Source: Balneola sp. (GTDB taxonomy: Bacteria > Bacteroidota > Rhodothermia > Balneolales > Balneolaceae). Taken from it: DNA of 64,000 bases. The stretch covers positions 1 to 64,000 of the forward strand of contig NZQV01000010.1 in assembly GCA_002696035.1 (NCBI GenBank), written 5' to 3'. Below are positions 1-64,000 of this stretch, piece after piece (the stretch's first letter is position 1; each line of letters opens with the position of its first letter). The translations under genes were made by a program, and so were the position numbers. A model generated the notes under the pieces. It did not search any database and was not told the DNA's origin. It was given only the letters and a program-made list of their open reading frames with translations.

Positions 1-87
1 ATTGCAGGTGGAGCGAGTGGAAGCTTTACTGCAAGCTCAGGAGAGACTGTTACCGTTGAAGATGGATTAATAACCGACATTACATAA
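1..87 (+). CDS. C-terminal end of an unidentified protein (cut by window edge)
   Basis: An open frame runs from the first base to a TAA at 85-87 and gives 28 residues ending GETVTVEDGLITDIT. The Gly/Ser/Thr-rich tail followed by a short TVTVxxGxIT strand resembles C-termini I associate with phage structural or other accessory proteins, but this is too little to name a family. It converges on the recombinase gene 23 bases downstream, so it is probably the last gene of the integrated element lying left of the window. Function unknown. Confidence 0.5.
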   Translation: MAGGASGSFTASSGETVTVEDGLITDIT

Positions 88-109
88 CACCTCGTTATCC
101 CTGAGATTT

Positions 110-970
110 TCACCCTGAAAAAGCGTCTAAATGCGCTTCATTATCGGGGTGATAGTATCTCATGGTTGTCTCCATTCTGGCGTGTCTCGCAAGTCGCTGA
201 ACCTCCTGAACAGGAACCCTTTGTTCGTTCAGCCAATAGGATATGCAAGAGTGTCTCATATGGTGGGCAGTGAAGTTATCACATAGTGGTTTCGGAAGAG
301 CTGCGAAATGACTTTTAAGATGCTGCCGGAGTGTCGAATCTGAGTTGTACCCAAACATTCTCCCATACTTTTCAGTCGTTCTGACTCCGCGCTCAAAAAT
401 TCTCTTCACTTTTGAGGGGATCGCAATCGGGGTATCATGTTCTTTTTGACTCTTTGGATGAAACTCATCTTCCAGGTTCCACATATACAGATCACCCACC
501 CGGAGAAAATGTCCATCGTTAACAACCCACGCCGGCCGGCAATGCACAATCTCAGATATTCGAAGGCCCATATAAAAACCCACATTGATGATATCTCTGA
601 TCAGTCCATTATTAACCCCGGCCAGCAGCATCTGAAGTTGCCGTTCATTCATGGTGAGTATATTGGTCTCATGCTTTTCGGCTCTGGTCTTGTACACTTC
701 GGTTTCCACTGGTTCTTCCATGTGCTTTTCCTTCACGCACCACTCAATAAAATTATCAATTACGGCCTTCCGGAGATTCTTTGTTTTAAGTCGGCCGGAC
801 TCGTTAATAACTTTGTTTAACTTTTTACGCTTTAAATCGTCTATAGAATCACATCGATCTAGCAGGAACCTCATGTTTTGGTCGTAAGCTCTTTTGGAGT
901 TCTCAGCCAAATAACGTGATTTATATTTCAGATAATTTTTCGATAGTATTTCTAAAGATAGATTAGACAT
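110..970 (-). CDS. Tyrosine recombinase / phage-type integrase
   Basis: A 286-residue site-specific recombinase. An N-terminal SAM-like DNA-binding region (about 5-85) precedes the catalytic domain. The expected catalytic set is visible: Arg137 in GLRISE, a Lys in the beta-hairpin near 173-176, His236-xx-Arg239 in HHMRH, His263 in LARHAR, and the nucleophile Tyr272 (or 273) in TMRYYHP, nine residues after His263. Nothing looks truncated. The gene stands between a tail of accessory-type sequence and the housekeeping gene folE2, so it likely catalysed integration of an element extending to the left. Short iterons lie just upstream of its start (1034-1087). Family assignment is firm; the kind of element (prophage or ICE) cannot be told from this edge. 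Confidence 0.93.
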   Translation of the reverse strand: MSNLSLEILSKNYLKYKSRYLAENSKRAYDQNMRFLLDRCDSIDDLKRKKLNKVINESGRLKTKNLRKAVIDNFIEWCVKEKHMEEPVETEVYKTRAEKHETNILTMNERQLQMLLAGVNNGLIRDIINVGFYMGLRISEIVHCRPAWVVNDGHFLRVGDLYMWNLEDEFHPKSQKEHDTPIAIPSKVKRIFERGVRTTEKYGRMFGYNSDSTLRQHLKSHFAALPKPLCDNFTAHHMRHSCISYWLNEQRVPVQEVQRLARHARMETTMRYYHPDNEAHLDAFSG

Positions 971-1033
971 GTCTCTTATATTTAAAAGGAACTATTGAAC
1001 TAGAGGTATAGTTATCTTCCTGAGTTGTGAGGG

Positions 1034-1087
1034 TTATCCCACAATTTATAAACATGGGATTTTTTATCCCACAGTTATACCACAGTT
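1034..1087. repeat. Three iterons TTATCCCACAnTT upstream of the integrase
   Basis: Near-identical 13-mers lie at 1034-1046 (TTATCCCACAATT), 1064-1076 (TTATCCCACAGTT) and 1075-1087 (TTATACCACAGTT). The spacings are 30 and 11 bases, about three and one helical turns, so all copies would face the same side of the DNA. They sit in the 291-base gap between the integrase start and folE2, where a recombinase arm-type site, an excisionase site or an autoregulatory operator would be expected. The attachment core is not recognisable without the other end of the element. Confidence 0.6.
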
Positions 1088-1261
1088 TTGTTCATATTCA
1101 TTCCTAATTTTCGATTAATTATGTTTCAAACATTACTGCATAACCCCAATAGGGGCTATTACGGGCACTAATGGTAGTAGTATTAGATAATTCCTGAATA
1201 TTGTCCTTATCTCGGAGCTTAAAGAGACTATTCATCATCAAATTAGAAGTAAGAGAAAGCT

Positions 1262-2161
1262 ATGATCTCAAATGAAGTACAGCGGTTCTATGACCCTACA
1301 TTTACCGTAACCGACGAATACAAAGAATCCTTGCCGGACTTGCAAAATGGACCGGCTTCCCTCATCGAAGGGGCCAATGTGCCTATTCAGCAAGTGGGTA
1401 TTTCCAACTTCAAACTGCCGCTGAAATTTCGTCGCAGAGAAGGTGAGCCGATCACGCTGGAAGCTTCCGTAGATGGATATGTAAGCCTGGAAATGGATAA
1501 GAAAGGGATCAATATGAGTCGCATTATGCGGACCTTCTACAAATTTCAGGATAAGACTTTTCATCTGGATCGCCTGGAAGAGATCCTGAAAGCATATAAA
1601 GAAGACCTGGAAAGTCAGGAATCTTTTCTGCGGATATCCTTCAATTATCCGATGCTTATGGACAGTTTGCGTTCAGGCATGAAAGGCTATCAATATTATA
1701 AAGTACAGCTGGAAGGCCGCCTCGATAATTATGGCCGCTTTCAGAAACACATGCACCTCGATTTTGAATACAGCAGTGCCTGTCCTTGCAGCTACGAGCT
1801 TGCTGAACACGCCCGCGAAACAAGGGATGTAGCCGCTATTCCACATAGCCAGCGTAGTGTGGCCAATGTGACGGTTGCTCTTAAAGATGAATTTTTTGTG
1901 GAAGACTTGGTTCAGATCTGCCGAAATGCACTTAAAACCGAAACACAGGTGATGGTGAAGCGCGAAGACGAACAGGCGTTTGCAGAAATGAACGGTGCTT
2001 TTCAGAAGTTTGTGGAAGATGCTGCTCGTCTTCTTTACGATGAACTCGACAGTTATAACAGTATCCGCGATTTTGTGGTGCGTTGTGTGCACATGGAAAG
2101 TCTGCATAGTCATGATGCCGTAAGTCGCATCTGCAAAGGACTCCCAAATGGGTTGAGATAA
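1262..2161 (+). CDS. folE2: GTP cyclohydrolase FolE2 (GCYH-IB)
   Basis: Converts GTP to 7,8-dihydroneopterin triphosphate, the first step of tetrahydrofolate and queuosine-type pathways; cytosolic. The 299-residue length fits the COG1469/DUF198 family. Visible family features are the GINMSRIMR segment (82-90), the metal-site CPCS motif (Cys174, Cys176) and IPHSQRS (193-199). FolE2 enzymes use varied metals and often replace zinc-dependent FolE under zinc limitation; no Zur-like site was recognised upstream, so regulation is open. The ATG at 1262 follows AAGAGAAAGC. The gene is monocistronic, followed at once by a terminator, and appears to be the first core gene next to the integrated element. 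Confidence 0.92.
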   Translation: MISNEVQRFYDPTFTVTDEYKESLPDLQNGPASLIEGANVPIQQVGISNFKLPLKFRRREGEPITLEASVDGYVSLEMDKKGINMSRIMRTFYKFQDKTFHLDRLEEILKAYKEDLESQESFLRISFNYPMLMDSLRSGMKGYQYYKVQLEGRLDNYGRFQKHMHLDFEYSSACPCSYELAEHARETRDVAAIPHSQRSVANVTVALKDEFFVEDLVQICRNALKTETQVMVKREDEQAFAEMNGAFQKFVEDAARLLYDELDSYNSIRDFVVRCVHMESLHSHDAVSRICKGLPNGLR

Positions 2162-2187
2162 GATAGACAACCCTCATAAATTTATAT

Positions 2188-2220
2188 AAAGCCTCGCATT
2201 CTATGTGGGGCTTTATTGTT
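2188..2220 (+). terminator. Rho-independent terminator after folE2
   Basis: Twelve-base arms (2188-2199 and 2203-2214) pair as AAAGCCTCGCAT/ATGTGGGGCTTT with two G-U pairs around a three-base loop, followed by ATTGTTTTG. Confidence 0.75.
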
Positions 2221-2304
2221 TTGTAAAACCTGCAATTCTTTTACGCAACGGGGTGATAAAAGTCCTAACTTTGGCCTCCCTACAAAACACCCCAAAATTG
2301 ATTT

Positions 2305-4914
2305 ATGAGAAAATTATATATCCCATTTATAACGCTATTAACACTATTAATAACCGCAATTCCAGTTCAGGCTCAGCTGTTTGAAGATTTTGAATCCGGA
2401 GATAAAGGAGGTTACGCCGGAGGAACAGTCACACTTGAATCTGGCGATTGGTACATGGAAGATGCCCTGATCGGAAATTTGACGAACGATAAATACAATG
2501 GTTCCCAAGGGGTGAGAACGGATCGCCGGGAAGGTAAAACAGGGAATATCTACATGGAGTTTGATAAGACAAATGGTGCCCAGGAGGTTTCATTTTACCT
2601 CGCGCATTATGGTAACCGTGCTGAAGATGCTGCACTTCAGGTTCAGTACTCTGTAGATGGCGGATCCAGCTGGACAAACATTGGCGATGAAATTACAGCC
2701 CCTGCAGAACTGACGGAATATACCATTCCGGTAGAAGTAGCAGGCGATATCCGTTTCAAGTTTATACAGTCATCCGGTACAGACCGCATGAATATTGACG
2801 ACATTCGCATTACCGATTACATTGAGCCTGCCGAGGAACCAACCGTAGCGCTAAGTGTAGATGGAGCTGGTACAGAAGCAGGAAGTGATGTTACTTTCTC
2901 AGCTACCTCAACAAATTCAACCCGCACAAAAGATATTGAAATAACGAATCTTGGCAATCAGGAACTGGTGATCTCGGAAGTCACCGTCTCCGGAGCCGGA
3001 TTTTCCATTTCCAGCGACCTGGCTGACTCTTCTCTTAGCTTCAACGAAGAAGCCGTGGTTACCCTGACCTTTACACCTGAAACAGAAGGCTCATTCACAG
3101 GGCAGCTGCAAGTGGAGAGCAATGCCTCAAACGAGAGTACATTTTCATTAAATCTGCTTGGTGAAGGTTTTGCCGATGGTGCTGTAATTCCAATTTCGGA
3201 AGCCCGACAAGTAGAATTTGGTACGCGCGTTACGGTTGCCGGCAGAGTAACGGTAAGCGATGAATTTGGCGGACCTGCTCACATTCAGGATAACACGGCC
3301 GCTATTGCCGTTTACTGGCCAGATTTACATGCAGAGGCAGAATTGGGAGATTCAGTAGTTGTTACCGGACCGGTTACGGAATTCAATCCTGTAGATGGAC
3401 CTGATGGCGATTTCCTGCTTCAAATTGCGGAGCATGACGGCGACGATGATATCACCTTTGAGATCATCGATACGGAAAGAAAAGAAGTGGAGCCCAAGCT
3501 TATTACCATCGAAGGGATGAACTCTGGTAATTACGAAGCACAGCTGGTTATGATCGAAGAAGTGATCATTGATCACAGTGGTTCATTTCAAGGGGAACAA
3601 AATTATGATATCTCTGACCGCAGTGGCGAAGGCCTTATTCGAATTGATGGCGATGCCAATCTTGTAGGGGTTGAAGCTCCTGGTGAGACGGTTACGATTG
3701 TTGGAGTGGTAGATCAGTTTTTTGGAGATTACCAGCTGAAGCCGCGTTCTGCTGCAGATATTGGTGCAGAAGAAGTGAGTTACCCCGGCGATGACGTATC
3801 CAAAGACCTTACTTTCGAAGTAGTTACATGGAATGTTGAATGGTTTGGTGATGCAGGCAACGGCCCTGACAATGATGAGCAGCAGCTGTCAAATGTGATC
3901 GAAGTGATCCGCGAGATCGATGCTGAGATCTATGCTTTCCAGGAAATTGCAGACCAAACTGATTTTGCAACCTTGCTGGATTCTCTGGATGAGTACGGTG
4001 GGATTCTGGCCGATTTCAGTCAGCAGCAGAAAACAGCTTTCTTATTCAAACGAAGTGAAATTGATTCCCTCAGCTCAGCGAAGATCACCGATAACTTAAC
4101 CTCTAACTACTGGGCCGGTGGTAGCAATCAAAGCTTTGCCAGATTTCCGCTTATGTTCCAATTCAACGCAACTATAAGTGGAGAAACAAGGGAAATATAT
4201 GCTTTCAATGTACATATGAAAGCCATGGATGATTCTGATTCCTATAATCAGCGTTATGAAGCTTCCCGTGAATTGAAGCAATACCTGGATCAGCTTCATG
4301 CCAATGATAACGTGATCTTTTTAGGAGATTACAATGACACAAGTACCGGTTCCATTACTTCCGGTCAAGAGTCTCCCTATAAGAATTTCGTGGATGATGA
4401 TGAATATACTGTGATCACTCAAAGTCTGGAAGAGCGCGGTTTTGCGTCTCAGTCCATCGGCTCCTTTATCGATCACATTACCATCACTTCTGAACTTTCT
4501 GATGAATATATCGCAGGTACGGAACGTGTTGAGAATACAAACTATATTGGCAGTTACCTGAGTTCAACTTCCGATCACTATCCTATCTGGACACGCTTTC
4601 AGTTTGAAACGGTAGTGAGTAACGAAGAGCTGACAGCAAACCCGGTGAATTTCAGTCTGGATCAGAATTATCCAAATCCATTTAACCCAAGTACCGTGAT
4701 CAGCTATCAGTTAGCTGAGAACAGTACCGTGACTCTAGAAGTTTATGATATGCTGGGTCGTGAAGTGGCTACATTGGTAAATAACGAACGAATGACTGCC
4801 GGAAGTCATAACGTAACTTTTGATGCAGGTAACCTCTCAAGTGGGCTGTATATGTATCGTTTGTCTACGGCTAACGGTCAGCAGATCACCAAAAAAATGA
4901 TGCTGGTGAAATAA
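2305..4914 (+). CDS. Secreted endonuclease/exonuclease/phosphatase-family protein with T9SS sorting domain
   Basis: An 869-residue multidomain exported protein. In order: signal peptide (1-24, ending PVQAQ); a beta-sandwich region of ligand-binding type (about 25-175); a choice-of-anchor D/Hydin-like Ig domain (about 180-290); an OB-fold-like segment (about 295-490); an endonuclease/exonuclease/phosphatase (DNase I-like) domain from about 500 with WNVEWFG, FQEIAD, GDYNDTS (about 673) and SDHYP (about 756); and a C-terminal type IX sorting domain (about 782-869) opening NYPNPFNPST and ending KKMMLVK. The catalytic motifs look intact, so extracellular nuclease or phosphodiesterase activity is likely; whether the substrate is DNA, RNA or a phospholipid is unknown. 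Expected to be surface-attached or released by T9SS and possibly to serve phosphate scavenging, which is inference. A terminator follows. Confidence 0.88.
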   Translation: MRKLYIPFITLLTLLITAIPVQAQLFEDFESGDKGGYAGGTVTLESGDWYMEDALIGNLTNDKYNGSQGVRTDRREGKTGNIYMEFDKTNGAQEVSFYLAHYGNRAEDAALQVQYSVDGGSSWTNIGDEITAPAELTEYTIPVEVAGDIRFKFIQSSGTDRMNIDDIRITDYIEPAEEPTVALSVDGAGTEAGSDVTFSATSTNSTRTKDIEITNLGNQELVISEVTVSGAGFSISSDLADSSLSFNEEAVVTLTFTPETEGSFTGQLQVESNASNESTFSLNLLGEGFADGAVIPISEARQVEFGTRVTVAGRVTVSDEFGGPAHIQDNTAAIAVYWPDLHAEAELGDSVVVTGPVTEFNPVDGPDGDFLLQIAEHDGDDDITFEIIDTERKEVEPKLITIEGMNSGNYEAQLVMIEEVIIDHSGSFQGEQNYDISDRSGEGLIRIDGDANLVGVEAPGETVTIVGVVDQFFGDYQLKPRSAADIGAEEVSYPGDDVSKDLTFEVVTWNVEWFGDAGNGPDNDEQQLSNVIEVIREIDAEIYAFQEIADQTDFATLLDSLDEYGGILADFSQQQKTAFLFKRSEIDSLSSAKITDNLTSNYWAGGSNQSFARFPLMFQFNATISGETREIYAFNVHMKAMDDSDSYNQRYEASRELKQYLDQLHANDNVIFLGDYNDTSTGSITSGQESPYKNFVDDDEYTVITQSLEERGFASQSIGSFIDHITITSELSDEYIAGTERVENTNYIGSYLSSTSDHYPIWTRFQFETVVSNEELTANPVNFSLDQNYPNPFNPSTVISYQLAENSTVTLEVYDMLGREVATLVNNERMTAGSHNVTFDAGNLSSGLYMYRLSTANGQQITKKMMLVK

Positions 4915-4999
4915 GTTATTAGGTTTCAGCTATCGCTAATTGCTTTGGCTGTGAGTGAACAAATTGCTTAAAAGATCAGCATGTGCTGATTAAAGATCT

Positions 5000-5034
5000 C
5001 GCTCCGTACGCTCAGCGTCGGAGCGTTTTTGTTT
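5000..5034 (+). terminator. Strong terminator after the T9SS nuclease gene
   Basis: CGCTCCG (5000-5006) pairs with CGGAGCG (5019-5025), extended by an inner ACGC/GCGT stem, then TTTTTGTTT. Confidence 0.85.
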
Positions 5035-5136
5035 GAACTATTTGGCAGAGGAAATGAGGCCGCTTTCAGGATCAGAAAGAATACATAAAAGCAGTAGAAG
5101 TATTATTTTAAATCTGATTTTAAAATAACAATAGTT

Positions 5137-5296
5137 GTCACTCTGAGCGCCTAATAACTTTCAAATGGATTAGATGCTTGACGCGATCCCGAATAAGTCG
5201 GGACAAACGATAAACAACATCATAAGTATTTAAGCTTTTGAGATCCTTCGCGGTCAACAGACATTCGTAAAGAGCTTTCTAAGCGCTCAGGATGAC
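5137..5296. repeat. Dispersed REP-like inverted repeat, copy 1
   Basis: The element begins GTCACTCTGAGCG and ends CGCTCAGGATGAC, so its ends are inverted repeats; internally it carries TTTGAGATCCTTCGCGG, and an internal CCCGA/TCGGG hairpin. A second copy with the same outer and inner motifs lies at 29056-29200. It fills most of the 468-base gap between a terminator and the thioesterase gene; nothing else was recognised in that gap. No ORF, so if mobile it would need a transposase in trans. Confidence 0.75.
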
Positions 5297-5382
5297 AACT
5301 TTCTGAAGCTAATAATCGAACTTAGGCTTTAACTAATGTTAGATAAAAGAAACCGAATCAATTTCAGTAAAAAATTTAGGAT

Positions 5383-6423
5383 ATGAGACCTTTAGATACG
5401 TCAAAAAGCCGAGTTCTTCCATTTGGCAGTGATCCCAATCTGCGTCGTCGTTTTATGATCACGGATGAAGAAATTCCGGGCAACATGCGCTGGGGACGGT
5501 TGTTGGAAGAATTGGACAAGCTTGCCGAAGACATTGCCCTTGAATACGTTCACCGGATCAATGAACAAGCAAAAGTGGTAACGGCTGCTATTGATGATAT
5601 CATGCTGCGAACCCCCGTGGATATTGAGAAAGACCTAAACCTGAAAGCACGGATCAATTATGTTGGGAGAACCTCGATGGAGGTTGGTATTCGAGTCGAT
5701 CAGGAAGGAGAGTCGCTGGCTTCTTGCTATTTTACGATGGTAGCCCGAATTGAGGAAAATGGAGAAGCCAAAAGCCTGCCCATCGACTCACTGGAATATG
5801 TGGATGAGATCGAGAAAAAGCGGTATGAGGCTGCCATTGCCCGCCGCCAAGACTATCGTGAGCAAATGGATGCCTTGCAAAAACCACCGAGTAAAGAAGA
5901 ATATGAGATGCTTCGGGAGCTGCATCAGGCACAGGAAAGCCCGGACTTTGATGGATTACTGGTAGGAGATCTGGTTCGTGGCAACTGGGAACGGATGTTT
6001 CCTGAGCAGGAAAATGTGCCGGAAAAGATCTTTGGTGGCTATGTTATACGCCGGGCCTTTGAGTTGGCCATGATGCATGCAGAAGAGATCACCCCGGATC
6101 GCCCCGTATTTGTAAGGGTGAATCGTATTAATTTTCATCAGCCGGTCCGTATAGGCGATAAGCTGGATTTTACCAGCCGGGTGACTTACACCGGTAACAC
6201 CTCATTGAGTATAGAGATCAGCATTGAGCGTATTAGCCGAGATCAGGTGGTAAGGGCTTTATCCAATGTTTGTATTTTTACCTTCGTGAATGTAGATGAA
6301 GAAATGAATCCCAAACCGCTTCCTGAAGTTCATCCCACAACCTATGCTGAAGATGAACGCTATCTGAAAGCACATCGGCGTCGAAAAGATCACAAGAAAT
6401 GGAAGGAGAGAACAAAAGGCTAA
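5383..6423 (+). CDS. Acyl-CoA thioesterase with two hot-dog domains
   Basis: Hydrolyses acyl-CoA to fatty acid and CoA. The 346-residue protein carries two hot-dog folds: the first around 30-140 (GNMRWGRLLEELDKLAED helix, then ARINYVGRTSMEVGIRV) and the second around 195-315 (GGYVIRRAFELAMMHAEE, then INFHQPVRIGDKLDFTSRV). This double-domain layout matches the ACOT9/BFIT-like family found in bacteria and mitochondria. The basic C-terminal tail is probably unstructured. The gene stands alone between terminators. Chain-length preference cannot be read from sequence. Confidence 0.82.
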   Translation: MRPLDTSKSRVLPFGSDPNLRRRFMITDEEIPGNMRWGRLLEELDKLAEDIALEYVHRINEQAKVVTAAIDDIMLRTPVDIEKDLNLKARINYVGRTSMEVGIRVDQEGESLASCYFTMVARIEENGEAKSLPIDSLEYVDEIEKKRYEAAIARRQDYREQMDALQKPPSKEEYEMLRELHQAQESPDFDGLLVGDLVRGNWERMFPEQENVPEKIFGGYVIRRAFELAMMHAEEITPDRPVFVRVNRINFHQPVRIGDKLDFTSRVTYTGNTSLSIEISIERISRDQVVRALSNVCIFTFVNVDEEMNPKPLPEVHPTTYAEDERYLKAHRRRKDHKKWKERTKG

Positions 6424-6543
6424 AGAGAGAATGATCTCCGGTATTCTGTTTTGGAATTCATTTTAAATGAGAAGAAGGGACTATGGAATACAAATTTCTA
6501 TTCCATAAGTGGTGCTGTTGGATTTTATCCTTCAAAAAAAACT

Positions 6544-6576
6544 CGTTCCAGGTACTCTGCGTTGGAGCGATTTTTT
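6544..6576 (+). terminator. Terminator after the thioesterase gene
   Basis: CGTTCCA (6544-6550) pairs with TGGAGCG (6563-6569, one G-U), followed by A and six T. Confidence 0.7.
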
Positions 6577-6664
6577 GGCAGAAGGATTTCAAGTCAACTT
6601 TGAGATTGCGCTATATTTTTGATTTTTTATAAGCCTATTAATAATAATATCAGAAAAGGGTACA

Positions 6665-7177
6665 ATGAAACGATTAGCATGGGCACTACCAATACTATTC
6701 TTAATTTCGGCATGTGGCAGCAGTTCAGTCTACATGCTTTCTGAATCAGAACAGCAAGGCATCACCTATCAGATGTATCAGGAAGATCCTCAGGCCACCT
6801 ATGATACGGCTGTAAAGATATTCGATCAGTTTCAGCTACCGATCAATTTAGATCAGGGATGGGAGATCGAAAACCGGGATGCGGACAATTTCACCCTGGA
6901 AACGAACTGGAGAAAACCGGGAAGCTCATCATCGGTAAGCGGAGGCACAAATATTGGATCCGAAAGTGATGAGCGGTACAAGTTGGCTGTAGAGGTTCAA
7001 GAGGCTGAAAATGGGTCTAAAGTGATGTTAGATCTGACAAAACAGGTTAAAATGACGGGAAATCCCAATCAGGAAAGTCCCTGGAGAACATTTGATGTCA
7101 ATCAGCAAACTGCTGATGAATATCTGGTTCCTGTTTTAGAAGAATTTGAAGAACAAGGCCTGACGGTTCAAAGCTGA
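6665..7177 (+). CDS. Hypothetical outer-membrane lipoprotein
   Basis: A 170-residue protein with a clear lipoprotein signal (MKRLAWALPILFLISAC, Cys17 at the lipobox). The mature part is acidic and mostly beta-strand-like, with a serine-rich stretch GSSSSVSGG near 87-95. Residues 41-60 (helical TYDTAVKIFDQF, then INLDQGWEIE) suggest one small alpha/beta domain. No family recognised. It is convergent with the methyltransferase gene and appears monocistronic. Confidence 0.7.
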   Translation: MKRLAWALPILFLISACGSSSVYMLSESEQQGITYQMYQEDPQATYDTAVKIFDQFQLPINLDQGWEIENRDADNFTLETNWRKPGSSSSVSGGTNIGSESDERYKLAVEVQEAENGSKVMLDLTKQVKMTGNPNQESPWRTFDVNQQTADEYLVPVLEEFEEQGLTVQS

Positions 7178-7226
7178 TCTGAGGCATAAAATACAATCAC
7201 ATGTAGCATACAAAGAGACGACTGTT

Positions 7227-7883
7227 CTATGCGGTTGCATCATTCTTTGCGATCAAGCAGCAGTCGCAAATGGTGAGCTCTGTATGGTCCATGGCTCTCT
7301 TTTTGTATGTCCGGATCTCTTCCATTGTTATGGTAAATCCATTTTCTTCCAGAAGAGAAGACAGTTCATCACTTTCATAAAGAATGAAATTTTGCTTCGT
7401 AAACTCCAGATGTTCCACAGAATGCCGAGGACGATATCCAATAAGGAATTTTCCGTCTGGCTTTAGAATACGTTTAATTTCTTTGAGGTGAACTTCAGGT
7501 GGATCAAGAAAATAGATCACATTCAGGGCTACAGCCACATCAAAAGTGTGATCAGGGAAAGGCAGGGCCGAGGTGTCACAGCAATGAACAGATAACTGTT
7601 TGTTGTTGATGAATTCCTGATTTCGGTTTTTGGCTTCCCTGCACATATCAGGAGAGAAGTCCACACCGGTGAGTTTCAGATTCGGTTCAACTCTGAAATA
7701 GTCCGCAAAGTGTTTGCCATTGCCAAAGCCAATTTCAATGATTTGAGCTTCAGGTTGAGCGGGCATTATTTCAAATGCGAGATCATACAACCTTTGATTG
7801 GATTCGTTCAAGGCTTCGGCTACTTCAAGCCCGGCTTCACCGGAGGGTTTCTTAAGTTGATCTGAGAGTTGTTTAGCATCCAT
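7227..7883 (-). CDS. Class I SAM-dependent methyltransferase
   Basis: 218 residues with the Rossmann methyltransferase signature: motif I IIEIGFGNGKHF (about 48-59), motif II acidic LTGVDFSPDM (about 71-80), motif IV region LPFPDHTFDVAVALNVIYFL (about 112-131), and ILKPDGKFLIGY (post-motif). This is the Methyltransf_11/UbiE-like family, which acts on small molecules or lipids. The substrate is not deducible. It lies 52 bases downstream of the DUF6940 gene on the same strand, so the two may be co-transcribed. Confidence 0.82.
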   Translation of the reverse strand: MDAKQLSDQLKKPSGEAGLEVAEALNESNQRLYDLAFEIMPAQPEAQIIEIGFGNGKHFADYFRVEPNLKLTGVDFSPDMCREAKNRNQEFINNKQLSVHCCDTSALPFPDHTFDVAVALNVIYFLDPPEVHLKEIKRILKPDGKFLIGYRPRHSVEHLEFTKQNFILYESDELSSLLEENGFTITMEEIRTYKKRAMDHTELTICDCCLIAKNDATA

Positions 7884-7935
7884 AGCTCATTATACATAGT
7901 ATCGGTAAAACAGATGTGTTGAATTTTGACAAAAA

Positions 7936-8526
7936 CTATGATCCCAATGTTTTATAGGCTTCGGTTTGATAGTATTTCGGGGTAGAATCGATTCGGGCAT
8001 GCAGCCAGTAAACGCCTAATCCGGACGTGCTTAACCACCGCGGTTCAGTACCCACATGTTTTGTCATTTGCTCACCAACCATTTTCCAGAATTTCAGTAT
8101 TTGTGATTCAGGGGCTTTTCGAACAAAATCGCCAATTTGTGTATAAATGCTATGATCAGAAACAGGGCAGGGGGCAACTAACATTGCATCACCACCTAAA
8201 TTGGGAAAAGAAACCACCTCGGAATCTGGTTCAAAATAAGAGCTGAATGTTTGAGGATCTGGATCTACATTTGCGAGAAGATTACTTTTTACGAGGTTAC
8301 ATTCGTAACCCTCCTTCATTGTTGGCTTAGTAAAAGGCTTGTTCTCCCAGAAAAAAGCTTTATAGTCACAACCAGCTAAAAAATCATTATAGCGTTTCCG
8401 AAAGTCAGAGCTCTGTTTTAGCTCATTTAAAAACTGTTGGCGAGAGATCCGGTTCTTATTTTCCAAAATAGAAAACCGAATACTTTCTTCAGATTCTTCC
8501 AATACGGTAAACTGATATCTGTTCAT
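7936..8526 (-). CDS. DUF6940 family protein
   Basis: 196 residues from the ATG at 8524-8526 (MNRYQFTV); an in-frame GTG further upstream at 8557-8559 would add 11 residues but runs into the tandem repeat, so I prefer the ATG. Recognisable family blocks are FFWENKPFT, a PDPQTFSSYF segment, VVSFPNLGGDAMLVAPCP and a C-terminal WLSTSGLGVYWLHARID. The last block resembles a conserved active-site-like surface, but no function is established that I know of. A 9-bp minisatellite lies 34 bases upstream of the start, in the promoter or leader region, so copy number could tune expression. Confidence 0.72.
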   Translation of the reverse strand: MNRYQFTVLEESEESIRFSILENKNRISRQQFLNELKQSSDFRKRYNDFLAGCDYKAFFWENKPFTKPTMKEGYECNLVKSNLLANVDPDPQTFSSYFEPDSEVVSFPNLGGDAMLVAPCPVSDHSIYTQIGDFVRKAPESQILKFWKMVGEQMTKHVGTEPRWLSTSGLGVYWLHARIDSTPKYYQTEAYKTLGS

Positions 8527-8560
8527 GGTAGTTTGATTACTTTTTATGATAATTCGCACA

Positions 8561-8619
8561 GGCGGACTAGGCGGACTAGGCGGACTAGGCGGACTAGGCG
8601 GACTAGGCGGACTAGGCGG
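8561..8619. repeat. 9-bp minisatellite (GGCGGACTA) x6.6
   Basis: Six perfect head-to-tail copies of GGCGGACTA (8561-8614) are followed by a partial GGCGG. No substitutions are present between copies. On the minus strand it lies just upstream of the DUF6940 start. The unit is a multiple of three but contains TAG when read as the minus strand, so it is not coding there. Confidence 0.95.
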
Positions 8620-8688
8620 CAGTCGATCAAACGGAGTGGTTTCTGGTGCAGAGAATGTGCCGTGTTCTGTTTATTGCCTTAAGATGTA

Positions 8689-9039
8689 TCATTCCCGTAA
8701 AATCTTCTCCATGGCTTTTCCCTTTGCTAACTCGTCGATCAGCTTATCCAGATAGCGTATTTCTTTCATGGTTGATTCTTCCATTTCCTCCACACGAATT
8801 CCACAGATCACGCCTTTTATTAAGCTCCGGAAAGGATTTATTTTGGGAGCTTCCGCAAAAAAAGTCTCGAAATCTGTCTTATTTTCAAGGATGTTCTCTA
8901 GTTGATCTTGGCTGTATCCCGTCAGCCAGCGAATAATTTTATCCACTTCTTCTTTGGTGCGGTCTTTGCGTTCTGCCTTGGCTACATAATGCGGATACAC
9001 GCTGGCAAAACTCGTGGTATAAATTCGATGCTTGGTCAT
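8689..9039 (-). CDS. DUF2200 domain-containing protein
   Basis: 116 residues that match the DUF2200 family throughout: an N-terminal block [19 protein letters not shown] and the [15 protein letters not shown] segment are highly characteristic. The family is small, single-domain, cytosolic and of unknown function. Length is normal. Monocistronic, between the minisatellite and a 200-base gap. Confidence 0.88.
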
Positions 9040-9241
9040 TTTAGTACCTCATACCTTTATTCTTCATTTTGAGATCAATCACTTAACACTGCCACCTCAA
9101 AGGGAAATGAGCTCCCGCCGCAATGAGGGATCGTCTAGGTTTAAACACATCTTTCGGCATACAACGAAATCGAAGTGTAACTATCTGTTTGCGAATTTAA
9201 AAGTAACGGTTTAGCTGCGAAATCAAATTCTGAAGAGAGGC

Positions 9242-9649
9242 TTAACTGTCTGTTGGGGAGAAGACACCCGAGGGAATCAAAGGATGACCTGAGTGATCTC
9301 CTTTAAAAAGATAGGAATATGCAACATCGGACCGCCCTTGAATTGTAATGGGAATTTCGCGGCGCTCAAATTCAGCAGATCCAGGCCTGTTATCGCCAAT
9401 ACCTTCATACTCATCTAAAAGTTGAAACAAATATTTAGGTTGATGGATGATGCGGTAAACATCTCCATAGACCTTAGAGTCTGAATCGGGATGATACTTG
9501 GCACCGGGATAAAAACTGATCTTAAATAACTTTCCGGGAAACTGACCCTTGCCAACAAAAGATTGTGTACGGTGTAAATACTGCGCGACTTCATTGTCGA
9601 AGTCTTTTTTCAAAGTTCCGTATACCAATAAAAGTTCCGTATTACTCAT
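9242..9649 (-). CDS. Gamma-glutamylcyclotransferase (GGCT/AIG2-like)
   Basis: 135 residues with the BtrG-like fold signature: the YGTLKKDF loop (about 10-17), a Gly-rich GKGQFPGKLF strand, YGDVYRI, and LLDEYEGI with the acidic pair. Such enzymes release 5-oxoproline from gamma-glutamyl amines or peptides; the specific substrate is not resolved. The ATG at 9647-9649 lies 36 bases beyond the stop of the SnoaL-like gene on the same strand, so a small operon (cupin, SnoaL-like, GGCT) is likely. Confidence 0.83.
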   Translation of the reverse strand: MSNTELLLVYGTLKKDFDNEVAQYLHRTQSFVGKGQFPGKLFKISFYPGAKYHPDSDSKVYGDVYRIIHQPKYLFQLLDEYEGIGDNRPGSAEFERREIPITIQGRSDVAYSYLFKGDHSGHPLIPSGVFSPTDS

Positions 9650-9685
9650 GAATCTGCTTTCTCTTGCAAAAAGAATGAAGCCGGG

Positions 9686-10039
9686 TTAATGTTTAACCTG
9701 CACCACATACGAGGTCATCTCGCTAATTTTTGGATTTTTGAATCCATTAAATGTATACACATCACAAAAAGCATATCGCTTTCCGGTTTTGGATGTCATG
9801 AGGCCATTAACTGCGGCTTCTTTTCCGTGGGTGATCACTTTATCAATATCCAGCTTATAAGGGTCGCCGGAGGTCATTTCGTTTAGTTTTTCTGAAAAAG
9901 CTTGTTTTCCTTCTACCGTAAAATCACCTGCGGCTGTCCACTTTATATTTTCGGTGACCAAGCCGATAACGAACTCAGTATCGTTATTTGCGAAGGCTTT
10001 ATTGAGCTTTTCGAGGAGCTCCTGATTCTTTGTTTTCAT
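9686..10039 (-). CDS. SnoaL-like / NTF2-like protein
   Basis: 117 residues in an NTF2-like cone fold: N-terminal helices (LLEKLNKAFANNDTEF), then VTENIKWTAAGDFTVEGKQAF and strand-rich C-terminal half (KVITHGKEAAVNGLMT, YAFCDVYTF). Family members are small isomerases, hydrolases or binding proteins, so no reaction is assigned. It starts 6 bases after the cupin gene stop, strongly suggesting translation from one transcript. Confidence 0.78.
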   Translation of the reverse strand: MKTKNQELLEKLNKAFANNDTEFVIGLVTENIKWTAAGDFTVEGKQAFSEKLNEMTSGDPYKLDIDKVITHGKEAAVNGLMTSKTGKRYAFCDVYTFNGFKNPKISEMTSYVVQVKH

Positions 10040-10045
10040 GACAAA

Positions 10046-10348
10046 TTACCCTTGAGTTAACAGGATCATAGCATCTTCCAGGGCAGCTACGGAATGTTCA
10101 ACCTCTGCGGGAATGTCAATCTCGTCAAACTGTTTCATCCGTACGTCTTTTTTGGGCTGATGGTAGATAACTTCCCCTTCCAGTACCAAAAGCTTCGTGG
10201 GGTGGTGGGCGGTGTGATCTTCCAGCTTCATTCCTTTCTTGAAACCAAACAAGAGCACTTTAAAGTGATCTCCTGTGTGAAAGGATTTCGCGATGGGGTG
10301 TTCAGCTTGCTCTAGTTGCTCTTTAATAGCTTGAATGGTCATAGGCAT
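10046..10348 (-). CDS. Small cupin-domain protein
   Basis: 100 residues forming one cupin barrel. The first cupin motif is partly kept (GMKLEDHTAHHPTKLLVLEGEV, with two His positions and the Glu) and the second motif is weak (IPAEVEHSVAALED, with His). Metal binding is possible. Single-domain cupins of this kind are common stress or metabolite-binding proteins; substrate unknown. Head of a tight operon with the SnoaL-like gene. Confidence 0.8.
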   Translation of the reverse strand: MPMTIQAIKEQLEQAEHPIAKSFHTGDHFKVLLFGFKKGMKLEDHTAHHPTKLLVLEGEVIYHQPKKDVRMKQFDEIDIPAEVEHSVAALEDAMILLTQG

Positions 10349-10419
10349 AGAATTTAATTGAGATGTAAGTACATCCTACAAAAAAGCCCGGACATTTGCG
10401 AAACAAGGATAAACAGTTG

Positions 10420-10584
10420 CTAATCATCGTGTTTGGCGATCACCCAAACGGCATGAATGATGCCAGGCAGAAATCCCAGAATGGTGAGTAAGATGTTCAA
10501 CCAGAATGCGCCACGGATTCCAACCGTAAGAAAGACACCCAGTGGCGGTAGAATGATAGCGAGAATGATTCTAAGAATGCTCAT
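10420..10584 (-). CDS. YqaE/Pmp3-family small membrane protein
   Basis: A 54-residue ORF, from ATG at 10582-10584 to TAG at 10420-10422. It has two hydrophobic helices: residues 3-22 (ILRIILAIILPPLGVFLTVG) and 27-50 (FWLNILLTILGFLPGIIHAVWVI). The PPLGVF and GFLPGIIHAVWVI motifs are diagnostic of the Pmp3/YqaE/stress-response proteolipid family, linked to membrane potential and osmotic or cold stress. It lies between the cupin operon and osmC-like gene on the same strand. Confidence 0.9.
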   Translation of the reverse strand: MSILRIILAIILPPLGVFLTVGIRGAFWLNILLTILGFLPGIIHAVWVIAKHDD

Positions 10585-10610
10585 AGCAAAAAGGATTAGG
10601 ACTTTGGGTT

Positions 10611-11111
10611 TTAGCTAACCGATGTTTGAATGTCGTTGCCGGAGTTTAAGGTTTGATAGACTACGCAAAACCGCTCGGTAAGTTTAATAAGAGTATCGAT
10701 CTTATCCTGATCTTCGTTCGTTTGGAGGTCGAAATTCAGGCGGATGTTCTTGAATCCTACCGGTGCTTCCTTATCTACGGAAAGTGTACCTCGGAAGTCC
10801 AGGTCTCCTTCGGCGTGAATTTTTGCATCTTCAAGTTCGAAATCGATAGCGGTTGCAACGGCTCTCAAGGTAACTCCTGCGCAGGCTGTTAATGCTTCCA
10901 GCAGCATGTCTCCGGAGCAGACGGAAAGTCCGTCACCACCGGTTGCAGGGTGAAGTCCGGCTTCAACCATAGCTTTGCCAGTTTCTACTTTGCAGGTAAT
11001 GCCTTCTCCCAGACTTGATGTGGCTTTCAGGGTTACAAGTGCTTTTTCAGGATCTTGCTTGTACTGCTCTTTCAGAGGGGCTTGAATTTCTTTGAGTTGT
11101 TCTGCTTTCAT
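10611..11111 (-). CDS. OsmC-family peroxiredoxin-like protein
   Basis: 166 residues with the OsmC alpha/beta fold: GLSVCSGDMLLEALTACAGVTLRAVA (about 80-105) carries the central helix, and FCVVYQTL near 148-155 carries the second redox cysteine. OsmC/Ohr proteins reduce organic hydroperoxides in a thiol-dependent cycle. The spacing and context fit an OsmC-like rather than a classical Ohr protein. It starts at ATG 11109-11111. Its stop lies 26 bases before the start of the small Pmp3 gene, a plausible stress operon. Confidence 0.82.
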   Translation of the reverse strand: MKAEQLKEIQAPLKEQYKQDPEKALVTLKATSSLGEGITCKVETGKAMVEAGLHPATGGDGLSVCSGDMLLEALTACAGVTLRAVATAIDFELEDAKIHAEGDLDFRGTLSVDKEAPVGFKNIRLNFDLQTNEDQDKIDTLIKLTERFCVVYQTLNSGNDIQTSVS

Positions 11112-11202
11112 AAATAGTATAGAGAAGACTTAATTGAGATTAAAAATATTTTGGTGCGGATGGACGCTAATAGATTGTTTATTTAATAAGTAGTGAATAT
11201 AA

Positions 11203-11241
11203 AAAAAGAAGACCTGTCTGTTTTTATGAACTGACAGGTCT
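11203..11241 (-). terminator. Terminator for the amidohydrolase gene
   Basis: AGACCTGTC (11210-11218) and GACAGGTCT (11233-11241) form a perfect 9-bp stem. Read on the minus strand it is followed by TCTTTTTTT, 43 bases past the amidohydrolase stop. Confidence 0.8.
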
Positions 11242-11283
11242 GAAAGGGCTTAAGTATAGCCAATATATTCCAGTTGAAATGAT

Positions 11284-12570
11284 CTACTGTTTATAGACTT
11301 TTCCGTCTTTCATCACAAAAGAAACGGTTTCAAAGGTGCTGATGTCTTCAAGCGGATTGGCATCGGTAGCGACGATATCAGCCATTTTTCCTGCTTCGAT
11401 ACTTCCAATTTGATCCTGCAATCCCAGCACGGTTGCAGCCACCGTAGTTGCACTTTGGATGGCTTCCATGGCTGGCATTCCAACTTCTGTCATGTAACCG
11501 AATTCTTTGCCGTTTAGTCCGTGAGGGAAAACGCCGGCATCGGTTCCAAAAGCAATTTTAACGCCGCGTTTGTATGCTTTTTCAAATGTACTTTGAATTT
11601 TTGGTCCTATTTCTAAAGCTTTGGGAACCACCAATTCAGGATAATATCCATCCACTTTGGCTTTTTCAGCCACCCACTTTCCGGCTGAAATAGTTGGTAT
11701 GTAGTAGGTGCCTTTCTCGATCATCAGATCCATGACTTCCTCGGTCATGTGAGTTCCGTGCTCAATGGTAAGTACACCGGCTTCAACAGCGCGTTTCATT
11801 CCTTCTGCCCCGTGCGCATGAGCGGCAACATGCATGCCGTATTGACTGGCGGTTTCTACGATGGCATTCACTTCATCCATGAAAAACTGTGGGGCATCCC
11901 CTGATTTTGCAACGCTCAACACGCCTCCGGTGGCCGTGATCTTAATATGATCGGCTCCGTTTTTGTATCGCTGTCGGACGGCCTGTCGTGCTTCAGCTAC
12001 TCCATTGATGACTCCTTGCCGCGGTCCCGGATTCCCCATCAGGTCTTGTTTCCAGCCGTTGGTGGGGTCGGCATGACCACCCGTGGTAGCAATAGATTTT
12101 CCAACCGAGATCACCCTTGGGCCATCCACATACCCCTGATTAATGGCATCACGAAGGGAATTATTTACTCCTGATCCTCCCAACTCACGGACGGTAGTGA
12201 AACCGGCCATCAGCGTTCGTTTGGCATAGTCTGTGGAACGGAAGGCGAAATCGGCTTCATCAAAAGTGAATTGCTCCATATACTTTTTGGGATCGGTTTC
12301 ACTTTCCAGGTGAACATGCAGATCTATCAGTCCGGGCAGCACCGTTTTTTCGCTCAGATCTATGATCTTCGTATCAGCGGTTCCGGATACAAAACCATTT
12401 TCAATACCTGTGATCTCGTTGCCGGAAATGAGAATGCTAACCTGAGATCTGGGTTCATCGGAGATCCCATCAATTAAAGTTCCCGCATGGATGATGGTTT
12501 GTTGAGCAAAGCTTGAGGCAGAGAGGACAAAAGCGAAAATAAAAGAGAGTACTAATTTCAACAGGTTCAT
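11284..12570 (-). CDS. Exported amidohydrolase (imidazolonepropionase-like)
   Basis: 428 residues from the ATG at 12568-12570; longer in-frame starts add a non-signal-like leader, whereas this start gives a signal peptide ([20 protein letters not shown], cleavage near SFAQ). Metal-site motifs of the amidohydrolase superfamily are present: [19 protein letters not shown] with the candidate carboxylated Lys, [16 protein letters not shown] and [10 protein letters not shown]. Members of this exported branch are often annotated as Xaa-Pro dipeptidases or peptide/drug hydrolases. A periplasmic hydrolase of cyclic amide or dipeptide bonds is likely; substrate unknown. Divergent from the antiporter gene, sharing 159 bases. 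Confidence 0.86.
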
Positions 12571-12729
12571 AATAAATGATTTTAGAGATTGGAAGCTTGG
12601 ATACAGTGGGAGGGAATATAGTACCAGCGGATGAGATTCAAAAAAACGGGAAATATCCCCCCGCAGCATTACACTTTGCATTTTTATTTATAGTAGTTTT
12701 GGCCCACAAAATTAAAATCAATTATTTAT

Positions 12730-13809
12730 ATGACGGTACTATTTTTTATTCTTGGGTTAGTGATGCTAATAGCCGGGGCAGAATTATTTCTGAAATCGGT
12801 CGATAAATTTGGCCTGGCCTGGAGTGTTTCGCCTGTGGTAATGGGATTGACGGTGGTCGCCTTTGCAACCGGGGCCCCTGAGCTGGCTATCAGTTTGCAG
12901 GCTGCCGCCGAAGGGAAACCGGATCTGGTGCTGGGTAATATCCTGGGAAGTAATATTGCAAACATTTTGCTGATACTCGGAATAGCCGGACTGGTTAAAC
13001 CGCTAAAGATCACAAACCGCATCATAAAAATTGATGTGCCCGTAGTGATCGGCGCAAGTGTGCTTCTTTTCGTGTTGGCTATGGATGGCTCGCTAACCCC
13101 TCGTGATGGTTTCATCATTCTTGCTGCACTGGTAGTCTATTCACTTTTTGTATACCGGCAGATCAGGAAAGACCGACAGGTAAACCGGCTCAAAAATGAA
13201 GAAAATCCATCCAAACTGGATGAGCCGGTTACAGCATGGTTTTACACCAAGTATATTTTGATCTTGCTTATTGGACTGGCTTTTATTGTGTCTGGTTCGC
13301 GCTGGATGGTGGATGCAGCCGTTGAAATTGCGGGTGTTTTAGGGATCTCCGAACTGATCATAGGTTTGACGATCGTCTCCATTGGGACTTCGCTACCTGA
13401 AGTGGCAACCTCACTTTCTGCCGTCCGCCACAACGATTCTGATACCGCCGTTGCTAACGTGATGGGGAGTAACCTCTATAATATATTTCTCACTCTTGGG
13501 CTCACCATTGTGGTTGCTCCCGGTGCTTTATCCGTTTCTCCCGATGCCTTAAAACTAGACATGCCCATCATGATCGCGGTGGCACTGGCTTGTCTGCCGC
13601 TCTTTTGGCCGGGTAAACAACTGGGGCGAATTGAAGCCGGTGGCTTTTTATTCTACTACATTGCCTATATGGCCTATCTTGTTCTTATCTCCATTCAGCA
13701 CCCGCTGGAACAAACCATGGAGTGGTGGATGGTTTGGGTGATCATGCCGGTAACAGTAGTGTTGATCATTGCAAAATTTGTACTGGATTATAAGCGGGAG
13801 CGGCTTTAG
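12730..13809 (+). CDS. Calcium/sodium antiporter (YrbG-type, CaCA family)
   Basis: 359 residues, with about ten membrane segments. The inverted alpha repeats are clear: ATGAPELAISLQAAAEG with LGNILGSNIANILLILG in the first half, and GTSLPEVATSLSAVRHN with VANVMGSNLYNIFLTLG in the second. The first repeat has ATGAPE rather than the usual GTSxPE, a common variant. It exchanges cytosolic Ca2+ for Na+ across the inner membrane. The middle hydrophilic loop (about 135-165) is the cytosolic link. The ATG at 12730 was chosen because translation there begins directly with the first helix. Confidence 0.9.
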   Translation: MTVLFFILGLVMLIAGAELFLKSVDKFGLAWSVSPVVMGLTVVAFATGAPELAISLQAAAEGKPDLVLGNILGSNIANILLILGIAGLVKPLKITNRIIKIDVPVVIGASVLLFVLAMDGSLTPRDGFIILAALVVYSLFVYRQIRKDRQVNRLKNEENPSKLDEPVTAWFYTKYILILLIGLAFIVSGSRWMVDAAVEIAGVLGISELIIGLTIVSIGTSLPEVATSLSAVRHNDSDTAVANVMGSNLYNIFLTLGLTIVVAPGALSVSPDALKLDMPIMIAVALACLPLFWPGKQLGRIEAGGFLFYYIAYMAYLVLISIQHPLEQTMEWWMVWVIMPVTVVLIIAKFVLDYKRERL

Positions 13810-13845
13810 GTTCTCATTGCTAAAATGAGAATTTAATTCGGTTTA

Positions 13846-13917
13846 ATGAGTGTATTATTAAAGAAACCATCAGCAGTTCTGGTATTATGTTTTTTGGCGT
13901 TCATGATGAGTTCATGA
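13846..13917 (+). other. Orphaned lipoprotein signal-peptide ORF (23 codons)
   Basis: ATG at 13846 starts a perfect lipoprotein leader, MSVLLKKPSAVLVLCFLAFM, then MSS and a premature TGA at 13915-13917. Deleting one copy of the 11-bp duplication at 13900-13921 would restore MMSSC-GDEIPDD, a standard lipobox joined to the propeller ORF. The leader is thus intact but one frame away from its cargo. Confidence 0.8.
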
Positions 13918-14972
13918 TGAGTTCATGTGGGGATGAAATTCCAGACGATCAATCCACTCCTGACATTGATGATTTTATTGCTGTCAACCCAAAACTCATT
14001 CATTCCATAGACCACACCAGGGATCTCTTTTTTTCTCACCTTGGCTACGAAAGTGTTGTTCTGAATAATGGCGATGTTGCCTTTGGAGACCGGGAAATTC
14101 CGGCTATTGTCATCATAAACGAGGAGGGAGAACTTCAAAAAGAAATTTCTTCAGGGCGTGGCCCGGGAGAGATCCTTGATGCCTATCGTTTTACAAAAGA
14201 TGCCGACGGGAATGTGTACACCTATGATCAGGATAACGATAAGCTGATCATATACGACAAGGAGTTTAATTTACTTCGTGAGGTGATCCCTCCAAATTAT
14301 GAGTCCACTACAATGCTGAAGGCATACAAAACCGGGCAGGAGAATGAGCTTTTGCTGGAGCTAACCTCTTTTGAATATTTGCGGGATGAGAGCAAAGATC
14401 GGGAGAATATTTTAATTCAGTACAATACTGAAACAGAGACTTACGGTGGCGAAAAGATCCTGAAAGCACAACCCTATGCGCGTTTGTATGTTGACGGTAG
14501 TCCGGCAGGCGCATCTCTCGTACCTTACAGTTATGGGAATATCACCGCCTATCATCCGAGAAATCAGACGCTGTTCATTTATGATACGGCTACGGACCTG
14601 ATCGCTGAAATCAATGCTTCGTTTGATACCGTTCGAACAGTTTCTGTGAATCTGCCAAGTGAACCGATCTCATCTGCTGAGCGGGATTCTATGCAAAATT
14701 CTTACATTGACCTGCGCTGGGATGCAATCAAAGAACTGCTGCCTGATATAAAAGCTCCCGCTGATAAAATGATGTACCACAAAGGTGAATTTTGGCTGAA
14801 ATCTAACATTGAAGCGGATACAGAAGTGTGGCTGGTGGCAGATATGGAAGGAGTCATCGATCGGGTGGTGCATCTTCCCAAAGAAAGCATGCTCACGCAC
14901 GTTTCGGATAAACATCTTGGGGTTAGGCTGGATGATGTAACTTTTGCTTTATTTACTAATCCTGAACTTTAA
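13887..14972 (+). CDS. 6-bladed beta-propeller protein, signal peptide out of frame
   Basis: The open frame from ATG 13887 (or ATGs at 13914/13917) encodes a 6-bladed beta-propeller. Repeated strands such as VIINEEGELQKEISSGRGPGE, YTYDQDNDKLIIYDKE and LFIYDTATDLIAEINASFDT occur, and the GRGPGE loop is typical of this Bacteroidota family. The protein lacks a signal peptide in its own frame; the matching leader lies 41 bases upstream in another frame (13846). As sequenced it would be cytosolic or untranslated; with one 11-bp unit removed it becomes a normal lipoprotein like its neighbour 14991-16112. A phase-off allele, a recent mutation, or an assembly error are all possible. Ligand unknown. 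Confidence 0.8.
   Translation: MFFGVHDEFMMSSCGDEIPDDQSTPDIDDFIAVNPKLIHSIDHTRDLFFSHLGYESVVLNNGDVAFGDREIPAIVIINEEGELQKEISSGRGPGEILDAYRFTKDADGNVYTYDQDNDKLIIYDKEFNLLREVIPPNYESTTMLKAYKTGQENELLLELTSFEYLRDESKDRENILIQYNTETETYGGEKILKAQPYARLYVDGSPAGASLVPYSYGNITAYHPRNQTLFIYDTATDLIAEINASFDTVRTVSVNLPSEPISSAERDSMQNSYIDLRWDAIKELLPDIKAPADKMMYHKGEFWLKSNIEADTEVWLVADMEGVIDRVVHLPKESMLTHVSDKHLGVRLDDVTFALFTNPEL
13900..13921. repeat. 11-bp tandem duplication TTCATGATGAG x2
   Basis: TTCATGATGAG occurs at 13900-13910 and again at 13911-13921, followed by a partial third TTCATG. The unit is not a multiple of three, so each gain or loss shifts the frame exactly at the lipobox of the propeller lipoprotein. Confidence 0.95.
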
Positions 14973-14990
14973 CCAAAAAACTGATAGAAA

Positions 14991-16112
14991 ATGGGTAAAA
15001 GTGAGTGGTTAAAAGTAGTGCTCTTTTTTGGGATTTTGATAAGCCTGATGGGAGCTTGTAATGAATCTCAAGAACTCCAACCTAATGTTGATATTCAAGA
15101 GCTGGATGTAAAAATACCGGCTAAGATTTCTACCTTCTCCCAACTTGATACGCTGTACTATTCGTTTTTAGGATTGAATTCGTTACCGACACAAGACGGA
15201 GGATTTATTTTACCACTTTGGGGGCCTCCGACGCTGGTAAAAACGAATGCAGAAGGTTCGGTGATATTAGCAAGAACACAGGAAGGTCGTGGACCCGGGG
15301 AGTTACTTGATGTGGGAATTCCATCTCTGGGCAAAAATGAGGTTTATGTCTTTGATCAGAATCAGGACAAAATTGTGATTTATGATGCAAACAGTCTCAG
15401 CTTAATCAACGAATTTCTGGCGGAAGCGTATCCTGAATATAAAATCAGCCGAGTTTATCCTTCATTTGAGGCGGGAAGTGTACTTCTTGAATTGAGCAAC
15501 GCACAGCTAGAAATTGCCAAGATGCAAGAAAAATTACTTATCAAATTTGATATTGAGAATAAAGAGTACGGTGAGTCAATCCCCATTAAAGGTGAAGCAT
15601 ATGCGCCGTTGGGAGAGTTGATCAATGGGAGGTCTGGGACAGCAATGAAAGTCCCTTTTTCCGACAAACAGCTGATCACTCCGGCACCCGAACGAGGTTC
15701 TCTGCTACTTTTCGACACACGTACAAACCTGATCGCAGAGATCAATGCCAATTTCGATACGTTGAATACGATCAGGGTTGATCTTCCTACCGAATCTGTA
15801 TCTGCTGCTGAAAAAGATTCCATAAAGAATGAAGTGGAGTCCTTTCAGTCTGCGGATTGGAGTAATATGGAACCGTATATACCAGATGAAAAAGCTGTAG
15901 CAAACAATATGCTTTTCAACAATGACAAGATTTGGCTCAAATCAAACAACAGGGGAAAGGGAGATATTTGGTATGTACTAAATATGCAGGGCGTAGTGAC
16001 CGATGTGATACAATTACCGGCGAATACATTTTTGGCTCATGTTTCGGATGACCATTTGGGAGTAAGAATGGATCAAGTAACTTTTGCTTTGTATGAAAAC
16101 CCTCTTCCATAG
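14991..16112 (+). CDS. 6-bladed beta-propeller lipoprotein
   Basis: 373 residues. A lipoprotein signal ends LISLMGAC (Cys23), so the protein is anchored in the envelope. The body is a tandem paralogue of the preceding gene: TQEGRGPGELLDVGI, VYVFDQNQDKIVIYD, LLLFDTRTNLIAEINANFDT and the C-terminal HVSDDHLGVRMDQVTFALY match SGRGPGEILDA, IYDTATDLIAEINASFDT and HVSDKHLGVRLDDVTFALF there. It lies 18 bases after the upstream stop, indicating a duplicated two-gene operon. Function unknown; related propellers often bind peptides or glycans near outer-membrane transporters, but no such transporter is adjacent. Confidence 0.83.
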   Translation: MGKSEWLKVVLFFGILISLMGACNESQELQPNVDIQELDVKIPAKISTFSQLDTLYYSFLGLNSLPTQDGGFILPLWGPPTLVKTNAEGSVILARTQEGRGPGELLDVGIPSLGKNEVYVFDQNQDKIVIYDANSLSLINEFLAEAYPEYKISRVYPSFEAGSVLLELSNAQLEIAKMQEKLLIKFDIENKEYGESIPIKGEAYAPLGELINGRSGTAMKVPFSDKQLITPAPERGSLLLFDTRTNLIAEINANFDTLNTIRVDLPTESVSAAEKDSIKNEVESFQSADWSNMEPYIPDEKAVANNMLFNNDKIWLKSNNRGKGDIWYVLNMQGVVTDVIQLPANTFLAHVSDDHLGVRMDQVTFALYENPLP

Positions 16113-16196
16113 ACGTGAAATTTTGGTACAGATTTTTTCAGTCTACAGAATTGATTGATATTGATGCGTTGTCGGTATTCCTAAATCGAATGCAGG

Positions 16197-16288
16197 TTAA
16201 TTCGATTTCTTAGCCTGTTCTTCCTTTTCCTTAAGCACATAATTCACATACAGAAATTCCAGCGCAGCCGCTTCGTAGCCTTTCCGGT
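16197..16288 (-). pseudogene. Displaced 3' end of an AlkA-type glycosylase gene
   Basis: Read on the minus strand, this segment encodes NRKGYEAAALEFLYVNYVLK, then EKEEQAKKSN and a stop at 16197-16199. It matches the C-terminus of the intact gene at 17509-18456 (NWKGYEASALEFLYVNYVLK EKEQQAKK) almost residue for residue, although the DNA differs at roughly a fifth of positions, mostly silently. The remnant is preceded in frame by a stop and by unrelated sequence. This is the typical scar left when a segment carrying its own gene end recombines into a chromosomal gene. Confidence 0.88.
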
Positions 16289-16366
16289 TTTAGTCGGTTC
16301 AATAGTATTTTGATAAAACACTATTATTAACGTAATTCTGGATATATTTGATGAATATAATTGTCC

Positions 16367-17446
16367 ATGAAAACACTGATCCTCATAACTATCCCGTCGC
16401 TTTTCTTAGTTGTAGGATGTGATTTATTTGAGTCAAAGAAATCAGAAAAAAAGGTAGAGGCCTTGCCCTTCTACTGGAACGGGGAAAGATCATTTCCTGA
16501 AAATGCGCTTTCAATCTGGATCTCTGAGAGTGATCATATTTATGTAGGTGGAGAAGAAGGCTGGTATTTATCAACAAACTATGGAAATAGCTTTACTAAA
16601 TATGATATTCCGGAAGAAGTGCTGTCTTTTAAGATCAAAAAAACTGGAACTACATTTTATGGCTTTGGTCAGGTTATTTCTGATGTTCATGTAATTGATG
16701 GTGATACAACGGACGCCGGTTTTTGGGGAGGTTCATTTAACTTATATACATCGACTGACGGTGATAATTGGGAGAAAATTTCCGGTCCTTATTCTATGTT
16801 CGACTTTATTGAACATGATGGACATGTGTATGTTGGGAAAGAACATGGTGTGGTAACCTATAATGTTGAAAATGGCGAGGAATTTTCTACAGATTTTTTA
16901 TTTACCGATGTATCTAATTGGATTGATGAAGTTCAAGTAAATAATAAAGGGGAAATTTTTGCGGGAACCATGGAAGGTATTTACCGCAGCAAAGATGTTG
17001 GTAAATCCTGGACGAAGGTAACGGAAGAAATTCCGAGTGATAAAGATCATACAGAAAAGATTATAGTTGATGGAGATGAAATGTATGGAGTAGGGGAAGC
17101 TCTGCTATATTCTGCTGATTCCGGAGAAAACTGGAGTATTTTGGAGTACAAAATGAAAAACCATGATGGGGAAATTCAAGATCATTTCATGTCTGATTTT
17201 GACATTTCAGAAGATGGTTATCAATACTCTATCAATTATCTTGGTTTTTTTATGTATAGCGAAAGGAACGCGGATTACTATGAATTTTATGGGCCCGAAA
17301 AATACGACGAAAATCCCAATTCATTACCTTTACGCTATGGAGAGGTCCATGCTTTTAAAAATGGCAGTGTTATGATTACTGCATGGGGCAACCATTTCTA
17401 TCATATTGGGGGCAGAAATGGAAATTCTGATTACTGGGACAAATAG
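16367..17446 (+). CDS. BNR/sortilin-like beta-propeller lipoprotein
   Basis: 359 residues from ATG 16367; a TTG two codons upstream is less likely. Signal peptide ends LFLVVGC (Cys18). The mature part has repeated BNR-type (Asp-box) strands: GWYLSTNYGNSFTKY, LYTSTDGDNWEKIS, IYRSKDVGKSWTKV and LLYSADSGENWSIL, each with the S/T-x-D-x-G-x-x-W pattern. This points to an exported 5-7-bladed propeller of the sortilin/photosystem II stability-like superfamily; ligand unknown. The gene is visibly AT-richer than its neighbours and lies between the displaced and current 3' ends of the glycosylase gene, so it was probably brought in by the insertion. Confidence 0.8.
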   Translation: MKTLILITIPSLFLVVGCDLFESKKSEKKVEALPFYWNGERSFPENALSIWISESDHIYVGGEEGWYLSTNYGNSFTKYDIPEEVLSFKIKKTGTTFYGFGQVISDVHVIDGDTTDAGFWGGSFNLYTSTDGDNWEKISGPYSMFDFIEHDGHVYVGKEHGVVTYNVENGEEFSTDFLFTDVSNWIDEVQVNNKGEIFAGTMEGIYRSKDVGKSWTKVTEEIPSDKDHTEKIIVDGDEMYGVGEALLYSADSGENWSILEYKMKNHDGEIQDHFMSDFDISEDGYQYSINYLGFFMYSERNADYYEFYGPEKYDENPNSLPLRYGEVHAFKNGSVMITAWGNHFYHIGGRNGNSDYWDK

Positions 17447-17508
17447 TTAAATCAAAGTTCATTCTTATTACCAAGCTTCGTCTTCCTGTTAAGTTGAGGA
17501 GTATAAAG

Positions 17509-18456
17509 TTATTTTTTAGCCTGTTGCTCTTTCTCCTTCAAGACATAATTAACATATAAAAACTCAAGCGCAGACGCTTCGTAGCCTTTCCAGTTTTGGA
17601 TGAGTTCCTGAAATCGTTCTTCGGAAGTGTTATGAGGATCTTCTCCGTAGCTGCCAATGATCCACCGGCGCAAGCCTTTTTCTTCTCCCGATTTTTTGTT
17701 GGACGGAAATACCGCATCAGTTCTCCCGCGCATCATCATGAGATCTTGTCCTGAAGTCGGCCCAATTCCTTTTATGTCGGTGATGAGATCATAAAATTCC
17801 TGCGGGTCGCAATCCATCAAATGATCCATATCTACATTGCCCGCGACAATATCATTTGCCAAACCTACCAAATATTGTCCTTTCCGGAGTGTAGGCCCAA
17901 GTTTTCGAATATTGGCTGGATTTGCCTTCATAAGCTGATGAGGCCGGGGCCAGGCCGGTAGTGACTTTTTCCCATGCATTAAAGACGTCCCGTAGGTTTC
18001 CCGGATCTGGAACATCATTTTCTTGGCTGTGGGTTTATGATTCATCTGCATTTGCACGATGCGGTATAGAATATCTTCAAAGAGAGTAGCCCGCGTCATC
18101 CGTTTCAACCCATATAATTCTGATAATTTTCTCCCCAAAACGGCATCATTTTCGGCCTGATCGTAAAGCGGACGTATATCCATATCTGTGCCCAGGATCT
18201 TTGCCAGGCTCTCATTGGCCAAAGATATCTCTTCCTTTGACAGGCTTTCGGGGGATTCAATATGAAATTCAGGATTTTCAGGATCACCGTTAAAAAATAT
18301 GGTCACAATAATATCGGTATCACCGACCGGGACAGGACGGGTGAATCCTGTTTCGAACATCTGTTCAGGTTCGTGCTCATGGTCGAAATAGGATTCTACA
18401 TCCAGGCAAAGAAACCAGTCGTGGGGAGGAATGGATTTTAAGGTCCAGGAACTCAT
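17509..18456 (-). CDS. AlkA-type DNA-3-methyladenine glycosylase (HhH-GPD)
   Basis: 315 residues. An N-terminal region of AlkA-N type (1-90) precedes the HhH-GPD domain; the hairpin DIKGIGPTSGQDLMMMRGR (about 227-245) is followed by Asp247, the expected catalytic aspartate. No iron-sulfur cysteine cluster is seen, which argues against MutY/Nth. Such enzymes remove alkylated bases in base-excision repair. The C-terminal 30 residues exist in a second diverged copy at 16197-16288, so the present 3' end may be a replacement. Downstream lies the BNR-like lipoprotein gene, convergent. Confidence 0.82.
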   Translation of the reverse strand: MSSWTLKSIPPHDWFLCLDVESYFDHEHEPEQMFETGFTRPVPVGDTDIIVTIFFNGDPENPEFHIESPESLSKEEISLANESLAKILGTDMDIRPLYDQAENDAVLGRKLSELYGLKRMTRATLFEDILYRIVQMQMNHKPTAKKMMFQIRETYGTSLMHGKKSLPAWPRPHQLMKANPANIRKLGPTLRKGQYLVGLANDIVAGNVDMDHLMDCDPQEFYDLITDIKGIGPTSGQDLMMMRGRTDAVFPSNKKSGEEKGLRRWIIGSYGEDPHNTSEERFQELIQNWKGYEASALEFLYVNYVLKEKEQQAKK

Positions 18457-18490
18457 CTATTTATGATTTTTGAATTTGGATTGATCAAAC

Positions 18491-18523
18491 AAAAAAGGCT
18501 TCTGCAGAATATACAGAAGCCTT
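18491..18523 (-). terminator. Terminator for the RND operon I
   Basis: A perfect 10-bp stem, AAGGCTTCTG (18495-18504) with CAGAAGCCTT (18514-18523). On the minus strand it ends in TTTTTTG, just past the permease stop. Confidence 0.85.
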
Positions 18524-18542
18524 ATGCAAATGGAGATTAAAA

Positions 18543-21500
18543 TCAGTTTGCCAGTTCTACTTCTTTGGCGTTACCAAATGGATTCCAGCTAATGGCTTTC
18601 ACGCGTTCCAGAATACTGTCGGCCGTCACATACACTACGGGGATGAACACAAGGGTTACCAGGGTTGAGGCCGTAAGTCCGCCGATGACCACACGAGCAA
18701 GCGAGGCTTGAATTTCGGCTCCGGCTCCCCATCCAAAAGAAAGTGGGAGAAGCCCGAGAACGGTCGTCAGCGTAGTCATTAGGATAGGACGGAGGCGTAA
18801 CCGGCCAGCTTCAATTACGGCTTCATACACCGGCATATTTCGCTCCCGCCGCATCAGGTTGATGTAATCTACCAATACAATGGCGTTATTCACCACGATT
18901 CCGATCAGCATGATCATTCCCATCAGACTTTGAATATTAACGGTGGTACCGGTAAGCAACAGAGCGGGGATCACCCCTATCATGGCCAGCGGCACAGAAA
19001 ACATCACCACTAATGGATCGAGAAAGCGTTCGAATTGCCCGGCCATTACCATGTAGATGAGGATCAGCGCCATAATGATAGCCATGGAAAAATCGCGGGC
19101 GGCTTTTTGTTGTTCCTCATATTCGCCACCATACACAATGCTGAAGCCATCAGGAAGCGGGAAATCAGCCAATTCGGCCTGAATTGATTCAACAGCTTCA
19201 CTTAGTGCAACGCCGTTCTCAAGGTTTGCAGTGATGTTGGTGACGCGCTGTCCATTTATACGCCTGATATCTTCAGGACCGCGACCACTTTCTTTGCTTA
19301 TCACCGCAGAAACGGGGATCACTCCCTGAGAAGTGGTGATGGAAATGTTGTCAATGTCCAGGGTTCCAAGTCGATCTTCCGGACGAAGGCGTACGGTAAT
19401 GGGATATTCATCTCCGCCAATGCGGTATGAACCGGCCCGACTTCCCCCAATGTTGGTTTGAATGATCTCAGCGACTTCCCGCACAGAAAGCCCCAGGTCA
19501 GCGATCCTTTCCCGGTTGAAGATAATTCGTTCTTCAGGACTTCCTTCGGATTGGTCTGACCGGACTTCAACAATACCGGGAATGGTCTCAACCCGCAGTT
19601 TGATATCCTGAGCTATTTCGTAAGCCCTGTCAAGGTCGTAGCCTCGAAGTTCGAACTGTACATCTTCTCCGCCACCGCCTCCAAAAATACGGCGCATGAT
19701 CCATAATCCGGATTGGGCACTCACACGAATGTCGGCTCCGGGAATTTTACCTTCCAGGTTTTCGCGGATCTCTTCAGCAAATTCTGAAGTGGATTGAGAT
19801 CGTTCTGATTGAGGCACCATAGCGATCTCGATCTCGGAACGCCCATCTCTGACCTCCGTTGTGAAGTATTCAACATCGTCCATGGGGAGGGTCGATTTTA
19901 CGATCTCCTCAAGTTCCTTCATATATAGATTTTGAACTGCAATATTGGTTCCATCTGCCATCTGCAGATCGATATCGATTTCGTCAGCATCTGTTTGTGG
20001 TGCTAGCTCGACAGGAATAATGGGAATGGCAAGGAAACTTCCGATAACCAATACGCCGGTGACTCCAAAAACAACTGTTTTGCGCTTCAGAATTTTATCC
20101 AGTATCAAAGAGTATTTCGTTTCTAACTGCTGGAAGAATTTTTGAAATCGGCCCTTTTTGTTATCCGTACCTTTTTTGATAGTCAGGAAACGGCTTGAAA
20201 GCATGGGTACAAGAGTCAATGCAACCAACAGAGAACAGATAAGTGCAAAAACGACTACAAGCGCGAGTTCCTGGAAAAGCAGTCCTGAAATTGTTTGCAT
20301 AAACACCACCGGCAGAAAGATCACACAAGTGGTAAGGGTAGAGGCTACAATAGCTCCGGCTACCTGTTTGGTGCCTACGAGGGCACTTGGTTTGAGGTCT
20401 TCTCCTTCTTCTTCCCGCAATCGGATTATGTTTTCAAGCACTACGATGGAGTTATCCACTATTAACCCAACACCGAGAGCCAATCCGCCAAAGCTCATCT
20501 GGTTTAAAGTGAGATCATTGAAGTAGAGGAGAGCAAAAGTGGCGATTATGGAAATTGGAATAGCCACCGCAATAATGAAGGTTGAAGATCCATTTCGGAA
20601 GAAGATGTAGAGAACAAAAACAGCCAATAGAGCACCCCAGATAGCGGCGTTCTGCACATTATCGATGGAACTTTGGATGAAGTCACTTTGATCGGTGGTT
20701 ACAAAAAGGTTTAGATCATTGCGTGTACTGTTTATTGCCTCAACTTCATCACGGATCTGCTGAGCTACCGCCACAGTGTTGGCTCCTGTCTGCTTTCGGA
20801 TACCAAAACGCACCATGGGTTTATCGTCAATACTTACAACCCGGTCAAGATCCTGGTAGCTGAACGTGACTTCGGCTACATCTTTTACCCGAATGGGTTG
20901 CTGATCGACTGTAGTGATGACGGTGTTCGCGATTTGCTCGATAGACTCATATTCACCAAGCGTTCTCACATAAAGCTGTTGAAGTCCTGAGGCCACATTA
21001 CCGCCGGGCAAGTTTGCATTTTCGCGTGCAATGGCTTGTTGTACATCGTTTGTTGTGAGCCCACTTGCAATCAGTCGGTCCCGTTTGATATCAACCTTAA
21101 CTTCCCGCTCAATTCCTCCCCAAATGTCAATAGAACCAACCCCGTCGATCTGCTCGAATCGTTTGGTTACCTCCCGGTCTAACACAGTGGTGAGTTTGGC
21201 CAGATTCATATCAGAGTTCGCACCAATGATCACAATGGGGAAGTTGTTGGGATCAAATTTCCATATTCTTGGAGCTTCGGCTTCGGGAGGAATACTGCCC
21301 CTGACACGATCTAAAGCTGCGCGCACATCGTTGGCAGCTACATCAATATCTACCGATTGGGCGAATTCAAGAGTTACACGACTTCCTCCCTGCTCCGAAC
21401 TTGACCGAACCCGTTCCACTCCAGGAATACCTGCAAGGGCGTTCTCAATGGGTTCGGTAATTATTTGCTCCATTTCGGCCGGGCCGACATTGGAATAATC

Positions 21501-21647
21501 GGTTGCTACCGTTAATTGTGGATATTCAATGGGGGGTAGAAGATCTACGGGGAGAAAACGGAATCCAATAAATCCTAGCGTGATGATGATCAGGAAGACC
21601 ATCGACGTAGCGATAGGACGTTCGATCGAGGTTTGAGTGATTGGCAT
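18543..21647 (-). CDS. RND efflux permease (AcrB/HAE1 family), pump I
   Basis: 1034 residues, the usual length of an inner-membrane RND proton antiporter with twelve membrane helices and two large periplasmic loops. The TM4 motif reads [13 protein letters not shown], with one of the two usual adjacent aspartates replaced by Asn. The first helix follows [20 protein letters not shown]. The porter domains include the TFxxGxDxDxA-like segment [20 protein letters not shown]. It starts 9 bases after the adaptor gene, so the two are co-translated. It exports drugs or lipophilic compounds; there is no TolC gene beside it, so the outer channel must be borrowed. Confidence 0.93.
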
Positions 21648-21656
21648 AGGGCTGTA

Positions 21657-22976
21657 TTAAAGAGTTACGTTATTGGATGTATCATTCTGATCTTGCATGA
21701 TCTCTCGCAACAGATCTTCGCGCTGCAGGCTCTGTAATTCAAAAATGCGTTCCCAGCTCATGGTTCTTACCCGGGCTTGTCCCCGGCCTTCTGACAATAG
21801 ATCCTGACCAACAGTTACAACCCATTGTCCGTTCTCAACGCCTGATACTCCCAATTCCATGCGCCCTTCAGCAATTACATCAACCGGAACAAATTCAACA
21901 GGAACGGGTTCTGTCATAGCCCGTGGTGTGCTGCTGTCAGAAGAATCTGTTACGGGTTGAATTTCAGAACTCAGCGAGCGGGCCAAGAAAACGCCGGTTT
22001 GTCCTGTGTTGGGATCATTATATAAAGCACTTGTTGGAATGAGGGTGGACTGCTGAGTTTCCCCGAAAAGCACATCAACGGGCACAAACATCCCGGGGCG
22101 TAAAAGTCCTTCACTGTTATTAACATCAATTTCTGCTGTAGTGCTTCGTGTGATCTCATTCAGGAAAGGAGATATTCGGGAAACTTTGCCATTCAGGACG
22201 GTATTCTGATTGTTGCCGTTCACCAAAATGCGAGCTGACTGCCCCACATTAATGCTATTCAACATATTCTCAGTTAGTACGATCTCTATCTTTAGTTTAC
22301 TAAGGTCTCCTATAAGAAAAAGTTGTGTACCGGTGTTGACCTGCATGCCCACTTCTGCATTTCGCCGGCCGATGCTGCCAGTGATGGGGGCTCGTATAAC
22401 TGCTTTTGAAAGTTCCTCTTCCTGCTGAACTACCTGAGACTGACTTTGCTCAACCTGAGCTTCTGACAACTCAACATCTGCCTCGGCAGAAAGTAATTCT
22501 GCTTCGGCCTGTTCCACTTCCACCTGACTTGTCAGGTCTTTTTCTTCAAGCTGTTTTACACGATTGTAATCTGCTTTAGTACGTGCAAGATTCGCTTTAG
22601 CCTGTTTTAACTGAGCCTGATTGATCTTTAAACCCGCTTTGGCCTGTTGCAATTGTTGTTCCAGAACTTGTGTATTCAACCGCAGAAGGGCTTCACCTTT
22701 CTCAACAAAATCTCCGTTCTGAACAAACACTTCTGAGATAACCCCACTGATCTCAGGATATAAAGTCACCTGATTTTCAGCTTTTACGTTCCCGCTAAAT
22801 CGTTCCACCAGCGGAAGCGAGCCAAAGCGAGCCTGTGTAGCCTCTACGGAAGGAATTACAGCATTTTCATTTTGATCGTTTTGTCCGGATTCGGAATTAT
22901 CGCTGGAACAGGCAGAAAATCCAACCAAACAAACAGTTAATAAGACAAGGGGTATAGGAGTGTATAGTTTTTTCAT
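21657..22976 (-). CDS. RND periplasmic adaptor lipoprotein, pump I
   Basis: 439 residues, membrane fusion protein. A lipoprotein signal ends LVGFSAC (Cys23), followed by a flexible Ser/Asn/Gln-rich linker. Then come a biotinyl-lipoyl-like hairpin half (EISGVISEVFVQNGDFVEKG), a coiled-coil hairpin of about 100-190 rich in Glu/Gln/Leu, and the second lipoyl half (VIRAPITGSIGRRNAEVGM). It bridges the permease to an outer-membrane channel. The C-terminal region after 330 is longer than usual. First gene of the operon; promoter in the 147 bases before 23124. Confidence 0.92.
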   Translation of the reverse strand: MKKLYTPIPLVLLTVCLVGFSACSSDNSESGQNDQNENAVIPSVEATQARFGSLPLVERFSGNVKAENQVTLYPEISGVISEVFVQNGDFVEKGEALLRLNTQVLEQQLQQAKAGLKINQAQLKQAKANLARTKADYNRVKQLEEKDLTSQVEVEQAEAELLSAEADVELSEAQVEQSQSQVVQQEEELSKAVIRAPITGSIGRRNAEVGMQVNTGTQLFLIGDLSKLKIEIVLTENMLNSINVGQSARILVNGNNQNTVLNGKVSRISPFLNEITRSTTAEIDVNNSEGLLRPGMFVPVDVLFGETQQSTLIPTSALYNDPNTGQTGVFLARSLSSEIQPVTDSSDSSTPRAMTEPVPVEFVPVDVIAEGRMELGVSGVENGQWVVTVGQDLLSEGRGQARVRTMSWERIFELQSLQREDLLREIMQDQNDTSNNVTL

Positions 22977-23123
22977 CGATCTTTTTTAGGTTTAGGTATA
23001 ATTTAACCGTATTTGATCGAAAAGAACTCCCGCAGATATGTTAAATGCTATTAAAAACAAGAAACCCCATAAACGTGCAGAGTGATGAAGCTTAAAGGGT
23101 TAGATATGAAAGGAGATGTAAGT

Positions 23124-24662
23124 TCAGTTTTGTAAACTAATGATCTCAGGTTTTTCACTCTTATACTGAGGCATCGTCATACCGGCATTGGCATTTACAT
23201 AGGTTGGATCGGCTACCGTGAATTTCTTCCCGGCTTGATAGTGATGGTCTCCATCCACATCATCCGTAAAAGCAATAGCCGTTGCAAGGTGTTTGGAGTA
23301 ACGAAGTCCCACCACTTCCAGCCCAACCAACTCCTGAACCAAATTGGCGAACAGGATAGAGCGGTCGTCGCAATCAGAATAAGGATAGAACAGAGTTTCT
23401 TCAGGCATCATATATTTTTCCCGGTCAAATTGATCCTGATCCGTTTTATAATCAAAGGAAGTTTGAACGAAGCGGAGCAAAAAGTTAACGGCTTCTTCTT
23501 CACTCATTTCTGAAATAACAGGGGCCAGTTTTTCGTAGATAGATCTTTTTGGGGAACCGGACATAGAGGCTGTGAAAAAGACCGGCAGCTCAGTAAGCGG
23601 ATAATACTCAAAGTAGTTCATGAGTTCCTTGTTGATGGACACCGGTATAGAGTACTCAGTATCATTGAATGCAAAGGTAAGGGTTCTGGATTCTGTATTG
23701 GTGCCATCTCCGAGATTGGGAAACTGCTCGATCCTGAAATCCATCTTTTTGCTTTGACGCTGATGGGAGCCTGAGTAGGTGAAAATTGAACTGGGTGTTT
23801 GTACTTTTTCATCCAGGTCTATTACATAATAGCGTTGGCCATCCAGGGTGTAATATTTGGTGTTAAAGACATTGTATTGCACCGCATAAAGCAGGTAAAC
23901 GTTGTTTTGATCATAGCCAATACGTACCTGATAGCCGGAACGACTCAGTAAAAACCAGTTATACAGATTCACCAGTTTTGGGCCGTACCCATCATAAATA
24001 GAATGGGCAAACTCGTTGATCAACAAAACGTATCCCCAGTCGTTGAGCTGAAGATCTTCCCGAATAGTATTTGCATACTGAATAATGGGCTCGTGATCTA
24101 TCCGGCTTACTTTATCCCAGAACTCAGCTATTTTCTTGCTGTCGGTTTTCATAGCAGAAAATTCACGGGGCGAGTAGAGTTCCCGCAATTTAGCGGGATA
24201 ACTGAGAGGCACTTCCGATGAAAAAAAACGAATGGAAGCATCGCGGGTTTCGATATCGGCATACATCGATGCTTCGGGGGGCGCTTTGAGGGAGACAGGT
24301 CCGGAGTCGGGGGCGTCCGGAATGTCGATGGTGATGCGTTCTTTAAGCGGTGTTCCATCTTCCGGTGTTTCGTTCTTCACGGTTGGCTTAGGTGGCGCTT
24401 TCGGAATCGTGACCGGTTTTCGTTCTTTATAAAAGTCAGATCCGATCTTAATACCCACTTCTTCCCAGGCTTCTTCCAGCATCTTCACGAATTCAGCATC
24501 AAACTTATCCTGGTATTCCTGGAATTCAGCTTCCTGCTGCTGTTTCCACTTTTCATACTCTGTATCCTGAGCAATTGCATGGAATGACAAAAAACCGGGA
24601 GTGATCATCAAAGTTAGAAGAACGGCAAAGATCCAACATTTTTTTGTATTGAATGACCCCAT
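23124..24662 (-). CDS. Exported transglutaminase-like (Cys-His-Asp) protein
   Basis: 512 residues with a signal peptide (hydrophobic 10-30, ending FHAIAQ). Next a Glu/Gln/Lys-rich helical stretch (33-75) and a proline-rich linker with PKAPPKP (about 88-94). The C-terminal third carries a transglutaminase-fold core: Cys431 in YPYSDCDDRS, His458 in KHLATA and Asp485 in VADPTY, in the canonical order and spacing. So a periplasmic cysteine peptidase or transamidase is likely. The protein is divergent from an LPP20-like lipoprotein gene, sharing a 150-base promoter region. Substrate unknown; a cell-wall or protein cross-linking role is inference. Confidence 0.75.
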   Translation of the reverse strand: MGSFNTKKCWIFAVLLTLMITPGFLSFHAIAQDTEYEKWKQQQEAEFQEYQDKFDAEFVKMLEEAWEEVGIKIGSDFYKERKPVTIPKAPPKPTVKNETPEDGTPLKERITIDIPDAPDSGPVSLKAPPEASMYADIETRDASIRFFSSEVPLSYPAKLRELYSPREFSAMKTDSKKIAEFWDKVSRIDHEPIIQYANTIREDLQLNDWGYVLLINEFAHSIYDGYGPKLVNLYNWFLLSRSGYQVRIGYDQNNVYLLYAVQYNVFNTKYYTLDGQRYYVIDLDEKVQTPSSIFTYSGSHQRQSKKMDFRIEQFPNLGDGTNTESRTLTFAFNDTEYSIPVSINKELMNYFEYYPLTELPVFFTASMSGSPKRSIYEKLAPVISEMSEEEAVNFLLRFVQTSFDYKTDQDQFDREKYMMPEETLFYPYSDCDDRSILFANLVQELVGLEVVGLRYSKHLATAIAFTDDVDGDHHYQAGKKFTVADPTYVNANAGMTMPQYKSEKPEIISLQN

Positions 24663-24812
24663 ATGTACCTCAACTAAGTATTTGCGTTAATTTCTTATAT
24701 GCGAAAATTCAATATATAATAAACAGAGTCAAATTAAATGATTTGTGTCGAAGAAGATTTCACTTTATAATAGGAACAACTAAAAAATTAAACCTACTAA
24801 AGGGGTAGCAAA

Positions 24813-25382
24813 ATGAACATAAGATCTATTCTTTCAACGTTATTCATATTTACTTTTCTCATTTCTTGCGGTAGTAATGAACCCGTAAGCACCAACGACC
24901 AAATGCCAGACTGGTATTTATCTCCACCAAATGATACCGAGGAATTTTTCTATGCAGCCGGTGAGGCGCAATCTTCCCGACAGGGAACGGCTCTTCGAAG
25001 TGCTCAGCAAACTGCCACACAGGCCATGGGAGCAAAACTTGAGCTGAAAGTATCCGCCCTTCAGAAATCATTTGAAGAAGAAGTGCAAAGCGGAGCGGAT
25101 GCCAATTATGCATCTACATTTTCTAATGCCAGCGAAATTCTTGTGAATAGCACCATGAATGGTGTCTCCAGAGATCGAGCTGATTGTGAACAACTTAGTG
25201 GCGAAGCTGCAGGCGGAAACGTAACCAACCGTTGTTTTGTGCTGGTACGCCTCCCGGTTGGACAAGCACGCACTGCTCTCGATAATGCTTTATCAAAAGA
25301 CGAAGAAATGTATACCAAGTTCAAAGCGTCAAAAGCGTTTGAAGAGCTTCAAAACAGACTTCACGAAGATATCGAAGAGTAA
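24813..25382 (+). CDS. LPP20-like lipoprotein
   Basis: 189 residues. The signal peptide ends FTFLISC (Cys19). The mature protein opens with PDWYLSPPNDTEEFFYAAGEA, the P-x-W-x-x-x-P-P then FYAxGEA pattern of the LPP20 family, followed by an alpha/beta domain (ALRSAQQTATQAMGAKLE helix). Two cysteines, in DRADCEQ and NRCFVLV, might form a disulfide. LPP20 proteins are outer-membrane lipoproteins of diverse and mostly unproven roles. First of two genes whose stop is 9 bases before the next start, so they are translationally linked. Confidence 0.75.
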   Translation: MNIRSILSTLFIFTFLISCGSNEPVSTNDQMPDWYLSPPNDTEEFFYAAGEAQSSRQGTALRSAQQTATQAMGAKLELKVSALQKSFEEEVQSGADANYASTFSNASEILVNSTMNGVSRDRADCEQLSGEAAGGNVTNRCFVLVRLPVGQARTALDNALSKDEEMYTKFKASKAFEELQNRLHEDIEE

Positions 25383-25391
25383 ACCAACTAT

Positions 25392-26141
25392 TTGTTGAAG
25401 TTATTTAACTTCATATTAACGCTGATACTCAGTTTAGTGCTCTGTGGAAATTCATTTTCGCAGAGCACTATTTTTTTGGGTGATAGTACCAGCCTGACTC
25501 CCTTTTATAAGAACACTGTTCTACATGGATTCGGAGTTCAAAACATCTCTTCCTACGATCCAGGAGCTTCCTTTGAAAAAGCCTGCGAAGATGCATTGAC
25601 AGATCTGAATTCCAATCTCTTTCTTTCTGTATATCTCGAAACGTTTAAGAAAAACGATATTTACTTCTATAATTTTCCTGAGCTGAGTGTACGGGATACG
25701 GTTCTTAGCTATGGGAAATCTATCATCAGGCAGGATTCACTTAGGATCAACGATCAGGCAGTATGTGTGGCCGTTAAGTCGGGTGGAGGTAGATCTGTCA
25801 CAACTTCCATGCCTGATGTTTCTGAACTGATGGTTCGTCCCAAAAAAGTAGGGGATACCTGGTTTGCGATCGGTAAAAGTGAAGTCACTTCTTTTTCTCA
25901 ATCCCAAAGCTGGATGAAAGCCAAGAATTATGCGGTCAAAGAACTCACCAAAGTGCTGAAAACATCCGTACAATCTCTAAAGAAACAGTACGAGGATAAT
26001 TCAACGAGTCAGGTAAGCGAGCTGACTTACTTCAAATCAAACATCATCTTGCAGAACATCCACAATGTGCAACGCTTTACTTCCAAAGATTGGTTTGTTG
26101 TAGTGATTGCCGTAAAACAAGAAGACGTTATTGAGTATTAA
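25392..26141 (+). CDS. Exported protein of LPP20-like operon (TTG start)
   Basis: 249 residues read from TTG at 25392 (a second TTG follows at 25395; no ATG is available before the signal peptide). A hydrophobic leader (LFNFILTLILSLVLCG, then NSFSQ) indicates export. The body contains a long Ser/Lys region and the C-terminal alpha/beta unit WMKAKNYAVKELTKVLKTSV, echoing the helix after FYAxGEA in the partner gene, so it may be a second, diverged LPP20-like domain (the block KVGDTWFAIGKSEV resembles the PxWFxxG start). Nine bases separate it from the upstream gene. Its stop overlaps the ligase gene stop by four bases. Confidence 0.65.
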   Translation: MLKLFNFILTLILSLVLCGNSFSQSTIFLGDSTSLTPFYKNTVLHGFGVQNISSYDPGASFEKACEDALTDLNSNLFLSVYLETFKKNDIYFYNFPELSVRDTVLSYGKSIIRQDSLRINDQAVCVAVKSGGGRSVTTSMPDVSELMVRPKKVGDTWFAIGKSEVTSFSQSQSWMKAKNYAVKELTKVLKTSVQSLKKQYEDNSTSQVSELTYFKSNIILQNIHNVQRFTSKDWFVVVIAVKQEDVIEY

Positions 26142-27865
26142 GACAGATCTTCAAAGGTAAAGGAAGGATTTTCGGCTTGTTTTAATCGCTCTTGATTCAA
26201 CTTCTCCTCATATTGCCGTTCAACCTCTTTTAGTGTATCCACATCATCGGGAGAAAGATCCCAGCGAATGGCCTTGAAACGCGGAAATCGCAGCGTGAAA
26301 TTTGCTTTGGTTCGTTTATTCACCTGGATATCATCAAACTCGAGTTCCACCACAATATCGGGGTAGAGTCCCAGTGTGGGGCCGTATTTTTCAGCGATGA
26401 TCTCCTTGATTCGCGCATTCAATCTCTTGAGCTCCTCATCTGTATAACCACCATATGCTTTTCCGATCGGGATGAATTCCTCCTCATATCGCTCATCTTC
26501 CCGAACCGAAACTCCCAGCGTGAAATCAGAATAGGTACCGCCGCGTTTTCCACTTCCGGCGTGGGCATACATCATGATGGTATCCAGAGAACCGCCCGGC
26601 TTTTTTACTTTCAACCACGATTTTCTACGCTGGCCGTATTCATAGGTCGAGTCCTTATGCTTCAGCATCAATCCTTCATTTCCATGGGCAAGCGCTAGTT
26701 CAAAAAGTTCTTCTATTTGGTCTTTATGGTGAATGTCTTTTTGCGTGGTGATAGGAAAGTGATGTTCATTAGAAAGTGTGGACAGGAGGGCGCGTCGTTC
26801 GGTTAGGGCCTTTTCAAAGATCGGTTGTTCATCATAGAATAAAATATCATAAGCGATGAGCAGGGTGGGATATTCGCTCAGTATTTTTTTGGAAGGCTTT
26901 TTCAAGCCCATGCGCTTTTGCAGTAACTGAAAGGGAAGGATAGTTTGGTCTTTGTATACACAGATCTCTCCGTCCAATACCATACCGGGAAGGTTTCGCT
27001 GCTGAAAGAAATCCACGATCTCAGGAAAGGAGTGAGTAATGTCATTCAGGTCCCGGGAAAAGATCTTTACCTCATCTCCGGATACATGAAGCTGACAGCG
27101 CATGCCGTCGAACTTTTCTTCGGCTACGTAGTTACTGTAATCATCCACGGTCCGACTTTCAACAGGCGAGGCCAACATAAAAGCAATGGGCTGAAAGAGT
27201 TTGAACCGGGCTTCATCAAGCTGGTCGTGTTTGGCGAGAAGGGCTGTTTTTCCGATGCTTCCAGTGATCATATGCACATACCGAACCTCCTCCACTTCAT
27301 ACCCAAAGGCTTTCGCAATGGCAGAAACGATACTCTTCGATTCAAACCCGATCCGAAGCGAACCACGCCCCATAATGCGCAGAAAATATTTGACCTCCAG
27401 CGGTGACATCTGTGACCATGCTTCTTTCAGGATCTCCTGTTTGTCTGCACGCGATGAAACGGCATGTAGACGATCAAAAAGTTCTTTGACTTGCTTCAGG
27501 CTCAACTCCTGTGTCGACCATTTTTTCCTGGCCTCCGGAATATTAAGAAACAGTTTTTCAATGGCTTCAGACGAACTCCCGGTTGCTGTTTTGCTGGGTT
27601 TGAAAACCTTCTCATAGTCGATCTCGCAGATCTCGGCAGCCAGCGTAGAGTAGGTTCTGCTCCCCACAGAAGCTCGTTTACCGGATACATCCGAAAAAGC
27701 TCCTTCACCCAAAAACTGCGCTGCCAGATGCAGGTTCTCATCCAGATCCAGCGACCGAAAATACTCCGCACAGATCCTTATCTTGGCATTCGATCCCCGC
27801 GTTTCGTTTATTTTCTGGGCAACTTTTGCAAGTTGTTGGAAAGTGTGATGGTCTTTTTTACTCAT
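26138..27865 (-). CDS. ATP-dependent DNA ligase
   Basis: 575 residues, archaeal/eukaryal LIG1-like. N-terminal DNA-binding domain (1-210), adenylation domain with the nucleotidyl Lys251 in AEEKFDGMRCQLH, then motif III LDGEICVY, motif IV DEGLML-type segment HGNEGLMLKH and motif V SWLKVKK, and an OB-fold domain to the end. It seals nicks using ATP, beside the housekeeping NAD ligase expected elsewhere in the genome. On the minus strand it follows the exonuclease gene, separated by 133 bases, and is likely co-functional with it in a repair set. Confidence 0.92.
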   Translation of the reverse strand: MSKKDHHTFQQLAKVAQKINETRGSNAKIRICAEYFRSLDLDENLHLAAQFLGEGAFSDVSGKRASVGSRTYSTLAAEICEIDYEKVFKPSKTATGSSSEAIEKLFLNIPEARKKWSTQELSLKQVKELFDRLHAVSSRADKQEILKEAWSQMSPLEVKYFLRIMGRGSLRIGFESKSIVSAIAKAFGYEVEEVRYVHMITGSIGKTALLAKHDQLDEARFKLFQPIAFMLASPVESRTVDDYSNYVAEEKFDGMRCQLHVSGDEVKIFSRDLNDITHSFPEIVDFFQQRNLPGMVLDGEICVYKDQTILPFQLLQKRMGLKKPSKKILSEYPTLLIAYDILFYDEQPIFEKALTERRALLSTLSNEHHFPITTQKDIHHKDQIEELFELALAHGNEGLMLKHKDSTYEYGQRRKSWLKVKKPGGSLDTIMMYAHAGSGKRGGTYSDFTLGVSVREDERYEEEFIPIGKAYGGYTDEELKRLNARIKEIIAEKYGPTLGLYPDIVVELEFDDIQVNKRTKANFTLRFPRFKAIRWDLSPDDVDTLKEVERQYEEKLNQERLKQAENPSFTFEDLS

Positions 27866-27892
27866 TGATACTTGAATGAGAGGTAATGTTAA

Positions 27893-28012
27893 ATGTTGAA
27901 TTTTAAATTATAGATGTTCTATTGCTTGACCTGTAAAGGCAGTATGAATTGATAAGGTTAGTTGATGCATGCTAATTACTCCATTTTACATTCAAAATTT
28001 AAAATTCAACAT
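27893..28012. repeat. 17-bp perfect inverted repeat between exonuclease and ligase
   Basis: ATGTTGAATTTTAAATT (27893-27909) and its exact reverse complement AATTTAAAATTCAACAT (27996-28012) face each other across 86 bases. The right arm covers the last codons and stop of the exonuclease gene. In a minus-strand transcript the arms would pair around the intergenic region, giving a large hairpin before the ligase start. Confidence 0.8.
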
Positions 28013-29000
28013 TACTCTTGGTATCTAAGAACTTAGCCTGTATTCCACGTTCATTCAGGTAGTGTTTAACCACATCAGGATTTGGGGTGTGGGTGATGTA
28101 GATCATTTTGGGCCGGAGCTTTTCGCAAAGTGAGATCAGCTCGAAGAAATCCAGGTGGTCGGAGATGGGGATGAGTTTATCTGCAGTAAGCTGACTTCGT
28201 CTCGATTCCATCGCCGCCCAGCCGCTGCAGTAAGCAATGCGTTTTTTGCGGACATTGGAAGCAAAGCCATTATTGATCGCCGAACTCGGGCAGACCAGTA
28301 TCTTTCCTTCGCAAGTATCGCGGTCGTAGGTTTCATAATTTCCAAGGTCGATGCCTTCCTCCTCATATACATCACAAAGTTTAAATCCTGCGCCGTGAAT
28401 TTGAATGGGGTGATCCAGATCTTTCACCAAGTGCATGATCTCCTGCGCCTTCCCAAGATTGTAGGCCAAAAAGACGGGCGTGTGATCTTCCTCCAGGGCT
28501 GAACTCGCAAACCCGGTGATATCTGTTTTCAATTCTTCGTAATCTGCCCAGCGGTACACGGGCAGACTGAAAGTTGCTTCGGTGATGAAGCTGTCGATCT
28601 GTGCATCAGGAAGTTCAAATCCTTCGGTGGCAGGAGAGGGCGGCGTGCGGTAATCGCCGGTGTAGAGGAGGTTTCCAAAATCGGATTTCACGAAGGTCAT
28701 GGCAGAGCCGAGAATATGTCCGGCCGGGTAAAATGTGATTTTGGCATTCCCGGTTTCAACAGATCGCTTGAACGGCAGTTCCTGGACTTCATACTTAGTA
28801 CCCCGTCGTTCCATAAATTTCTTGGTAGGTGGCGTGGCATAGACGGCTTTGGCATACGATTTCCACGGAATGTGATCTGCGTGTCCATGCGAGACAAACA
28901 CATGCTCTGCCTGTTTGCCGCTATAGTCCAGCCCAATGCCTAACTGCGGCAGTAGAATTCCATGATTTCCGGCTTTGGTGATCTTGAGCATAAAAGTCAT
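27999..29000 (-). CDS. MBL-fold exonuclease of the ligase-associated type
   Basis: 333 residues with the metallo-beta-lactamase metal motif SHGHADH (37-43), a HILGSAM His (motif with PAGHILGSAM near 95) and Asp in YTGDYRT. It belongs to the exonuclease group often found with ATP-dependent ligases, DNA-repair helicase Lhr and phosphoesterase PdeM. Its position on the same strand, upstream of the ligase, fits that set. Start may be ATG at 29000 or, three codons later, ATG at 28991 (MLKITKAG); both are plausible. Lhr and PdeM genes are absent from this window. Confidence 0.82.
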   Translation of the reverse strand: MTFMLKITKAGNHGILLPQLGIGLDYSGKQAEHVFVSHGHADHIPWKSYAKAVYATPPTKKFMERRGTKYEVQELPFKRSVETGNAKITFYPAGHILGSAMTFVKSDFGNLLYTGDYRTPPSPATEGFELPDAQIDSFITEATFSLPVYRWADYEELKTDITGFASSALEEDHTPVFLAYNLGKAQEIMHLVKDLDHPIQIHGAGFKLCDVYEEEGIDLGNYETYDRDTCEGKILVCPSSAINNGFASNVRKKRIAYCSGWAAMESRRSQLTADKLIPISDHLDFFELISLCEKLRPKMIYITHTPNPDVVKHYLNERGIQAKFLDTKSNVEF

Positions 29001-29055
29001 ACCCGTGAAGACGGGAATCTTTATTTAATTAGTTGCAATTATAGCACCAGAGCTT

Positions 29056-29200
29056 GTCATCCTGAGTGTATCGTAAGACAAATAGTGCCGAAATAGTTAA
29101 CTCGAAGGATCTCAAATTCTGGCCATCTCGATATGTCAAATTTTGAGATCCTTCGCGGCAAACATAGAGTCTTATAAAACATCTCTTCGCTCAGGATGAC
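29056..29200. repeat. Dispersed REP-like inverted repeat, copy 2
   Basis: The outer arms are GTCATCCTGAG (29056-29066) and CTCAGGATGAC (29190-29200); internal arms are GAAGGATCTCAAA and TTTGAGATCCTTC. It shares outer and inner motifs with 5137-5296, though the centres differ. It is a nested palindrome, so the transcript would fold into long hairpins. Confidence 0.85.
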
Positions 29201-29613
29201 AACATTTGGGTGACTTAAATTCATTCACTCACTAAACTAAGAAGAGCAGGTGACAGTTCGTGGCAGGGTAATTCAAAATATATCCTGCTAGCCGCGACCG
29301 CTGGGACCCCATCTTTGTCTCTTTCCCAAACACACTTTTTGAGTAAGTTAGAAATTATCCAACTCTGCAAAATATTTGCCACAGGTGTGCATATTCTGCC
29401 CGTATGCGCCAGGGAAAGAGGACACGTAAAAATAGCAGATGTCGAATTAGACGTCTCCTTCCTTGGCGTCCCCGGACGTTAGGGAAGGAACAAGGATGGG
29501 TTGGTTCGGAAATGGTTGATCAGGCTAAGTTGTCTAATCAACCCAAAGAAACCCCATGGATTGAAAAAGCCGGCTCTTTAGTTACATCAGTGAACCAAAG
29601 AAAGAAAAATACC
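29201..29613 (+). other. Non-coding GC-richer stretch with hairpins upstream of the SDR gene
   Basis: No gene recognised. An open frame continues upstream of the SDR ATG, but the translation (Arg/Lys-rich, no domain) does not look like protein. Two hairpins stand out: TCCTTCC (29456-29462) with GGAAGGA (29483-29489), enclosing GCGTCC/GGACGT; and GGTTGAT (29514-29520) with ATCAACC (29537-29543). Also GTCTCTTTCCC near 29317 has a near-complement GGGAAAGAGGAC near 29412. Could be a degenerate mobile remnant or a structured leader RNA. Confidence 0.4.
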
Positions 29614-30525
29614 ATGAGTACTAACTGGACAACGGCTAACATTCCATCACAAAAAGGTAAAATTATCATCGTGACCGGGGCTAACAGTGGACTGGGTTTT
29701 GGAACCACTCGCGAACTGGCTCGCAAAGGGGGCAAAGTGATCATGGCTGTCCGTAGTCTGGATCGGGGAGCATCGGCCAAAGAAGATATCGAAAAAGAGA
29801 TTCCTTCAGCCCAACTGGAACTGATGGAACTGGACTTGGCTTCCCTTGAATCGGTTAAGAGTTTTGCATCGGATTTCTCCCAAAAATACGATCGTCTGGA
29901 TATACTCATCAACAATGCCGGACTTATGATGCCCGAAGAACGTCAGGAGACCGAGGACGGATTTGAGAAGCAGATCGGAGTCAATCATTTGGGGCATTTT
30001 GCGCTCACCAATCAGTTGCTTCCTATGTTAAATGAGACAGAAGATTCGCGGGTGGTGACCATCAGCAGCATGTATGGCAAAACGGGCTATGCAAGTATAA
30101 ATTGGGACGATCTGCACTGGGAGGAAGAATACGACACCACGGATGCATATTCGCAGAGTAAGTTCGCCAATCAGCTGTTTGGCCTGGAATTGGCTCGAAA
30201 ACTGGAAGAGGCGGGCAGTGGCACTATCTCAACAATGGCACATCCGGGATATACAGCGACAAATCTTCAGCGTCACATCGGACTGATGGGAAAGATCGGG
30301 AATAAGCTAATCGCTCAAGATCTGGATATGGGTATTTTGCCTCAGCTTCGCGCAGCCACCGATCCGGATGTAGAGAACGGCGAATATTTGGGTCCCAAAG
30401 GATTCATGAACATGCGGGGATATCCTCAAACCGAAGAGCCCAACAAAAAAGCCAAAGAGCCGGAGCTCTCTGAGAAATTCTGGAAACTGAGTGAGGAGTT
30501 GACGGATACCAACTTTCCGCTGTAG
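29614..30525 (+). CDS. Short-chain dehydrogenase/reductase (retinol-dehydrogenase-like)
   Basis: 303 residues from ATG 29614, which directly precedes the Rossmann fold (KIIIVTGANSGLGFG, the TGxxxGxG cofactor site). Also present: NNAGLMMPEE, the catalytic Ser of VVTISSMYG, and Tyr-x-x-x-Lys in YSQSKFANQ. The broad specificity SDR is NAD(P)H-dependent and cytosolic; the MYGKTGY insertion and length resemble the retinol dehydrogenase/WW-domain oxidoreductase-like branch. Substrate unknown. Preceded by unexplained hairpin-rich DNA and convergent with oxyR. Confidence 0.86.
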   Translation: MSTNWTTANIPSQKGKIIIVTGANSGLGFGTTRELARKGGKVIMAVRSLDRGASAKEDIEKEIPSAQLELMELDLASLESVKSFASDFSQKYDRLDILINNAGLMMPEERQETEDGFEKQIGVNHLGHFALTNQLLPMLNETEDSRVVTISSMYGKTGYASINWDDLHWEEEYDTTDAYSQSKFANQLFGLELARKLEEAGSGTISTMAHPGYTATNLQRHIGLMGKIGNKLIAQDLDMGILPQLRAATDPDVENGEYLGPKGFMNMRGYPQTEEPNKKAKEPELSEKFWKLSEELTDTNFPL

Positions 30526-30611
30526 GAGCACAATAGGGAAAACGATCGAATAAGACGCACAGGTCTATTCTATCGACCAAAATTCTGCGATCAATGTTCG
30601 GTGTTCCTCTT

Positions 30612-31544
30612 CTATTCGATCACCATTTTCTCTTCCTGTGATTCCAGCTCTTTTGGAATAGAATCCACGATCACATCGGCAAAGGCACTGATCAGGTTCT
30701 TCTTGAGGAACTCTCGGCTGTACACTAACCGGATCTTGCGGGAAGGAACGGGGTCTTCAAACTCCTTGACCACACCGTTGGCGCAGCTTGTATCGTGATT
30801 GCTCATAGCAAGGTAAGGCATCAGTGTTACGCCAAAATCCTGTTCTACAAGTCGCTTCAGCGTTTCCAGGTTACCGCTTTCAAAGGTGATGGCGGTGTCA
30901 TTTCGCTTTTCATTGTTTTTCTTGCAGATCTTCATGGTTTGATCTCGGAAGCAGTGTCCTTCATTCAACAGCCACAGATCTTCTTTATAAAGATCGTCGA
31001 TGCAGATCTTGTCTTTCTTAGCGAGTTCGTGCTTGGGATTTACATAAGCCAGAAATGGCTCCAGAAAAAGATCTTGTTCAAAAATATGCTGATCGGTGGG
31101 TGTCGCGATCACTCCCACATCAAAATAGTCTTCATTCAATCCTTTGAGGACCTCTTCAGTGAGAGCTTCCTCAAATACCAGTTCTACATTCGGGTACTTT
31201 TCAATGAAAGGCTTTAAAAACAGCGGCACCAGGTAAGGAGAGATCGTTGGGATGATTCCCACCCGGAACGTTCCGCGCAGTTCTTCGCCCTGTACGGCAA
31301 CCATATCTTCAATGTGCTTGGCTCCGCTCAGGATCTGTTTGGCTTGTTCTATGATCTCCTCGCCAATAGAGGTAGGCACCACCGGAGATTTAGAGCGGTC
31401 AAAGATCAAGACCCCAAGTTCATCTTCAAGTTTCTGGATCTGCATGCTGAGCGTAGGCTGGGTGATATAGATCTTTTTGGCAGCCGTGGCAAAGTGTCGG
31501 TGTTTATCTACGGCAACGATGTATGAAAGCTGAGTTAAGGTCAT
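30612..31544 (-). CDS. oxyR: OxyR-type hydrogen-peroxide-sensing LysR regulator
   Basis: 310 residues, with an N-terminal winged helix-turn-helix (LSYIVAVDKHRHFATAAKKI then TQPTLSMQIQKLEDELG) and a LysR substrate domain. The diagnostic redox pair is present: NEGHCFRDQTMKIC, giving Cys198 and Cys207 nine residues apart, as in E. coli OxyR Cys199/Cys208, with His197 at the equivalent position. Peroxide would oxidise these to a disulfide and switch on detoxification genes. No catalase or peroxiredoxin gene lies adjacent. The start ATG at 31544 is well placed. Confidence 0.93.
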   Translation of the reverse strand: MTLTQLSYIVAVDKHRHFATAAKKIYITQPTLSMQIQKLEDELGVLIFDRSKSPVVPTSIGEEIIEQAKQILSGAKHIEDMVAVQGEELRGTFRVGIIPTISPYLVPLFLKPFIEKYPNVELVFEEALTEEVLKGLNEDYFDVGVIATPTDQHIFEQDLFLEPFLAYVNPKHELAKKDKICIDDLYKEDLWLLNEGHCFRDQTMKICKKNNEKRNDTAITFESGNLETLKRLVEQDFGVTLMPYLAMSNHDTSCANGVVKEFEDPVPSRKIRLVYSREFLKKNLISAFADVIVDSIPKELESQEEKMVIE

Positions 31545-31635
31545 AGAGGTAAATAAATTGAACGATTCTGACTGTAGGAATTTTTTATAATTGAATATCG
31601 GTAAAATAGAGTTTTAATCGAAAAAAGGTAGACCA

Positions 31636-31905
31636 TTGAAGAAGCATATTTTTATAAGCGGACGTGTTCAGGGTGTGGGGTTCAGACATTTTACCCGAAC
31701 GCATGCTGAATCTCTGGGTGTGAATGGGTGGGTGAAGAACTTATCCGACGGCAGAGTTGAGGCTGTGTTTGAGGGAGATGAGGAGCCCGTGCAGAAGTTA
31801 ATAGACCAATGCAAGGAAGGCCCGGCCTCAGCTTACGTTAAAGACATCGAAATTCAGGAAGTAAAAAAAGAAGGCACATTTGGCGAGTTTAGCGTTCGGT
31901 TCTAA
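31636..31905 (+). CDS. acyP: Acylphosphatase (TTG start)
   Basis: 89 residues; the small single-domain enzyme that hydrolyses acyl phosphates. Catalytic Arg17 lies in RVQGVGFRHF and Asn35 in GWVKNLSDGRVEA, both diagnostic. Translation starts at TTG 31636, seven bases after AAAAAAGGTAG; no ATG is available before the conserved strand. The gene's 3' end contains the hairpin that serves as terminator for the opposite gene. Confidence 0.93.
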   Translation: MKKHIFISGRVQGVGFRHFTRTHAESLGVNGWVKNLSDGRVEAVFEGDEEPVQKLIDQCKEGPASAYVKDIEIQEVKKEGTFGEFSVRF

Positions 31906-31914
31906 TGTGCCTTC
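31863..31914 (-). terminator. Terminator for the convergent exported-protein gene, inside the acyP end
   Basis: GAAGGCACAT (31870-31879) and ATGTGCCTTC (31905-31914) form a perfect 10-bp stem across acyP's final codons. On the minus strand it is followed by TTTTTTT (31869-31863), so it terminates the transcript from 32685 while lying within the other gene. Confidence 0.8.
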
Positions 31915-31932
31915 AGAAAGTTGGTATCAGCT

Positions 31933-32685
31933 TTAGGAGTCAGATCCTAAAGTGTTATCAATATAGGTCATCAGTTTCACGAGGTCTTTTTCTGAACGAC
32001 TGTCAAGATCATTTTCGTCCATGAAGTTGTTGAGTGCTTTACGGTCGCTGCGGTCGTATTTGCGGATGATATCCTTGGCTCGTAATCTTCTCAATTCTTC
32101 AATATCGCCATTGTGTTTTTGGATAAAAAATTCCTCGCTGTTAATGTAACGCTCGGTCTTTTTGCCGGTGAAGGGATCCTTACTGTTACTTCTCATCAAG
32201 TTGGTTCTGTGGACGGCTAAAAGTTTGAGCCCGGTTCCCTGATTGTAAAGAACCTGAACAGGAGTGAGCTCGTCAAATCCTAACTCCGTTTCTCTTATTT
32301 GATAGCTAAATACTTCCTGAACCTTATCTGTATTCTGGAAATCAGCCGGGGTTTCAAACATAAATCCTTTTACACCATTGGTGTTCAGCACCATGATCTT
32401 CTGATCTTTAATGAATAAGACCTGGTTTTTGTAAGAATCATAGTTGATGGGAAGGATCTCACTTGCTTTGCCTGATTCAAACAAAATACGTCCGTTCTCA
32501 AAAGACTCTTTCAGCAGTGGACTTCCTTTTACTTCAGTCTTGTCTTCAGCATAAATGGTAGTTCCGGCCTTATTTGTAATTTGTACGGTCTGATAATCGG
32601 TTTCGTTTCCAGTATTCTGGGCATTTGCATGCACCGTCAGGAACAGAGCTAAAAACGATATCAAAAATAATTTATACAGCTTCAT
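31933..32685 (-). CDS. Exported protein of unknown function
   Basis: 250 residues from ATG 32683-32685 (MKLYKLFLISFLALF); an in-frame start four codons upstream is less signal-like. The signal peptide ends HANAQ. The mature part has a beta-rich core (ITNKAGTTIYAEDKTEVKGS, INYDSYKNQVLFI, GVKGFMFETP) followed by a charged helical tail (RRLRAKDIIRKYDRSDRKAL, LDSRSEKDLVKLMTYI). The domain architecture suggests a small outer-surface or periplasmic protein with C-terminal helices. No family recognised. Terminated inside the convergent acyP. Confidence 0.65.
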   Translation of the reverse strand: MKLYKLFLISFLALFLTVHANAQNTGNETDYQTVQITNKAGTTIYAEDKTEVKGSPLLKESFENGRILFESGKASEILPINYDSYKNQVLFIKDQKIMVLNTNGVKGFMFETPADFQNTDKVQEVFSYQIRETELGFDELTPVQVLYNQGTGLKLLAVHRTNLMRSNSKDPFTGKKTERYINSEEFFIQKHNGDIEELRRLRAKDIIRKYDRSDRKALNNFMDENDLDSRSEKDLVKLMTYIDNTLGSDS

Positions 32686-33026
32686 AATGTCACTCATTGA
32701 TTGTTAAAACTTTATTTAGGCTAATATGCTCACAGATTCTCACTCTATCAAACTTCGATTGGTAAATACTTTTAAAGAGTGAGATCAGCTTAGTTAGTTA
32801 TCAACTATTTGAGCCGGAGGTTATTATAAGAGCGAAGGAAGCGATGCCTCAGTTTTCACACATTAAATTTGAAGCTGATCATAGAGAACGGTGCGAGTAA
32901 AGGCTCAGGAGAGGGATCTTTCAGCGGCCACAAAATTGTGGATAAATAGTTGACAAAAAGCTTCGATAAGAAAGGCTATGAATGGTATATTCCGTAATTA
33001 GAAATTCCATTCCAAAAAGGCGATCT

Positions 33027-36000
33027 ATGTACCTGATTTTTGATACTGAAACCACCGGCTTACCTCAGGATTTTTCGGCTCCCATTACCGAACTTGATAA
33101 CTGGCCGCGTTTGGTTCAGCTTGCCTGGCAGCTTCATGACGAGACCGGAAAGCTCATCAACAGCGGGAATTATATTGTGAAACCGGAGGGATTTACGATT
33201 CCCTTCAACTCCGAAAAAATTCACGGTATTTCGACGGAGCGTGCACAAGAAGAAGGGGTAGAGCTGGAATTTGTGCTCAAGGAATTCTCCAAAGACATAA
33301 ACAAAGCGTATTTCCTGATCGGGCATAATGTAAGTTTTGATGAGAAGATCATGGGAGCGGAATATCTGCGGAAAAAGATCTCCTCAGCTATTCTGGACAA
33401 ACCCAAGATCGATACCAAGATCGATGGGACTGACGTAGCCAAGATCGAAGGCGGAAGGGGAGGCAACTACAAATGGCCGTCTTTAGGTGAATTGCACCAC
33501 GCTCTTTTTGATGAAGGTTTTGAAGACGCCCACGATGCTGCCGCCGATGTGGAAGCAACCGCCCGTATATTCCTGGAAATGGTTAGGACCGGTGCTACCA
33601 AGGTCAACTTCCCGATGGATGCGAAACTCTATGAGTCGGCACAAAGCTACATGAAGCGGGAGGAATATATCGATCTCGTTTCCCCGTCCCGGTTCAAAAC
33701 AAAGCAATCGGAAGAACAATTAGAGGCTCAAAAAAAAAGTGGAAACGAAGAAGAGACAACTGGTAGCAGGCTAATAGAGCAGGCTACCTTCACGCATCTC
33801 CACAATCATTCTAAATTCTCCGTCCTTCAAGCCACTGCAGGGATCAAAGACCTGGTTAAAAAAGCCAAAGATGAAGGCATGAGCGCGGTGGGTCTGGCTG
33901 ATCTTGGGAATATGTATGGTGCGTTCTCATTTGCTGCAACAGCCCATGCAGAGGGAATAAAGCCTATTCTTGGGTGTGAATTCTATGTAGTGGAAGATCG
34001 CCTTCAAAAGAAATTTACCCGCGATAACAGGGATCGCCGCTACCAGATCCCGATGTTTGCAAAGAATCAGAACGGATACAAAAACCTCTCTAAATTAAGT
34101 TCTATTGGATTTACGGAGGGATATTATTACAAATTTCCGCGGGTTGATAAGGATGTTATTGCCAAATATGCAGAGGATATCATTTGCCTGAGTGGCGGCG
34201 TGCGGGGCTGGCTGGCCGATCTGATCCTGAACAAAGGACAGGAGTTTGCCGAAGAAGAGTTGCAGTGGTGGATGGAAACCTTCGGTGATGATTTTTACCT
34301 GGAAGTGCTAAACCATGGCCTGGAAGAAGAGAAACGGGTAAATCAGGTTTTTAAATCCTTTTCAGAGAAGTATGGGGTGAAATTAGTGGCATCCAATAAC
34401 GTCTTTTATCTGGATGAAGAAGACGCCAAGGCCCATGATGCTCTAATCTGTATTGATGATGGCGAACTAATGAGTACGCCCAAGGGCAGGGGACGTGGAT
34501 ATCGGTATGGCTTCCCGAATGATGAGTTCTACTTCAAGTCGCAAGACCAGATGAAGGAGCTTTTTGTTGATATGCCTGAAGCCATCGTGAGCACGCAGGA
34601 AATTGTTGATAAAATTGAGCCCGTTAAGCTGGAGCGGGATGTATTGCTTCCCCGGTTTGAGCTTCCGGAGGGATTTGAGTCAGAAGATGAATACCTGAAA
34701 CATCTGACCTACGAAGGGGCCAAACCCCGGTACGATGAAATTGATAAGGAAGTGACCGAACGGATCGAATTGGAGCTGGGTATTATTCGTGAAATGGGTT
34801 TTGCCGGATACTTTTTGATCGTTCAGGATTTTATAGCCGCAGCTAAAGAAATGGGCGTTTACGTGGGTCCGGGGCGTGGTTCTGCGGCCGGTTCGGTGGT
34901 GGCGTATTGCACAGGGATCACCAACATCGACCCGCTTAAATATGATCTGCTTTTTGAGCGTTTTCTGAATCCCGAGCGGGTGAGTATGCCTGATATTGAT
35001 ATTGATTTTGATGACGATGGCCGGCAGCGGGTCATTGAATATGTGGTGGATAAATATGGCGTCGATCAGGTGGCGCATATTATCACATTTGGTTCTATGG
35101 CTGCCCGCTCGTCCGTGCGTGATGTGGCCCGTGTGCTCGATCTTCCATTGTCGGATGCCGATCGTCTCGCCAAACTCATTCCTGAAAAACCAGGTACCTC
35201 GCTTGATGATGCCTTTTCAGAAGTAAAGGAACTCCGCAATATCCGCGATGGAGAAGGCCTGGAAGCGGAAACGCTCCGAATGGCGCATGTGCTGGAAGGC
35301 TCGGTTCGGAATACCGGAATTCATGCCGCGGGGGTTATCATCGCACCGGATAAGCTTACGGAATACATCCCGGTGAGCACGGCCAAGGATGCGGATCTTT
35401 ATGTGACCCAATACGACGGCAGCGTGATCGAAGATGCCGGTATGCTGAAGATGGATTTCCTGGGTTTGAAGACTCTTTCTATCCTGAAATCGGCCATCGA
35501 GTATGTGGGGGAGAATCATGGAAAAGAATATAATCTCGATGACATTCCGCTTGACGATGAGACTACCTACAAATTGTATCAGAATGGCGGAACACTTGGG
35601 ACCTTTCAGTTTGAGAGTGAAGGGATGCGTAAACACCTCAAGAATCTCAAGCCGACGGACATCAATGATCTAATTGCCATGAATGCCTTGTACCGTCCGG
35701 GACCTATGCAGTTCATTCCGGATTACATTGAACGGAAGCACGGCCGCGAAAAGGTTGAATACGATCACGAAGATCTGATCAATATTCTTGAACCCACCTA
35801 TGGAATTATGATCTACCAGGAGCAGATCATGAAGGTTGCGCAGCGCATGGGTGGCTACTCGCTCGGTGAAGCGGATGTACTTCGGCGGATCATGGGTAAG
35901 AAAAAGCCGGAACTCCTTCCCCCAGAAGAAGAGAAATTTGTAAATCAGGCCATCGAAAAAGGTTACGATAAGCAGACCGCCAAAGACGTTTTCGATAAAA

Positions 36001-37244
36001 TGGCGATGTTTGCGGGCTATGGTTTTAATAAATCTCACTCGGCGGCCTATTCGGTTGTGGCCTATCATACCATGTATTTCAAGGCAAATTATCCGGCCGA
36101 GTATATGGCAGCGGTGATGAGTCATAACATGAGCGACATCAAGAAAGTGGCGTCGTTTATTGAGGAATGTCAGCGCATGAACATTCCGGTGGATCCGCCT
36201 AATATCAACACCGCCCGCGGGAAATTCCGTGCGAAAGAAGGGCGGGTTCAATATGGAATGTCGGCCATTAAAGGCGTTGGCTCTTCAGCTATCGCCCACA
36301 TTGTAGAGGAGCGGGAAGAGAATGGTGACTTTACTTCTATTTTTGATTTTGCCACCCGTGTTGACCTTCGAACCTGTAATCGGAAAACCTTTGAAAGCCT
36401 TATTCAGGCCGGCGCCTTTGATACGCTGAATGAAAACCGGTCGCAGTTGTTTGAGTCGGTGGAAGATATTTTGTCGTATGGTGTTCGCAAGCAGGAAGAG
36501 ATCCGCCTGAATCAGGGAAATCTTTTTGGTGGAGACAGCGGCGGTCCCGGTTCCCAGGAACCCAAATTACGGGAAGTGCGTAAATGGACGCAGATAGAGC
36601 GACTCAATAAAGAACGAGAACTCATTGGTTTTTACCTGAGTGGGCATCCTTTGAGCCGTTTCAAGGAAGAAATCAAACTCTTCGGGCGGCAAAACCTGAG
36701 CGAAGATATTTTTGGACGGATGTCGGATCGGGCGAACATCAAGTTCATTGCTATTGTAACGGGTGTGAAAAGAGTGACGGACAAAAAAGGCCGTCCCTTC
36801 GCATTTCTGCAGGTAGAAGACCTGAACAACTCTACGGAAGTGATCGCCTTTAGTCAGACCTACGATCAGTATATGGGGCTCCTTCAAACCGACAATGTGT
36901 TGTACATAGACGGAACGGTAGACACCCGAAGTGGTGAGCCTAAAGTGATCGCTAATTCTTTTGAGCGGGTAGAGAATCTTCGGGAGAAATTTCAGGATCA
37001 GTTAAATCTGAAGATCGACCTGAAAACATCGGAACTGAATAAAGATGCGCTTAAGCAGATGGAAACCTTGTTCTCCATCAATAAAGGGACAACCAACGTG
37101 CGATTTACCCTCCATAGCAGTGAAGCAAACGGCCCGATCCGGATGAATGTGAGAAACTTCGTAGTAGAACCGAATGATGATCTGCTTCGTGGCTTGCGCG
37201 AGGTGTTAGGTGAAGAAGCCGTTCAGCTGGTGCATGGAAGCTAG
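33027..37244 (+). CDS. dnaE: DNA polymerase III alpha subunit fused to a proofreading exonuclease
   Basis: 1405 residues from ATG 33027, behind AAAAAGG at a good distance; an upstream in-frame ATG at 32982 is less likely. Domains: DEDDh exonuclease (1-190) with Asp6/Glu8 (FDTETTG), Asp105 (GHNVSFDE), His169 and Asp174 (HDAAADVEA); PHP-like domain (about 250-480); C-family polymerase core with PDIDIDF (655-661), helix-hairpin-helix, and OB-fold (about 1235-1310). The polymerase residues look intact. In the PHP domain, positions normally binding metal are changed: ADLGN replaces TDHGN, YQIPMFAKN lacks the usual His, and ASNNVFY lacks NDxH. So proofreading probably comes from the fused exonuclease. 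Essential replicative polymerase. Confidence 0.94.
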   Translation: MYLIFDTETTGLPQDFSAPITELDNWPRLVQLAWQLHDETGKLINSGNYIVKPEGFTIPFNSEKIHGISTERAQEEGVELEFVLKEFSKDINKAYFLIGHNVSFDEKIMGAEYLRKKISSAILDKPKIDTKIDGTDVAKIEGGRGGNYKWPSLGELHHALFDEGFEDAHDAAADVEATARIFLEMVRTGATKVNFPMDAKLYESAQSYMKREEYIDLVSPSRFKTKQSEEQLEAQKKSGNEEETTGSRLIEQATFTHLHNHSKFSVLQATAGIKDLVKKAKDEGMSAVGLADLGNMYGAFSFAATAHAEGIKPILGCEFYVVEDRLQKKFTRDNRDRRYQIPMFAKNQNGYKNLSKLSSIGFTEGYYYKFPRVDKDVIAKYAEDIICLSGGVRGWLADLILNKGQEFAEEELQWWMETFGDDFYLEVLNHGLEEEKRVNQVFKSFSEKYGVKLVASNNVFYLDEEDAKAHDALICIDDGELMSTPKGRGRGYRYGFPNDEFYFKSQDQMKELFVDMPEAIVSTQEIVDKIEPVKLERDVLLPRFELPEGFESEDEYLKHLTYEGAKPRYDEIDKEVTERIELELGIIREMGFAGYFLIVQDFIAAAKEMGVYVGPGRGSAAGSVVAYCTGITNIDPLKYDLLFERFLNPERVSMPDIDIDFDDDGRQRVIEYVVDKYGVDQVAHIITFGSMAARSSVRDVARVLDLPLSDADRLAKLIPEKPGTSLDDAFSEVKELRNIRDGEGLEAETLRMAHVLEGSVRNTGIHAAGVIIAPDKLTEYIPVSTAKDADLYVTQYDGSVIEDAGMLKMDFLGLKTLSILKSAIEYVGENHGKEYNLDDIPLDDETTYKLYQNGGTLGTFQFESEGMRKHLKNLKPTDINDLIAMNALYRPGPMQFIPDYIERKHGREKVEYDHEDLINILEPTYGIMIYQEQIMKVAQRMGGYSLGEADVLRRIMGKKKPELLPPEEEKFVNQAIEKGYDKQTAKDVFDKMAMFAGYGFNKSHSAAYSVVAYHTMYFKANYPAEYMAAVMSHNMSDIKKVASFIEECQRMNIPVDPPNINTARGKFRAKEGRVQYGMSAIKGVGSSAIAHIVEEREENGDFTSIFDFATRVDLRTCNRKTFESLIQAGAFDTLNENRSQLFESVEDILSYGVRKQEEIRLNQGNLFGGDSGGPGSQEPKLREVRKWTQIERLNKERELIGFYLSGHPLSRFKEEIKLFGRQNLSEDIFGRMSDRANIKFIAIVTGVKRVTDKKGRPFAFLQVEDLNNSTEVIAFSQTYDQYMGLLQTDNVLYIDGTVDTRSGEPKVIANSFERVENLREKFQDQLNLKIDLKTSELNKDALKQMETLFSINKGTTNVRFTLHSSEANGPIRMNVRNFVVEPNDDLLRGLREVLGEEAVQLVHGS

Positions 37245-37308
37245 TTTTACAGTGTACAGTGATCATTAAACAGACAAAATTGAAAGAGTTAGTTGAATTA
37301 AGCAATCT

Positions 37309-37357
37309 CTGCTAACTGCTAACTGCTAACTGCTAACTGCTAACTGCTAACTGCTAA
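37309..37357. repeat. 7-bp tandem repeat (CTGCTAA) x7
   Basis: Seven perfect head-to-tail copies of CTGCTAA between dnaE and trxA, with no substitution. In a repeat of this short length the copy number is likely variable between strains. No gene is interrupted. Confidence 0.95.
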
Positions 37358-37473
37358 CCAATATCACTCAACCCTATCACCCCAATAATTCAAAAGAATG
37401 TGTAAACTTGAATGAAATATCCCGATATTTGTTCAAGATTAAAGGAAATCATACAAACTAAATAGAAAGCATT

Positions 37474-37800
37474 ATGTCAAAACCAATTGAATTTACCGAT
37501 AGTAATTTTGATGAAGAAGTATTGAAATCAGAGAAACCAGTATTGGTGGACTTCTGGGCAGAATGGTGTGGTCCTTGCCGAATGATCGGGCCTATCGTGG
37601 AAGAGCTTGCCGGCGAATATGAAGGCAAGGCCAAGATCGGGAAAGTGGATGTAGACAGTAATCCTGAGATTTCTGTGAAATACGGAATTCGAAGCATCCC
37701 ATCGCTGCTCATCTTTAAGGATGGCGAAGTGGTTGATCAGATCGTTGGTGCTGTACCAAAATCTCAGCTTACCAAACAGCTGGAAGCTCAGGTTAACTGA
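37474..37800 (+). CDS. trxA: Thioredoxin
   Basis: 108 residues. The redox motif WCGPC occupies 31-35 in the context [11 protein letters not shown], and cis-Pro in [11 protein letters not shown] is present. The soluble cytosolic disulfide reductant is of typical length and fold. The ATG at 37474 follows an A/G-rich leader. It has its own terminator and no partner genes nearby. Confidence 0.96.
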
Positions 37801-37829
37801 ACGTTTGTCTAAATAATATTGAGTTATTA

Positions 37830-37862
37830 AAAAAAGGCGATACAATTTGTATCGCCTTTTTT
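37830..37862. terminator. Bidirectional terminator between trxA and the T9SS propeller gene
   Basis: GGCGATACA (37836-37844) and TGTATCGCC (37849-37857) form a perfect stem flanked by A6 and T7, so it works for both the plus-strand trxA and the convergent minus-strand gene. Confidence 0.9.
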
Positions 37863-37887
37863 ATTGAACAGTATTTTTATTTACCTG

Positions 37888-40254
37888 CTATTTGATCAAC
37901 ATCATTTTTTTAGAAGCAGTAAACTGAGCGCTTTCAACACGGTAAATATATACACCGCTTGAAAGTCCCGATGCATCGAAGCTTACCTGATGCTGTCCGG
38001 CTCTTTGACTTTGAGCACTTACCAGCGTAGCTACTTCTTTACCTAAAACATTATACACTTTTACCGTGAGGTTACTTGCCGCCTCAGGCAGGTTATAGGT
38101 GATGTTGGTCGTTGGATTGAATGGATTCGGATAATTTTGTTCAAGCGTAAATGATTCTGGAATTTCTTTCTCTGATTCATTTGGTACCGCCTGAGAACGT
38201 TTGAATTGGTAAATACCACTACTGTACGTGCCGATCCAGGTATTGCCTTTGTTATCATGTTTGATGATATAGGCACGATTTTCAAGTTCTGATAATGGGT
38301 TTAACCATTCAGAGGAAGTGGTATTATACACCCAAACCTCATTCCCATAAGTGATCCAGATATTTCCTTCCGGATCGGGTTCTATGTGAGAGGAGGAGGT
38401 ATAGAAGTCTTCTCTGGGATAGGCAATTTGAGTCACATTCTGGCCATCCCATTTCATCAGGCTGTCACCAGAGAACCATAAATTATTGTCAGAATCTGAG
38501 GCTATTTCCATGGGGTCGATCTCCTCGGTGGAGTCTGGAGTCCACGCACTCCATTCATTTCCATCGTATCGAGCAATGGAATATCTGTTTTGGGATTGAG
38601 TGAGGCCACCTGCATAAATATGCCCATTCGGACCCTCTGCAAAAGACGTGACATATACACCTATCACCCCGGGCATTGGTTCATGATGTGTGAATTCAGA
38701 ACCATCATATTGTAGAATGCCGTTATTAGCGAAAGAACCCATCCAGATGTTTTGATCACTATCTTCAAAAATTGCTTCTGCGAAGGTTCCATGTTCGGTA
38801 TAGGTCTTAAATTCTTCATCCTGCCTGTAGGTGATTCCATGTGTGGAATTACCGAACCAAACGGTACCATTGCTGGCAGCATGAACTCGCCATGCATAGG
38901 AATTGGTCATCCCATCGGTAGCGTTATAGAAGCTCCAGTCGGAACCATCAAAATAGCCGGCTCCGCGAAACCCGGTGGCCCAGATTCCGCCATCATCATC
39001 GGCGGCCAAACCAAAGATGATATCAGAAAACAACCCATTATCGGTATGGGTAGATATATACCGATACTCACTTCCATCTCGTAAGAATACGCCGCTTCTT
39101 AAAGTTCCCTGATTTGAACCGGCGCGTTTTACAAAGGCTGTCAGTCCGGAAGAATTACTGGCAATAGCGCTAATATCATTGAATGATTGCCCTGCGGCAT
39201 TCTCTTGCATTCTGGACCAAGTGCTTCCATCATAAACAACGGTTGTACTGTCATTTCCGCAATACAGTTGATTGTCTGCAGCTATCTCAAAAGCAGAACA
39301 TCTGTAGGTAAGTTCATCTGTAGAACGGGTAAATGAAGTCCAGTTAGAACCATCAAAATAGGCTGCTCGTTGAACAGAGTCTGAAAATGCTGTCCAAATA
39401 TTTCCATTGTTATCGTATTCAATCTCGAATACGGCTTCATGTGGAATATCACTGTTAGAAGTATGATACGTGTTGGCAGATCGAAGGTCTCTTCCAAATG
39501 AAACTAATCCTCCACGGGTTGAATCGGTTTCAGGAACAGCTGCCCAAACCTTTCCATCATTGCCAATAGTGAAATCATAAACCCCGTTGGCTTTTATACC
39601 ACTATTCAGGTCGGTATTGATGGTATCCATTCTGGCAATTAAGCTACCGTCACTGAGATCAAAAACAGATATACCACCAAATTTATTAAGTACCCATTCA
39701 TCTTGTTCATTATAACCGAAAGAAGGAGCATGAGACAGCCAGAGTCTTTCATCCCCGTCAATGATGCCCGTTCTGTAGCTGTTGGAAACAGAATCATCTT
39801 CAGCTATCGAAGTTGAATCTACGATAGAAAAGTCCGGTGATAACCGATACACTTTACCACTGGTGAGCATAATGGTGTGGTCTTCTAAACCTGCAAGGAT
39901 GGAGCGTACCGGATGGGGGATATCTTCGCCATAATCCAGGTACCTCCAATTTGTGCCGTCGTATATATCAACTGATTTATTGGTTAGATATAACTGCCGG
40001 CCCTGGCTGTCGATGAATACATCATCAACCAGCATAGCTGAAAGGCCGTTGCTTCCGGTATTGCGGGCCGTCCAGTGAGCCTCCGCCATTTCATGGTCAA
40101 TAAAAATATTTTGAGCCGTCGTATTTGACTGTTGAGGTTTTATTTGACGGTATTTTTCCAGCTTTTCCTTGAACTCCTTATTGACTGTTTTTTGAGCCAG
40201 TAAAGTTGTTGAAGCCAAGCATAGTAATAGTAGAAATGCTAATGATCGTTTCAT
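37888..40254 (-). CDS. Two-component-regulator-propeller-type secreted protein with T9SS sorting domain
   Basis: 788 residues from ATG 40252-40254 (MKRSLAFLLLLCLASTTLLAQ signal peptide); the upstream in-frame ATG adds MYL and is unlikely. The body consists of many beta-propeller repeats with the W-x-G/A blade endings seen in diguanylate-cyclase-linked propellers (VWAAVPETD, IWTAFSDS, IWATGFRG, VWFGNSTHG, IWMGSFAN, LWFSGD, IWITYGNE, TWIGTYSSG). C-terminus: SFTLEQNYPNPFNPTTNITY then a beta-sandwich ending KKMMLIK, a type IX sorting domain. Likely surface-displayed; ligand unknown. No kinase or output domain, so it is not itself a sensor kinase. Confidence 0.87.
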   Translation of the reverse strand: MKRSLAFLLLLCLASTTLLAQKTVNKEFKEKLEKYRQIKPQQSNTTAQNIFIDHEMAEAHWTARNTGSNGLSAMLVDDVFIDSQGRQLYLTNKSVDIYDGTNWRYLDYGEDIPHPVRSILAGLEDHTIMLTSGKVYRLSPDFSIVDSTSIAEDDSVSNSYRTGIIDGDERLWLSHAPSFGYNEQDEWVLNKFGGISVFDLSDGSLIARMDTINTDLNSGIKANGVYDFTIGNDGKVWAAVPETDSTRGGLVSFGRDLRSANTYHTSNSDIPHEAVFEIEYDNNGNIWTAFSDSVQRAAYFDGSNWTSFTRSTDELTYRCSAFEIAADNQLYCGNDSTTVVYDGSTWSRMQENAAGQSFNDISAIASNSSGLTAFVKRAGSNQGTLRSGVFLRDGSEYRYISTHTDNGLFSDIIFGLAADDDGGIWATGFRGAGYFDGSDWSFYNATDGMTNSYAWRVHAASNGTVWFGNSTHGITYRQDEEFKTYTEHGTFAEAIFEDSDQNIWMGSFANNGILQYDGSEFTHHEPMPGVIGVYVTSFAEGPNGHIYAGGLTQSQNRYSIARYDGNEWSAWTPDSTEEIDPMEIASDSDNNLWFSGDSLMKWDGQNVTQIAYPREDFYTSSSHIEPDPEGNIWITYGNEVWVYNTTSSEWLNPLSELENRAYIIKHDNKGNTWIGTYSSGIYQFKRSQAVPNESEKEIPESFTLEQNYPNPFNPTTNITYNLPEAASNLTVKVYNVLGKEVATLVSAQSQRAGQHQVSFDASGLSSGVYIYRVESAQFTASKKMMLIK

Positions 40255-40545
40255 TAGATACATATGTAAATACCCCGTTTTACTCTGTGAATAGATTATT
40301 TAATTGGCTTAAAAGATTTAAATCAGATCGCAGAAAATCAATGAGCAGCTTCGATTAATAGTGAACATAAAACACATAATTATAACCACTTAAATTGTCC
40401 TATAAAGATAAAGTCAGACACAAATGGTAAAGGTGATTTTATGAGTCAGAGAGCAGGCTTAAGATTTTACAAGCCTTTTCAAGTACGAAGAATGCTTAAA
40501 CATTTATAGTGGTTACCTTTGTTGTTCACTTGAAATAAAAGACCT

Positions 40546-41622
40546 ATGAAGCGCACACTCACCGTTGTTGGAATCTTAGTTGTAATTGGATTACTAACCA
40601 TCCCTAAATGGCAAAGTCTTTCAGAAAATTCCTCTCAAAATAATACCAACTCTTCGCAATCAGCCCTTTCTGTTGATGTCCATCTTGTAGAACCTCAGGT
40701 ATTTGAAAACAAGATCTTCAGTACCGGAACGCTGCTCGCCAATGAAGGTATAGAGATCAGAAGTGAGATCTCTGGTAAGATCGTGGAGCTTAGACTTCGC
40801 GAGGGGCAGCAGGTTCAAAAAGGAGATCTGCTCATCAAAATAAACGATAGTGAGTTGCAAGCACAGTTAAAGCAGGCTGAGTATAGGATGAGCCTTGCGG
40901 AAGTGAGAGAAAAGCGACAGAAGCAGCTGCTGGAACGAGGCGGAATTAGTCAGGAGCAGTATGATGCTACGCTAAATGAGTTGAACGTTCTTAAAGCTGA
41001 AACGGACCTTATTAAAGCACAGATCGACAAGACAGAGATCTATGCGCCATTTGATGGCGTAGTTGGTTTGAGGAATGTCAGTAATGGCAGTTACATCACC
41101 CCAAACACGCAGATCGCAACTTTTCAGTCTATCAATCCTATTAAGGTGGAGTTCTCGATCCCGGAACGATATGCGGGAGTGGTGCAGCAGGGGAATCGTG
41201 TTTTCTTTAATGTGCAGGGGCAAGAAGAGGGTTTTGAAGCCCGTATCTACGCTGTTGAGCCGCGCATAAATACCCAAACAAGAACCCTGACTATGCGCGC
41301 TTTGGCTGATAATCCCGAGGGGAATCTGCTGCCCGGTGCCTTTGCAAATATTGAATTGGTATTGGAAGAAATTGAAGATGCTCTCATGATTCCCACCATC
41401 TCTGTAATTCCGGAACTGCAGGGACAGAAAGTATTTATGCTTAAAAATGGCGTTGTGCAGGATCAGTCAATTTCCACCGGCATCAGAACCGAAAGGTATG
41501 TGCAGGTAACAGAGGGGATCGCTCCGGGAGATACCGTGCTGACAACCGGACTCCTACAGGTTCGAAATGGGATGGACATAAAAGTTGGCGAAATAAACAA
41601 ATATGAGGAGATCGAACTATGA
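40546..41622 (+). CDS. RND periplasmic adaptor, pump II
   Basis: 358 residues; short membrane anchor (4-20: LTVVGILVVIGLLTIPK), then lipoyl-like half (ISGKIVELRLREGQQVQKGD), a short coiled-coil hairpin (about 105-160), second lipoyl half (IYAPFDGVVGLRNVSNG) and beta-barrel domain (VEFSIPERYAGVVQQGNRV). This is a hydrophobe/amphiphile efflux-type adaptor. Its stop overlaps the permease ATG by four bases (ATGA), as in a translationally coupled operon. First of three genes. Confidence 0.93.
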   Translation: MKRTLTVVGILVVIGLLTIPKWQSLSENSSQNNTNSSQSALSVDVHLVEPQVFENKIFSTGTLLANEGIEIRSEISGKIVELRLREGQQVQKGDLLIKINDSELQAQLKQAEYRMSLAEVREKRQKQLLERGGISQEQYDATLNELNVLKAETDLIKAQIDKTEIYAPFDGVVGLRNVSNGSYITPNTQIATFQSINPIKVEFSIPERYAGVVQQGNRVFFNVQGQEEGFEARIYAVEPRINTQTRTLTMRALADNPEGNLLPGAFANIELVLEEIEDALMIPTISVIPELQGQKVFMLKNGVVQDQSISTGIRTERYVQVTEGIAPGDTVLTTGLLQVRNGMDIKVGEINKYEEIEL

Positions 41623-44600
41623 GTTTATCCTCCCTGAGTATTCGTCGCCCTGTTTTAGCCACCGTACTTTCCCTGATCATATTGATCTTGGGAATCGTGG
41701 CCTTCACATTCCTGGGAATTCGGGAATATCCTGCCACTGAACCGCCTATTGTAACGGTCAGTACTTCCTACACAGGAGCCAATGCCGATGTGATCGAATC
41801 ACAGATCACAGAACCGCTGGAAGAAGAGATCAACGGTATAGCCGGTATTCGTACCATGACTTCCGTGAGCAGGGAAGGCCGAAGCACCATTACGGTAGAA
41901 TTTGAGCTGGAGATCGATCTCGACAATGCGGCAAATGATGTGCAATCCCGCGTATCAAGAGCTGTTCGTGAATTGCCCCCCGATGCCGATCCGCCGGTTG
42001 TATCCAAAGCTGATGCTGATGCAAGCCCCATAGTATTCCTGAATGTAAGGAGTGATAAACGAAATTTGCTGGATTTGTCAGATGTTGCCATCAACGATTT
42101 CAAGGAGCGGGTGCAAACAATTTCAGGGGTGAGCAGCGTACAGATCTGGGGCGAAAAACAATACTCTATGCGCTTATGGCTCGATCCGCTGCGACTTGCG
42201 GCCTACAAACTTACACCGCTCGATGTTCAGCAAGCCCTGCAAAGTGAAAATGTTGAACTTCCCTCTGGCCGGATAGAAGGAGACATGACCGAGCTTACCG
42301 TTCGCACACAAGGACGTTTATATGAGCCGGAGGAATTCAATAATCTTATCATCAGTGAACAGGACGGAAATGTAGTTCGCTTTCGGGATATTGGAAATGC
42401 AGAACTTGGAGCCGCCAACGAACGCACCATCCTGAAACGAAATGGTGTACCGATGGTAGGGGTCGTTATTGTTCCCCAACCCGGAGCCAACCAAATTGAA
42501 ATTGCAGATGAATTCTACAAGCGGGTAGAGCAGATCAAAAAAGATCTCCCGCCAGATATACAAACGGCGGTAGGTTTTGACACTACTGAATATGTCCGCG
42601 CTTCCATTGACGAAGTTCAGCAAACCATCTTTCTGGCACTTGGCTTGGTGATCCTTATCATTTTCCTGTTTCTGCGGGATGTGAGAACTACAATTATCCC
42701 TGTAATTGTAATTCCGATTGCCCTGATCGGGGCCTTCTTTGTGATGTACATGGCTGGCTTTTCTATCAACGTACTCACATTATTGGCTATCGTGCTTGCC
42801 ATCGGTTTGGTAGTGGATGATGCCATTGTGGTACTTGAAAATATATATGCGAAAATTGAAAGCGGAATGGGAACTATCGAAGCCGGGATCCTTGGGTCTC
42901 GCGAGATCTTCTTTGCCGTTGTGGCAACATCTCTTTCCCTGGTAGCAGTATTTACGCCGATCTTGTTTTTAGGCGGGATCACCGGACGTTTATTCCTCGA
43001 ATTTGGTGTCGTGATGGCCGGTGCTATTATTATTTCATCCTTTGTTGCGCTGACCTTAACGCCCATGTTATCAACAAAAATACTGAATGCCGATACCGAG
43101 CATTCTCGTTTTTACAAAAAAACCGAACCTTTCTTTAAATGGCTGAACGCAAAATATAAATCCAGCCTGGAATCCTTCATGGAAAAGCGCTGGGTTGCTT
43201 TTGTAGTGATAGTTATTTGCGGATTTGGCATCTGGTTATTTTATACAAACCTGCAGCAGGAACTTGCACCACTGGAGGATCGCGGTCGTTTGATCGTAAG
43301 TTCCACGGCTCCAGAAGGGGCTACTTTCGAATACATGGATCACTACATGGATCAGCTTACTGAATTTCTGATGGAGGAAGTTCCTGAGATCGATGGGTTG
43401 ATCACGGTTACGTCTCCGGGGTTTGGAGCTTCAAGTTCTGTAAACTCGGGTTTTGGACGAATTATACTTTCACCGGCGGATGAACGCGAACGATCGCAGC
43501 AGGAGATCTATAATGATCTTTCAACCAAAGTGCAGGATCTGAGCGGCGCAAGAACCTTTATCGCTCAGGAACAAAGTATTGGAGGAGGCCGTGGTGGTCA
43601 ACCCGTACAGTATGTACTTCAGGCTGGAACAAATGACGACTTGAAAGAAATAATCCCTGAGTTTTTGGAACAAGCTCGTCAGGATCCGACTTTTGCTTTT
43701 GTGGATGTGAACCTCAAATTCAACAAACCGGAAGTGGAAATTAAAATCGATCGCGACCGGGCCCGTGACCTTGGGGTTTCTACCCGTGATATTGCACAGA
43801 CCCTGCAGCTTGCCTATAGTGGACAGCGTTTCGGGTACTTTCTGAAGGGCGGAAAACAGTATCAGGTGATCGGCCAAATGTCTCGCGAAGATAGAAATGA
43901 GCCCCTGGATCTTCGAAGTCTGTATGTCAGAAATAATCGTGGCGAGATCATACAGTTAGACAACCTTGTGAGTTTAACAGAGCAAAGCAGTCCGCCACAA
44001 TTATTCCGTTTTAACAGATATGCATCAGCTACGGTATCTGCGAGTTTAGCGCCCGGCTATACGATAGGAGATGGAATTGATGCCATGGACGCCATCGCCG
44101 ATCAGGTTTTGGATGACACCTATACCACTTCACTTTCCGGACCGTCCCGCGATTTCGTGGAAAGTTCATCGAGCCTGATCTACGTATTCTTGCTGGCACT
44201 TTTACTGGTCTACCTGGTGCTTTCGGCTCAATTTGAAAGTTTCAGAGATCCACTAGTGATCATGTTTACCGTTCCTCTGGCGCTGACAGGAGCCTTACTT
44301 ACCTTATGGTACTTCAATCAAACGCTGAATATTTTCAGTCAGATCGGTATGGTGATGTTAATTGGGTTGGTAACAAAGAACGGGATCCTGATCGTGGAAT
44401 TTGCCAATCAGCGGCAGGTACAGGGATTGTCAAATCTTGAAGCCATTAAAGACGCTGCTGTAGCACGATTCAGGCCTATTCTGATGACCAGTCTCTCTAC
44501 AGTACTCGGAATTTTACCGATCGCGCTTGCCCTGGGAGCAGGAGCTGAGAGCCGGAAATCTATGGGTATTGCCATTATAGGAGGACTGATCTTTGCAAGT

Positions 44601-44729
44601 ATACTTACACTCTATGTGATACCGGCTCTGTATTCTTATATCTCCACAGAACGTTCATCCAAAGGGGCCATCGATGATGAAACCTTTAGGAAATTAGAAA
44701 ATCTCGAAACTTCAGAAGTCCCGGCTTAG
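41619..44729 (+). CDS. RND efflux permease (AcrB/HAE1 family), pump II
   Basis: 1036 residues with the full RND layout (twelve TM helices, two periplasmic loops). TM4 keeps both aspartates in GLVVDDAIVVLEN, the classical proton-relay pair. Start sequence MSLSSLSIRRPVLATVLSLI and the porter motif FELEIDLDNAANDVQSRVSRA are typical. The permease overlaps the adaptor by ATGA and is followed two bases later by the TolC gene, so all components of a tripartite pump are encoded together. Substrate range unknown. Confidence 0.95.
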   Translation: MSLSSLSIRRPVLATVLSLIILILGIVAFTFLGIREYPATEPPIVTVSTSYTGANADVIESQITEPLEEEINGIAGIRTMTSVSREGRSTITVEFELEIDLDNAANDVQSRVSRAVRELPPDADPPVVSKADADASPIVFLNVRSDKRNLLDLSDVAINDFKERVQTISGVSSVQIWGEKQYSMRLWLDPLRLAAYKLTPLDVQQALQSENVELPSGRIEGDMTELTVRTQGRLYEPEEFNNLIISEQDGNVVRFRDIGNAELGAANERTILKRNGVPMVGVVIVPQPGANQIEIADEFYKRVEQIKKDLPPDIQTAVGFDTTEYVRASIDEVQQTIFLALGLVILIIFLFLRDVRTTIIPVIVIPIALIGAFFVMYMAGFSINVLTLLAIVLAIGLVVDDAIVVLENIYAKIESGMGTIEAGILGSREIFFAVVATSLSLVAVFTPILFLGGITGRLFLEFGVVMAGAIIISSFVALTLTPMLSTKILNADTEHSRFYKKTEPFFKWLNAKYKSSLESFMEKRWVAFVVIVICGFGIWLFYTNLQQELAPLEDRGRLIVSSTAPEGATFEYMDHYMDQLTEFLMEEVPEIDGLITVTSPGFGASSSVNSGFGRIILSPADERERSQQEIYNDLSTKVQDLSGARTFIAQEQSIGGGRGGQPVQYVLQAGTNDDLKEIIPEFLEQARQDPTFAFVDVNLKFNKPEVEIKIDRDRARDLGVSTRDIAQTLQLAYSGQRFGYFLKGGKQYQVIGQMSREDRNEPLDLRSLYVRNNRGEIIQLDNLVSLTEQSSPPQLFRFNRYASATVSASLAPGYTIGDGIDAMDAIADQVLDDTYTTSLSGPSRDFVESSSSLIYVFLLALLLVYLVLSAQFESFRDPLVIMFTVPLALTGALLTLWYFNQTLNIFSQIGMVMLIGLVTKNGILIVEFANQRQVQGLSNLEAIKDAAVARFRPILMTSLSTVLGILPIALALGAGAESRKSMGIAIIGGLIFASILTLYVIPALYSYISTERSSKGAIDDETFRKLENLETSEVPA

Positions 44730-44731
44730 TC

Positions 44732-46084
44732 ATGAATAGAATACCAAGTAAGATCAAAATAACGTCTGTTATTGTCGCCTCTTTATTTTTTGGGTTGATG
44801 GGAATGAAGGATGGAGTTGCCCAGGAGACGCTGAATCTCGATGATGCCATCCGGATTGGTTTGGAGCGGAATTTTGCGATTCGAATTGCTGAAAACAACA
44901 CCCGGATCTCAGAAAACAATAACAGCCTGGGCAATGCTGGATTTCTGCCGGTTATCTCAGCAGATGGAGCCATCAACAAGCGTATCGAAGATAACGAGAC
45001 TCGCTATGGAAGTGGAGCGCCCATCCCTGATCGCAATGACGAAGGCGCTGAGACCACGGTATACAATTATGGAGTGAACGCATCCTGGCGCATCTTTGAC
45101 GGGCTCACCATGTTTGCTACGCTCGACCGGCTTTCCACTTTATCTGAAATAAGTGAGGTCGAAGCACGGAACAGGGTAGAACTGGTGCTGGCAGATATCA
45201 TTACAGGCTATTACGAGATCGCAGGACAGCAAAAGGCAGCACAGGTTTTGGAGAATACCGTTGAGATCTCAGAAGAACGCATTCGCATAGCAGAAACGGC
45301 CCGTGATCTGGGATCCGGTTCCGAGTATGAGTTATTGCTGGCCCGGGCCGATATGAATACGGATCAGGCCGCACTCATCCGTACTAAAACAAATTTAAAT
45401 CAGCTTAAAGTACTATTGACCACAATTCTGGGTGATACGACTGAAGCCGCATTCACGGTTCAACCCGAAATAGAGCTGGCCGGGAAACTATCGCTTGAGA
45501 ATATGATAGCAGAAGCCGTTGCACAAAACCGGGAACTCACCATAGCCCGGTTGACGGAACAGGCAGCTGAAGCTGAGATCCGCGAATTACGGGGAGATTG
45601 GTTTCCTCAGGTTGATGTATCTGGAGGGTATGCCTACTCTCGCACCGAAGCTTCTACCGGATTTTCAGAGTTCTCGCAGTCGCAGGGATTTCGCTATGGT
45701 ATCTCAGCAAGTGTAAACCTGTTCGATGGGTTCAATAAACAGCGTCGTCAGGAAAATGCCCGCATTGCTTTGAAGAATGAACAACTTCGTCGGCAAGATC
45801 TGGAACTACAGGTTCGGGCCAATGTCAGCCGGGTGTATGCCCAGTACGACGATGCCCTTTCACTGATCGAACTGGAAGAAGAAAACCTAGAGATCAACAA
45901 GCAAACAGTAGAAATAGCCCTGGAGCGGTTTGAGCTCGGCACCATCAATTCCATAGAATTACGGGAAGCCCAACAAAGCTTACTTAACGCTGAAAATCGG
46001 CTGATCGAAGCTCAAATTACGGCCAAATCTGCTGAAATAGAGCTGCTGCGACTAAGCGGAAGACTACTTTCACAGATTGAATAA
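44732..46084 (+). CDS. TolC-family outer-membrane channel, pump II
   Basis: 450 residues; exported (signal near 14-30, ending DGVAQ), then two outer-membrane-efflux repeats with long coiled-coil helices (LSLENMIAEAVAQNRELTIA, and LEEENLEINKQTVEIALERF) and YEIAGQQKAAQVLENTVEIS. Trimeric channel that completes the pump with the two upstream gene products. It starts two bases after the permease stop. A palindrome (46093-46111) just downstream followed by TTTTT may terminate the operon. Confidence 0.93.
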   Translation: MNRIPSKIKITSVIVASLFFGLMGMKDGVAQETLNLDDAIRIGLERNFAIRIAENNTRISENNNSLGNAGFLPVISADGAINKRIEDNETRYGSGAPIPDRNDEGAETTVYNYGVNASWRIFDGLTMFATLDRLSTLSEISEVEARNRVELVLADIITGYYEIAGQQKAAQVLENTVEISEERIRIAETARDLGSGSEYELLLARADMNTDQAALIRTKTNLNQLKVLLTTILGDTTEAAFTVQPEIELAGKLSLENMIAEAVAQNRELTIARLTEQAAEAEIRELRGDWFPQVDVSGGYAYSRTEASTGFSEFSQSQGFRYGISASVNLFDGFNKQRRQENARIALKNEQLRRQDLELQVRANVSRVYAQYDDALSLIELEEENLEINKQTVEIALERFELGTINSIELREAQQSLLNAENRLIEAQITAKSAEIELLRLSGRLLSQIE

Positions 46085-46092
46085 AAACGTAG

Positions 46093-46111
46093 GTCGGACA
46101 GCCTGTCCGAC
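46093..46111 (+). terminator. Perfect palindrome GTCGGACAG-C-CTGTCCGAC, possible operon terminator
   Basis: Nine-base arms around one base, then AGTAGTTTTTAAC. The related palindrome at 48172-48190 shares GTCGGAC...GTCCGAC and the flank AGTAG, so this is also a member of a repeat family rather than only a terminator. Confidence 0.6.
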
Positions 46112-46135
46112 AGTAGTTTTTAACGTTGATGATTT

Positions 46136-46300
46136 TTTAGTCTTGAGTAAAGGCATGAATTTGCTAAAGCTATAGATCTTTTGAGTCTTGAACGAAGTGA
46201 AGACTGAAAAAGTAGTAGCAAAACAAGTCTTCAGACTTGAAGAGTGTTCAGCGAGTGATGGGAGAAACTCTTAAGTCACCGTTCGCAAGATATTGATATT
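46136..46300 (-). repeat. Dispersed repeat, inverted copy (family of 61252-61680)
   Basis: On the minus strand this carries TCAAGTCTGAAGACTTG, TTGCTACTACTTTTTCAG and AAAGATCTATAGCTTTAG, the same order found at 61346-61420. CAAGTCT-GA-AGACTTG is itself palindromic. Its other end carries AACTCTTAAGTCACCG (46266-46281), repeated at 48238-48253. Confidence 0.75.
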
Positions 46301-46707
46301 TAATCGGGCAAATTAAAGATAAGAGTAAGCCGAGTTCCCCCTTCAGAATAACTAACTTCATCGGCGTATTCTTTCATTAGAAAAATGCCCCGGCCACTGG
46401 TTTTGAGTAGATTTTCTTCTGCGAGGGGATCGGGGGCATCCTCCGGTTCAAAACCTTCCCCCTGATCGGTGGATTCAAAGATCAGCTTTCCATTATCTGT
46501 GAAGGCCTTGATCTCGACCGTTTTTGAGGCATCGAGTTTATTACCATGCAGAATGCCATTGGTAGCAGCTTCGGAAACAGCCAGCATGAGCCTGGCATAG
46601 AATTCATCATCAAAGCCAAGTTCATCTTGAAGGCTATTCAGCAACTGCTCAACGCGTTCAATTTCTTCGTATGTAGAGTGGAGTGTAAGGGTCTGTAATA
46701 ATTTCAT
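46300..46707 (-). CDS. RsbW/SpoIIAB-type anti-sigma serine kinase (HATPase)
   Basis: 135 residues of the single-domain GHKL ATPase. The N box is LAVSEAATNGILHGN, the G1 box STDQGEGFEP and the G2 box TSGRGIFLMKEYADEV. Such kinases bind and phosphorylate anti-sigma antagonists or partner-switch proteins. No STAS antagonist or sigma-factor gene lies beside it, so the partner is elsewhere. It begins 3 bases after the glutamate dehydrogenase stop, so it is co-transcribed with it, an unusual pairing. Confidence 0.87.
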   Translation of the reverse strand: MKLLQTLTLHSTYEEIERVEQLLNSLQDELGFDDEFYARLMLAVSEAATNGILHGNKLDASKTVEIKAFTDNGKLIFESTDQGEGFEPEDAPDPLAEENLLKTSGRGIFLMKEYADEVSYSEGGTRLTLIFNLPD

Positions 46708-46710
46708 TCA

Positions 46711-48015
46711 CTAAGCATAAATCCCGCGGAGCTTAAGCGTTGTTGCCACCCGATCGATAGCATACATGTAAGCCGCCTGTCTGAGGGTAATACTATACTT
46801 TTCACTTACCATAAACAAGTTATCAAAAGACTCTCTCATCATTCTGTTAAGTCGACGATTCACACGTTCCTCGGTCCAGAAATATCCATGGCGATCCTGC
46901 ACCCACTCGAAATAAGAAACGGTTACCCCACCGGCATTTGCGAGAATATCGGGAACTACCATGATGTCCTTTTCTTCCAGGATCTTATCGGCGTTGTGGG
47001 TAACAGGCCCGTTTGCGCCCTCTGCAATGATCTTAGCCCTGATATTTGGAGCATTTTCTTTGTTGATCTGATCTTCTTTAGCAGCAGGAATCAGTACATC
47101 ACATTCCAGTTCCAGAAGGTCTTTATTGCTGATCGATTCAGCCCCGTCGAAGCCTTCAAGGGAATTATTGTGAGTTTGGGCATATCGAATGGCTTCGGGA
47201 ATATCGATGCCATCTTTGTTAAAGTAGCCTCCGCTTATATCACTTATAGCGATCACATTGGCGCCTTGTTCATACATTAACTGGGCCGAAACAGAGCCCA
47301 CATTTCCAAATCCCTGAACAACAACAGAGGTGTTACTCGGCGAAATCCGAAGTTTTCCTAAAGCAGCCAGCGTACACGTTACTACTCCACGACCGGTGGC
47401 TTCTTTTCGTCCTTTTGAACCACCCAGAATAATGGGTTTGCCGGTTACCACAGCTGTTTCTGTCTTCTTTTGTTTCATGCTGTAAGTATCCATGATCCAC
47501 GCCATGGTTTGCTCATTGGTATTCATATCAGGAGCGGGGATATCGCGGTCTGGGCCAAATACATCATACATGTTGGCGGTATAACGGCGGGTCAGCCGCT
47601 CCAGCTCAGATTGTGATAATTCTTTGGGATTCACACGAACGCCACCTTTGGCTCCTCCAAAAGGAACATTGACAACCGCACATTTCCAGGTCATCCACGC
47701 GGCGAGAGCTTTAACTTCATCAATGGTTACATCGTCTGAATAGCGAATTCCGCCTTTAGAAGGACCGAGAATGCTATTATGAATGACACGGTACCCCTCA
47801 AAGACTTCAATGTTTCCGTTATCCATGGTAACAGGAATAGAAACTACGACCACTTTTTCGGGACTGGAGAGATATTTGAAGACCCCTTCATCCAGGTTAA
47901 GAAGTTCGGCTGCGAATCGAAATCGCTCCATCATGGAGGCGAAAGGAGAGTCGTTCGTAATATGTGGTACAGGTTCTTTATAGTAGCCGCCGGTAGTAGA
48001 TTCTTTATTTGACAT
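46711..48015 (-). CDS. Glu/Leu/Phe/Val dehydrogenase family, glutamate dehydrogenase
   Basis: 434 residues. Substrate-site Lys in GPSKGGIRYSDD, catalytic Lys region MTWKCAVVNVPFGGAKGGVR, and the Rossmann motif VVQGFGNVGSVSAQLMYEQGA are all clear. The final Ala-rich helix AYMYAIDRVATTLKLRG is conserved. It interconverts glutamate and 2-oxoglutarate plus ammonia; NAD or NADP specificity is uncertain, and the length fits the hexameric catabolic GdhA/GudB group. Repeats flank the gene pair on both sides. Confidence 0.93.
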   Translation of the reverse strand: MSNKESTTGGYYKEPVPHITNDSPFASMMERFRFAAELLNLDEGVFKYLSSPEKVVVVSIPVTMDNGNIEVFEGYRVIHNSILGPSKGGIRYSDDVTIDEVKALAAWMTWKCAVVNVPFGGAKGGVRVNPKELSQSELERLTRRYTANMYDVFGPDRDIPAPDMNTNEQTMAWIMDTYSMKQKKTETAVVTGKPIILGGSKGRKEATGRGVVTCTLAALGKLRISPSNTSVVVQGFGNVGSVSAQLMYEQGANVIAISDISGGYFNKDGIDIPEAIRYAQTHNNSLEGFDGAESISNKDLLELECDVLIPAAKEDQINKENAPNIRAKIIAEGANGPVTHNADKILEEKDIMVVPDILANAGGVTVSYFEWVQDRHGYFWTEERVNRRLNRMMRESFDNLFMVSEKYSITLRQAAYMYAIDRVATTLKLRGIYA

Positions 48016-48171
48016 CGTCAGTTTTTAATAAGAAGATTTTTATTGCAAAATTGCTCAAAAAAGCGGTTCCAAATATAAAAGGATTACTTAAGATTATTGT
48101 CATTTTTCTGCAAAAAGATGGGATTTTTTATCGTATGAAATTTGGGGTAGATAGCCTTCAAGTAAACGGAG

Positions 48172-48276
48172 GTCGGACAGCTGGTCCGACAGTAGCTGGT
48201 AAAATGAGTAAATTCTTAGATGTGAGCATTATCCTCAACTCTTAAGTCACCGCTCCTAAGATCTTTATCTGGAAGA
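48172..48276. repeat. Repeat segment shared with 46093-46300
   Basis: GTCGGACAGCTGGTCCGACAGTAG here corresponds to GTCGGACAGCCTGTCCGACAGTAG at 46093, and AACTCTTAAGTCACCG (48238-48253) to 46266-46281, in the same order. The two copies bracket the anti-sigma kinase and glutamate dehydrogenase genes. The rest of the 449-base gap between the GDH start and the next gene holds only a phosphate-box-like site near its end. Confidence 0.7.
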
Positions 48277-48362
48277 GGATATTCGGGCTCACTGAAGACT
48301 TAAGAGATCAACGGGGATCAATAAGTTGCTTTGGGAATCTCTGCTGCATTCAAATGATACAC

Positions 48363-48380
48363 TGTTAACATATTGTTAAG
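48363..48380 (+). promoter_or_regulatory. 11-bp-period direct repeat TGTTAAC-ATAT-TGTTAAG
   Basis: Two seven-base half-sites repeat with an 11-base period, the arrangement bound by PhoB/OmpR-class response regulators (Pho boxes use 7+4 or 8+3 bases). A further CTTAACAT occurs at 48412-48419. The site is 85 bases upstream of the PiT-like transporter start. Confidence 0.45.
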
Positions 48381-48464
48381 CATTGGCCATATCTGAGATC
48401 GGTAACACTGTCTTAACATTTAATTTTTACCCTTGGCTTGTAAATCAGCACACAAATAATCTAT

Positions 48465-49592
48465 ATGTCAGATTCATCGTCTAACTCAAACTCCCAAAGT
48501 CCTATCGAGCGGTTAATTCCAACGGGCTTTTATGATGTAATTAAGCAAGAGCGCATATTTATTGGCTTGATCGGGCTCTTTTTTTTCATAGCCGGAGTTG
48601 CTTTTCCCTACGCCGAACTTGCCATGTGGGTAGGATTTGCTTTTGCAGGTTATTCTGCCATCGCAAACGATAGTATTCAAACCATAGGAACTTTTCTTGC
48701 CTCTAATATGGATAAGAAATGGTGGGTTCTGTGGCTTTGGATCGGCGGCATCTTCCTCATCACCGTTAGTGCCAGTTTTTATATTTATGATGGCGATGTA
48801 ACCTATCAGCGACTTACCTCCAAAGGTTTTGCAGAAGCACCAACAGATTTTTCATTCCTTCAGGTAGCAGCTCCTATCTTCCTTTTGATCTTGACCCGGA
48901 TGCGGATGCCAGTTTCAACTACATTCCTGTTGTTAAGCTGTTTTGCTACATCTGCTGAAGGCATCACTTCTGTGCTGGGCAAAAGTTTACAGGGATATGG
49001 AATTGCCCTTATGGCAGGTCTTGTGGTGTGGCTTATCGTTACCAACACGATCGAAAAGAAATTCAAAGGAGAGCCGGGTAAGATCTGGCTTCCCTTGCAG
49101 TGGATCATCTCTGGTACCCTTTGGGCGGTTTGGGTGATGCAGGATGCTGCCAACATTGCGGTTTATCTTCCACGTTCACTCGAGTTCAATCAGTTTCTCG
49201 GTTTCTCGCTGTTCATCTTTTTTGGATTGGGACTCTTGTTCTATTTGCGGGGAGACAGAATTCAGGAGATCGTAACAGAAAAATCACGCGTCACAGATAT
49301 TCGGTCTGCTACCATTATTGATTTTGTATACGCCATATTGCTGGTTTATAAACTCACCATTAGCACGGTACCTATGAGCACCACATGGGTGTTCCTCGGT
49401 CTGCTTGCCGGACGCGAATTGGGAATGAGTATCATGGATGGGAAAGAACACGGACGTCCCATGGGGAAAGTGTTCAAAATGGCGTTCAAAGATCTGTCTT
49501 ATGCACTTATCGGATTGGCCGTGTCCATCATTTTGGCCATCTCTATTAATGATCAGGTTCGCAGAGAATTGCTGCAAATGATTGGCTATTGA
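48465..49592 (+). CDS. PiT-like inorganic phosphate or ion transporter (divergent)
   Basis: 375 residues with about nine or ten hydrophobic segments. Two inverted elements resemble the PiT family signature: AFAGYSAIANDSIQTIGTFLAS (like the AND-x-x-x-x-GT motif) with MRMPVSTTFLLLSC (like PxSTT), and later VPMSTTWVFLGLLAGRELG. So a two-fold duplicated transporter related to PF01384 is likely, although similarity is faint. It has a cytosolic, Ser/Asn-rich N-terminus and ends LLQMIGY. Upstream it carries a phosphate-box-like direct repeat, consistent with regulated phosphate uptake. Monocistronic with its own terminator. Confidence 0.65.
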   Translation: MSDSSSNSNSQSPIERLIPTGFYDVIKQERIFIGLIGLFFFIAGVAFPYAELAMWVGFAFAGYSAIANDSIQTIGTFLASNMDKKWWVLWLWIGGIFLITVSASFYIYDGDVTYQRLTSKGFAEAPTDFSFLQVAAPIFLLILTRMRMPVSTTFLLLSCFATSAEGITSVLGKSLQGYGIALMAGLVVWLIVTNTIEKKFKGEPGKIWLPLQWIISGTLWAVWVMQDAANIAVYLPRSLEFNQFLGFSLFIFFGLGLLFYLRGDRIQEIVTEKSRVTDIRSATIIDFVYAILLVYKLTISTVPMSTTWVFLGLLAGRELGMSIMDGKEHGRPMGKVFKMAFKDLSYALIGLAVSIILAISINDQVRRELLQMIGY

Positions 49593-49617
49593 TATTTAAG
49601 TCCAAATATACCATACT

Positions 49618-49652
49618 AAGGCGTCCCGTTTACAAGCGTGGACGCCTTTTTT
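49618..49652 (+). terminator. Terminator after the PiT-like gene
   Basis: AAGGCGTCC (49618-49626) and GGACGCCTT (49640-49648) form a 9-bp stem followed by TTTTTTATTTTC. Confidence 0.9.
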
Positions 49653-49727
49653 ATTTTCACATACTGCATTCTCTATGAAAGAGTTTATCAAAAACATATC
49701 ATCAACAGTAACTAAACTGTATGCACT

Positions 49728-50228
49728 ATGAATGCGAATGTTTTAGTCTTGAATCAAGACTATCAACCTTTGAGTGTTTGTTCTGTGCAACGCTCCATGA
49801 AACTTATTTTTCTGGAAAAGGCTGAATTACTTCATGATGACCCAAAAAAAGAACTGCGTACTGTAAGAAAGTCTTTTCAATTTCCATCGGTGATCCGGCT
49901 GCGGAATTACATCAATGTGCCCTATGCAAAGATCGTGCTATCCCGCCGAAATGTGATGCGCCGCGATGATTACACCTGTCAGTACTGCGGAAAAAAGTCA
50001 GATCTCACCATCGACCATATCCTTCCCAAAAGCAGGGGAGGGAAAGACACTTGGGAAAACCTGACCACAGCCTGTGATAAGTGTAACGTTCATAAAGGAA
50101 ACAGAACGCCGAAAGAAGCACAAATGCCGCTGAACAGCAAACCGTACCGTCCGGTGCCTATCACCTTTTTCCGCGATTCCAACGGGAGCGTTCAGGAACC
50201 CTGGAAACCCTATCTCTACATGACGTGA
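49728..50228 (+). CDS. HNH endonuclease family protein
   Basis: 166 residues. The N-terminus (NVLVLNQDYQPLSVCSVQRS) and the core CQYCGKKSDLTIDHILPKSRGG with CDKCNVHKGNRTP match the conserved HNH family of Bacteroidota. Zinc-type Cys pairs CxxC (QYC and DKC) frame the DH-x-x-P motif. Function may be a structure- or damage-specific nuclease; target unknown. No restriction-methylase, toxin or phage neighbours. Conserved length suggests a housekeeping role. Confidence 0.9.
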   Translation: MNANVLVLNQDYQPLSVCSVQRSMKLIFLEKAELLHDDPKKELRTVRKSFQFPSVIRLRNYINVPYAKIVLSRRNVMRRDDYTCQYCGKKSDLTIDHILPKSRGGKDTWENLTTACDKCNVHKGNRTPKEAQMPLNSKPYRPVPITFFRDSNGSVQEPWKPYLYMT

Positions 50229-50285
50229 TTAATTGTTGAATTGTTGATTTGTGATTGACGATTTAACTCATCACTATATCACCAA

Positions 50286-51995
50286 TCATCCCACAGCCAG
50301 TGCTTTATTTGCTACTGCCAATCCCTTCACGAAGGCTTGAATAACGGCTTCCAGTGTATCAGGAGAAGCTCCTTTGGAAGTAAATTTGTGCCCTTCTTTT
50401 TCCAGCGTTAGTGTTACTACCACCAGAGAATCTGTATCTGGGCTGAGAATTTCCACTTCGTGATTGATGACATCCAGCGGGAGGAAAGAGTCGGTTTCTG
50501 CTTTAATGGCCGTCAGTATCGCATCGATGGGGCCCACTCCCTGATCCAGAGAGATCACTTCTTCACCCCCTTCAATCTTTAGTTTAACGGCCGCACTCAC
50601 CAACCCATGTTTGCGCATGGTCAGTTTATAATCCACAACTTCCACCGGGTGGTGCAGATCGGTATCCTCATTATAAACCAAAGAACGAAGCACTTTGATC
50701 TCCTCTTCTTTCAGTGTTTTTCCTTTTCGGTTGATGTTGTGCACGTATTCCTCATACAACTTGGAATGTCCTTCATCCATACTCACATTTTCGAAACCGG
50801 TATTGCGGGTTTGTCCCCAGCTTTCTTTCTGCATCTCAATAAATCCGGATTCTATATACTGCTGAATACGCTCCAGATTTGGCGGCAACACCGGCGACGA
50901 CAACGAATATTTGGCTACAATATGAGCGCTCTTTAAACCCGTTCCCGTTAATACAAACAGACATTTTTTGCCTTTGAACTGCTCCAGGTTATTCTTGAAG
51001 GTTGCCAGTGGAATGGCACAAGCAGGTTCCGTGAAAAAACCTTCCTCCACCGTCATTTCCTTCATGGATTCGAGCAATTCATTTTCTGTCGCGGTATAAG
51101 CCAGTCCATCCGTCTCTTCGATGCCGCGCAATACTTTATAGAAATCCAGGGGGTCGCCCACGGCTACGGCATCAGCCATCGTATTCACCTGATCTTTGAC
51201 GATCTTATCTTTTTTAAAGATCCCTTCTACAACCGGAGAACTCTGCTCGGGTTGAACCGCAACAAAATGTGGGATCTTGTCGATAAGACCGGCCGCTTTC
51301 AATTCTTTATAGCCTTTGTAGATGGCGGCAAAGTTGGTTCCCGCTCCGATCGGCACAAACACGTAATCGAAATCGGTGATCCCTTGTTCATACAGTTCAT
51401 AGGAAAAAGATTTCTGTCCTTCCTGGCGAAATACATAATCGCCGGCCAGATAATAATTCCCTGATTTGGCAAATTCCCGGCACAACTTCTCACACACCAT
51501 AAAATCGCCTTTGATCTTGATGATGGTGGCATCATAAATGGTAGCCTGAGCTAATTTCACTTCCGGGGTCTTTTCCGGTACAAATACAAAACAAGGGATC
51601 TTGAAATAGCAGGCATAAGCCGCTACCGAAGCCGCCATATTTCCGGTAGAAGCGAGGCATATAGCATCAGCACCCAATTCCAGTGCCTTCTGAACTTCAA
51701 TATAACTTCCGCGATCTTTGAAGCAACCGGTGGGATGTTCAAACTCCAGCTTGCCATATAATTCGGCATCGTATCTCTTGGAAAGACGATTTAATTTTTT
51801 CAGCGGGGTGAAATGATGCTTCAGCGGATCCGGCTTTATTTCCTTAAGCGGATACTGGATCTCCTCGCGGGCCTCTTTGTACTCAATATCCAGAACGCCA
51901 CCACATTTGGTGCAGTAGGTGCTTGTCTCTCTTTCGTCGTTCACAAGGCCGCACATAATGCAGCTCATAGTATATCCGGAATTACTGGCTTTCAT
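50286..51995 (-). CDS. Threonine synthase with C-terminal LeuA-type regulatory domain
   Basis: 569 residues. An N-terminal zinc-ribbon pair (Cys12/15, Cys28/31) opens the protein. The PLP fold follows, with the Schiff-base Lys93 in FEHPTGCFKDRGS, the phosphate loop CLASTGNMAASVAAY, and VFVPIGAGTNF, as in threonine synthase. From about 430 the sequence becomes the alpha-isopropylmalate-synthase allosteric dimerisation domain (YKLTMRKHGLVSAAVKLKIE, DQGVGPIDAILTAIKAET, VTLTLEKEGHKFTSKGASPD). So the last step of threonine synthesis is probably feedback-controlled by a branched-chain product such as isoleucine or leucine, which is inference. Related fused enzymes exist but are uncommon. Confidence 0.83.
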   Translation of the reverse strand: MKASNSGYTMSCIMCGLVNDERETSTYCTKCGGVLDIEYKEAREEIQYPLKEIKPDPLKHHFTPLKKLNRLSKRYDAELYGKLEFEHPTGCFKDRGSYIEVQKALELGADAICLASTGNMAASVAAYACYFKIPCFVFVPEKTPEVKLAQATIYDATIIKIKGDFMVCEKLCREFAKSGNYYLAGDYVFRQEGQKSFSYELYEQGITDFDYVFVPIGAGTNFAAIYKGYKELKAAGLIDKIPHFVAVQPEQSSPVVEGIFKKDKIVKDQVNTMADAVAVGDPLDFYKVLRGIEETDGLAYTATENELLESMKEMTVEEGFFTEPACAIPLATFKNNLEQFKGKKCLFVLTGTGLKSAHIVAKYSLSSPVLPPNLERIQQYIESGFIEMQKESWGQTRNTGFENVSMDEGHSKLYEEYVHNINRKGKTLKEEEIKVLRSLVYNEDTDLHHPVEVVDYKLTMRKHGLVSAAVKLKIEGGEEVISLDQGVGPIDAILTAIKAETDSFLPLDVINHEVEILSPDTDSLVVVTLTLEKEGHKFTSKGASPDTLEAVIQAFVKGLAVANKALAVG

Positions 51996-52083
51996 AAATA
52001 AAGTTAGTTGATAATTGTACTTTTTTATCTGAAAGGGAAGGTATCAAAATTCAGACAAAAAAGCGCTTTTTTAGCGATTCTGA

Positions 52084-52329
52084 TTACAATGGGAGCAGAA
52101 TGATCTCTTCAAAATCAAGGTCGAGTTCATCCAGTACAGGACTTGCCATTTCCTCGATCTCGGCTTCGCTGTAATCATTTAATCCCTCCAGCTTTACATA
52201 CAGGATCTCGTTTCGCTCATCGATGAAAAACTGTACATCGCTGCTTTCAAAGATCTCCTGCAGGGTGTTCACTAAAAATTCCACATCTTCAATAAAAGCT
52301 TTGATTTCGTCTTCGGTAGGTTCGCTCAT
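52084..52329 (-). CDS. Small acidic protein of unknown function
   Basis: 81 residues, strongly acidic. An N-terminal helix (DEIKAFIEDVEFLVNTLQEIFE) is followed by a beta-alpha-beta section (SDVQFFIDERNEILYVKLEG, SEAEIEEMASPVLDELDLDFEE). No family recognised and no signal peptide. The start ATG 52329 is 31 bases from the divergent anmK start. Real gene status is likely because the protein is compact and the start is well placed, but not proven. Confidence 0.6.
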   Translation of the reverse strand: MSEPTEDEIKAFIEDVEFLVNTLQEIFESSDVQFFIDERNEILYVKLEGLNDYSEAEIEEMASPVLDELDLDFEEIILLPL

Positions 52330-52360
52330 TTTATGTAGTTTCTGTGTGAAAAAAATTCAG

Positions 52361-53548
52361 ATGGAAACTATGAATAAATATCTGTCAAAACTTTGTGAAA
52401 TTTCAAAAAAACCGGAACGCTTAGTGGTCGGAATGATGTCGGGCACGGCACTTGATGGGCTTGATGTTGCCTTATGTAAGATCAAAGGCCATGGAAAGGA
52501 TTCCAATATTGAAGTCTTGGAGTTCGATACGTGTGAATATTCTGAAGAACAGCGAACACGACTTCGGCTCATTCAATCCAAGGAACTAACGAACACACAA
52601 GAGCTAACGATGCTGAATTCTGAGCTTGGTTTTTGGTATGCCGAGAAGGTGTTGAAGCTCATAACAAGGTGGGGAATAGAAACCAGTGAAGTGGATCTGA
52701 TAGCCAGCCACGGACAAACGGTCTATCATGCTCCGGCAGAATCTGAAGATAATATACATACTACGCTACAAATGGTGGACGGAGATCATATTGCCCAACG
52801 TTCCGGCATCATAACCGTATCCGATTTTCGCCAGAAGCACACCGCTGTTGGAGGTGAAGGAGCCCCGATGGCCGGTATTTTTGATGAACTCTTTTTCAGG
52901 GACGATACCCAAAACCGGATGTTGCTGAATCTGGGAGGCATCGCAAACTTCAGCTGGCTTCCATCTCGAAATTCCGGGGCGAACATTCTTGCTACTGATA
53001 CCGGCCCGGCCAACACGCTGATCAATGAGGCTATGCAAACCTACTTTCATATGCCTTATGATGAAGGTGGAAAAGTAGCGGCTACAGGAAACATTCATTC
53101 CGAACTGGTAAAATATGTGCTTTTGGAGCCTTACTTCCGAAAGTCTTTTCCGAAAACAACCGGACAAGAAGATTTTCAGCTTTCCTACATCGAACAGTTG
53201 ATGGAAGGGCACCGTATTGAGCTGGAGCCGGCAGATCTGGTGGCTACATTAACGGCCATAACATCCCAAAGCATAGCCCGCGCGGTAGATGAATTAGTGG
53301 GCGATCAGTCTTTTGATTGTTACGTGAGCGGAGGCGGTTCCTACAACCAAACTCTGATGAACGATTTGAATGATCGCATATCCCAGGCTAAATTCAAACC
53401 ATTCAAAGAATTGGGCATGCATCCCGATGCCAAAGAAGCCGCTATGATGGCCTTTTTTGGGAATGAATTAGTGGCTGGAGAAGGATTTCCAATTCCCGGA
53501 GTAACGGAAGAAAAGGTGCATTTAGGGAAGATCAGTTTGCCGGGGTAG
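52361..53548 (+). CDS. anmK: Anhydro-N-acetylmuramic acid kinase
   Basis: 395 residues from ATG 52361; the longer frame upstream overlaps the antisense small gene and has no family similarity. The signature VVGMMSGTALDGLDVALC opens the ASKHA fold, and further blocks are ASHGQTVYHAP, GGEGAPMAGIFDELFF, LLNLGGIANFSWL, ATDTGPANTLINEAM and YVSGGGSYNQTLM. It phosphorylates and opens 1,6-anhydro-MurNAc to MurNAc-6-P during peptidoglycan recycling. An N-terminal extension of about 20 residues precedes the fold. MurQ is not present in the window. Confidence 0.92.
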   Translation: METMNKYLSKLCEISKKPERLVVGMMSGTALDGLDVALCKIKGHGKDSNIEVLEFDTCEYSEEQRTRLRLIQSKELTNTQELTMLNSELGFWYAEKVLKLITRWGIETSEVDLIASHGQTVYHAPAESEDNIHTTLQMVDGDHIAQRSGIITVSDFRQKHTAVGGEGAPMAGIFDELFFRDDTQNRMLLNLGGIANFSWLPSRNSGANILATDTGPANTLINEAMQTYFHMPYDEGGKVAATGNIHSELVKYVLLEPYFRKSFPKTTGQEDFQLSYIEQLMEGHRIELEPADLVATLTAITSQSIARAVDELVGDQSFDCYVSGGGSYNQTLMNDLNDRISQAKFKPFKELGMHPDAKEAAMMAFFGNELVAGEGFPIPGVTEEKVHLGKISLPG

Positions 53549-53659
53549 GGAATTCAAAATTCATGATTCAAAATGGAAAATTGGGTTTTTGAACCTTGAA
53601 TAAGATCTTAAATACCTCAGATCAGCGATCATCGGAAAATCTGCGTCATCCGCGTTCTA

Positions 53660-54838
53660 TTAAGATGACTGTTCAAGCGATAATACCAACACCTCAACTA
53701 ACCGTTCAATTTGTTCTTTGGAAATAACCAGCGGAGGCAAGAATCTCACCACCGTTCCGTGAGCAGCATTTCCAAGTACTTTATGCTCGAACATCTTATC
53801 CACCACAGGTCGGGCCGGACGGTTGAGTTCAACACCGAGCATCAGTCCCAATCCACGGATATCTTTTACGGAAGGGTTATCGGCTAATTTCTCTTTGAGC
53901 AAATTCATCATGAAATCGCCTTTTTCAGCAGCTTGCTCCACGATCTTTTCTTCCTCAATGGCCTCCAAAGCAGCGCAGGCCACGTGGGTGGCAAAAGGAT
54001 TTCCACCAAAGGTAGTTCCGTGATCTCCGAATCCCAGGGCAGAAGCCACGTCTTCTTTCGCCATCACCGCGCCAATGGGAACTCCGCCGGCCAGGGCTTT
54101 TGCAGAAGCTACCACATCCGGCATCACATCAAAATGTTGGTAAGCGTAGAATTTTCCGGAACGACCTACGCCACACTGCACTTCGTCAATGATCATCAGG
54201 ATGTTGAGGTCATCACAAAGCTGCCGGGTTTTTTGCATGAATTCCGCATCGATCACATTCACCCCGCCGGAGCCCTGAATAGTCTCAAAAGCAATGGCGA
54301 TGGTATCTTCATTGGCAGTGGCTTTAAGTGCTTCAAAATCGTTGAAGGGCACTTGCTCAAAACCTGTGGGAAGGGGATCGAAGCCTTCTGTATAACTCGG
54401 CATCCCCATGGTGATGGTCGTTAAGGAGCGGCCATGAAATCCTTCACTTAACGTAATCATATTTCCGGATTTACCATGCTTCTTTCCCCATTTTCGAGCC
54501 AGTTTCACGCAGGCTTCCATCGCTTCCACACCACTGTTGCAGAAGAACACGCGATCCAGTCCCGATACCTTAGCCAACTTCTCAGCGAGTAAACTCTGTG
54601 GCTCATTATAAAAGAAATTGGAGGCATGCAGCAGCTTCTCGGATTGCTCCTTAATAGCAGCTACGATCTTTGGATGACAGTGGCCCAAATTATTAACCGC
54701 CAGTCCACCAAAAGCATCCAGGTATTCGTTGCCGTCAGTATCCCACACAAGCGCACCTTTTCCGTGCGAAAGCGTTACGGGAATCCGATTATAAACCTGG
54801 AAGTGATATTGTTTCTCGAGCTGCTGTGCTTTGTTCAT
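53660..54838 (-). CDS. Class III aminotransferase, acetylornithine-type
   Basis: 392 residues of the PLP fold type I, subgroup III. Features: SHGKGALVWDTDGNEYLDAFG, LLHASNFFYNEPQSLLAEKL, FCNSGVEAMEACVKLARKWG, IIDEVQCGVGRSGKFYAY and the Lys in ASAKALAGG. Closest to acetylornithine/succinyldiaminopimelate or related aminotransferases (ArgD-like). The family also includes ornithine and 4-aminobutyrate enzymes, so substrate is not settled. No arginine biosynthesis neighbours. It ends VLSLEQSS. Confidence 0.85.
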   Translation of the reverse strand: MNKAQQLEKQYHFQVYNRIPVTLSHGKGALVWDTDGNEYLDAFGGLAVNNLGHCHPKIVAAIKEQSEKLLHASNFFYNEPQSLLAEKLAKVSGLDRVFFCNSGVEAMEACVKLARKWGKKHGKSGNMITLSEGFHGRSLTTITMGMPSYTEGFDPLPTGFEQVPFNDFEALKATANEDTIAIAFETIQGSGGVNVIDAEFMQKTRQLCDDLNILMIIDEVQCGVGRSGKFYAYQHFDVMPDVVASAKALAGGVPIGAVMAKEDVASALGFGDHGTTFGGNPFATHVACAALEAIEEEKIVEQAAEKGDFMMNLLKEKLADNPSVKDIRGLGLMLGVELNRPARPVVDKMFEHKVLGNAAHGTVVRFLPPLVISKEQIERLVEVLVLSLEQSS

Positions 54839-55237
54839 GTGGTTATTGGTGTAAGGGTGTATTGATTAATGGGAATTAGTTATCGGGAATGAAGATAAGC
54901 AAAGGTAAAAAGGAGAATCATGGCAATCATGAAAATCTTAAAAATCCCTCGGGACTACTTACTTGATTAACAATGAACCACTTCCAAAATAACCATTTCC
55001 CATAAACCACCCGCTAACTTCTTCCTGTTACTATTAGTTCAGGCTGATGGTCTTAAATCGACCAAAGGGAACCGGCGGTTCCTGCATGCATTCTGAACGG
55101 GCCGTTCGGAACGAGGGTAAAGAACAAATTTTGAATATTGATGATATCCTTGTTTTTTAATGCACTTATTTGTTACATGAGGTAATCCAGTTCTAAAGAA
55201 TTAAACACTGGAACCGCTGGAATTAAAACAAAGTACC
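54839..55237. other. Intergenic gap with two adjacent perfect palindromes
   Basis: No gene seen. GGAACCGgCGGTTCC (55068-55082) and GAACGGgCCGTTC (55095-55107) are perfect palindromes apart from the centre, twelve bases apart, and the tract between them includes TGCATGCA. They are not followed by T runs. They may be binding sites for a dimeric regulator controlling the divergent genes or a repeat. The rest is AT-rich leader of the propeller gene. Confidence 0.5.
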
Positions 55238-56377
55238 ATGTATAAACTTTTGTTATCAGTTCTTCTTGTAAGTGTACCCGAACTGTTATTATCGCAAGAA
55301 GAGAACAGTTCAATCAATATCATAAACACTTATACGGATCAGAATAAGGAGTATCTATTTGGTATAATACTTGGGGTTGGAGTAGATCAACAAGAGAACA
55401 TATATGCTTTCGATTACGACCAAAATGCAGTTCTAAAATTAGATAAGGAAGGCAATTATTTAGGTAAAGTGATCAGGAGCGGAAGAGGACCTGCTGAAAT
55501 ACACAGCATGTATTCTTACTTGGTAGATGATGAAGCCAAACGGATTTACCTGACTGATAGAAGAAACGCTAAATATCTGGTTACCGATCTTCAGGGCAAT
55601 GAGATTGACCATCATTTCATTAAAACAGGCTATATGAATCCAGCTATGGGAATGGAAAGATATGATGAAAATACTTTAGCACTGTTATTTACTGTCTCTA
55701 AGTCTCAACTTATGCGTCAAGAAGAGGGAATTGATTCTTTAATTCATTTTTATGACAGAGATTCTTTCGAGCGGACATTCTCTCTTGCTGACAGAGAATA
55801 TTTTTCTACATTAGCGGAATATAAAACGGAAGCTCAGGGGCTATTGAATGAGACATTTGTAGGAAGCATTACATTTAAGGATTCTAGAACTCTATTAATT
55901 TCGCCTCATGTTTATAACAAGAGAATCATAGTATATGAGAAAGGGGAAAATGAAGAATGGTCTTTTTCCAAAACAATGGAAGGCAAAGAATGGGATACTG
56001 AGGCTTTTATAGAAGTAGATTTTGAGGACTACAGAAATAACAAATCCAAGTACAGATCAGAAGGCTTGAATATAGCATCTGCTTCTGGGATGGATGGAAA
56101 TGGTGCAGGTATCATAAAGCTATGGTCCGCTGGCATATATACGCTTGAGTCAGGAGAGATTGTGAATTTTATTGTACAGGAAGAAAATTTTAGGCACAAA
56201 CTGGTAGTAGAACGATATGATGAGTATCTAAACCACATAAGTTCAAGCACTATTTTTGAGGGGAAGAAAGGGGAGTTGATTATGGGTGTTCCTGATATGG
56301 ACCAGCAGGAAAATTTTTATATGCTTTCGCATTTCAGCAAACAATCTTCAAGAATTGTAAAGTTCTCGTTAGATTAA
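55238..56377 (+). CDS. Exported 6-bladed beta-propeller protein
   Basis: 379 residues with a signal peptide (MYKLLLSVLLVSVPELLLSQ). Blade motifs: IYAFDYDQNAVLKLDKEGNY, VIRSGRGPAEIHSM (the GRGPxE loop seen in the 13.9-16.1 kb paralogues), and RIYLTDRRNAKYLVTDLQG. The protein lacks a lipobox, so it is probably periplasmic or secreted without lipid. It belongs to the same superfamily as the tandem pair but is distant in sequence, and its DNA is AT-rich. Role unknown. The ATG at 55238 was chosen because the signal peptide begins there. Confidence 0.8.
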   Translation: MYKLLLSVLLVSVPELLLSQEENSSINIINTYTDQNKEYLFGIILGVGVDQQENIYAFDYDQNAVLKLDKEGNYLGKVIRSGRGPAEIHSMYSYLVDDEAKRIYLTDRRNAKYLVTDLQGNEIDHHFIKTGYMNPAMGMERYDENTLALLFTVSKSQLMRQEEGIDSLIHFYDRDSFERTFSLADREYFSTLAEYKTEAQGLLNETFVGSITFKDSRTLLISPHVYNKRIIVYEKGENEEWSFSKTMEGKEWDTEAFIEVDFEDYRNNKSKYRSEGLNIASASGMDGNGAGIIKLWSAGIYTLESGEIVNFIVQEENFRHKLVVERYDEYLNHISSSTIFEGKKGELIMGVPDMDQQENFYMLSHFSKQSSRIVKFSLD

Positions 56378-56496
56378 GTTTCATATTTAGCTAACGGTAC
56401 TCTATAAAAGTTCATAAAGTGTTTGGGAAAGGATAATCGTAATTTTTTTTCATCGGCATTATTCACGATTACCCATTTCCCAATAACTTATGTCTA

Positions 56497-58677
56497 TTAA
56501 CCACCCACCAACTTCAACCCAATCCTACCTCTTTCCAAATCCAGCGAAATAATCTCCAGGCTCAAAATATCCCCCACACTCACCACATCATGCGGATCTT
56601 CCACTTTCTTTTTGTCGCTCATGTTGGAGATGTGAAGCAGTCCGTCCTGCTTTACGCCGATATCTACAAAAGCACCGAAATCAACGACGTTACGAACGGT
56701 TCCTTCCAACTGCTGACCTTCTTTCAGGTCTTCCATTTTCATTACATCGGTGCGGAGCAATGGTTTTGGAAGTGACTCCCGCGGATCACGCCCCGGCTTC
56801 TGCAGGTTTTCGATGATGAGTTCTAAAGTCGGAACACCTACGCCAATCTGCTCTGCGGTTTCTTTCAAATTCACATTTTTGAATTTGGAAGCGATCTTAT
56901 CTTTTTCATCTGCCAGTTTATTCAGGTTAATGCTAAACAGGTTACAAAGCTTCTCTGCTGCCTCATAACTTTCGGGGTGAATGGCCGTGTTGTCCAGCGG
57001 GTTTTTGGATTCGGGGATGCGCATGAATCCCGCTGCCTGCTGGAAACGGAAATCGCCTACGCCGTCAATGTCTCGTATTTGGTCACGATCGATGAAAATG
57101 CCTTTTTCCTCGCGATGTTTTACGATGTTGGAAGCCACGCGCTTACTGAGTCCGGAGATGTGCGAAAGCAGCGGAGCAGAGGCAGTATTCAAATTCACCC
57201 CCACTTCGTTCACGCAGCTTTCCACCACATCATCCAGTTTACCCGATAGTTGATTTTGGTTTACATCATGCTGATACAGTCCCACACCTATCGACTTTGG
57301 ATCGATCTTCACCAGCTCGGCCAGCGGATCTTGCACGCGACGCGCAATGGAAATATTACCACGCTGAGCAGCTTCCAGATCTGGAAATTCTTCGCGAGCT
57401 ACTGTGGATGCTGAATACACCGAAGCTCCCGCTTCGTTCACAATTAAATAATGCAGCTCTTCATCGGGGTGTTTCTCTTTTCGCTTTTGAAGGAATTCAG
57501 CCACAATTTGCTCGGTCTCCCGGCTTGCCGTTCCATTTCCAATGGCGATCAGTTCCACGCCATACTTATCTATATACTGCTCGAACACGACTTCGGCTTC
57601 AGCTACCTTTTTCTGTGGAGGAGTCGGGTAGGTGGTCGTCCCTTCCAGATATTTTCCGTGCTGATCCACAACGGCCACTTTACAGCCGCTTCGGAAGGCC
57701 GGGTCAATACCCATGACTACTTTATTATCTAAAGGCGGCTGCATGAGCAGGTTCCCGAGATTGGTGGCAAAGGTTTCGATGGCATGTTCGTCAGCTTTGT
57801 CGGTGAGTTCATTTCGGAGTTCGCGTTCCAGGGAAGGGAAGAGGAGTCGTTTGTAGGCATCTTCCACTGAATCCTGAAGATGTTCAGTAAAAATACTCAG
57901 CTCGTTGTTGATCACGATATCATCAATATTCTCGAGCGTACGCTCCTCCCAAAGATCCACATTCACAAACAGGATATTTTCTCTCTCACCTCGGTTTATA
58001 GCAAGAATTTGATAGGGCTTCAGCTTGCTCGCTTTGGCTGAGAATTCATAGTAATCCTCAAAATTGGTTCGATCTTTTACGGTTGGATTTTTCTTGGTGA
58101 CGATATTTGCGTGCCTGGAGAATACATCCCGAAGCTTTTCCCGCACTTCCAGATTTTCGTTGATCCATTCGGCTACAATGTCGGTAGCTCCGTCAAAAGC
58201 ATCTTCAGTGGTTTCCACCTCATTTTCGGGGTTGATGTATTCCCTGGCATATTCCAGAGGATCGCCTTTGGTGATTTCCTGTTCCCAGATGAGTTTAGCA
58301 AGCGGCTCGAGTCCTTTTTCCTTGGCTTTGTCGCCACGGGTTTTGCGCTTTTGTTTGTAAGGAAGATAGATATCCTCCAGCGTCTTAAGGTCTGTGCAGG
58401 TTTTGATCTGCTTTTCCAGCTCGTCTGTCAGTTTATCCTGCTCTTTGATGGATTTAAGAATGGTTTCTTTGCGGGATTCCAGAGTCCGCTGGGTTTCAAG
58501 TCCGTCACGTATTTCACGAATCTGCTCTTCATCGAGTCCGTCGGTGGCCTCTTTTCTATATCTGGCCAGGAAAGGAACCGTAGCACCTTCATCTAAAAAT
58601 TTGGCTACGGTATTGATCTGTTTTGGTGTGAAATTAAGTTGAGATGCTAAAACACTAAAGATCTTGGTATCGCTCAT
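56497..58677 (-). CDS. tex: Tex-family RNA-binding transcription accessory protein
   Basis: 726 residues. The N-terminal helix-turn-helix region, the YqgF/RuvX-like nuclease fold (VVMGIDPAFRSGCKVAVVD near 320), tandem helix-hairpin-helix (VNLNTASAPLLSHISGLSKR about 495) and a C-terminal S1 domain (LEGTVRNVVDFGAFVDIGV, then QDGLLHISNMSD) make up the conserved Tex architecture. Full length is normal. Tex binds nucleic acids and has effects on transcription and stress; the nuclease site is generally considered inactive in this family. Stand-alone gene. Confidence 0.94.
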   Translation of the reverse strand: MSDTKIFSVLASQLNFTPKQINTVAKFLDEGATVPFLARYRKEATDGLDEEQIREIRDGLETQRTLESRKETILKSIKEQDKLTDELEKQIKTCTDLKTLEDIYLPYKQKRKTRGDKAKEKGLEPLAKLIWEQEITKGDPLEYAREYINPENEVETTEDAFDGATDIVAEWINENLEVREKLRDVFSRHANIVTKKNPTVKDRTNFEDYYEFSAKASKLKPYQILAINRGERENILFVNVDLWEERTLENIDDIVINNELSIFTEHLQDSVEDAYKRLLFPSLERELRNELTDKADEHAIETFATNLGNLLMQPPLDNKVVMGIDPAFRSGCKVAVVDQHGKYLEGTTTYPTPPQKKVAEAEVVFEQYIDKYGVELIAIGNGTASRETEQIVAEFLQKRKEKHPDEELHYLIVNEAGASVYSASTVAREEFPDLEAAQRGNISIARRVQDPLAELVKIDPKSIGVGLYQHDVNQNQLSGKLDDVVESCVNEVGVNLNTASAPLLSHISGLSKRVASNIVKHREEKGIFIDRDQIRDIDGVGDFRFQQAAGFMRIPESKNPLDNTAIHPESYEAAEKLCNLFSINLNKLADEKDKIASKFKNVNLKETAEQIGVGVPTLELIIENLQKPGRDPRESLPKPLLRTDVMKMEDLKEGQQLEGTVRNVVDFGAFVDIGVKQDGLLHISNMSDKKKVEDPHDVVSVGDILSLEIISLDLERGRIGLKLVGG

Positions 58678-58886
58678 TGATGATATTGGTTTGAAAATTT
58701 GGACGCTGAAAATAAGAAGGGTAGAGGGAAATGTTGAATGTTAAATGTGAAAATTTTGAATGACTCATTACGAAGCCCCCTGCATTATCTTTTTTGCAAT
58801 AAAGGGGAAGGGAACAGAGAAGTATAGAGCTTATATATATAGAGTAATGAGATTTGTGAACGGCAATTAAAGCAGTGGTTGAAAAA

Positions 58887-58994
58887 CTTCATTAAACCTT
58901 CATATAAGGGCTAATTAAATTTTGTTATAAGTGCTTAATTAAAAATATTTTGGTAGTGTAAAAATTTGTCACTTTTTCTTCATTTTTTCTTCAT
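58887..58994 (+). promoter_or_regulatory. Two CTTCAT pairs with exact 11-bp period upstream of yceI/porin
   Basis: CTTCAT occurs at 58887 and 58898, and again at 58978 and 58989, each pair exactly 11 bases apart; the pairs are 91 bases apart. Such periodic direct repeats are typical of OmpR/PhoB-class response-regulator sites. The second pair ends 76 bases before the YceI start. The 393-base gap otherwise holds AT-rich DNA with no gene. Confidence 0.5.
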
Positions 58995-59070
58995 GAAGTA
59001 TGGTGATCTTGGAATCGAATTAATCAACACAATGATTCTTTCAAATTAAAAAAACCAATGAGGTCACAAA

Positions 59071-59628
59071 ATGTATAGAGTAATAATCACACTAATCTTG
59101 TCTTTTAGTTTAACGGCAGTTTTTGCCCAAGACTATCAGCTCGTGCAACAGGAAAGCGAAGTTATGGTAATCGGAACTTCAAACGTGCATGACTGGGAAG
59201 CTCCCGCTGAGGAATTTTCCGGATCTGCTGTTATTGAGGTAGCTGACGATTCCCTGGTTTCAATTTCTGAACTTCAATTCACGGTTCAAGCCAAAGAAAT
59301 TAACAGCGGCAAAGGCGGCATGGATAGTCGTATCGATGATGCCTTGAAAGTGAAGAAAAATCCAGAGATCACCTATGTGCTTTCTGAGATCAACGAAATG
59401 AACGATGGTACCCTTGTAGCAACCGGAAAACTAACCATAGCCGGTGTTTCAAAAGACGTCCAGATGGAAGTTGAGTTCGAACTGCTTCCCGATGGAGCCA
59501 TCCTTTTCAACGGTACACAAAATATTGATATGACGAATTACGACGTATCTCCACCTACTGCAATGTTTGGCACCATAAAAGCCGGTGCGGAAGTAGATGT
59601 GAGATTTGCTGCGAAATTTGCTCAATAA
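59071..59628 (+). CDS. YceI-family protein
   Basis: 185 residues with a signal peptide (ends LTAVFAQ). The YceI lipocalin-like fold is shown by SNVHDWEAPAEEFSG, FTVQAKEINSGKGGMDSR, LKVKKNPEITY, GKLTIAGVSKDVQMEVE and C-terminal TNYDVSPPTAMFGTIKAG. YceI proteins bind polyisoprenoids or amphiphiles in the periplasm. It precedes a porin gene by 51 bases on the same strand, so the pair is probably one transcript, and periodic direct repeats lie upstream. Confidence 0.9.
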   Translation: MYRVIITLILSFSLTAVFAQDYQLVQQESEVMVIGTSNVHDWEAPAEEFSGSAVIEVADDSLVSISELQFTVQAKEINSGKGGMDSRIDDALKVKKNPEITYVLSEINEMNDGTLVATGKLTIAGVSKDVQMEVEFELLPDGAILFNGTQNIDMTNYDVSPPTAMFGTIKAGAEVDVRFAAKFAQ

Positions 59629-59679
59629 TTATCATCCCCCATTTTAAACCAACCAAAAACTAACAAAACCTTAAAGGTC

Positions 59680-60960
59680 ATGAAAAATCAAACCAAATAT
59701 ATATCAACCTTACTTATTGCGGTCATGTTCGGAGCTTTCTCCGGTATATCGCAAGCACAGGAACGTAACGACATCCAATACTATGTTCCTCCTACAAAAG
59801 CAGCTGTAAATGTATTTGAAGCCCCGTTTACTACCGACAAGGAATTCAACGGATTCCAGGTACGTGTAGGTGGTGCAAACACCTTACAGTTCCAAGGTAT
59901 TTCTCACGATAATGATGCAGGAAGTTTACCTGATCTAGAAAATAATTTTAACCTTGCAACTTCTAACTTAGACTTAGATGTAGCTCTTGCCCCCGGCATG
60001 CGCATGCACCTGAGAACCTATCTTTCTTCACAAAACCACACTGAAACATATGTGAAAGGTGGTTATCTGCAAATTGACACCTTCGATTTCATTGAAGAAG
60101 GGTTCCTGTCTAGCATCTCCGACAACATTCGAATTAAAGTTGGACACATGGAGAACAACTATGGTGACAACCACTTCCGCAGAAGCGACAACGGTGCCAC
60201 TATTACTAATCCATTTGTTGGAAACTACATCATGGATTCTTTCACCACAGAAGTGGGTGGAGAAGTGTACTACTACACAGGTAATGTATTTGGAATGGTT
60301 GGTCTGACTAACGGTAAACTGAACCAAAGTACTGTAGAAGGTGCTGTTAATACCAAACCTTCTTTCCTGGCTAAACTAGGATATGACAGCCAGATCAATG
60401 AAGACCTTCGAGTACGACTGACTGGTTCCATTTTCCGAGTGTCTCAAAATGGTTCTATCTACCTCTACTCAGGTGACCGTGCCGGTACTCGTTACTACAA
60501 CGTAATTCAGCCAGGTAACTTCCGCGCTGGCCGATTTGCACCTACTTTCACACCCGGAAGAGGCTCAGCTCCTGCTGCAGGTGAAATGACTGCGATCATG
60601 ATCAACCCATTCGTGAAATTCCAGGGACTTGAGTTCTACGGAGTATTCGAGAACGTATCTGGTCAGATCGAAACTGAGTCATCAAGCCGATCTTTCACTC
60701 AACTTGGTGCAGAACTACTCTACCGTTTTGGAATGGATGAGAGCTTCTACGTAGGTGGTCGCTACAACACAGTATCTGGCGAAAGCTTAGCTGATGGCGA
60801 CATTGACATCTCAAGAATCAACCTTGGTGGTGGATGGTTCATGACTGAGAACGTGATGACGAAATTAGAATATGTAAATCAATCATACGATGGATTCTCT
60901 GGTGACTATGCCGGAGCAGAATTTAGCGGAATCATGTTAGAAGCTGTGATTAGCTTCTAA
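59680..60960 (+). CDS. Outer-membrane porin-like protein
   Basis: 426 residues; signal peptide (ends GISQAQ), then a beta-barrel: many alternating amphipathic strands such as LDLDVALAPGMRMHLRTYLS, IRIKVGHMENNYGDNHFRRS, FYVGGRYNTVSGES and a final aromatic strand GIMLEAVISF ending in Phe, the usual outer-membrane insertion signal. It resembles phosphate-selective porin O/P-type proteins (VGHMENNYGDNHFRRSDN) but selectivity is not deduced. Start ATG 59680 is supported by the signal. Cotranscribed with the YceI gene. Two terminators follow. Confidence 0.82.
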   Translation: MKNQTKYISTLLIAVMFGAFSGISQAQERNDIQYYVPPTKAAVNVFEAPFTTDKEFNGFQVRVGGANTLQFQGISHDNDAGSLPDLENNFNLATSNLDLDVALAPGMRMHLRTYLSSQNHTETYVKGGYLQIDTFDFIEEGFLSSISDNIRIKVGHMENNYGDNHFRRSDNGATITNPFVGNYIMDSFTTEVGGEVYYYTGNVFGMVGLTNGKLNQSTVEGAVNTKPSFLAKLGYDSQINEDLRVRLTGSIFRVSQNGSIYLYSGDRAGTRYYNVIQPGNFRAGRFAPTFTPGRGSAPAAGEMTAIMINPFVKFQGLEFYGVFENVSGQIETESSSRSFTQLGAELLYRFGMDESFYVGGRYNTVSGESLADGDIDISRINLGGGWFMTENVMTKLEYVNQSYDGFSGDYAGAEFSGIMLEAVISF

Positions 60961-60977
60961 TATACCGACCTCATAGG

Positions 60978-61014
60978 AAGGGGGCGCGCTGTGAAAGGCT
61001 CGTCCCTTTTTTTT
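60978..61014 (+). terminator. Terminator 1 after the porin gene
   Basis: An imperfect hairpin AAGGGGGCG ... CGTCCCTT (outer pairs with one G-U, bases 60978-61008) followed by eight T. Confidence 0.65.
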
Positions 61015-61030
61015 CGAGTTGGTATCATTA

Positions 61031-61064
61031 AAACCCATCTGTGTTATACGCAGATGGGTTTTTT
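61031..61064 (+). terminator. Terminator 2 after the porin gene
   Basis: AAACCCATCTG (61031-61041) and CAGATGGGTTT (61051-61061) form a perfect 11-bp stem followed by TTT. Tandem terminators are compatible with high-level expression of the porin. Confidence 0.9.
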
Positions 61065-61251
61065 GTTTTGGGGATATAAATCAACTCCGCGCAACTCAGC
61101 GATTCATCTGTGTACCTCTGCGAGAAAAGAATTGTTGGAATAAGAGAGGATGGGTAGAATTAGGCTTTTGGGTTCACGCGGAGTTTCGCAGAGTAAGGCG
61201 CAGTGTTTCGCTGAGGGTTAGAGGTTGTTTACGATTCTTATGATGGAGTCT

Positions 61252-61680
61252 GGGATATCTTAAGTCTTGAGCGAGGTAAGGAGTTACAAATGGATAGAAT
61301 GTTTGCCGAGCGGAGACTTGAGGTTTGTGTTCTTACAGTTTTAACTCAAGTCTGAAGACTTGACTTGCTACTACTTTTCAGGCATGGTTTTACTTATGAT
61401 TGAAAAGATCTAAGCTTTAGGTCTAATTGTATTTGAGGTAATAGCAGAGTGACTCCTTAAGGCGCTTTTTTTTAATATTGACTCTGGAGAGGAGATTTAC
61501 TCATCATACTAACATTCTTGGGATATCTTAAGTCTTGAGCGTGGGAAAGTGCTGACTGTGATATGGACTATATATCGAGCGGAGACTTGAGATTTGTGTT
61601 CTTACAGTTCTAACTCAAGTCTGAAGACTTGACGTGCAATTACTTTTCAGTCACCACTCCGCTAAAGACTGAAAAGATCA
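61252..61680. repeat. Two tandem copies of a ~160-bp intergenic repeat
   Basis: Copy A (61252-61420) and copy B (61520-61680) align from GGGATATCTTAAGTCTTGAGCG through AACTCAAGTCTGAAGACTTGAC to GAAAAGATC, with an offset of 268 bases. They share a conserved AGCGGAGACTTGAG core and a palindrome CAAGTCT-GA-AGACTTG. A third, inverted copy is at 46136-46300. They occupy most of the 734-base gap after the porin; the start of the gap also holds GCGGAGTTTCGCAGAG-type low-complexity sequence. Confidence 0.85.
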
Positions 61681-61694
61681 TCAGAGGGGAAGAA

Positions 61695-62288
61695 CTACAT
61701 TTGAATTACCAGATCAAACTCAACTTCCAGTTCATCGCTTACCTGGATGAGGCCGAACATAGGGGAGGGTGGGGTGAGACCAAAGTCGGTCATGCGGAGC
61801 ATTTTTTTGCCCCCAACTAAAACAGCATTTTCGCGACTTTCAAAAGCGGTTAACGGCACTTCATATTTTCGTGATTCACCGGCAATTCGTATGGTTACTT
61901 TAGCCGTTTTCGGGATCACATCCTGTTCATCTTCCAGTACCAATTCATTGAGGATAATTTCAATAAAAGGGTGTTCCTTATACTTCAGTGTACTTCTGAA
62001 ATCGCGGTTAATGGCTTTTTTGCCACAATCGAACCGAGAAACTTCCAATGAGAGTGAAACGCCATCCACATTAATTGTATCTCCCTGGAAATGGTAGGAG
62101 AAATTCATTGGATCTTGCTGGAGTTCATGCTCCGACTGACACCGGAAATCATTCACATTTGATTTTCCATTAATGCTTAACTTACTCTCGTTGCTCAATT
62201 GTACTTTTCCATCCTGAGCATGGCCAGGTATGGAAACGGCACATAAAGCCGGGATCATTAGTATTGGAAGGATTTTTTTCATGCTCAT
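61695..62288 (-). CDS. YceI-family protein, diverged second copy
   Basis: 197 residues with a signal peptide (ends SIPGHAQ). The C-terminal LTPPSPMFGLIQVSDELEVEFDL matches the YceI tail (TNYDVSPPTAMFGTIKAG in the other copy). Internal pieces SNVNDFRCQSEHEL and AINRDFRSTLKYKEHPFIEI correspond to the WEAP and LKVKKNPEI blocks. Two cysteines (RCQS and RFDCG) could form a disulfide, not seen in the first copy. The ATG may be at 62288 or two codons later (MKK). Ligand likely a lipid. Confidence 0.82.
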   Translation of the reverse strand: MSMKKILPILMIPALCAVSIPGHAQDGKVQLSNESKLSINGKSNVNDFRCQSEHELQQDPMNFSYHFQGDTINVDGVSLSLEVSRFDCGKKAINRDFRSTLKYKEHPFIEIILNELVLEDEQDVIPKTAKVTIRIAGESRKYEVPLTAFESRENAVLVGGKKMLRMTDFGLTPPSPMFGLIQVSDELEVEFDLVIQM

Positions 62289-62343
62289 AGTTTAGTCGAA
62301 AAGTACACTTCTATTTTGAATTTAATATGAATTAACTGTTTAC

Positions 62344-63111
62344 ATGATACAAGAATTATTAAAAGCTGCCACTGAAATTGCCAAGATCGGAGGCCATCAC
62401 ACCTTAAAATATTTTCAAAAAGATTTCGAGATCATTTCCAAAGCCGACGATTCGCCCGTTACCATTGCCGATAAGGAAACCGAGCAGATCATTCGGGCTG
62501 AAATTCAAAAACGATATCCTGATCACGGTATTATCGGAGAAGAATTCGGAAAGACCAACCCTGTCAGTAATATACAATGGATCCTGGATCCTATAGACGG
62601 AACAAAGTCTTTCATCCACGGAGTTCCTTTTTATACTACTCTGATTGGCATAATGATCGACAATGAGCCACAGGTGGGTATTATTTACGCTCCTGCGCTT
62701 GAAGAACTCTGCGCCGCAGCTATTGGTCATGGAGCTACATTTAACGGCGAACCATGCAGCGTGCGGGAAACCAAGAAACTGGAAGATGCCACTTTCCTTG
62801 TAACTGAAATTGACCGTTTCCGGGAAATGGATCAGCAAGAGTTGTTTTTGGAACTTCTCACCGAAACCAAGATACACAGAACATGGGGTGATGCCTACGG
62901 ACACATGATGGTTGCCATCGGCCGGGCCGACCTGATGTACGATCCTGAACTTAATATTTGGGATGCCGCTGCGTTACTCCCGGTAGTGAAAGAAGCAGGA
63001 GGGATCTTTAGCGATATAAAGGGTCAGCAAACCATCCACTCCGGTAACGGATATTCCACCAATAAAACCCTGTTTCCTCAAGTACAAAAAATCATCGAGA
63101 AGCATATTTAA
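62344..63111 (+). CDS. Inositol-monophosphatase-type histidinol phosphatase (HisN-like)
   Basis: 255 residues of the lithium-sensitive phosphatase superfamily. Metal motifs: GIIGEEFG, DPIDGTKSFIHG and the second motif NIWDAAALLPVVKEAGG. The RTWGDAYGHMMVAIGRADLM segment is typical of HisN-type histidinol phosphatases and less of SuhB. Removes phosphate from histidinol phosphate or an inositol phosphate; the first is more likely. The next gene starts two bases after its stop. No other his genes in the window. Confidence 0.82.
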   Translation: MIQELLKAATEIAKIGGHHTLKYFQKDFEIISKADDSPVTIADKETEQIIRAEIQKRYPDHGIIGEEFGKTNPVSNIQWILDPIDGTKSFIHGVPFYTTLIGIMIDNEPQVGIIYAPALEELCAAAIGHGATFNGEPCSVRETKKLEDATFLVTEIDRFREMDQQELFLELLTETKIHRTWGDAYGHMMVAIGRADLMYDPELNIWDAAALLPVVKEAGGIFSDIKGQQTIHSGNGYSTNKTLFPQVQKIIEKHI

Positions 63112-63113
63112 TA

Positions 63114-64000
63114 ATGAAATTAGGACGACTTTTACCTTTACTTCTATTTTTCACCATCAGTGTAGCTACGCTTAAAGCTCAGCCCTATTTTAATGGACCT
63201 TGGGAATACGAATCCCATCCTGATCTTCCTTTTCTGCTGGAAGAAATTAATATGGAGTTGACGGTGGATCCTTCGGTCCCGCTTATCAAAGGAACGGCTG
63301 ATTACCTGATAAGTTCTCGCCGGCCTGGGCTCACCCAAGTAGTTTTTAATACCTCAGATCTGGATATTGGAGGCATTTCTTTCGGAGATGATGAAGCTGA
63401 TTATCGCATTTCAGGCGATTCACTTCTTATACATTTACCCGATACCCTGGGGCGGTCTGAAGAACTCACTTTCCGTATCAACTGGGAAAGTTCTTCACCC
63501 TATGGAATCCACTCCGATGTGTATGGCAATAGTTGGACGTCTCTGAATCCTCAGATGCAAAATCACTGGCTGCCAATCCCTGACCATCCAGAACTGGAGA
63601 GTTTGGTTAAAGCCACATTTATTATTCCGGCAGACAAGGAAGTGGTCTTTAACGGAGAAAAAACGGGAGAGGAAGTTTTATCTGCTGAACAGCGAAAAGT
63701 AAGTTGGGCGACGGCGGGTAAAGTTGGCGTTACCGGACTTACGGTAGCAGTTGGCAATTTTGTGCAGGAGTCGGCCCGGACAGGAGTAAATGAGGTATCT
63801 CTCTGGACTTCTGAAAATGGCTTGCTGGATGAAGTACGAAACGGGGTGTTACAGGTTGCCGTGGAAAGTATAAAGCAGTATGAAAGTGAGCTTGAATTTG
63901 AATTTCCATATAAGACCCTTCAGATCATTGTGTTGCCTGATCATAGATGGGAAGAAGTGCAGGCCGGAGCAGGAGTGATCTATTTGTATCAGAACCTGGG
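63114..64000 (+). CDS. M1-like exported peptidase, cut at window end
   Basis: Starts at ATG 63114 with a signal peptide (LLPLLLFFTISVATLKAQ) and stays open to the edge (295 residues). The N-terminal beta-sandwich resembles the M1 aminopeptidase saddle domain: NHWLPIPDHPELESLVKATF then PADKEVVFNGEKTGEE. The final QAGAGVIYLYQN is where a GAMEN-like exopeptidase loop would lie, but the residues are not the canonical ones. So either a diverged M1 peptidase or an inactive relative. The metal site (HExxH) would lie beyond the window. Confidence 0.65.
   Translation, partial: MKLGRLLPLLLFFTISVATLKAQPYFNGPWEYESHPDLPFLLEEINMELTVDPSVPLIKGTADYLISSRRPGLTQVVFNTSDLDIGGISFGDDEADYRISGDSLLIHLPDTLGRSEELTFRINWESSSPYGIHSDVYGNSWTSLNPQMQNHWLPIPDHPELESLVKATFIIPADKEVVFNGEKTGEEVLSAEQRKVSWATAGKVGVTGLTVAVGNFVQESARTGVNEVSLWTSENGLLDEVRNGVLQVAVESIKQYESELEFEFPYKTLQIIVLPDHRWEEVQAGAGVIYLYQNL

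What the first reader, a model, noticed from the sequence alone, without database searches (positions are those of the whole stretch)
13846..13950. 11-bp duplication disconnects a lipoprotein signal peptide from its beta-propeller
TTCATGATGAG is tandemly duplicated exactly before the lipobox. With one copy the leader MSVLLKKPSAVLVLCFLAFM joins MSSCGDE in one frame; with two copies a TGA ends the leader and the body loses its export signal. This is a slippage-type ON/OFF switch candidate for surface exposure, or a fresh mutation. The intact tandem paralogue immediately downstream shows what the ON form looks like.
Basis: partly seen in the sequence, partly recalled or inferred. Interest (0 to 1): 0.75.

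Follow-up and report, generated by a model that had tools for sequence, protein, structure and literature searches.

The report
Small duplication breaks lipoprotein export signal
In a marine Gracilimonas-type bacterium, an 11-base stutter cuts one exported beta-propeller lipoprotein off from its export signal; it looks like an ordinary recent, possibly reversible, mutation and not an evolved on/off switch.

Summary
Window 13899-13927 is a perfect 11-bp tandem repeat (2.6 copies), unique in the genome. It ends a 23-aa lipoprotein leader (13846-13917, TGA) just before the cysteine. The body (13914-14972, 352 aa) lies in another frame with no usable export signal. Orthologues in other Gracilimonas genomes, and every wider relative examined, have one continuous leader-lipobox-body frame. 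None has a tandem array at this site.

The ON/OFF-switch reading has no positive support. The array equals one 11-bp unit plus a 7-bp microhomology. Such precursors occur about once per 220 bp in this genome, so no special hypermutable site is needed. The body keeps 62 of 63 family-conserved residues, has a normal branch length and folds confidently as a beta-propeller, so the break is very recent.

Best explanation: a fresh, slippage-generated tandem duplication that mislocalises or silences one lipoprotein. It can in principle revert by losing a unit, as pneumococcal capsule duplications do. An assembly error or a mixed population cannot be excluded without reads.

The parts
13846..13917 (+). 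Orphaned lipoprotein leader ORF, 23 aa (MSVLLKKPSAVLVLCFLAFMMSS), ended by TGA at 13915-13917
   Evidence: Translation and hydropathy; sequence
13899..13927 (+). Perfect tandem repeat, 11-bp unit, 2.6 copies, with 7-bp microhomology GTTCATG at its ends
   Evidence: TRF, own scan, genome-wide uniqueness
13914..13917 (+). ATGA overlap of leader stop (TGA 13915-13917) and first body start (ATG 13914-13916); candidate reinitiation site
   Evidence: Read from the sequence; function inferred
13914..14972 (+). Body of the beta-propeller lipoprotein, 352 aa, in the -1 frame relative to the leader; lipobox cysteine codon at 13926-13928
   Evidence: ORF list; orthologues; structure model
14991..16112 (+). 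Intact paralogous propeller lipoprotein (373 aa), about 35% identical, older clade
12730..13809 (+). Na+/Ca2+ exchanger gene upstream, conserved neighbour of the orthologues
   Evidence: Pfam Na_Ca_ex; gene order

Best explanation
A recent spontaneous 11-bp tandem duplication, made by replication slippage across a 7-bp microhomology (GTTCATG ... GTTCATG), frameshifted an ordinary exported beta-propeller lipoprotein gene at its lipobox. Shown: the repeat, the broken frame, the single-frame orthologues and the conserved body. Inferred: the ancestral state had one unit; the leader is now translated as a 23-aa dead-end peptide; any body protein comes from reinitiation at the ATGA overlap or internal starts and stays in the cytoplasm without lipid; and loss of one unit can revert the allele at a raised rate. 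It is a loss-of-export allele that could revert, not a dedicated switch.
For: Perfect 11-bp array with an 18-bp self-match, unique in the genome. Orthologues next to the same exchanger gene or in the same neighbourhood in five other genomes of the genus (G002, G004, G006, G008, G009) each have one continuous leader with a lipobox Cys, as do the wider relatives read. No fetched locus other than the window's own carries the 17-bp repeat core, and leader-region repeats in relatives are 5-9 bp. The body frame offers no alternative signal peptide: best 10-residue hydropathy 0.6-1.3, against 3.2 for the split-off leader and 2.1-3.3 for relatives. 62 of 63 family-conserved positions are kept and the one change is I to V. 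Terminal branch 0.20 against 0.25 for G006. Confident propeller model, pLDDT 91. Precursors of at least 7 bp occur once per 221 bp. Neighbouring genes are full length.
Against: Only one genome of this species could be examined and no reads, so recency, strain frequency and reversion are inferred. An assembly error would look the same.
Confidence: 0.72

Rival explanations
1. An assembly or sequencing error: the real chromosome has no duplication and the lipoprotein is intact.
For: Body conservation and normal branch length are what an intact gene would show. No reads are available. A relative's orthologue also shows a frameshift, in a MAG.
Against: A clean 11-bp tandem duplication with microhomology at its ends is a typical biological mutation and an unusual consensus error. 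The contig is long (892 kb), the genome is 97% complete with 0.1% contamination, and neighbouring genes are full length.
Confidence: 0.13
2. An evolved slipped-strand ON/OFF (phase-variation) switch of lipoprotein export.
For: The unit is not a multiple of three, so unit gain or loss changes the frame at the lipobox. The body has been kept under constraint. The genome holds other perfect short-unit arrays.
Against: No array at this site in orthologues or wider relatives. Only 2.6 copies. The precursor is generic. No mixed population shown; only one allele in the assembly.
Confidence: 0.06
3. The duplicated allele still works: ribosomal -1 frameshifting rejoins the leader to the body, or reinitiation makes a useful cytoplasmic form.
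For: ATGA stop/start overlap with a second ATG directly after. A T6 run lies upstream in the leader (13890-13895). The body is well conserved.
Against: No relative uses such an arrangement. No good slippery heptamer directly before the stop. A shift at the T6 run would put charged residues between the hydrophobic core and the lipobox. Conservation is explained by recency.
Confidence: 0.07

Closest known systems
Spontaneous tandem duplications in pneumococcal capsule genes (cap3A, cap8E/wchA, tts; Waite et al. 2001, 2003, cited in PMC4243769 and PMC4022640)
   Same: A direct tandem duplication inside an ORF switches off a surface product; described there as spontaneous and reversible sequence duplication.
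   Different: Capsule genes in a pathogen, with phase switching observed experimentally. Here a lipoprotein leader in a marine bacterium, one allele only and no switching observed.
Microhomology-mediated tandem duplications (MTD), for example fission yeast ssp1 (review PMC13207564)
   Same: Duplication bounded by a short microhomology, creating a premature stop and inherently unstable.
   Different: Eukaryote. Reversion here is not tested.
Six-bladed beta-propeller lipoproteins, Pfam PF17170 (DUF5128)
   Same: 15 of 18 aligned family members match this model; lipobox leader in relatives; propeller fold predicted.
   Different: The window protein itself scores below Pfam cut-offs, and its leader is split off.

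Membership tests
Slipped-strand phase-variable (contingency) locus | Tandem repeat whose unit-number change alters the reading frame or expression | tested here: met
   11-bp unit, 2.6 copies, across the leader/body junction
Slipped-strand phase-variable (contingency) locus | Repeat tract maintained at the site among strains or relatives | tested here: not met
   No tandem array in orthologues or wider relatives. Same-species strains were not available.
Slipped-strand phase-variable (contingency) locus | Both states coexist or interconvert at high frequency | not testable with these tools
   No reads and no second isolate; one allele in the assembly
Microhomology-bounded spontaneous tandem duplication | Perfect tandem copy with short homology at the duplication ends | tested here: met
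   18-bp self-match at offset 11, that is 11 plus 7 bp microhomology
Microhomology-bounded spontaneous tandem duplication | Ancestral state without the duplication | tested here: met
   Inferred from orthologues with a single continuous frame; the immediate ancestor is not sampled
DUF5128-type beta-propeller lipoprotein | Sequence match to PF17170 | tested here: inconclusive
   The window body matches only DUF4221 weakly, below cut-off; the adjacent paralogue hits PF17170 weakly; 15 of 18 aligned family members hit PF17170 at E up to 0.01
DUF5128-type beta-propeller lipoprotein | Beta-propeller fold | tested here: met
   AlphaFold2 pLDDT 91, pTM 0.89, mostly beta; best PDB matches are NHL and other propellers, and Bacteroides fragilis BF0058
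DUF5128-type beta-propeller lipoprotein | Signal peptide with lipobox cysteine in frame | tested here: not met
   Leader and cysteine lie in different frames here, whereas relatives have them joined

The most novel reading that the evidence does not exclude
Cells alternate, by gain and loss of the 11-bp unit, between an exported lipidated propeller and a cytoplasmic form made by reinitiation at the ATGA overlap, so that the repeat toggles the location and not the presence of the protein.
Probability: 0.05. Interest if true: 0.5.

Novelty: new member of a known kind. Interest (0 to 1): 0.17.

Why it matters
If the duplication is real, it is one more example of a potentially reversible loss of an exported protein by an unplanned short duplication, in the phylum Balneolota, where one library search for phase variation found a single paper, on flagellins in general. 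It also warns that a short tandem repeat at a functional site is not by itself evidence of a phase switch, because microhomologies that can seed one occur in practically every gene.

Tried and rejected
Rejected: a chance repeat (Markov simulation). Rejected: a repeat family or hot-spot motif (single site in the genome; precursors generic). Rejected: an alternative start giving another signal peptide (body-frame hydropathy too low). Rejected: decay of the body as an old pseudogene. Rejected: the downstream paralogue as a recent copy (separate clade). Led nowhere: the first scan of genome contigs with the single protein found nothing; the alignment scan gave relatives with names but no second strain of the species. 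The paper on fission-yeast MTDs (PMC8639346) was not held. No branch-specific selection test was run: synonymous sites are probably saturated at 66% protein identity.

Full report
Observation. The sequence at 13899-13927 is GTTCATGATGAGTTCATGATGAGTTCATG, a perfect repeat of period 11 with 2.6 copies. It has an 18-bp self-match at offset 11. In a 464-kb sample of this genome (the window plus the next 400 kb of the contig), only two multi-copy arrays have longer self-matches. First-order Markov sequences of the same size gave 0 to 4 repeats with a self-match of at least 11 bp. The repeat occurs once in the 3.97-Mb genome. The duplication is therefore real in this assembly and not a chance match.

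Effect on the gene. From ATG 13846 the frame reads MSVLLKKPSAVLVLCFLAFMMSS and stops at TGA 13915-13917, where a lipoprotein would have its lipid-bearing cysteine. The cysteine and the 350-residue body lie in the -1 frame, open from 13914 to 14972. The leader stop and the first body ATG overlap as ATGA (13914-13917), with another ATG directly after. The body frame upstream of the cysteine (MFFGVHDEFMMSSC or longer) has no hydrophobic core: best 10-residue mean hydropathy 0.6-1.3, compared with 3.2 for the orphaned leader and 2.1-3.3 for relatives. So no alternative export signal is visible. The ATGA overlap suggests, as an inference, that some cytoplasmic body protein could be made by termination-reinitiation, so mislocalisation is as likely as absence.

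What the protein is. Fifteen of 18 aligned family members match Pfam DUF5128, a six-bladed beta-propeller. The window protein itself is below every curated cut-off. AlphaFold2 on an alignment of 18 sequences gives a mostly beta propeller-like model with mean pLDDT 91 and pTM 0.89. Foldseek against the PDB returns NHL and other propellers and the Bacteroides fragilis exported protein BF0058.

Orthologues. The host belongs with Gracilimonas (Balneolaceae): same-genus genomes share contig lengths with Gracilimonas amylolytica LA399 (G002, 560,937 bp), G. mengyeensis DSM 21985 (G003, 541,180 bp) and a Gracilimonas MAG (G008, 121,201 bp). In G002 and G009 the gene lies directly between the same Na+/Ca2+ exchanger and the same DNA glycosylase-like gene as in the window's neighbourhood. 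In G004 and G006 it lies between the same two genes with other genes inserted. In G008 only the exchanger side is shared. The nearest orthologue, in G006, is 66% identical. All these orthologues, and the wider relatives read, have leader, lipobox and start of the body in one frame. None has the 17-bp repeat core. The orthologue in G008 is broken differently, by what looks like a 1-nt loss in the body. The downstream paralogue 14991-16112 is intact but falls in another clade with genes of other genera, so it is an old paralogue and not a fresh duplicate.

Age of the break. Of 63 body positions that are conserved in the other nine aligned family members (at most one exception), the window protein departs at one, I to V, fewer than any other member. 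Its terminal branch is 0.20, against 0.25 for its closest relative. The body has no further stop or frameshift. The break is thus very recent, or the gene has been functional for nearly all of its history.

Mechanism of origin. The array equals one 11-bp unit plus a 7-bp microhomology (GTTCATG) at its ends, the usual signature of replication slippage (established knowledge). Direct repeats of at least 7 bp within 8-60 bp occur once per 221 bp in this genome sample, and 14 of 7-10 bp lie at offset 11. Almost any gene offers such substrates, so neither an evolved hypermutable tract nor selection for switching is needed. The new array has a longer internal homology than its precursor, so loss of one unit should be more frequent than its formation (inference).

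Comparison with known cases. The closest precedent is the spontaneous, reversible sequence duplication in pneumococcal capsule genes (Waite et al. 2001 and 2003, cited in PMC4243769 and PMC4022640). Microhomology-mediated tandem duplications in fission yeast are the eukaryotic equivalent (PMC13207564). Whether the allele here switches in the population cannot be tested: there are no reads, no second isolate and one genome per species.

Verdict. The finding is a correctly observed loss-of-export allele. The ON/OFF switch remains possible but has no positive evidence, and an assembly error is the main unresolved alternative.

Noticed in passing
window 37309-37358: Perfect heptanucleotide array CTGCTAA x 7.1 between a DNA polymerase III alpha-like gene (ends 37244) and a thioredoxin-like gene (starts 37474), unique in the genome. 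A long short-unit array like this looks more slippage-prone than the reported site; it is intergenic.
   Followed up: partly
window 8560-8619: Perfect 9-bp array AGGCGGACT x 6.7, unique in the genome, immediately upstream of or overlapping the start of the minus-strand ORF 7936-8559.
   Followed up: partly
L050 (G008) 8437-9560: The orthologue of the same lipoprotein in a Gracilimonas MAG has a frameshift in its body, apparently a single-base loss: a second independent disruption of this gene, or an assembly error.
   Followed up: partly
window 55238-56377: A third, distant propeller relative (379 aa, with a GRGPAEI motif) that starts with a signal-peptide-like N-terminus and shows no lipobox cysteine near the start.
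   Followed up: no
L047 and L048 (G004:C13 and G004:C6): One genus genome carries the orthologous region twice on separate contigs, with the same match scores for this gene and its neighbours: a recent large duplication or an assembly duplicate.
   Followed up: no
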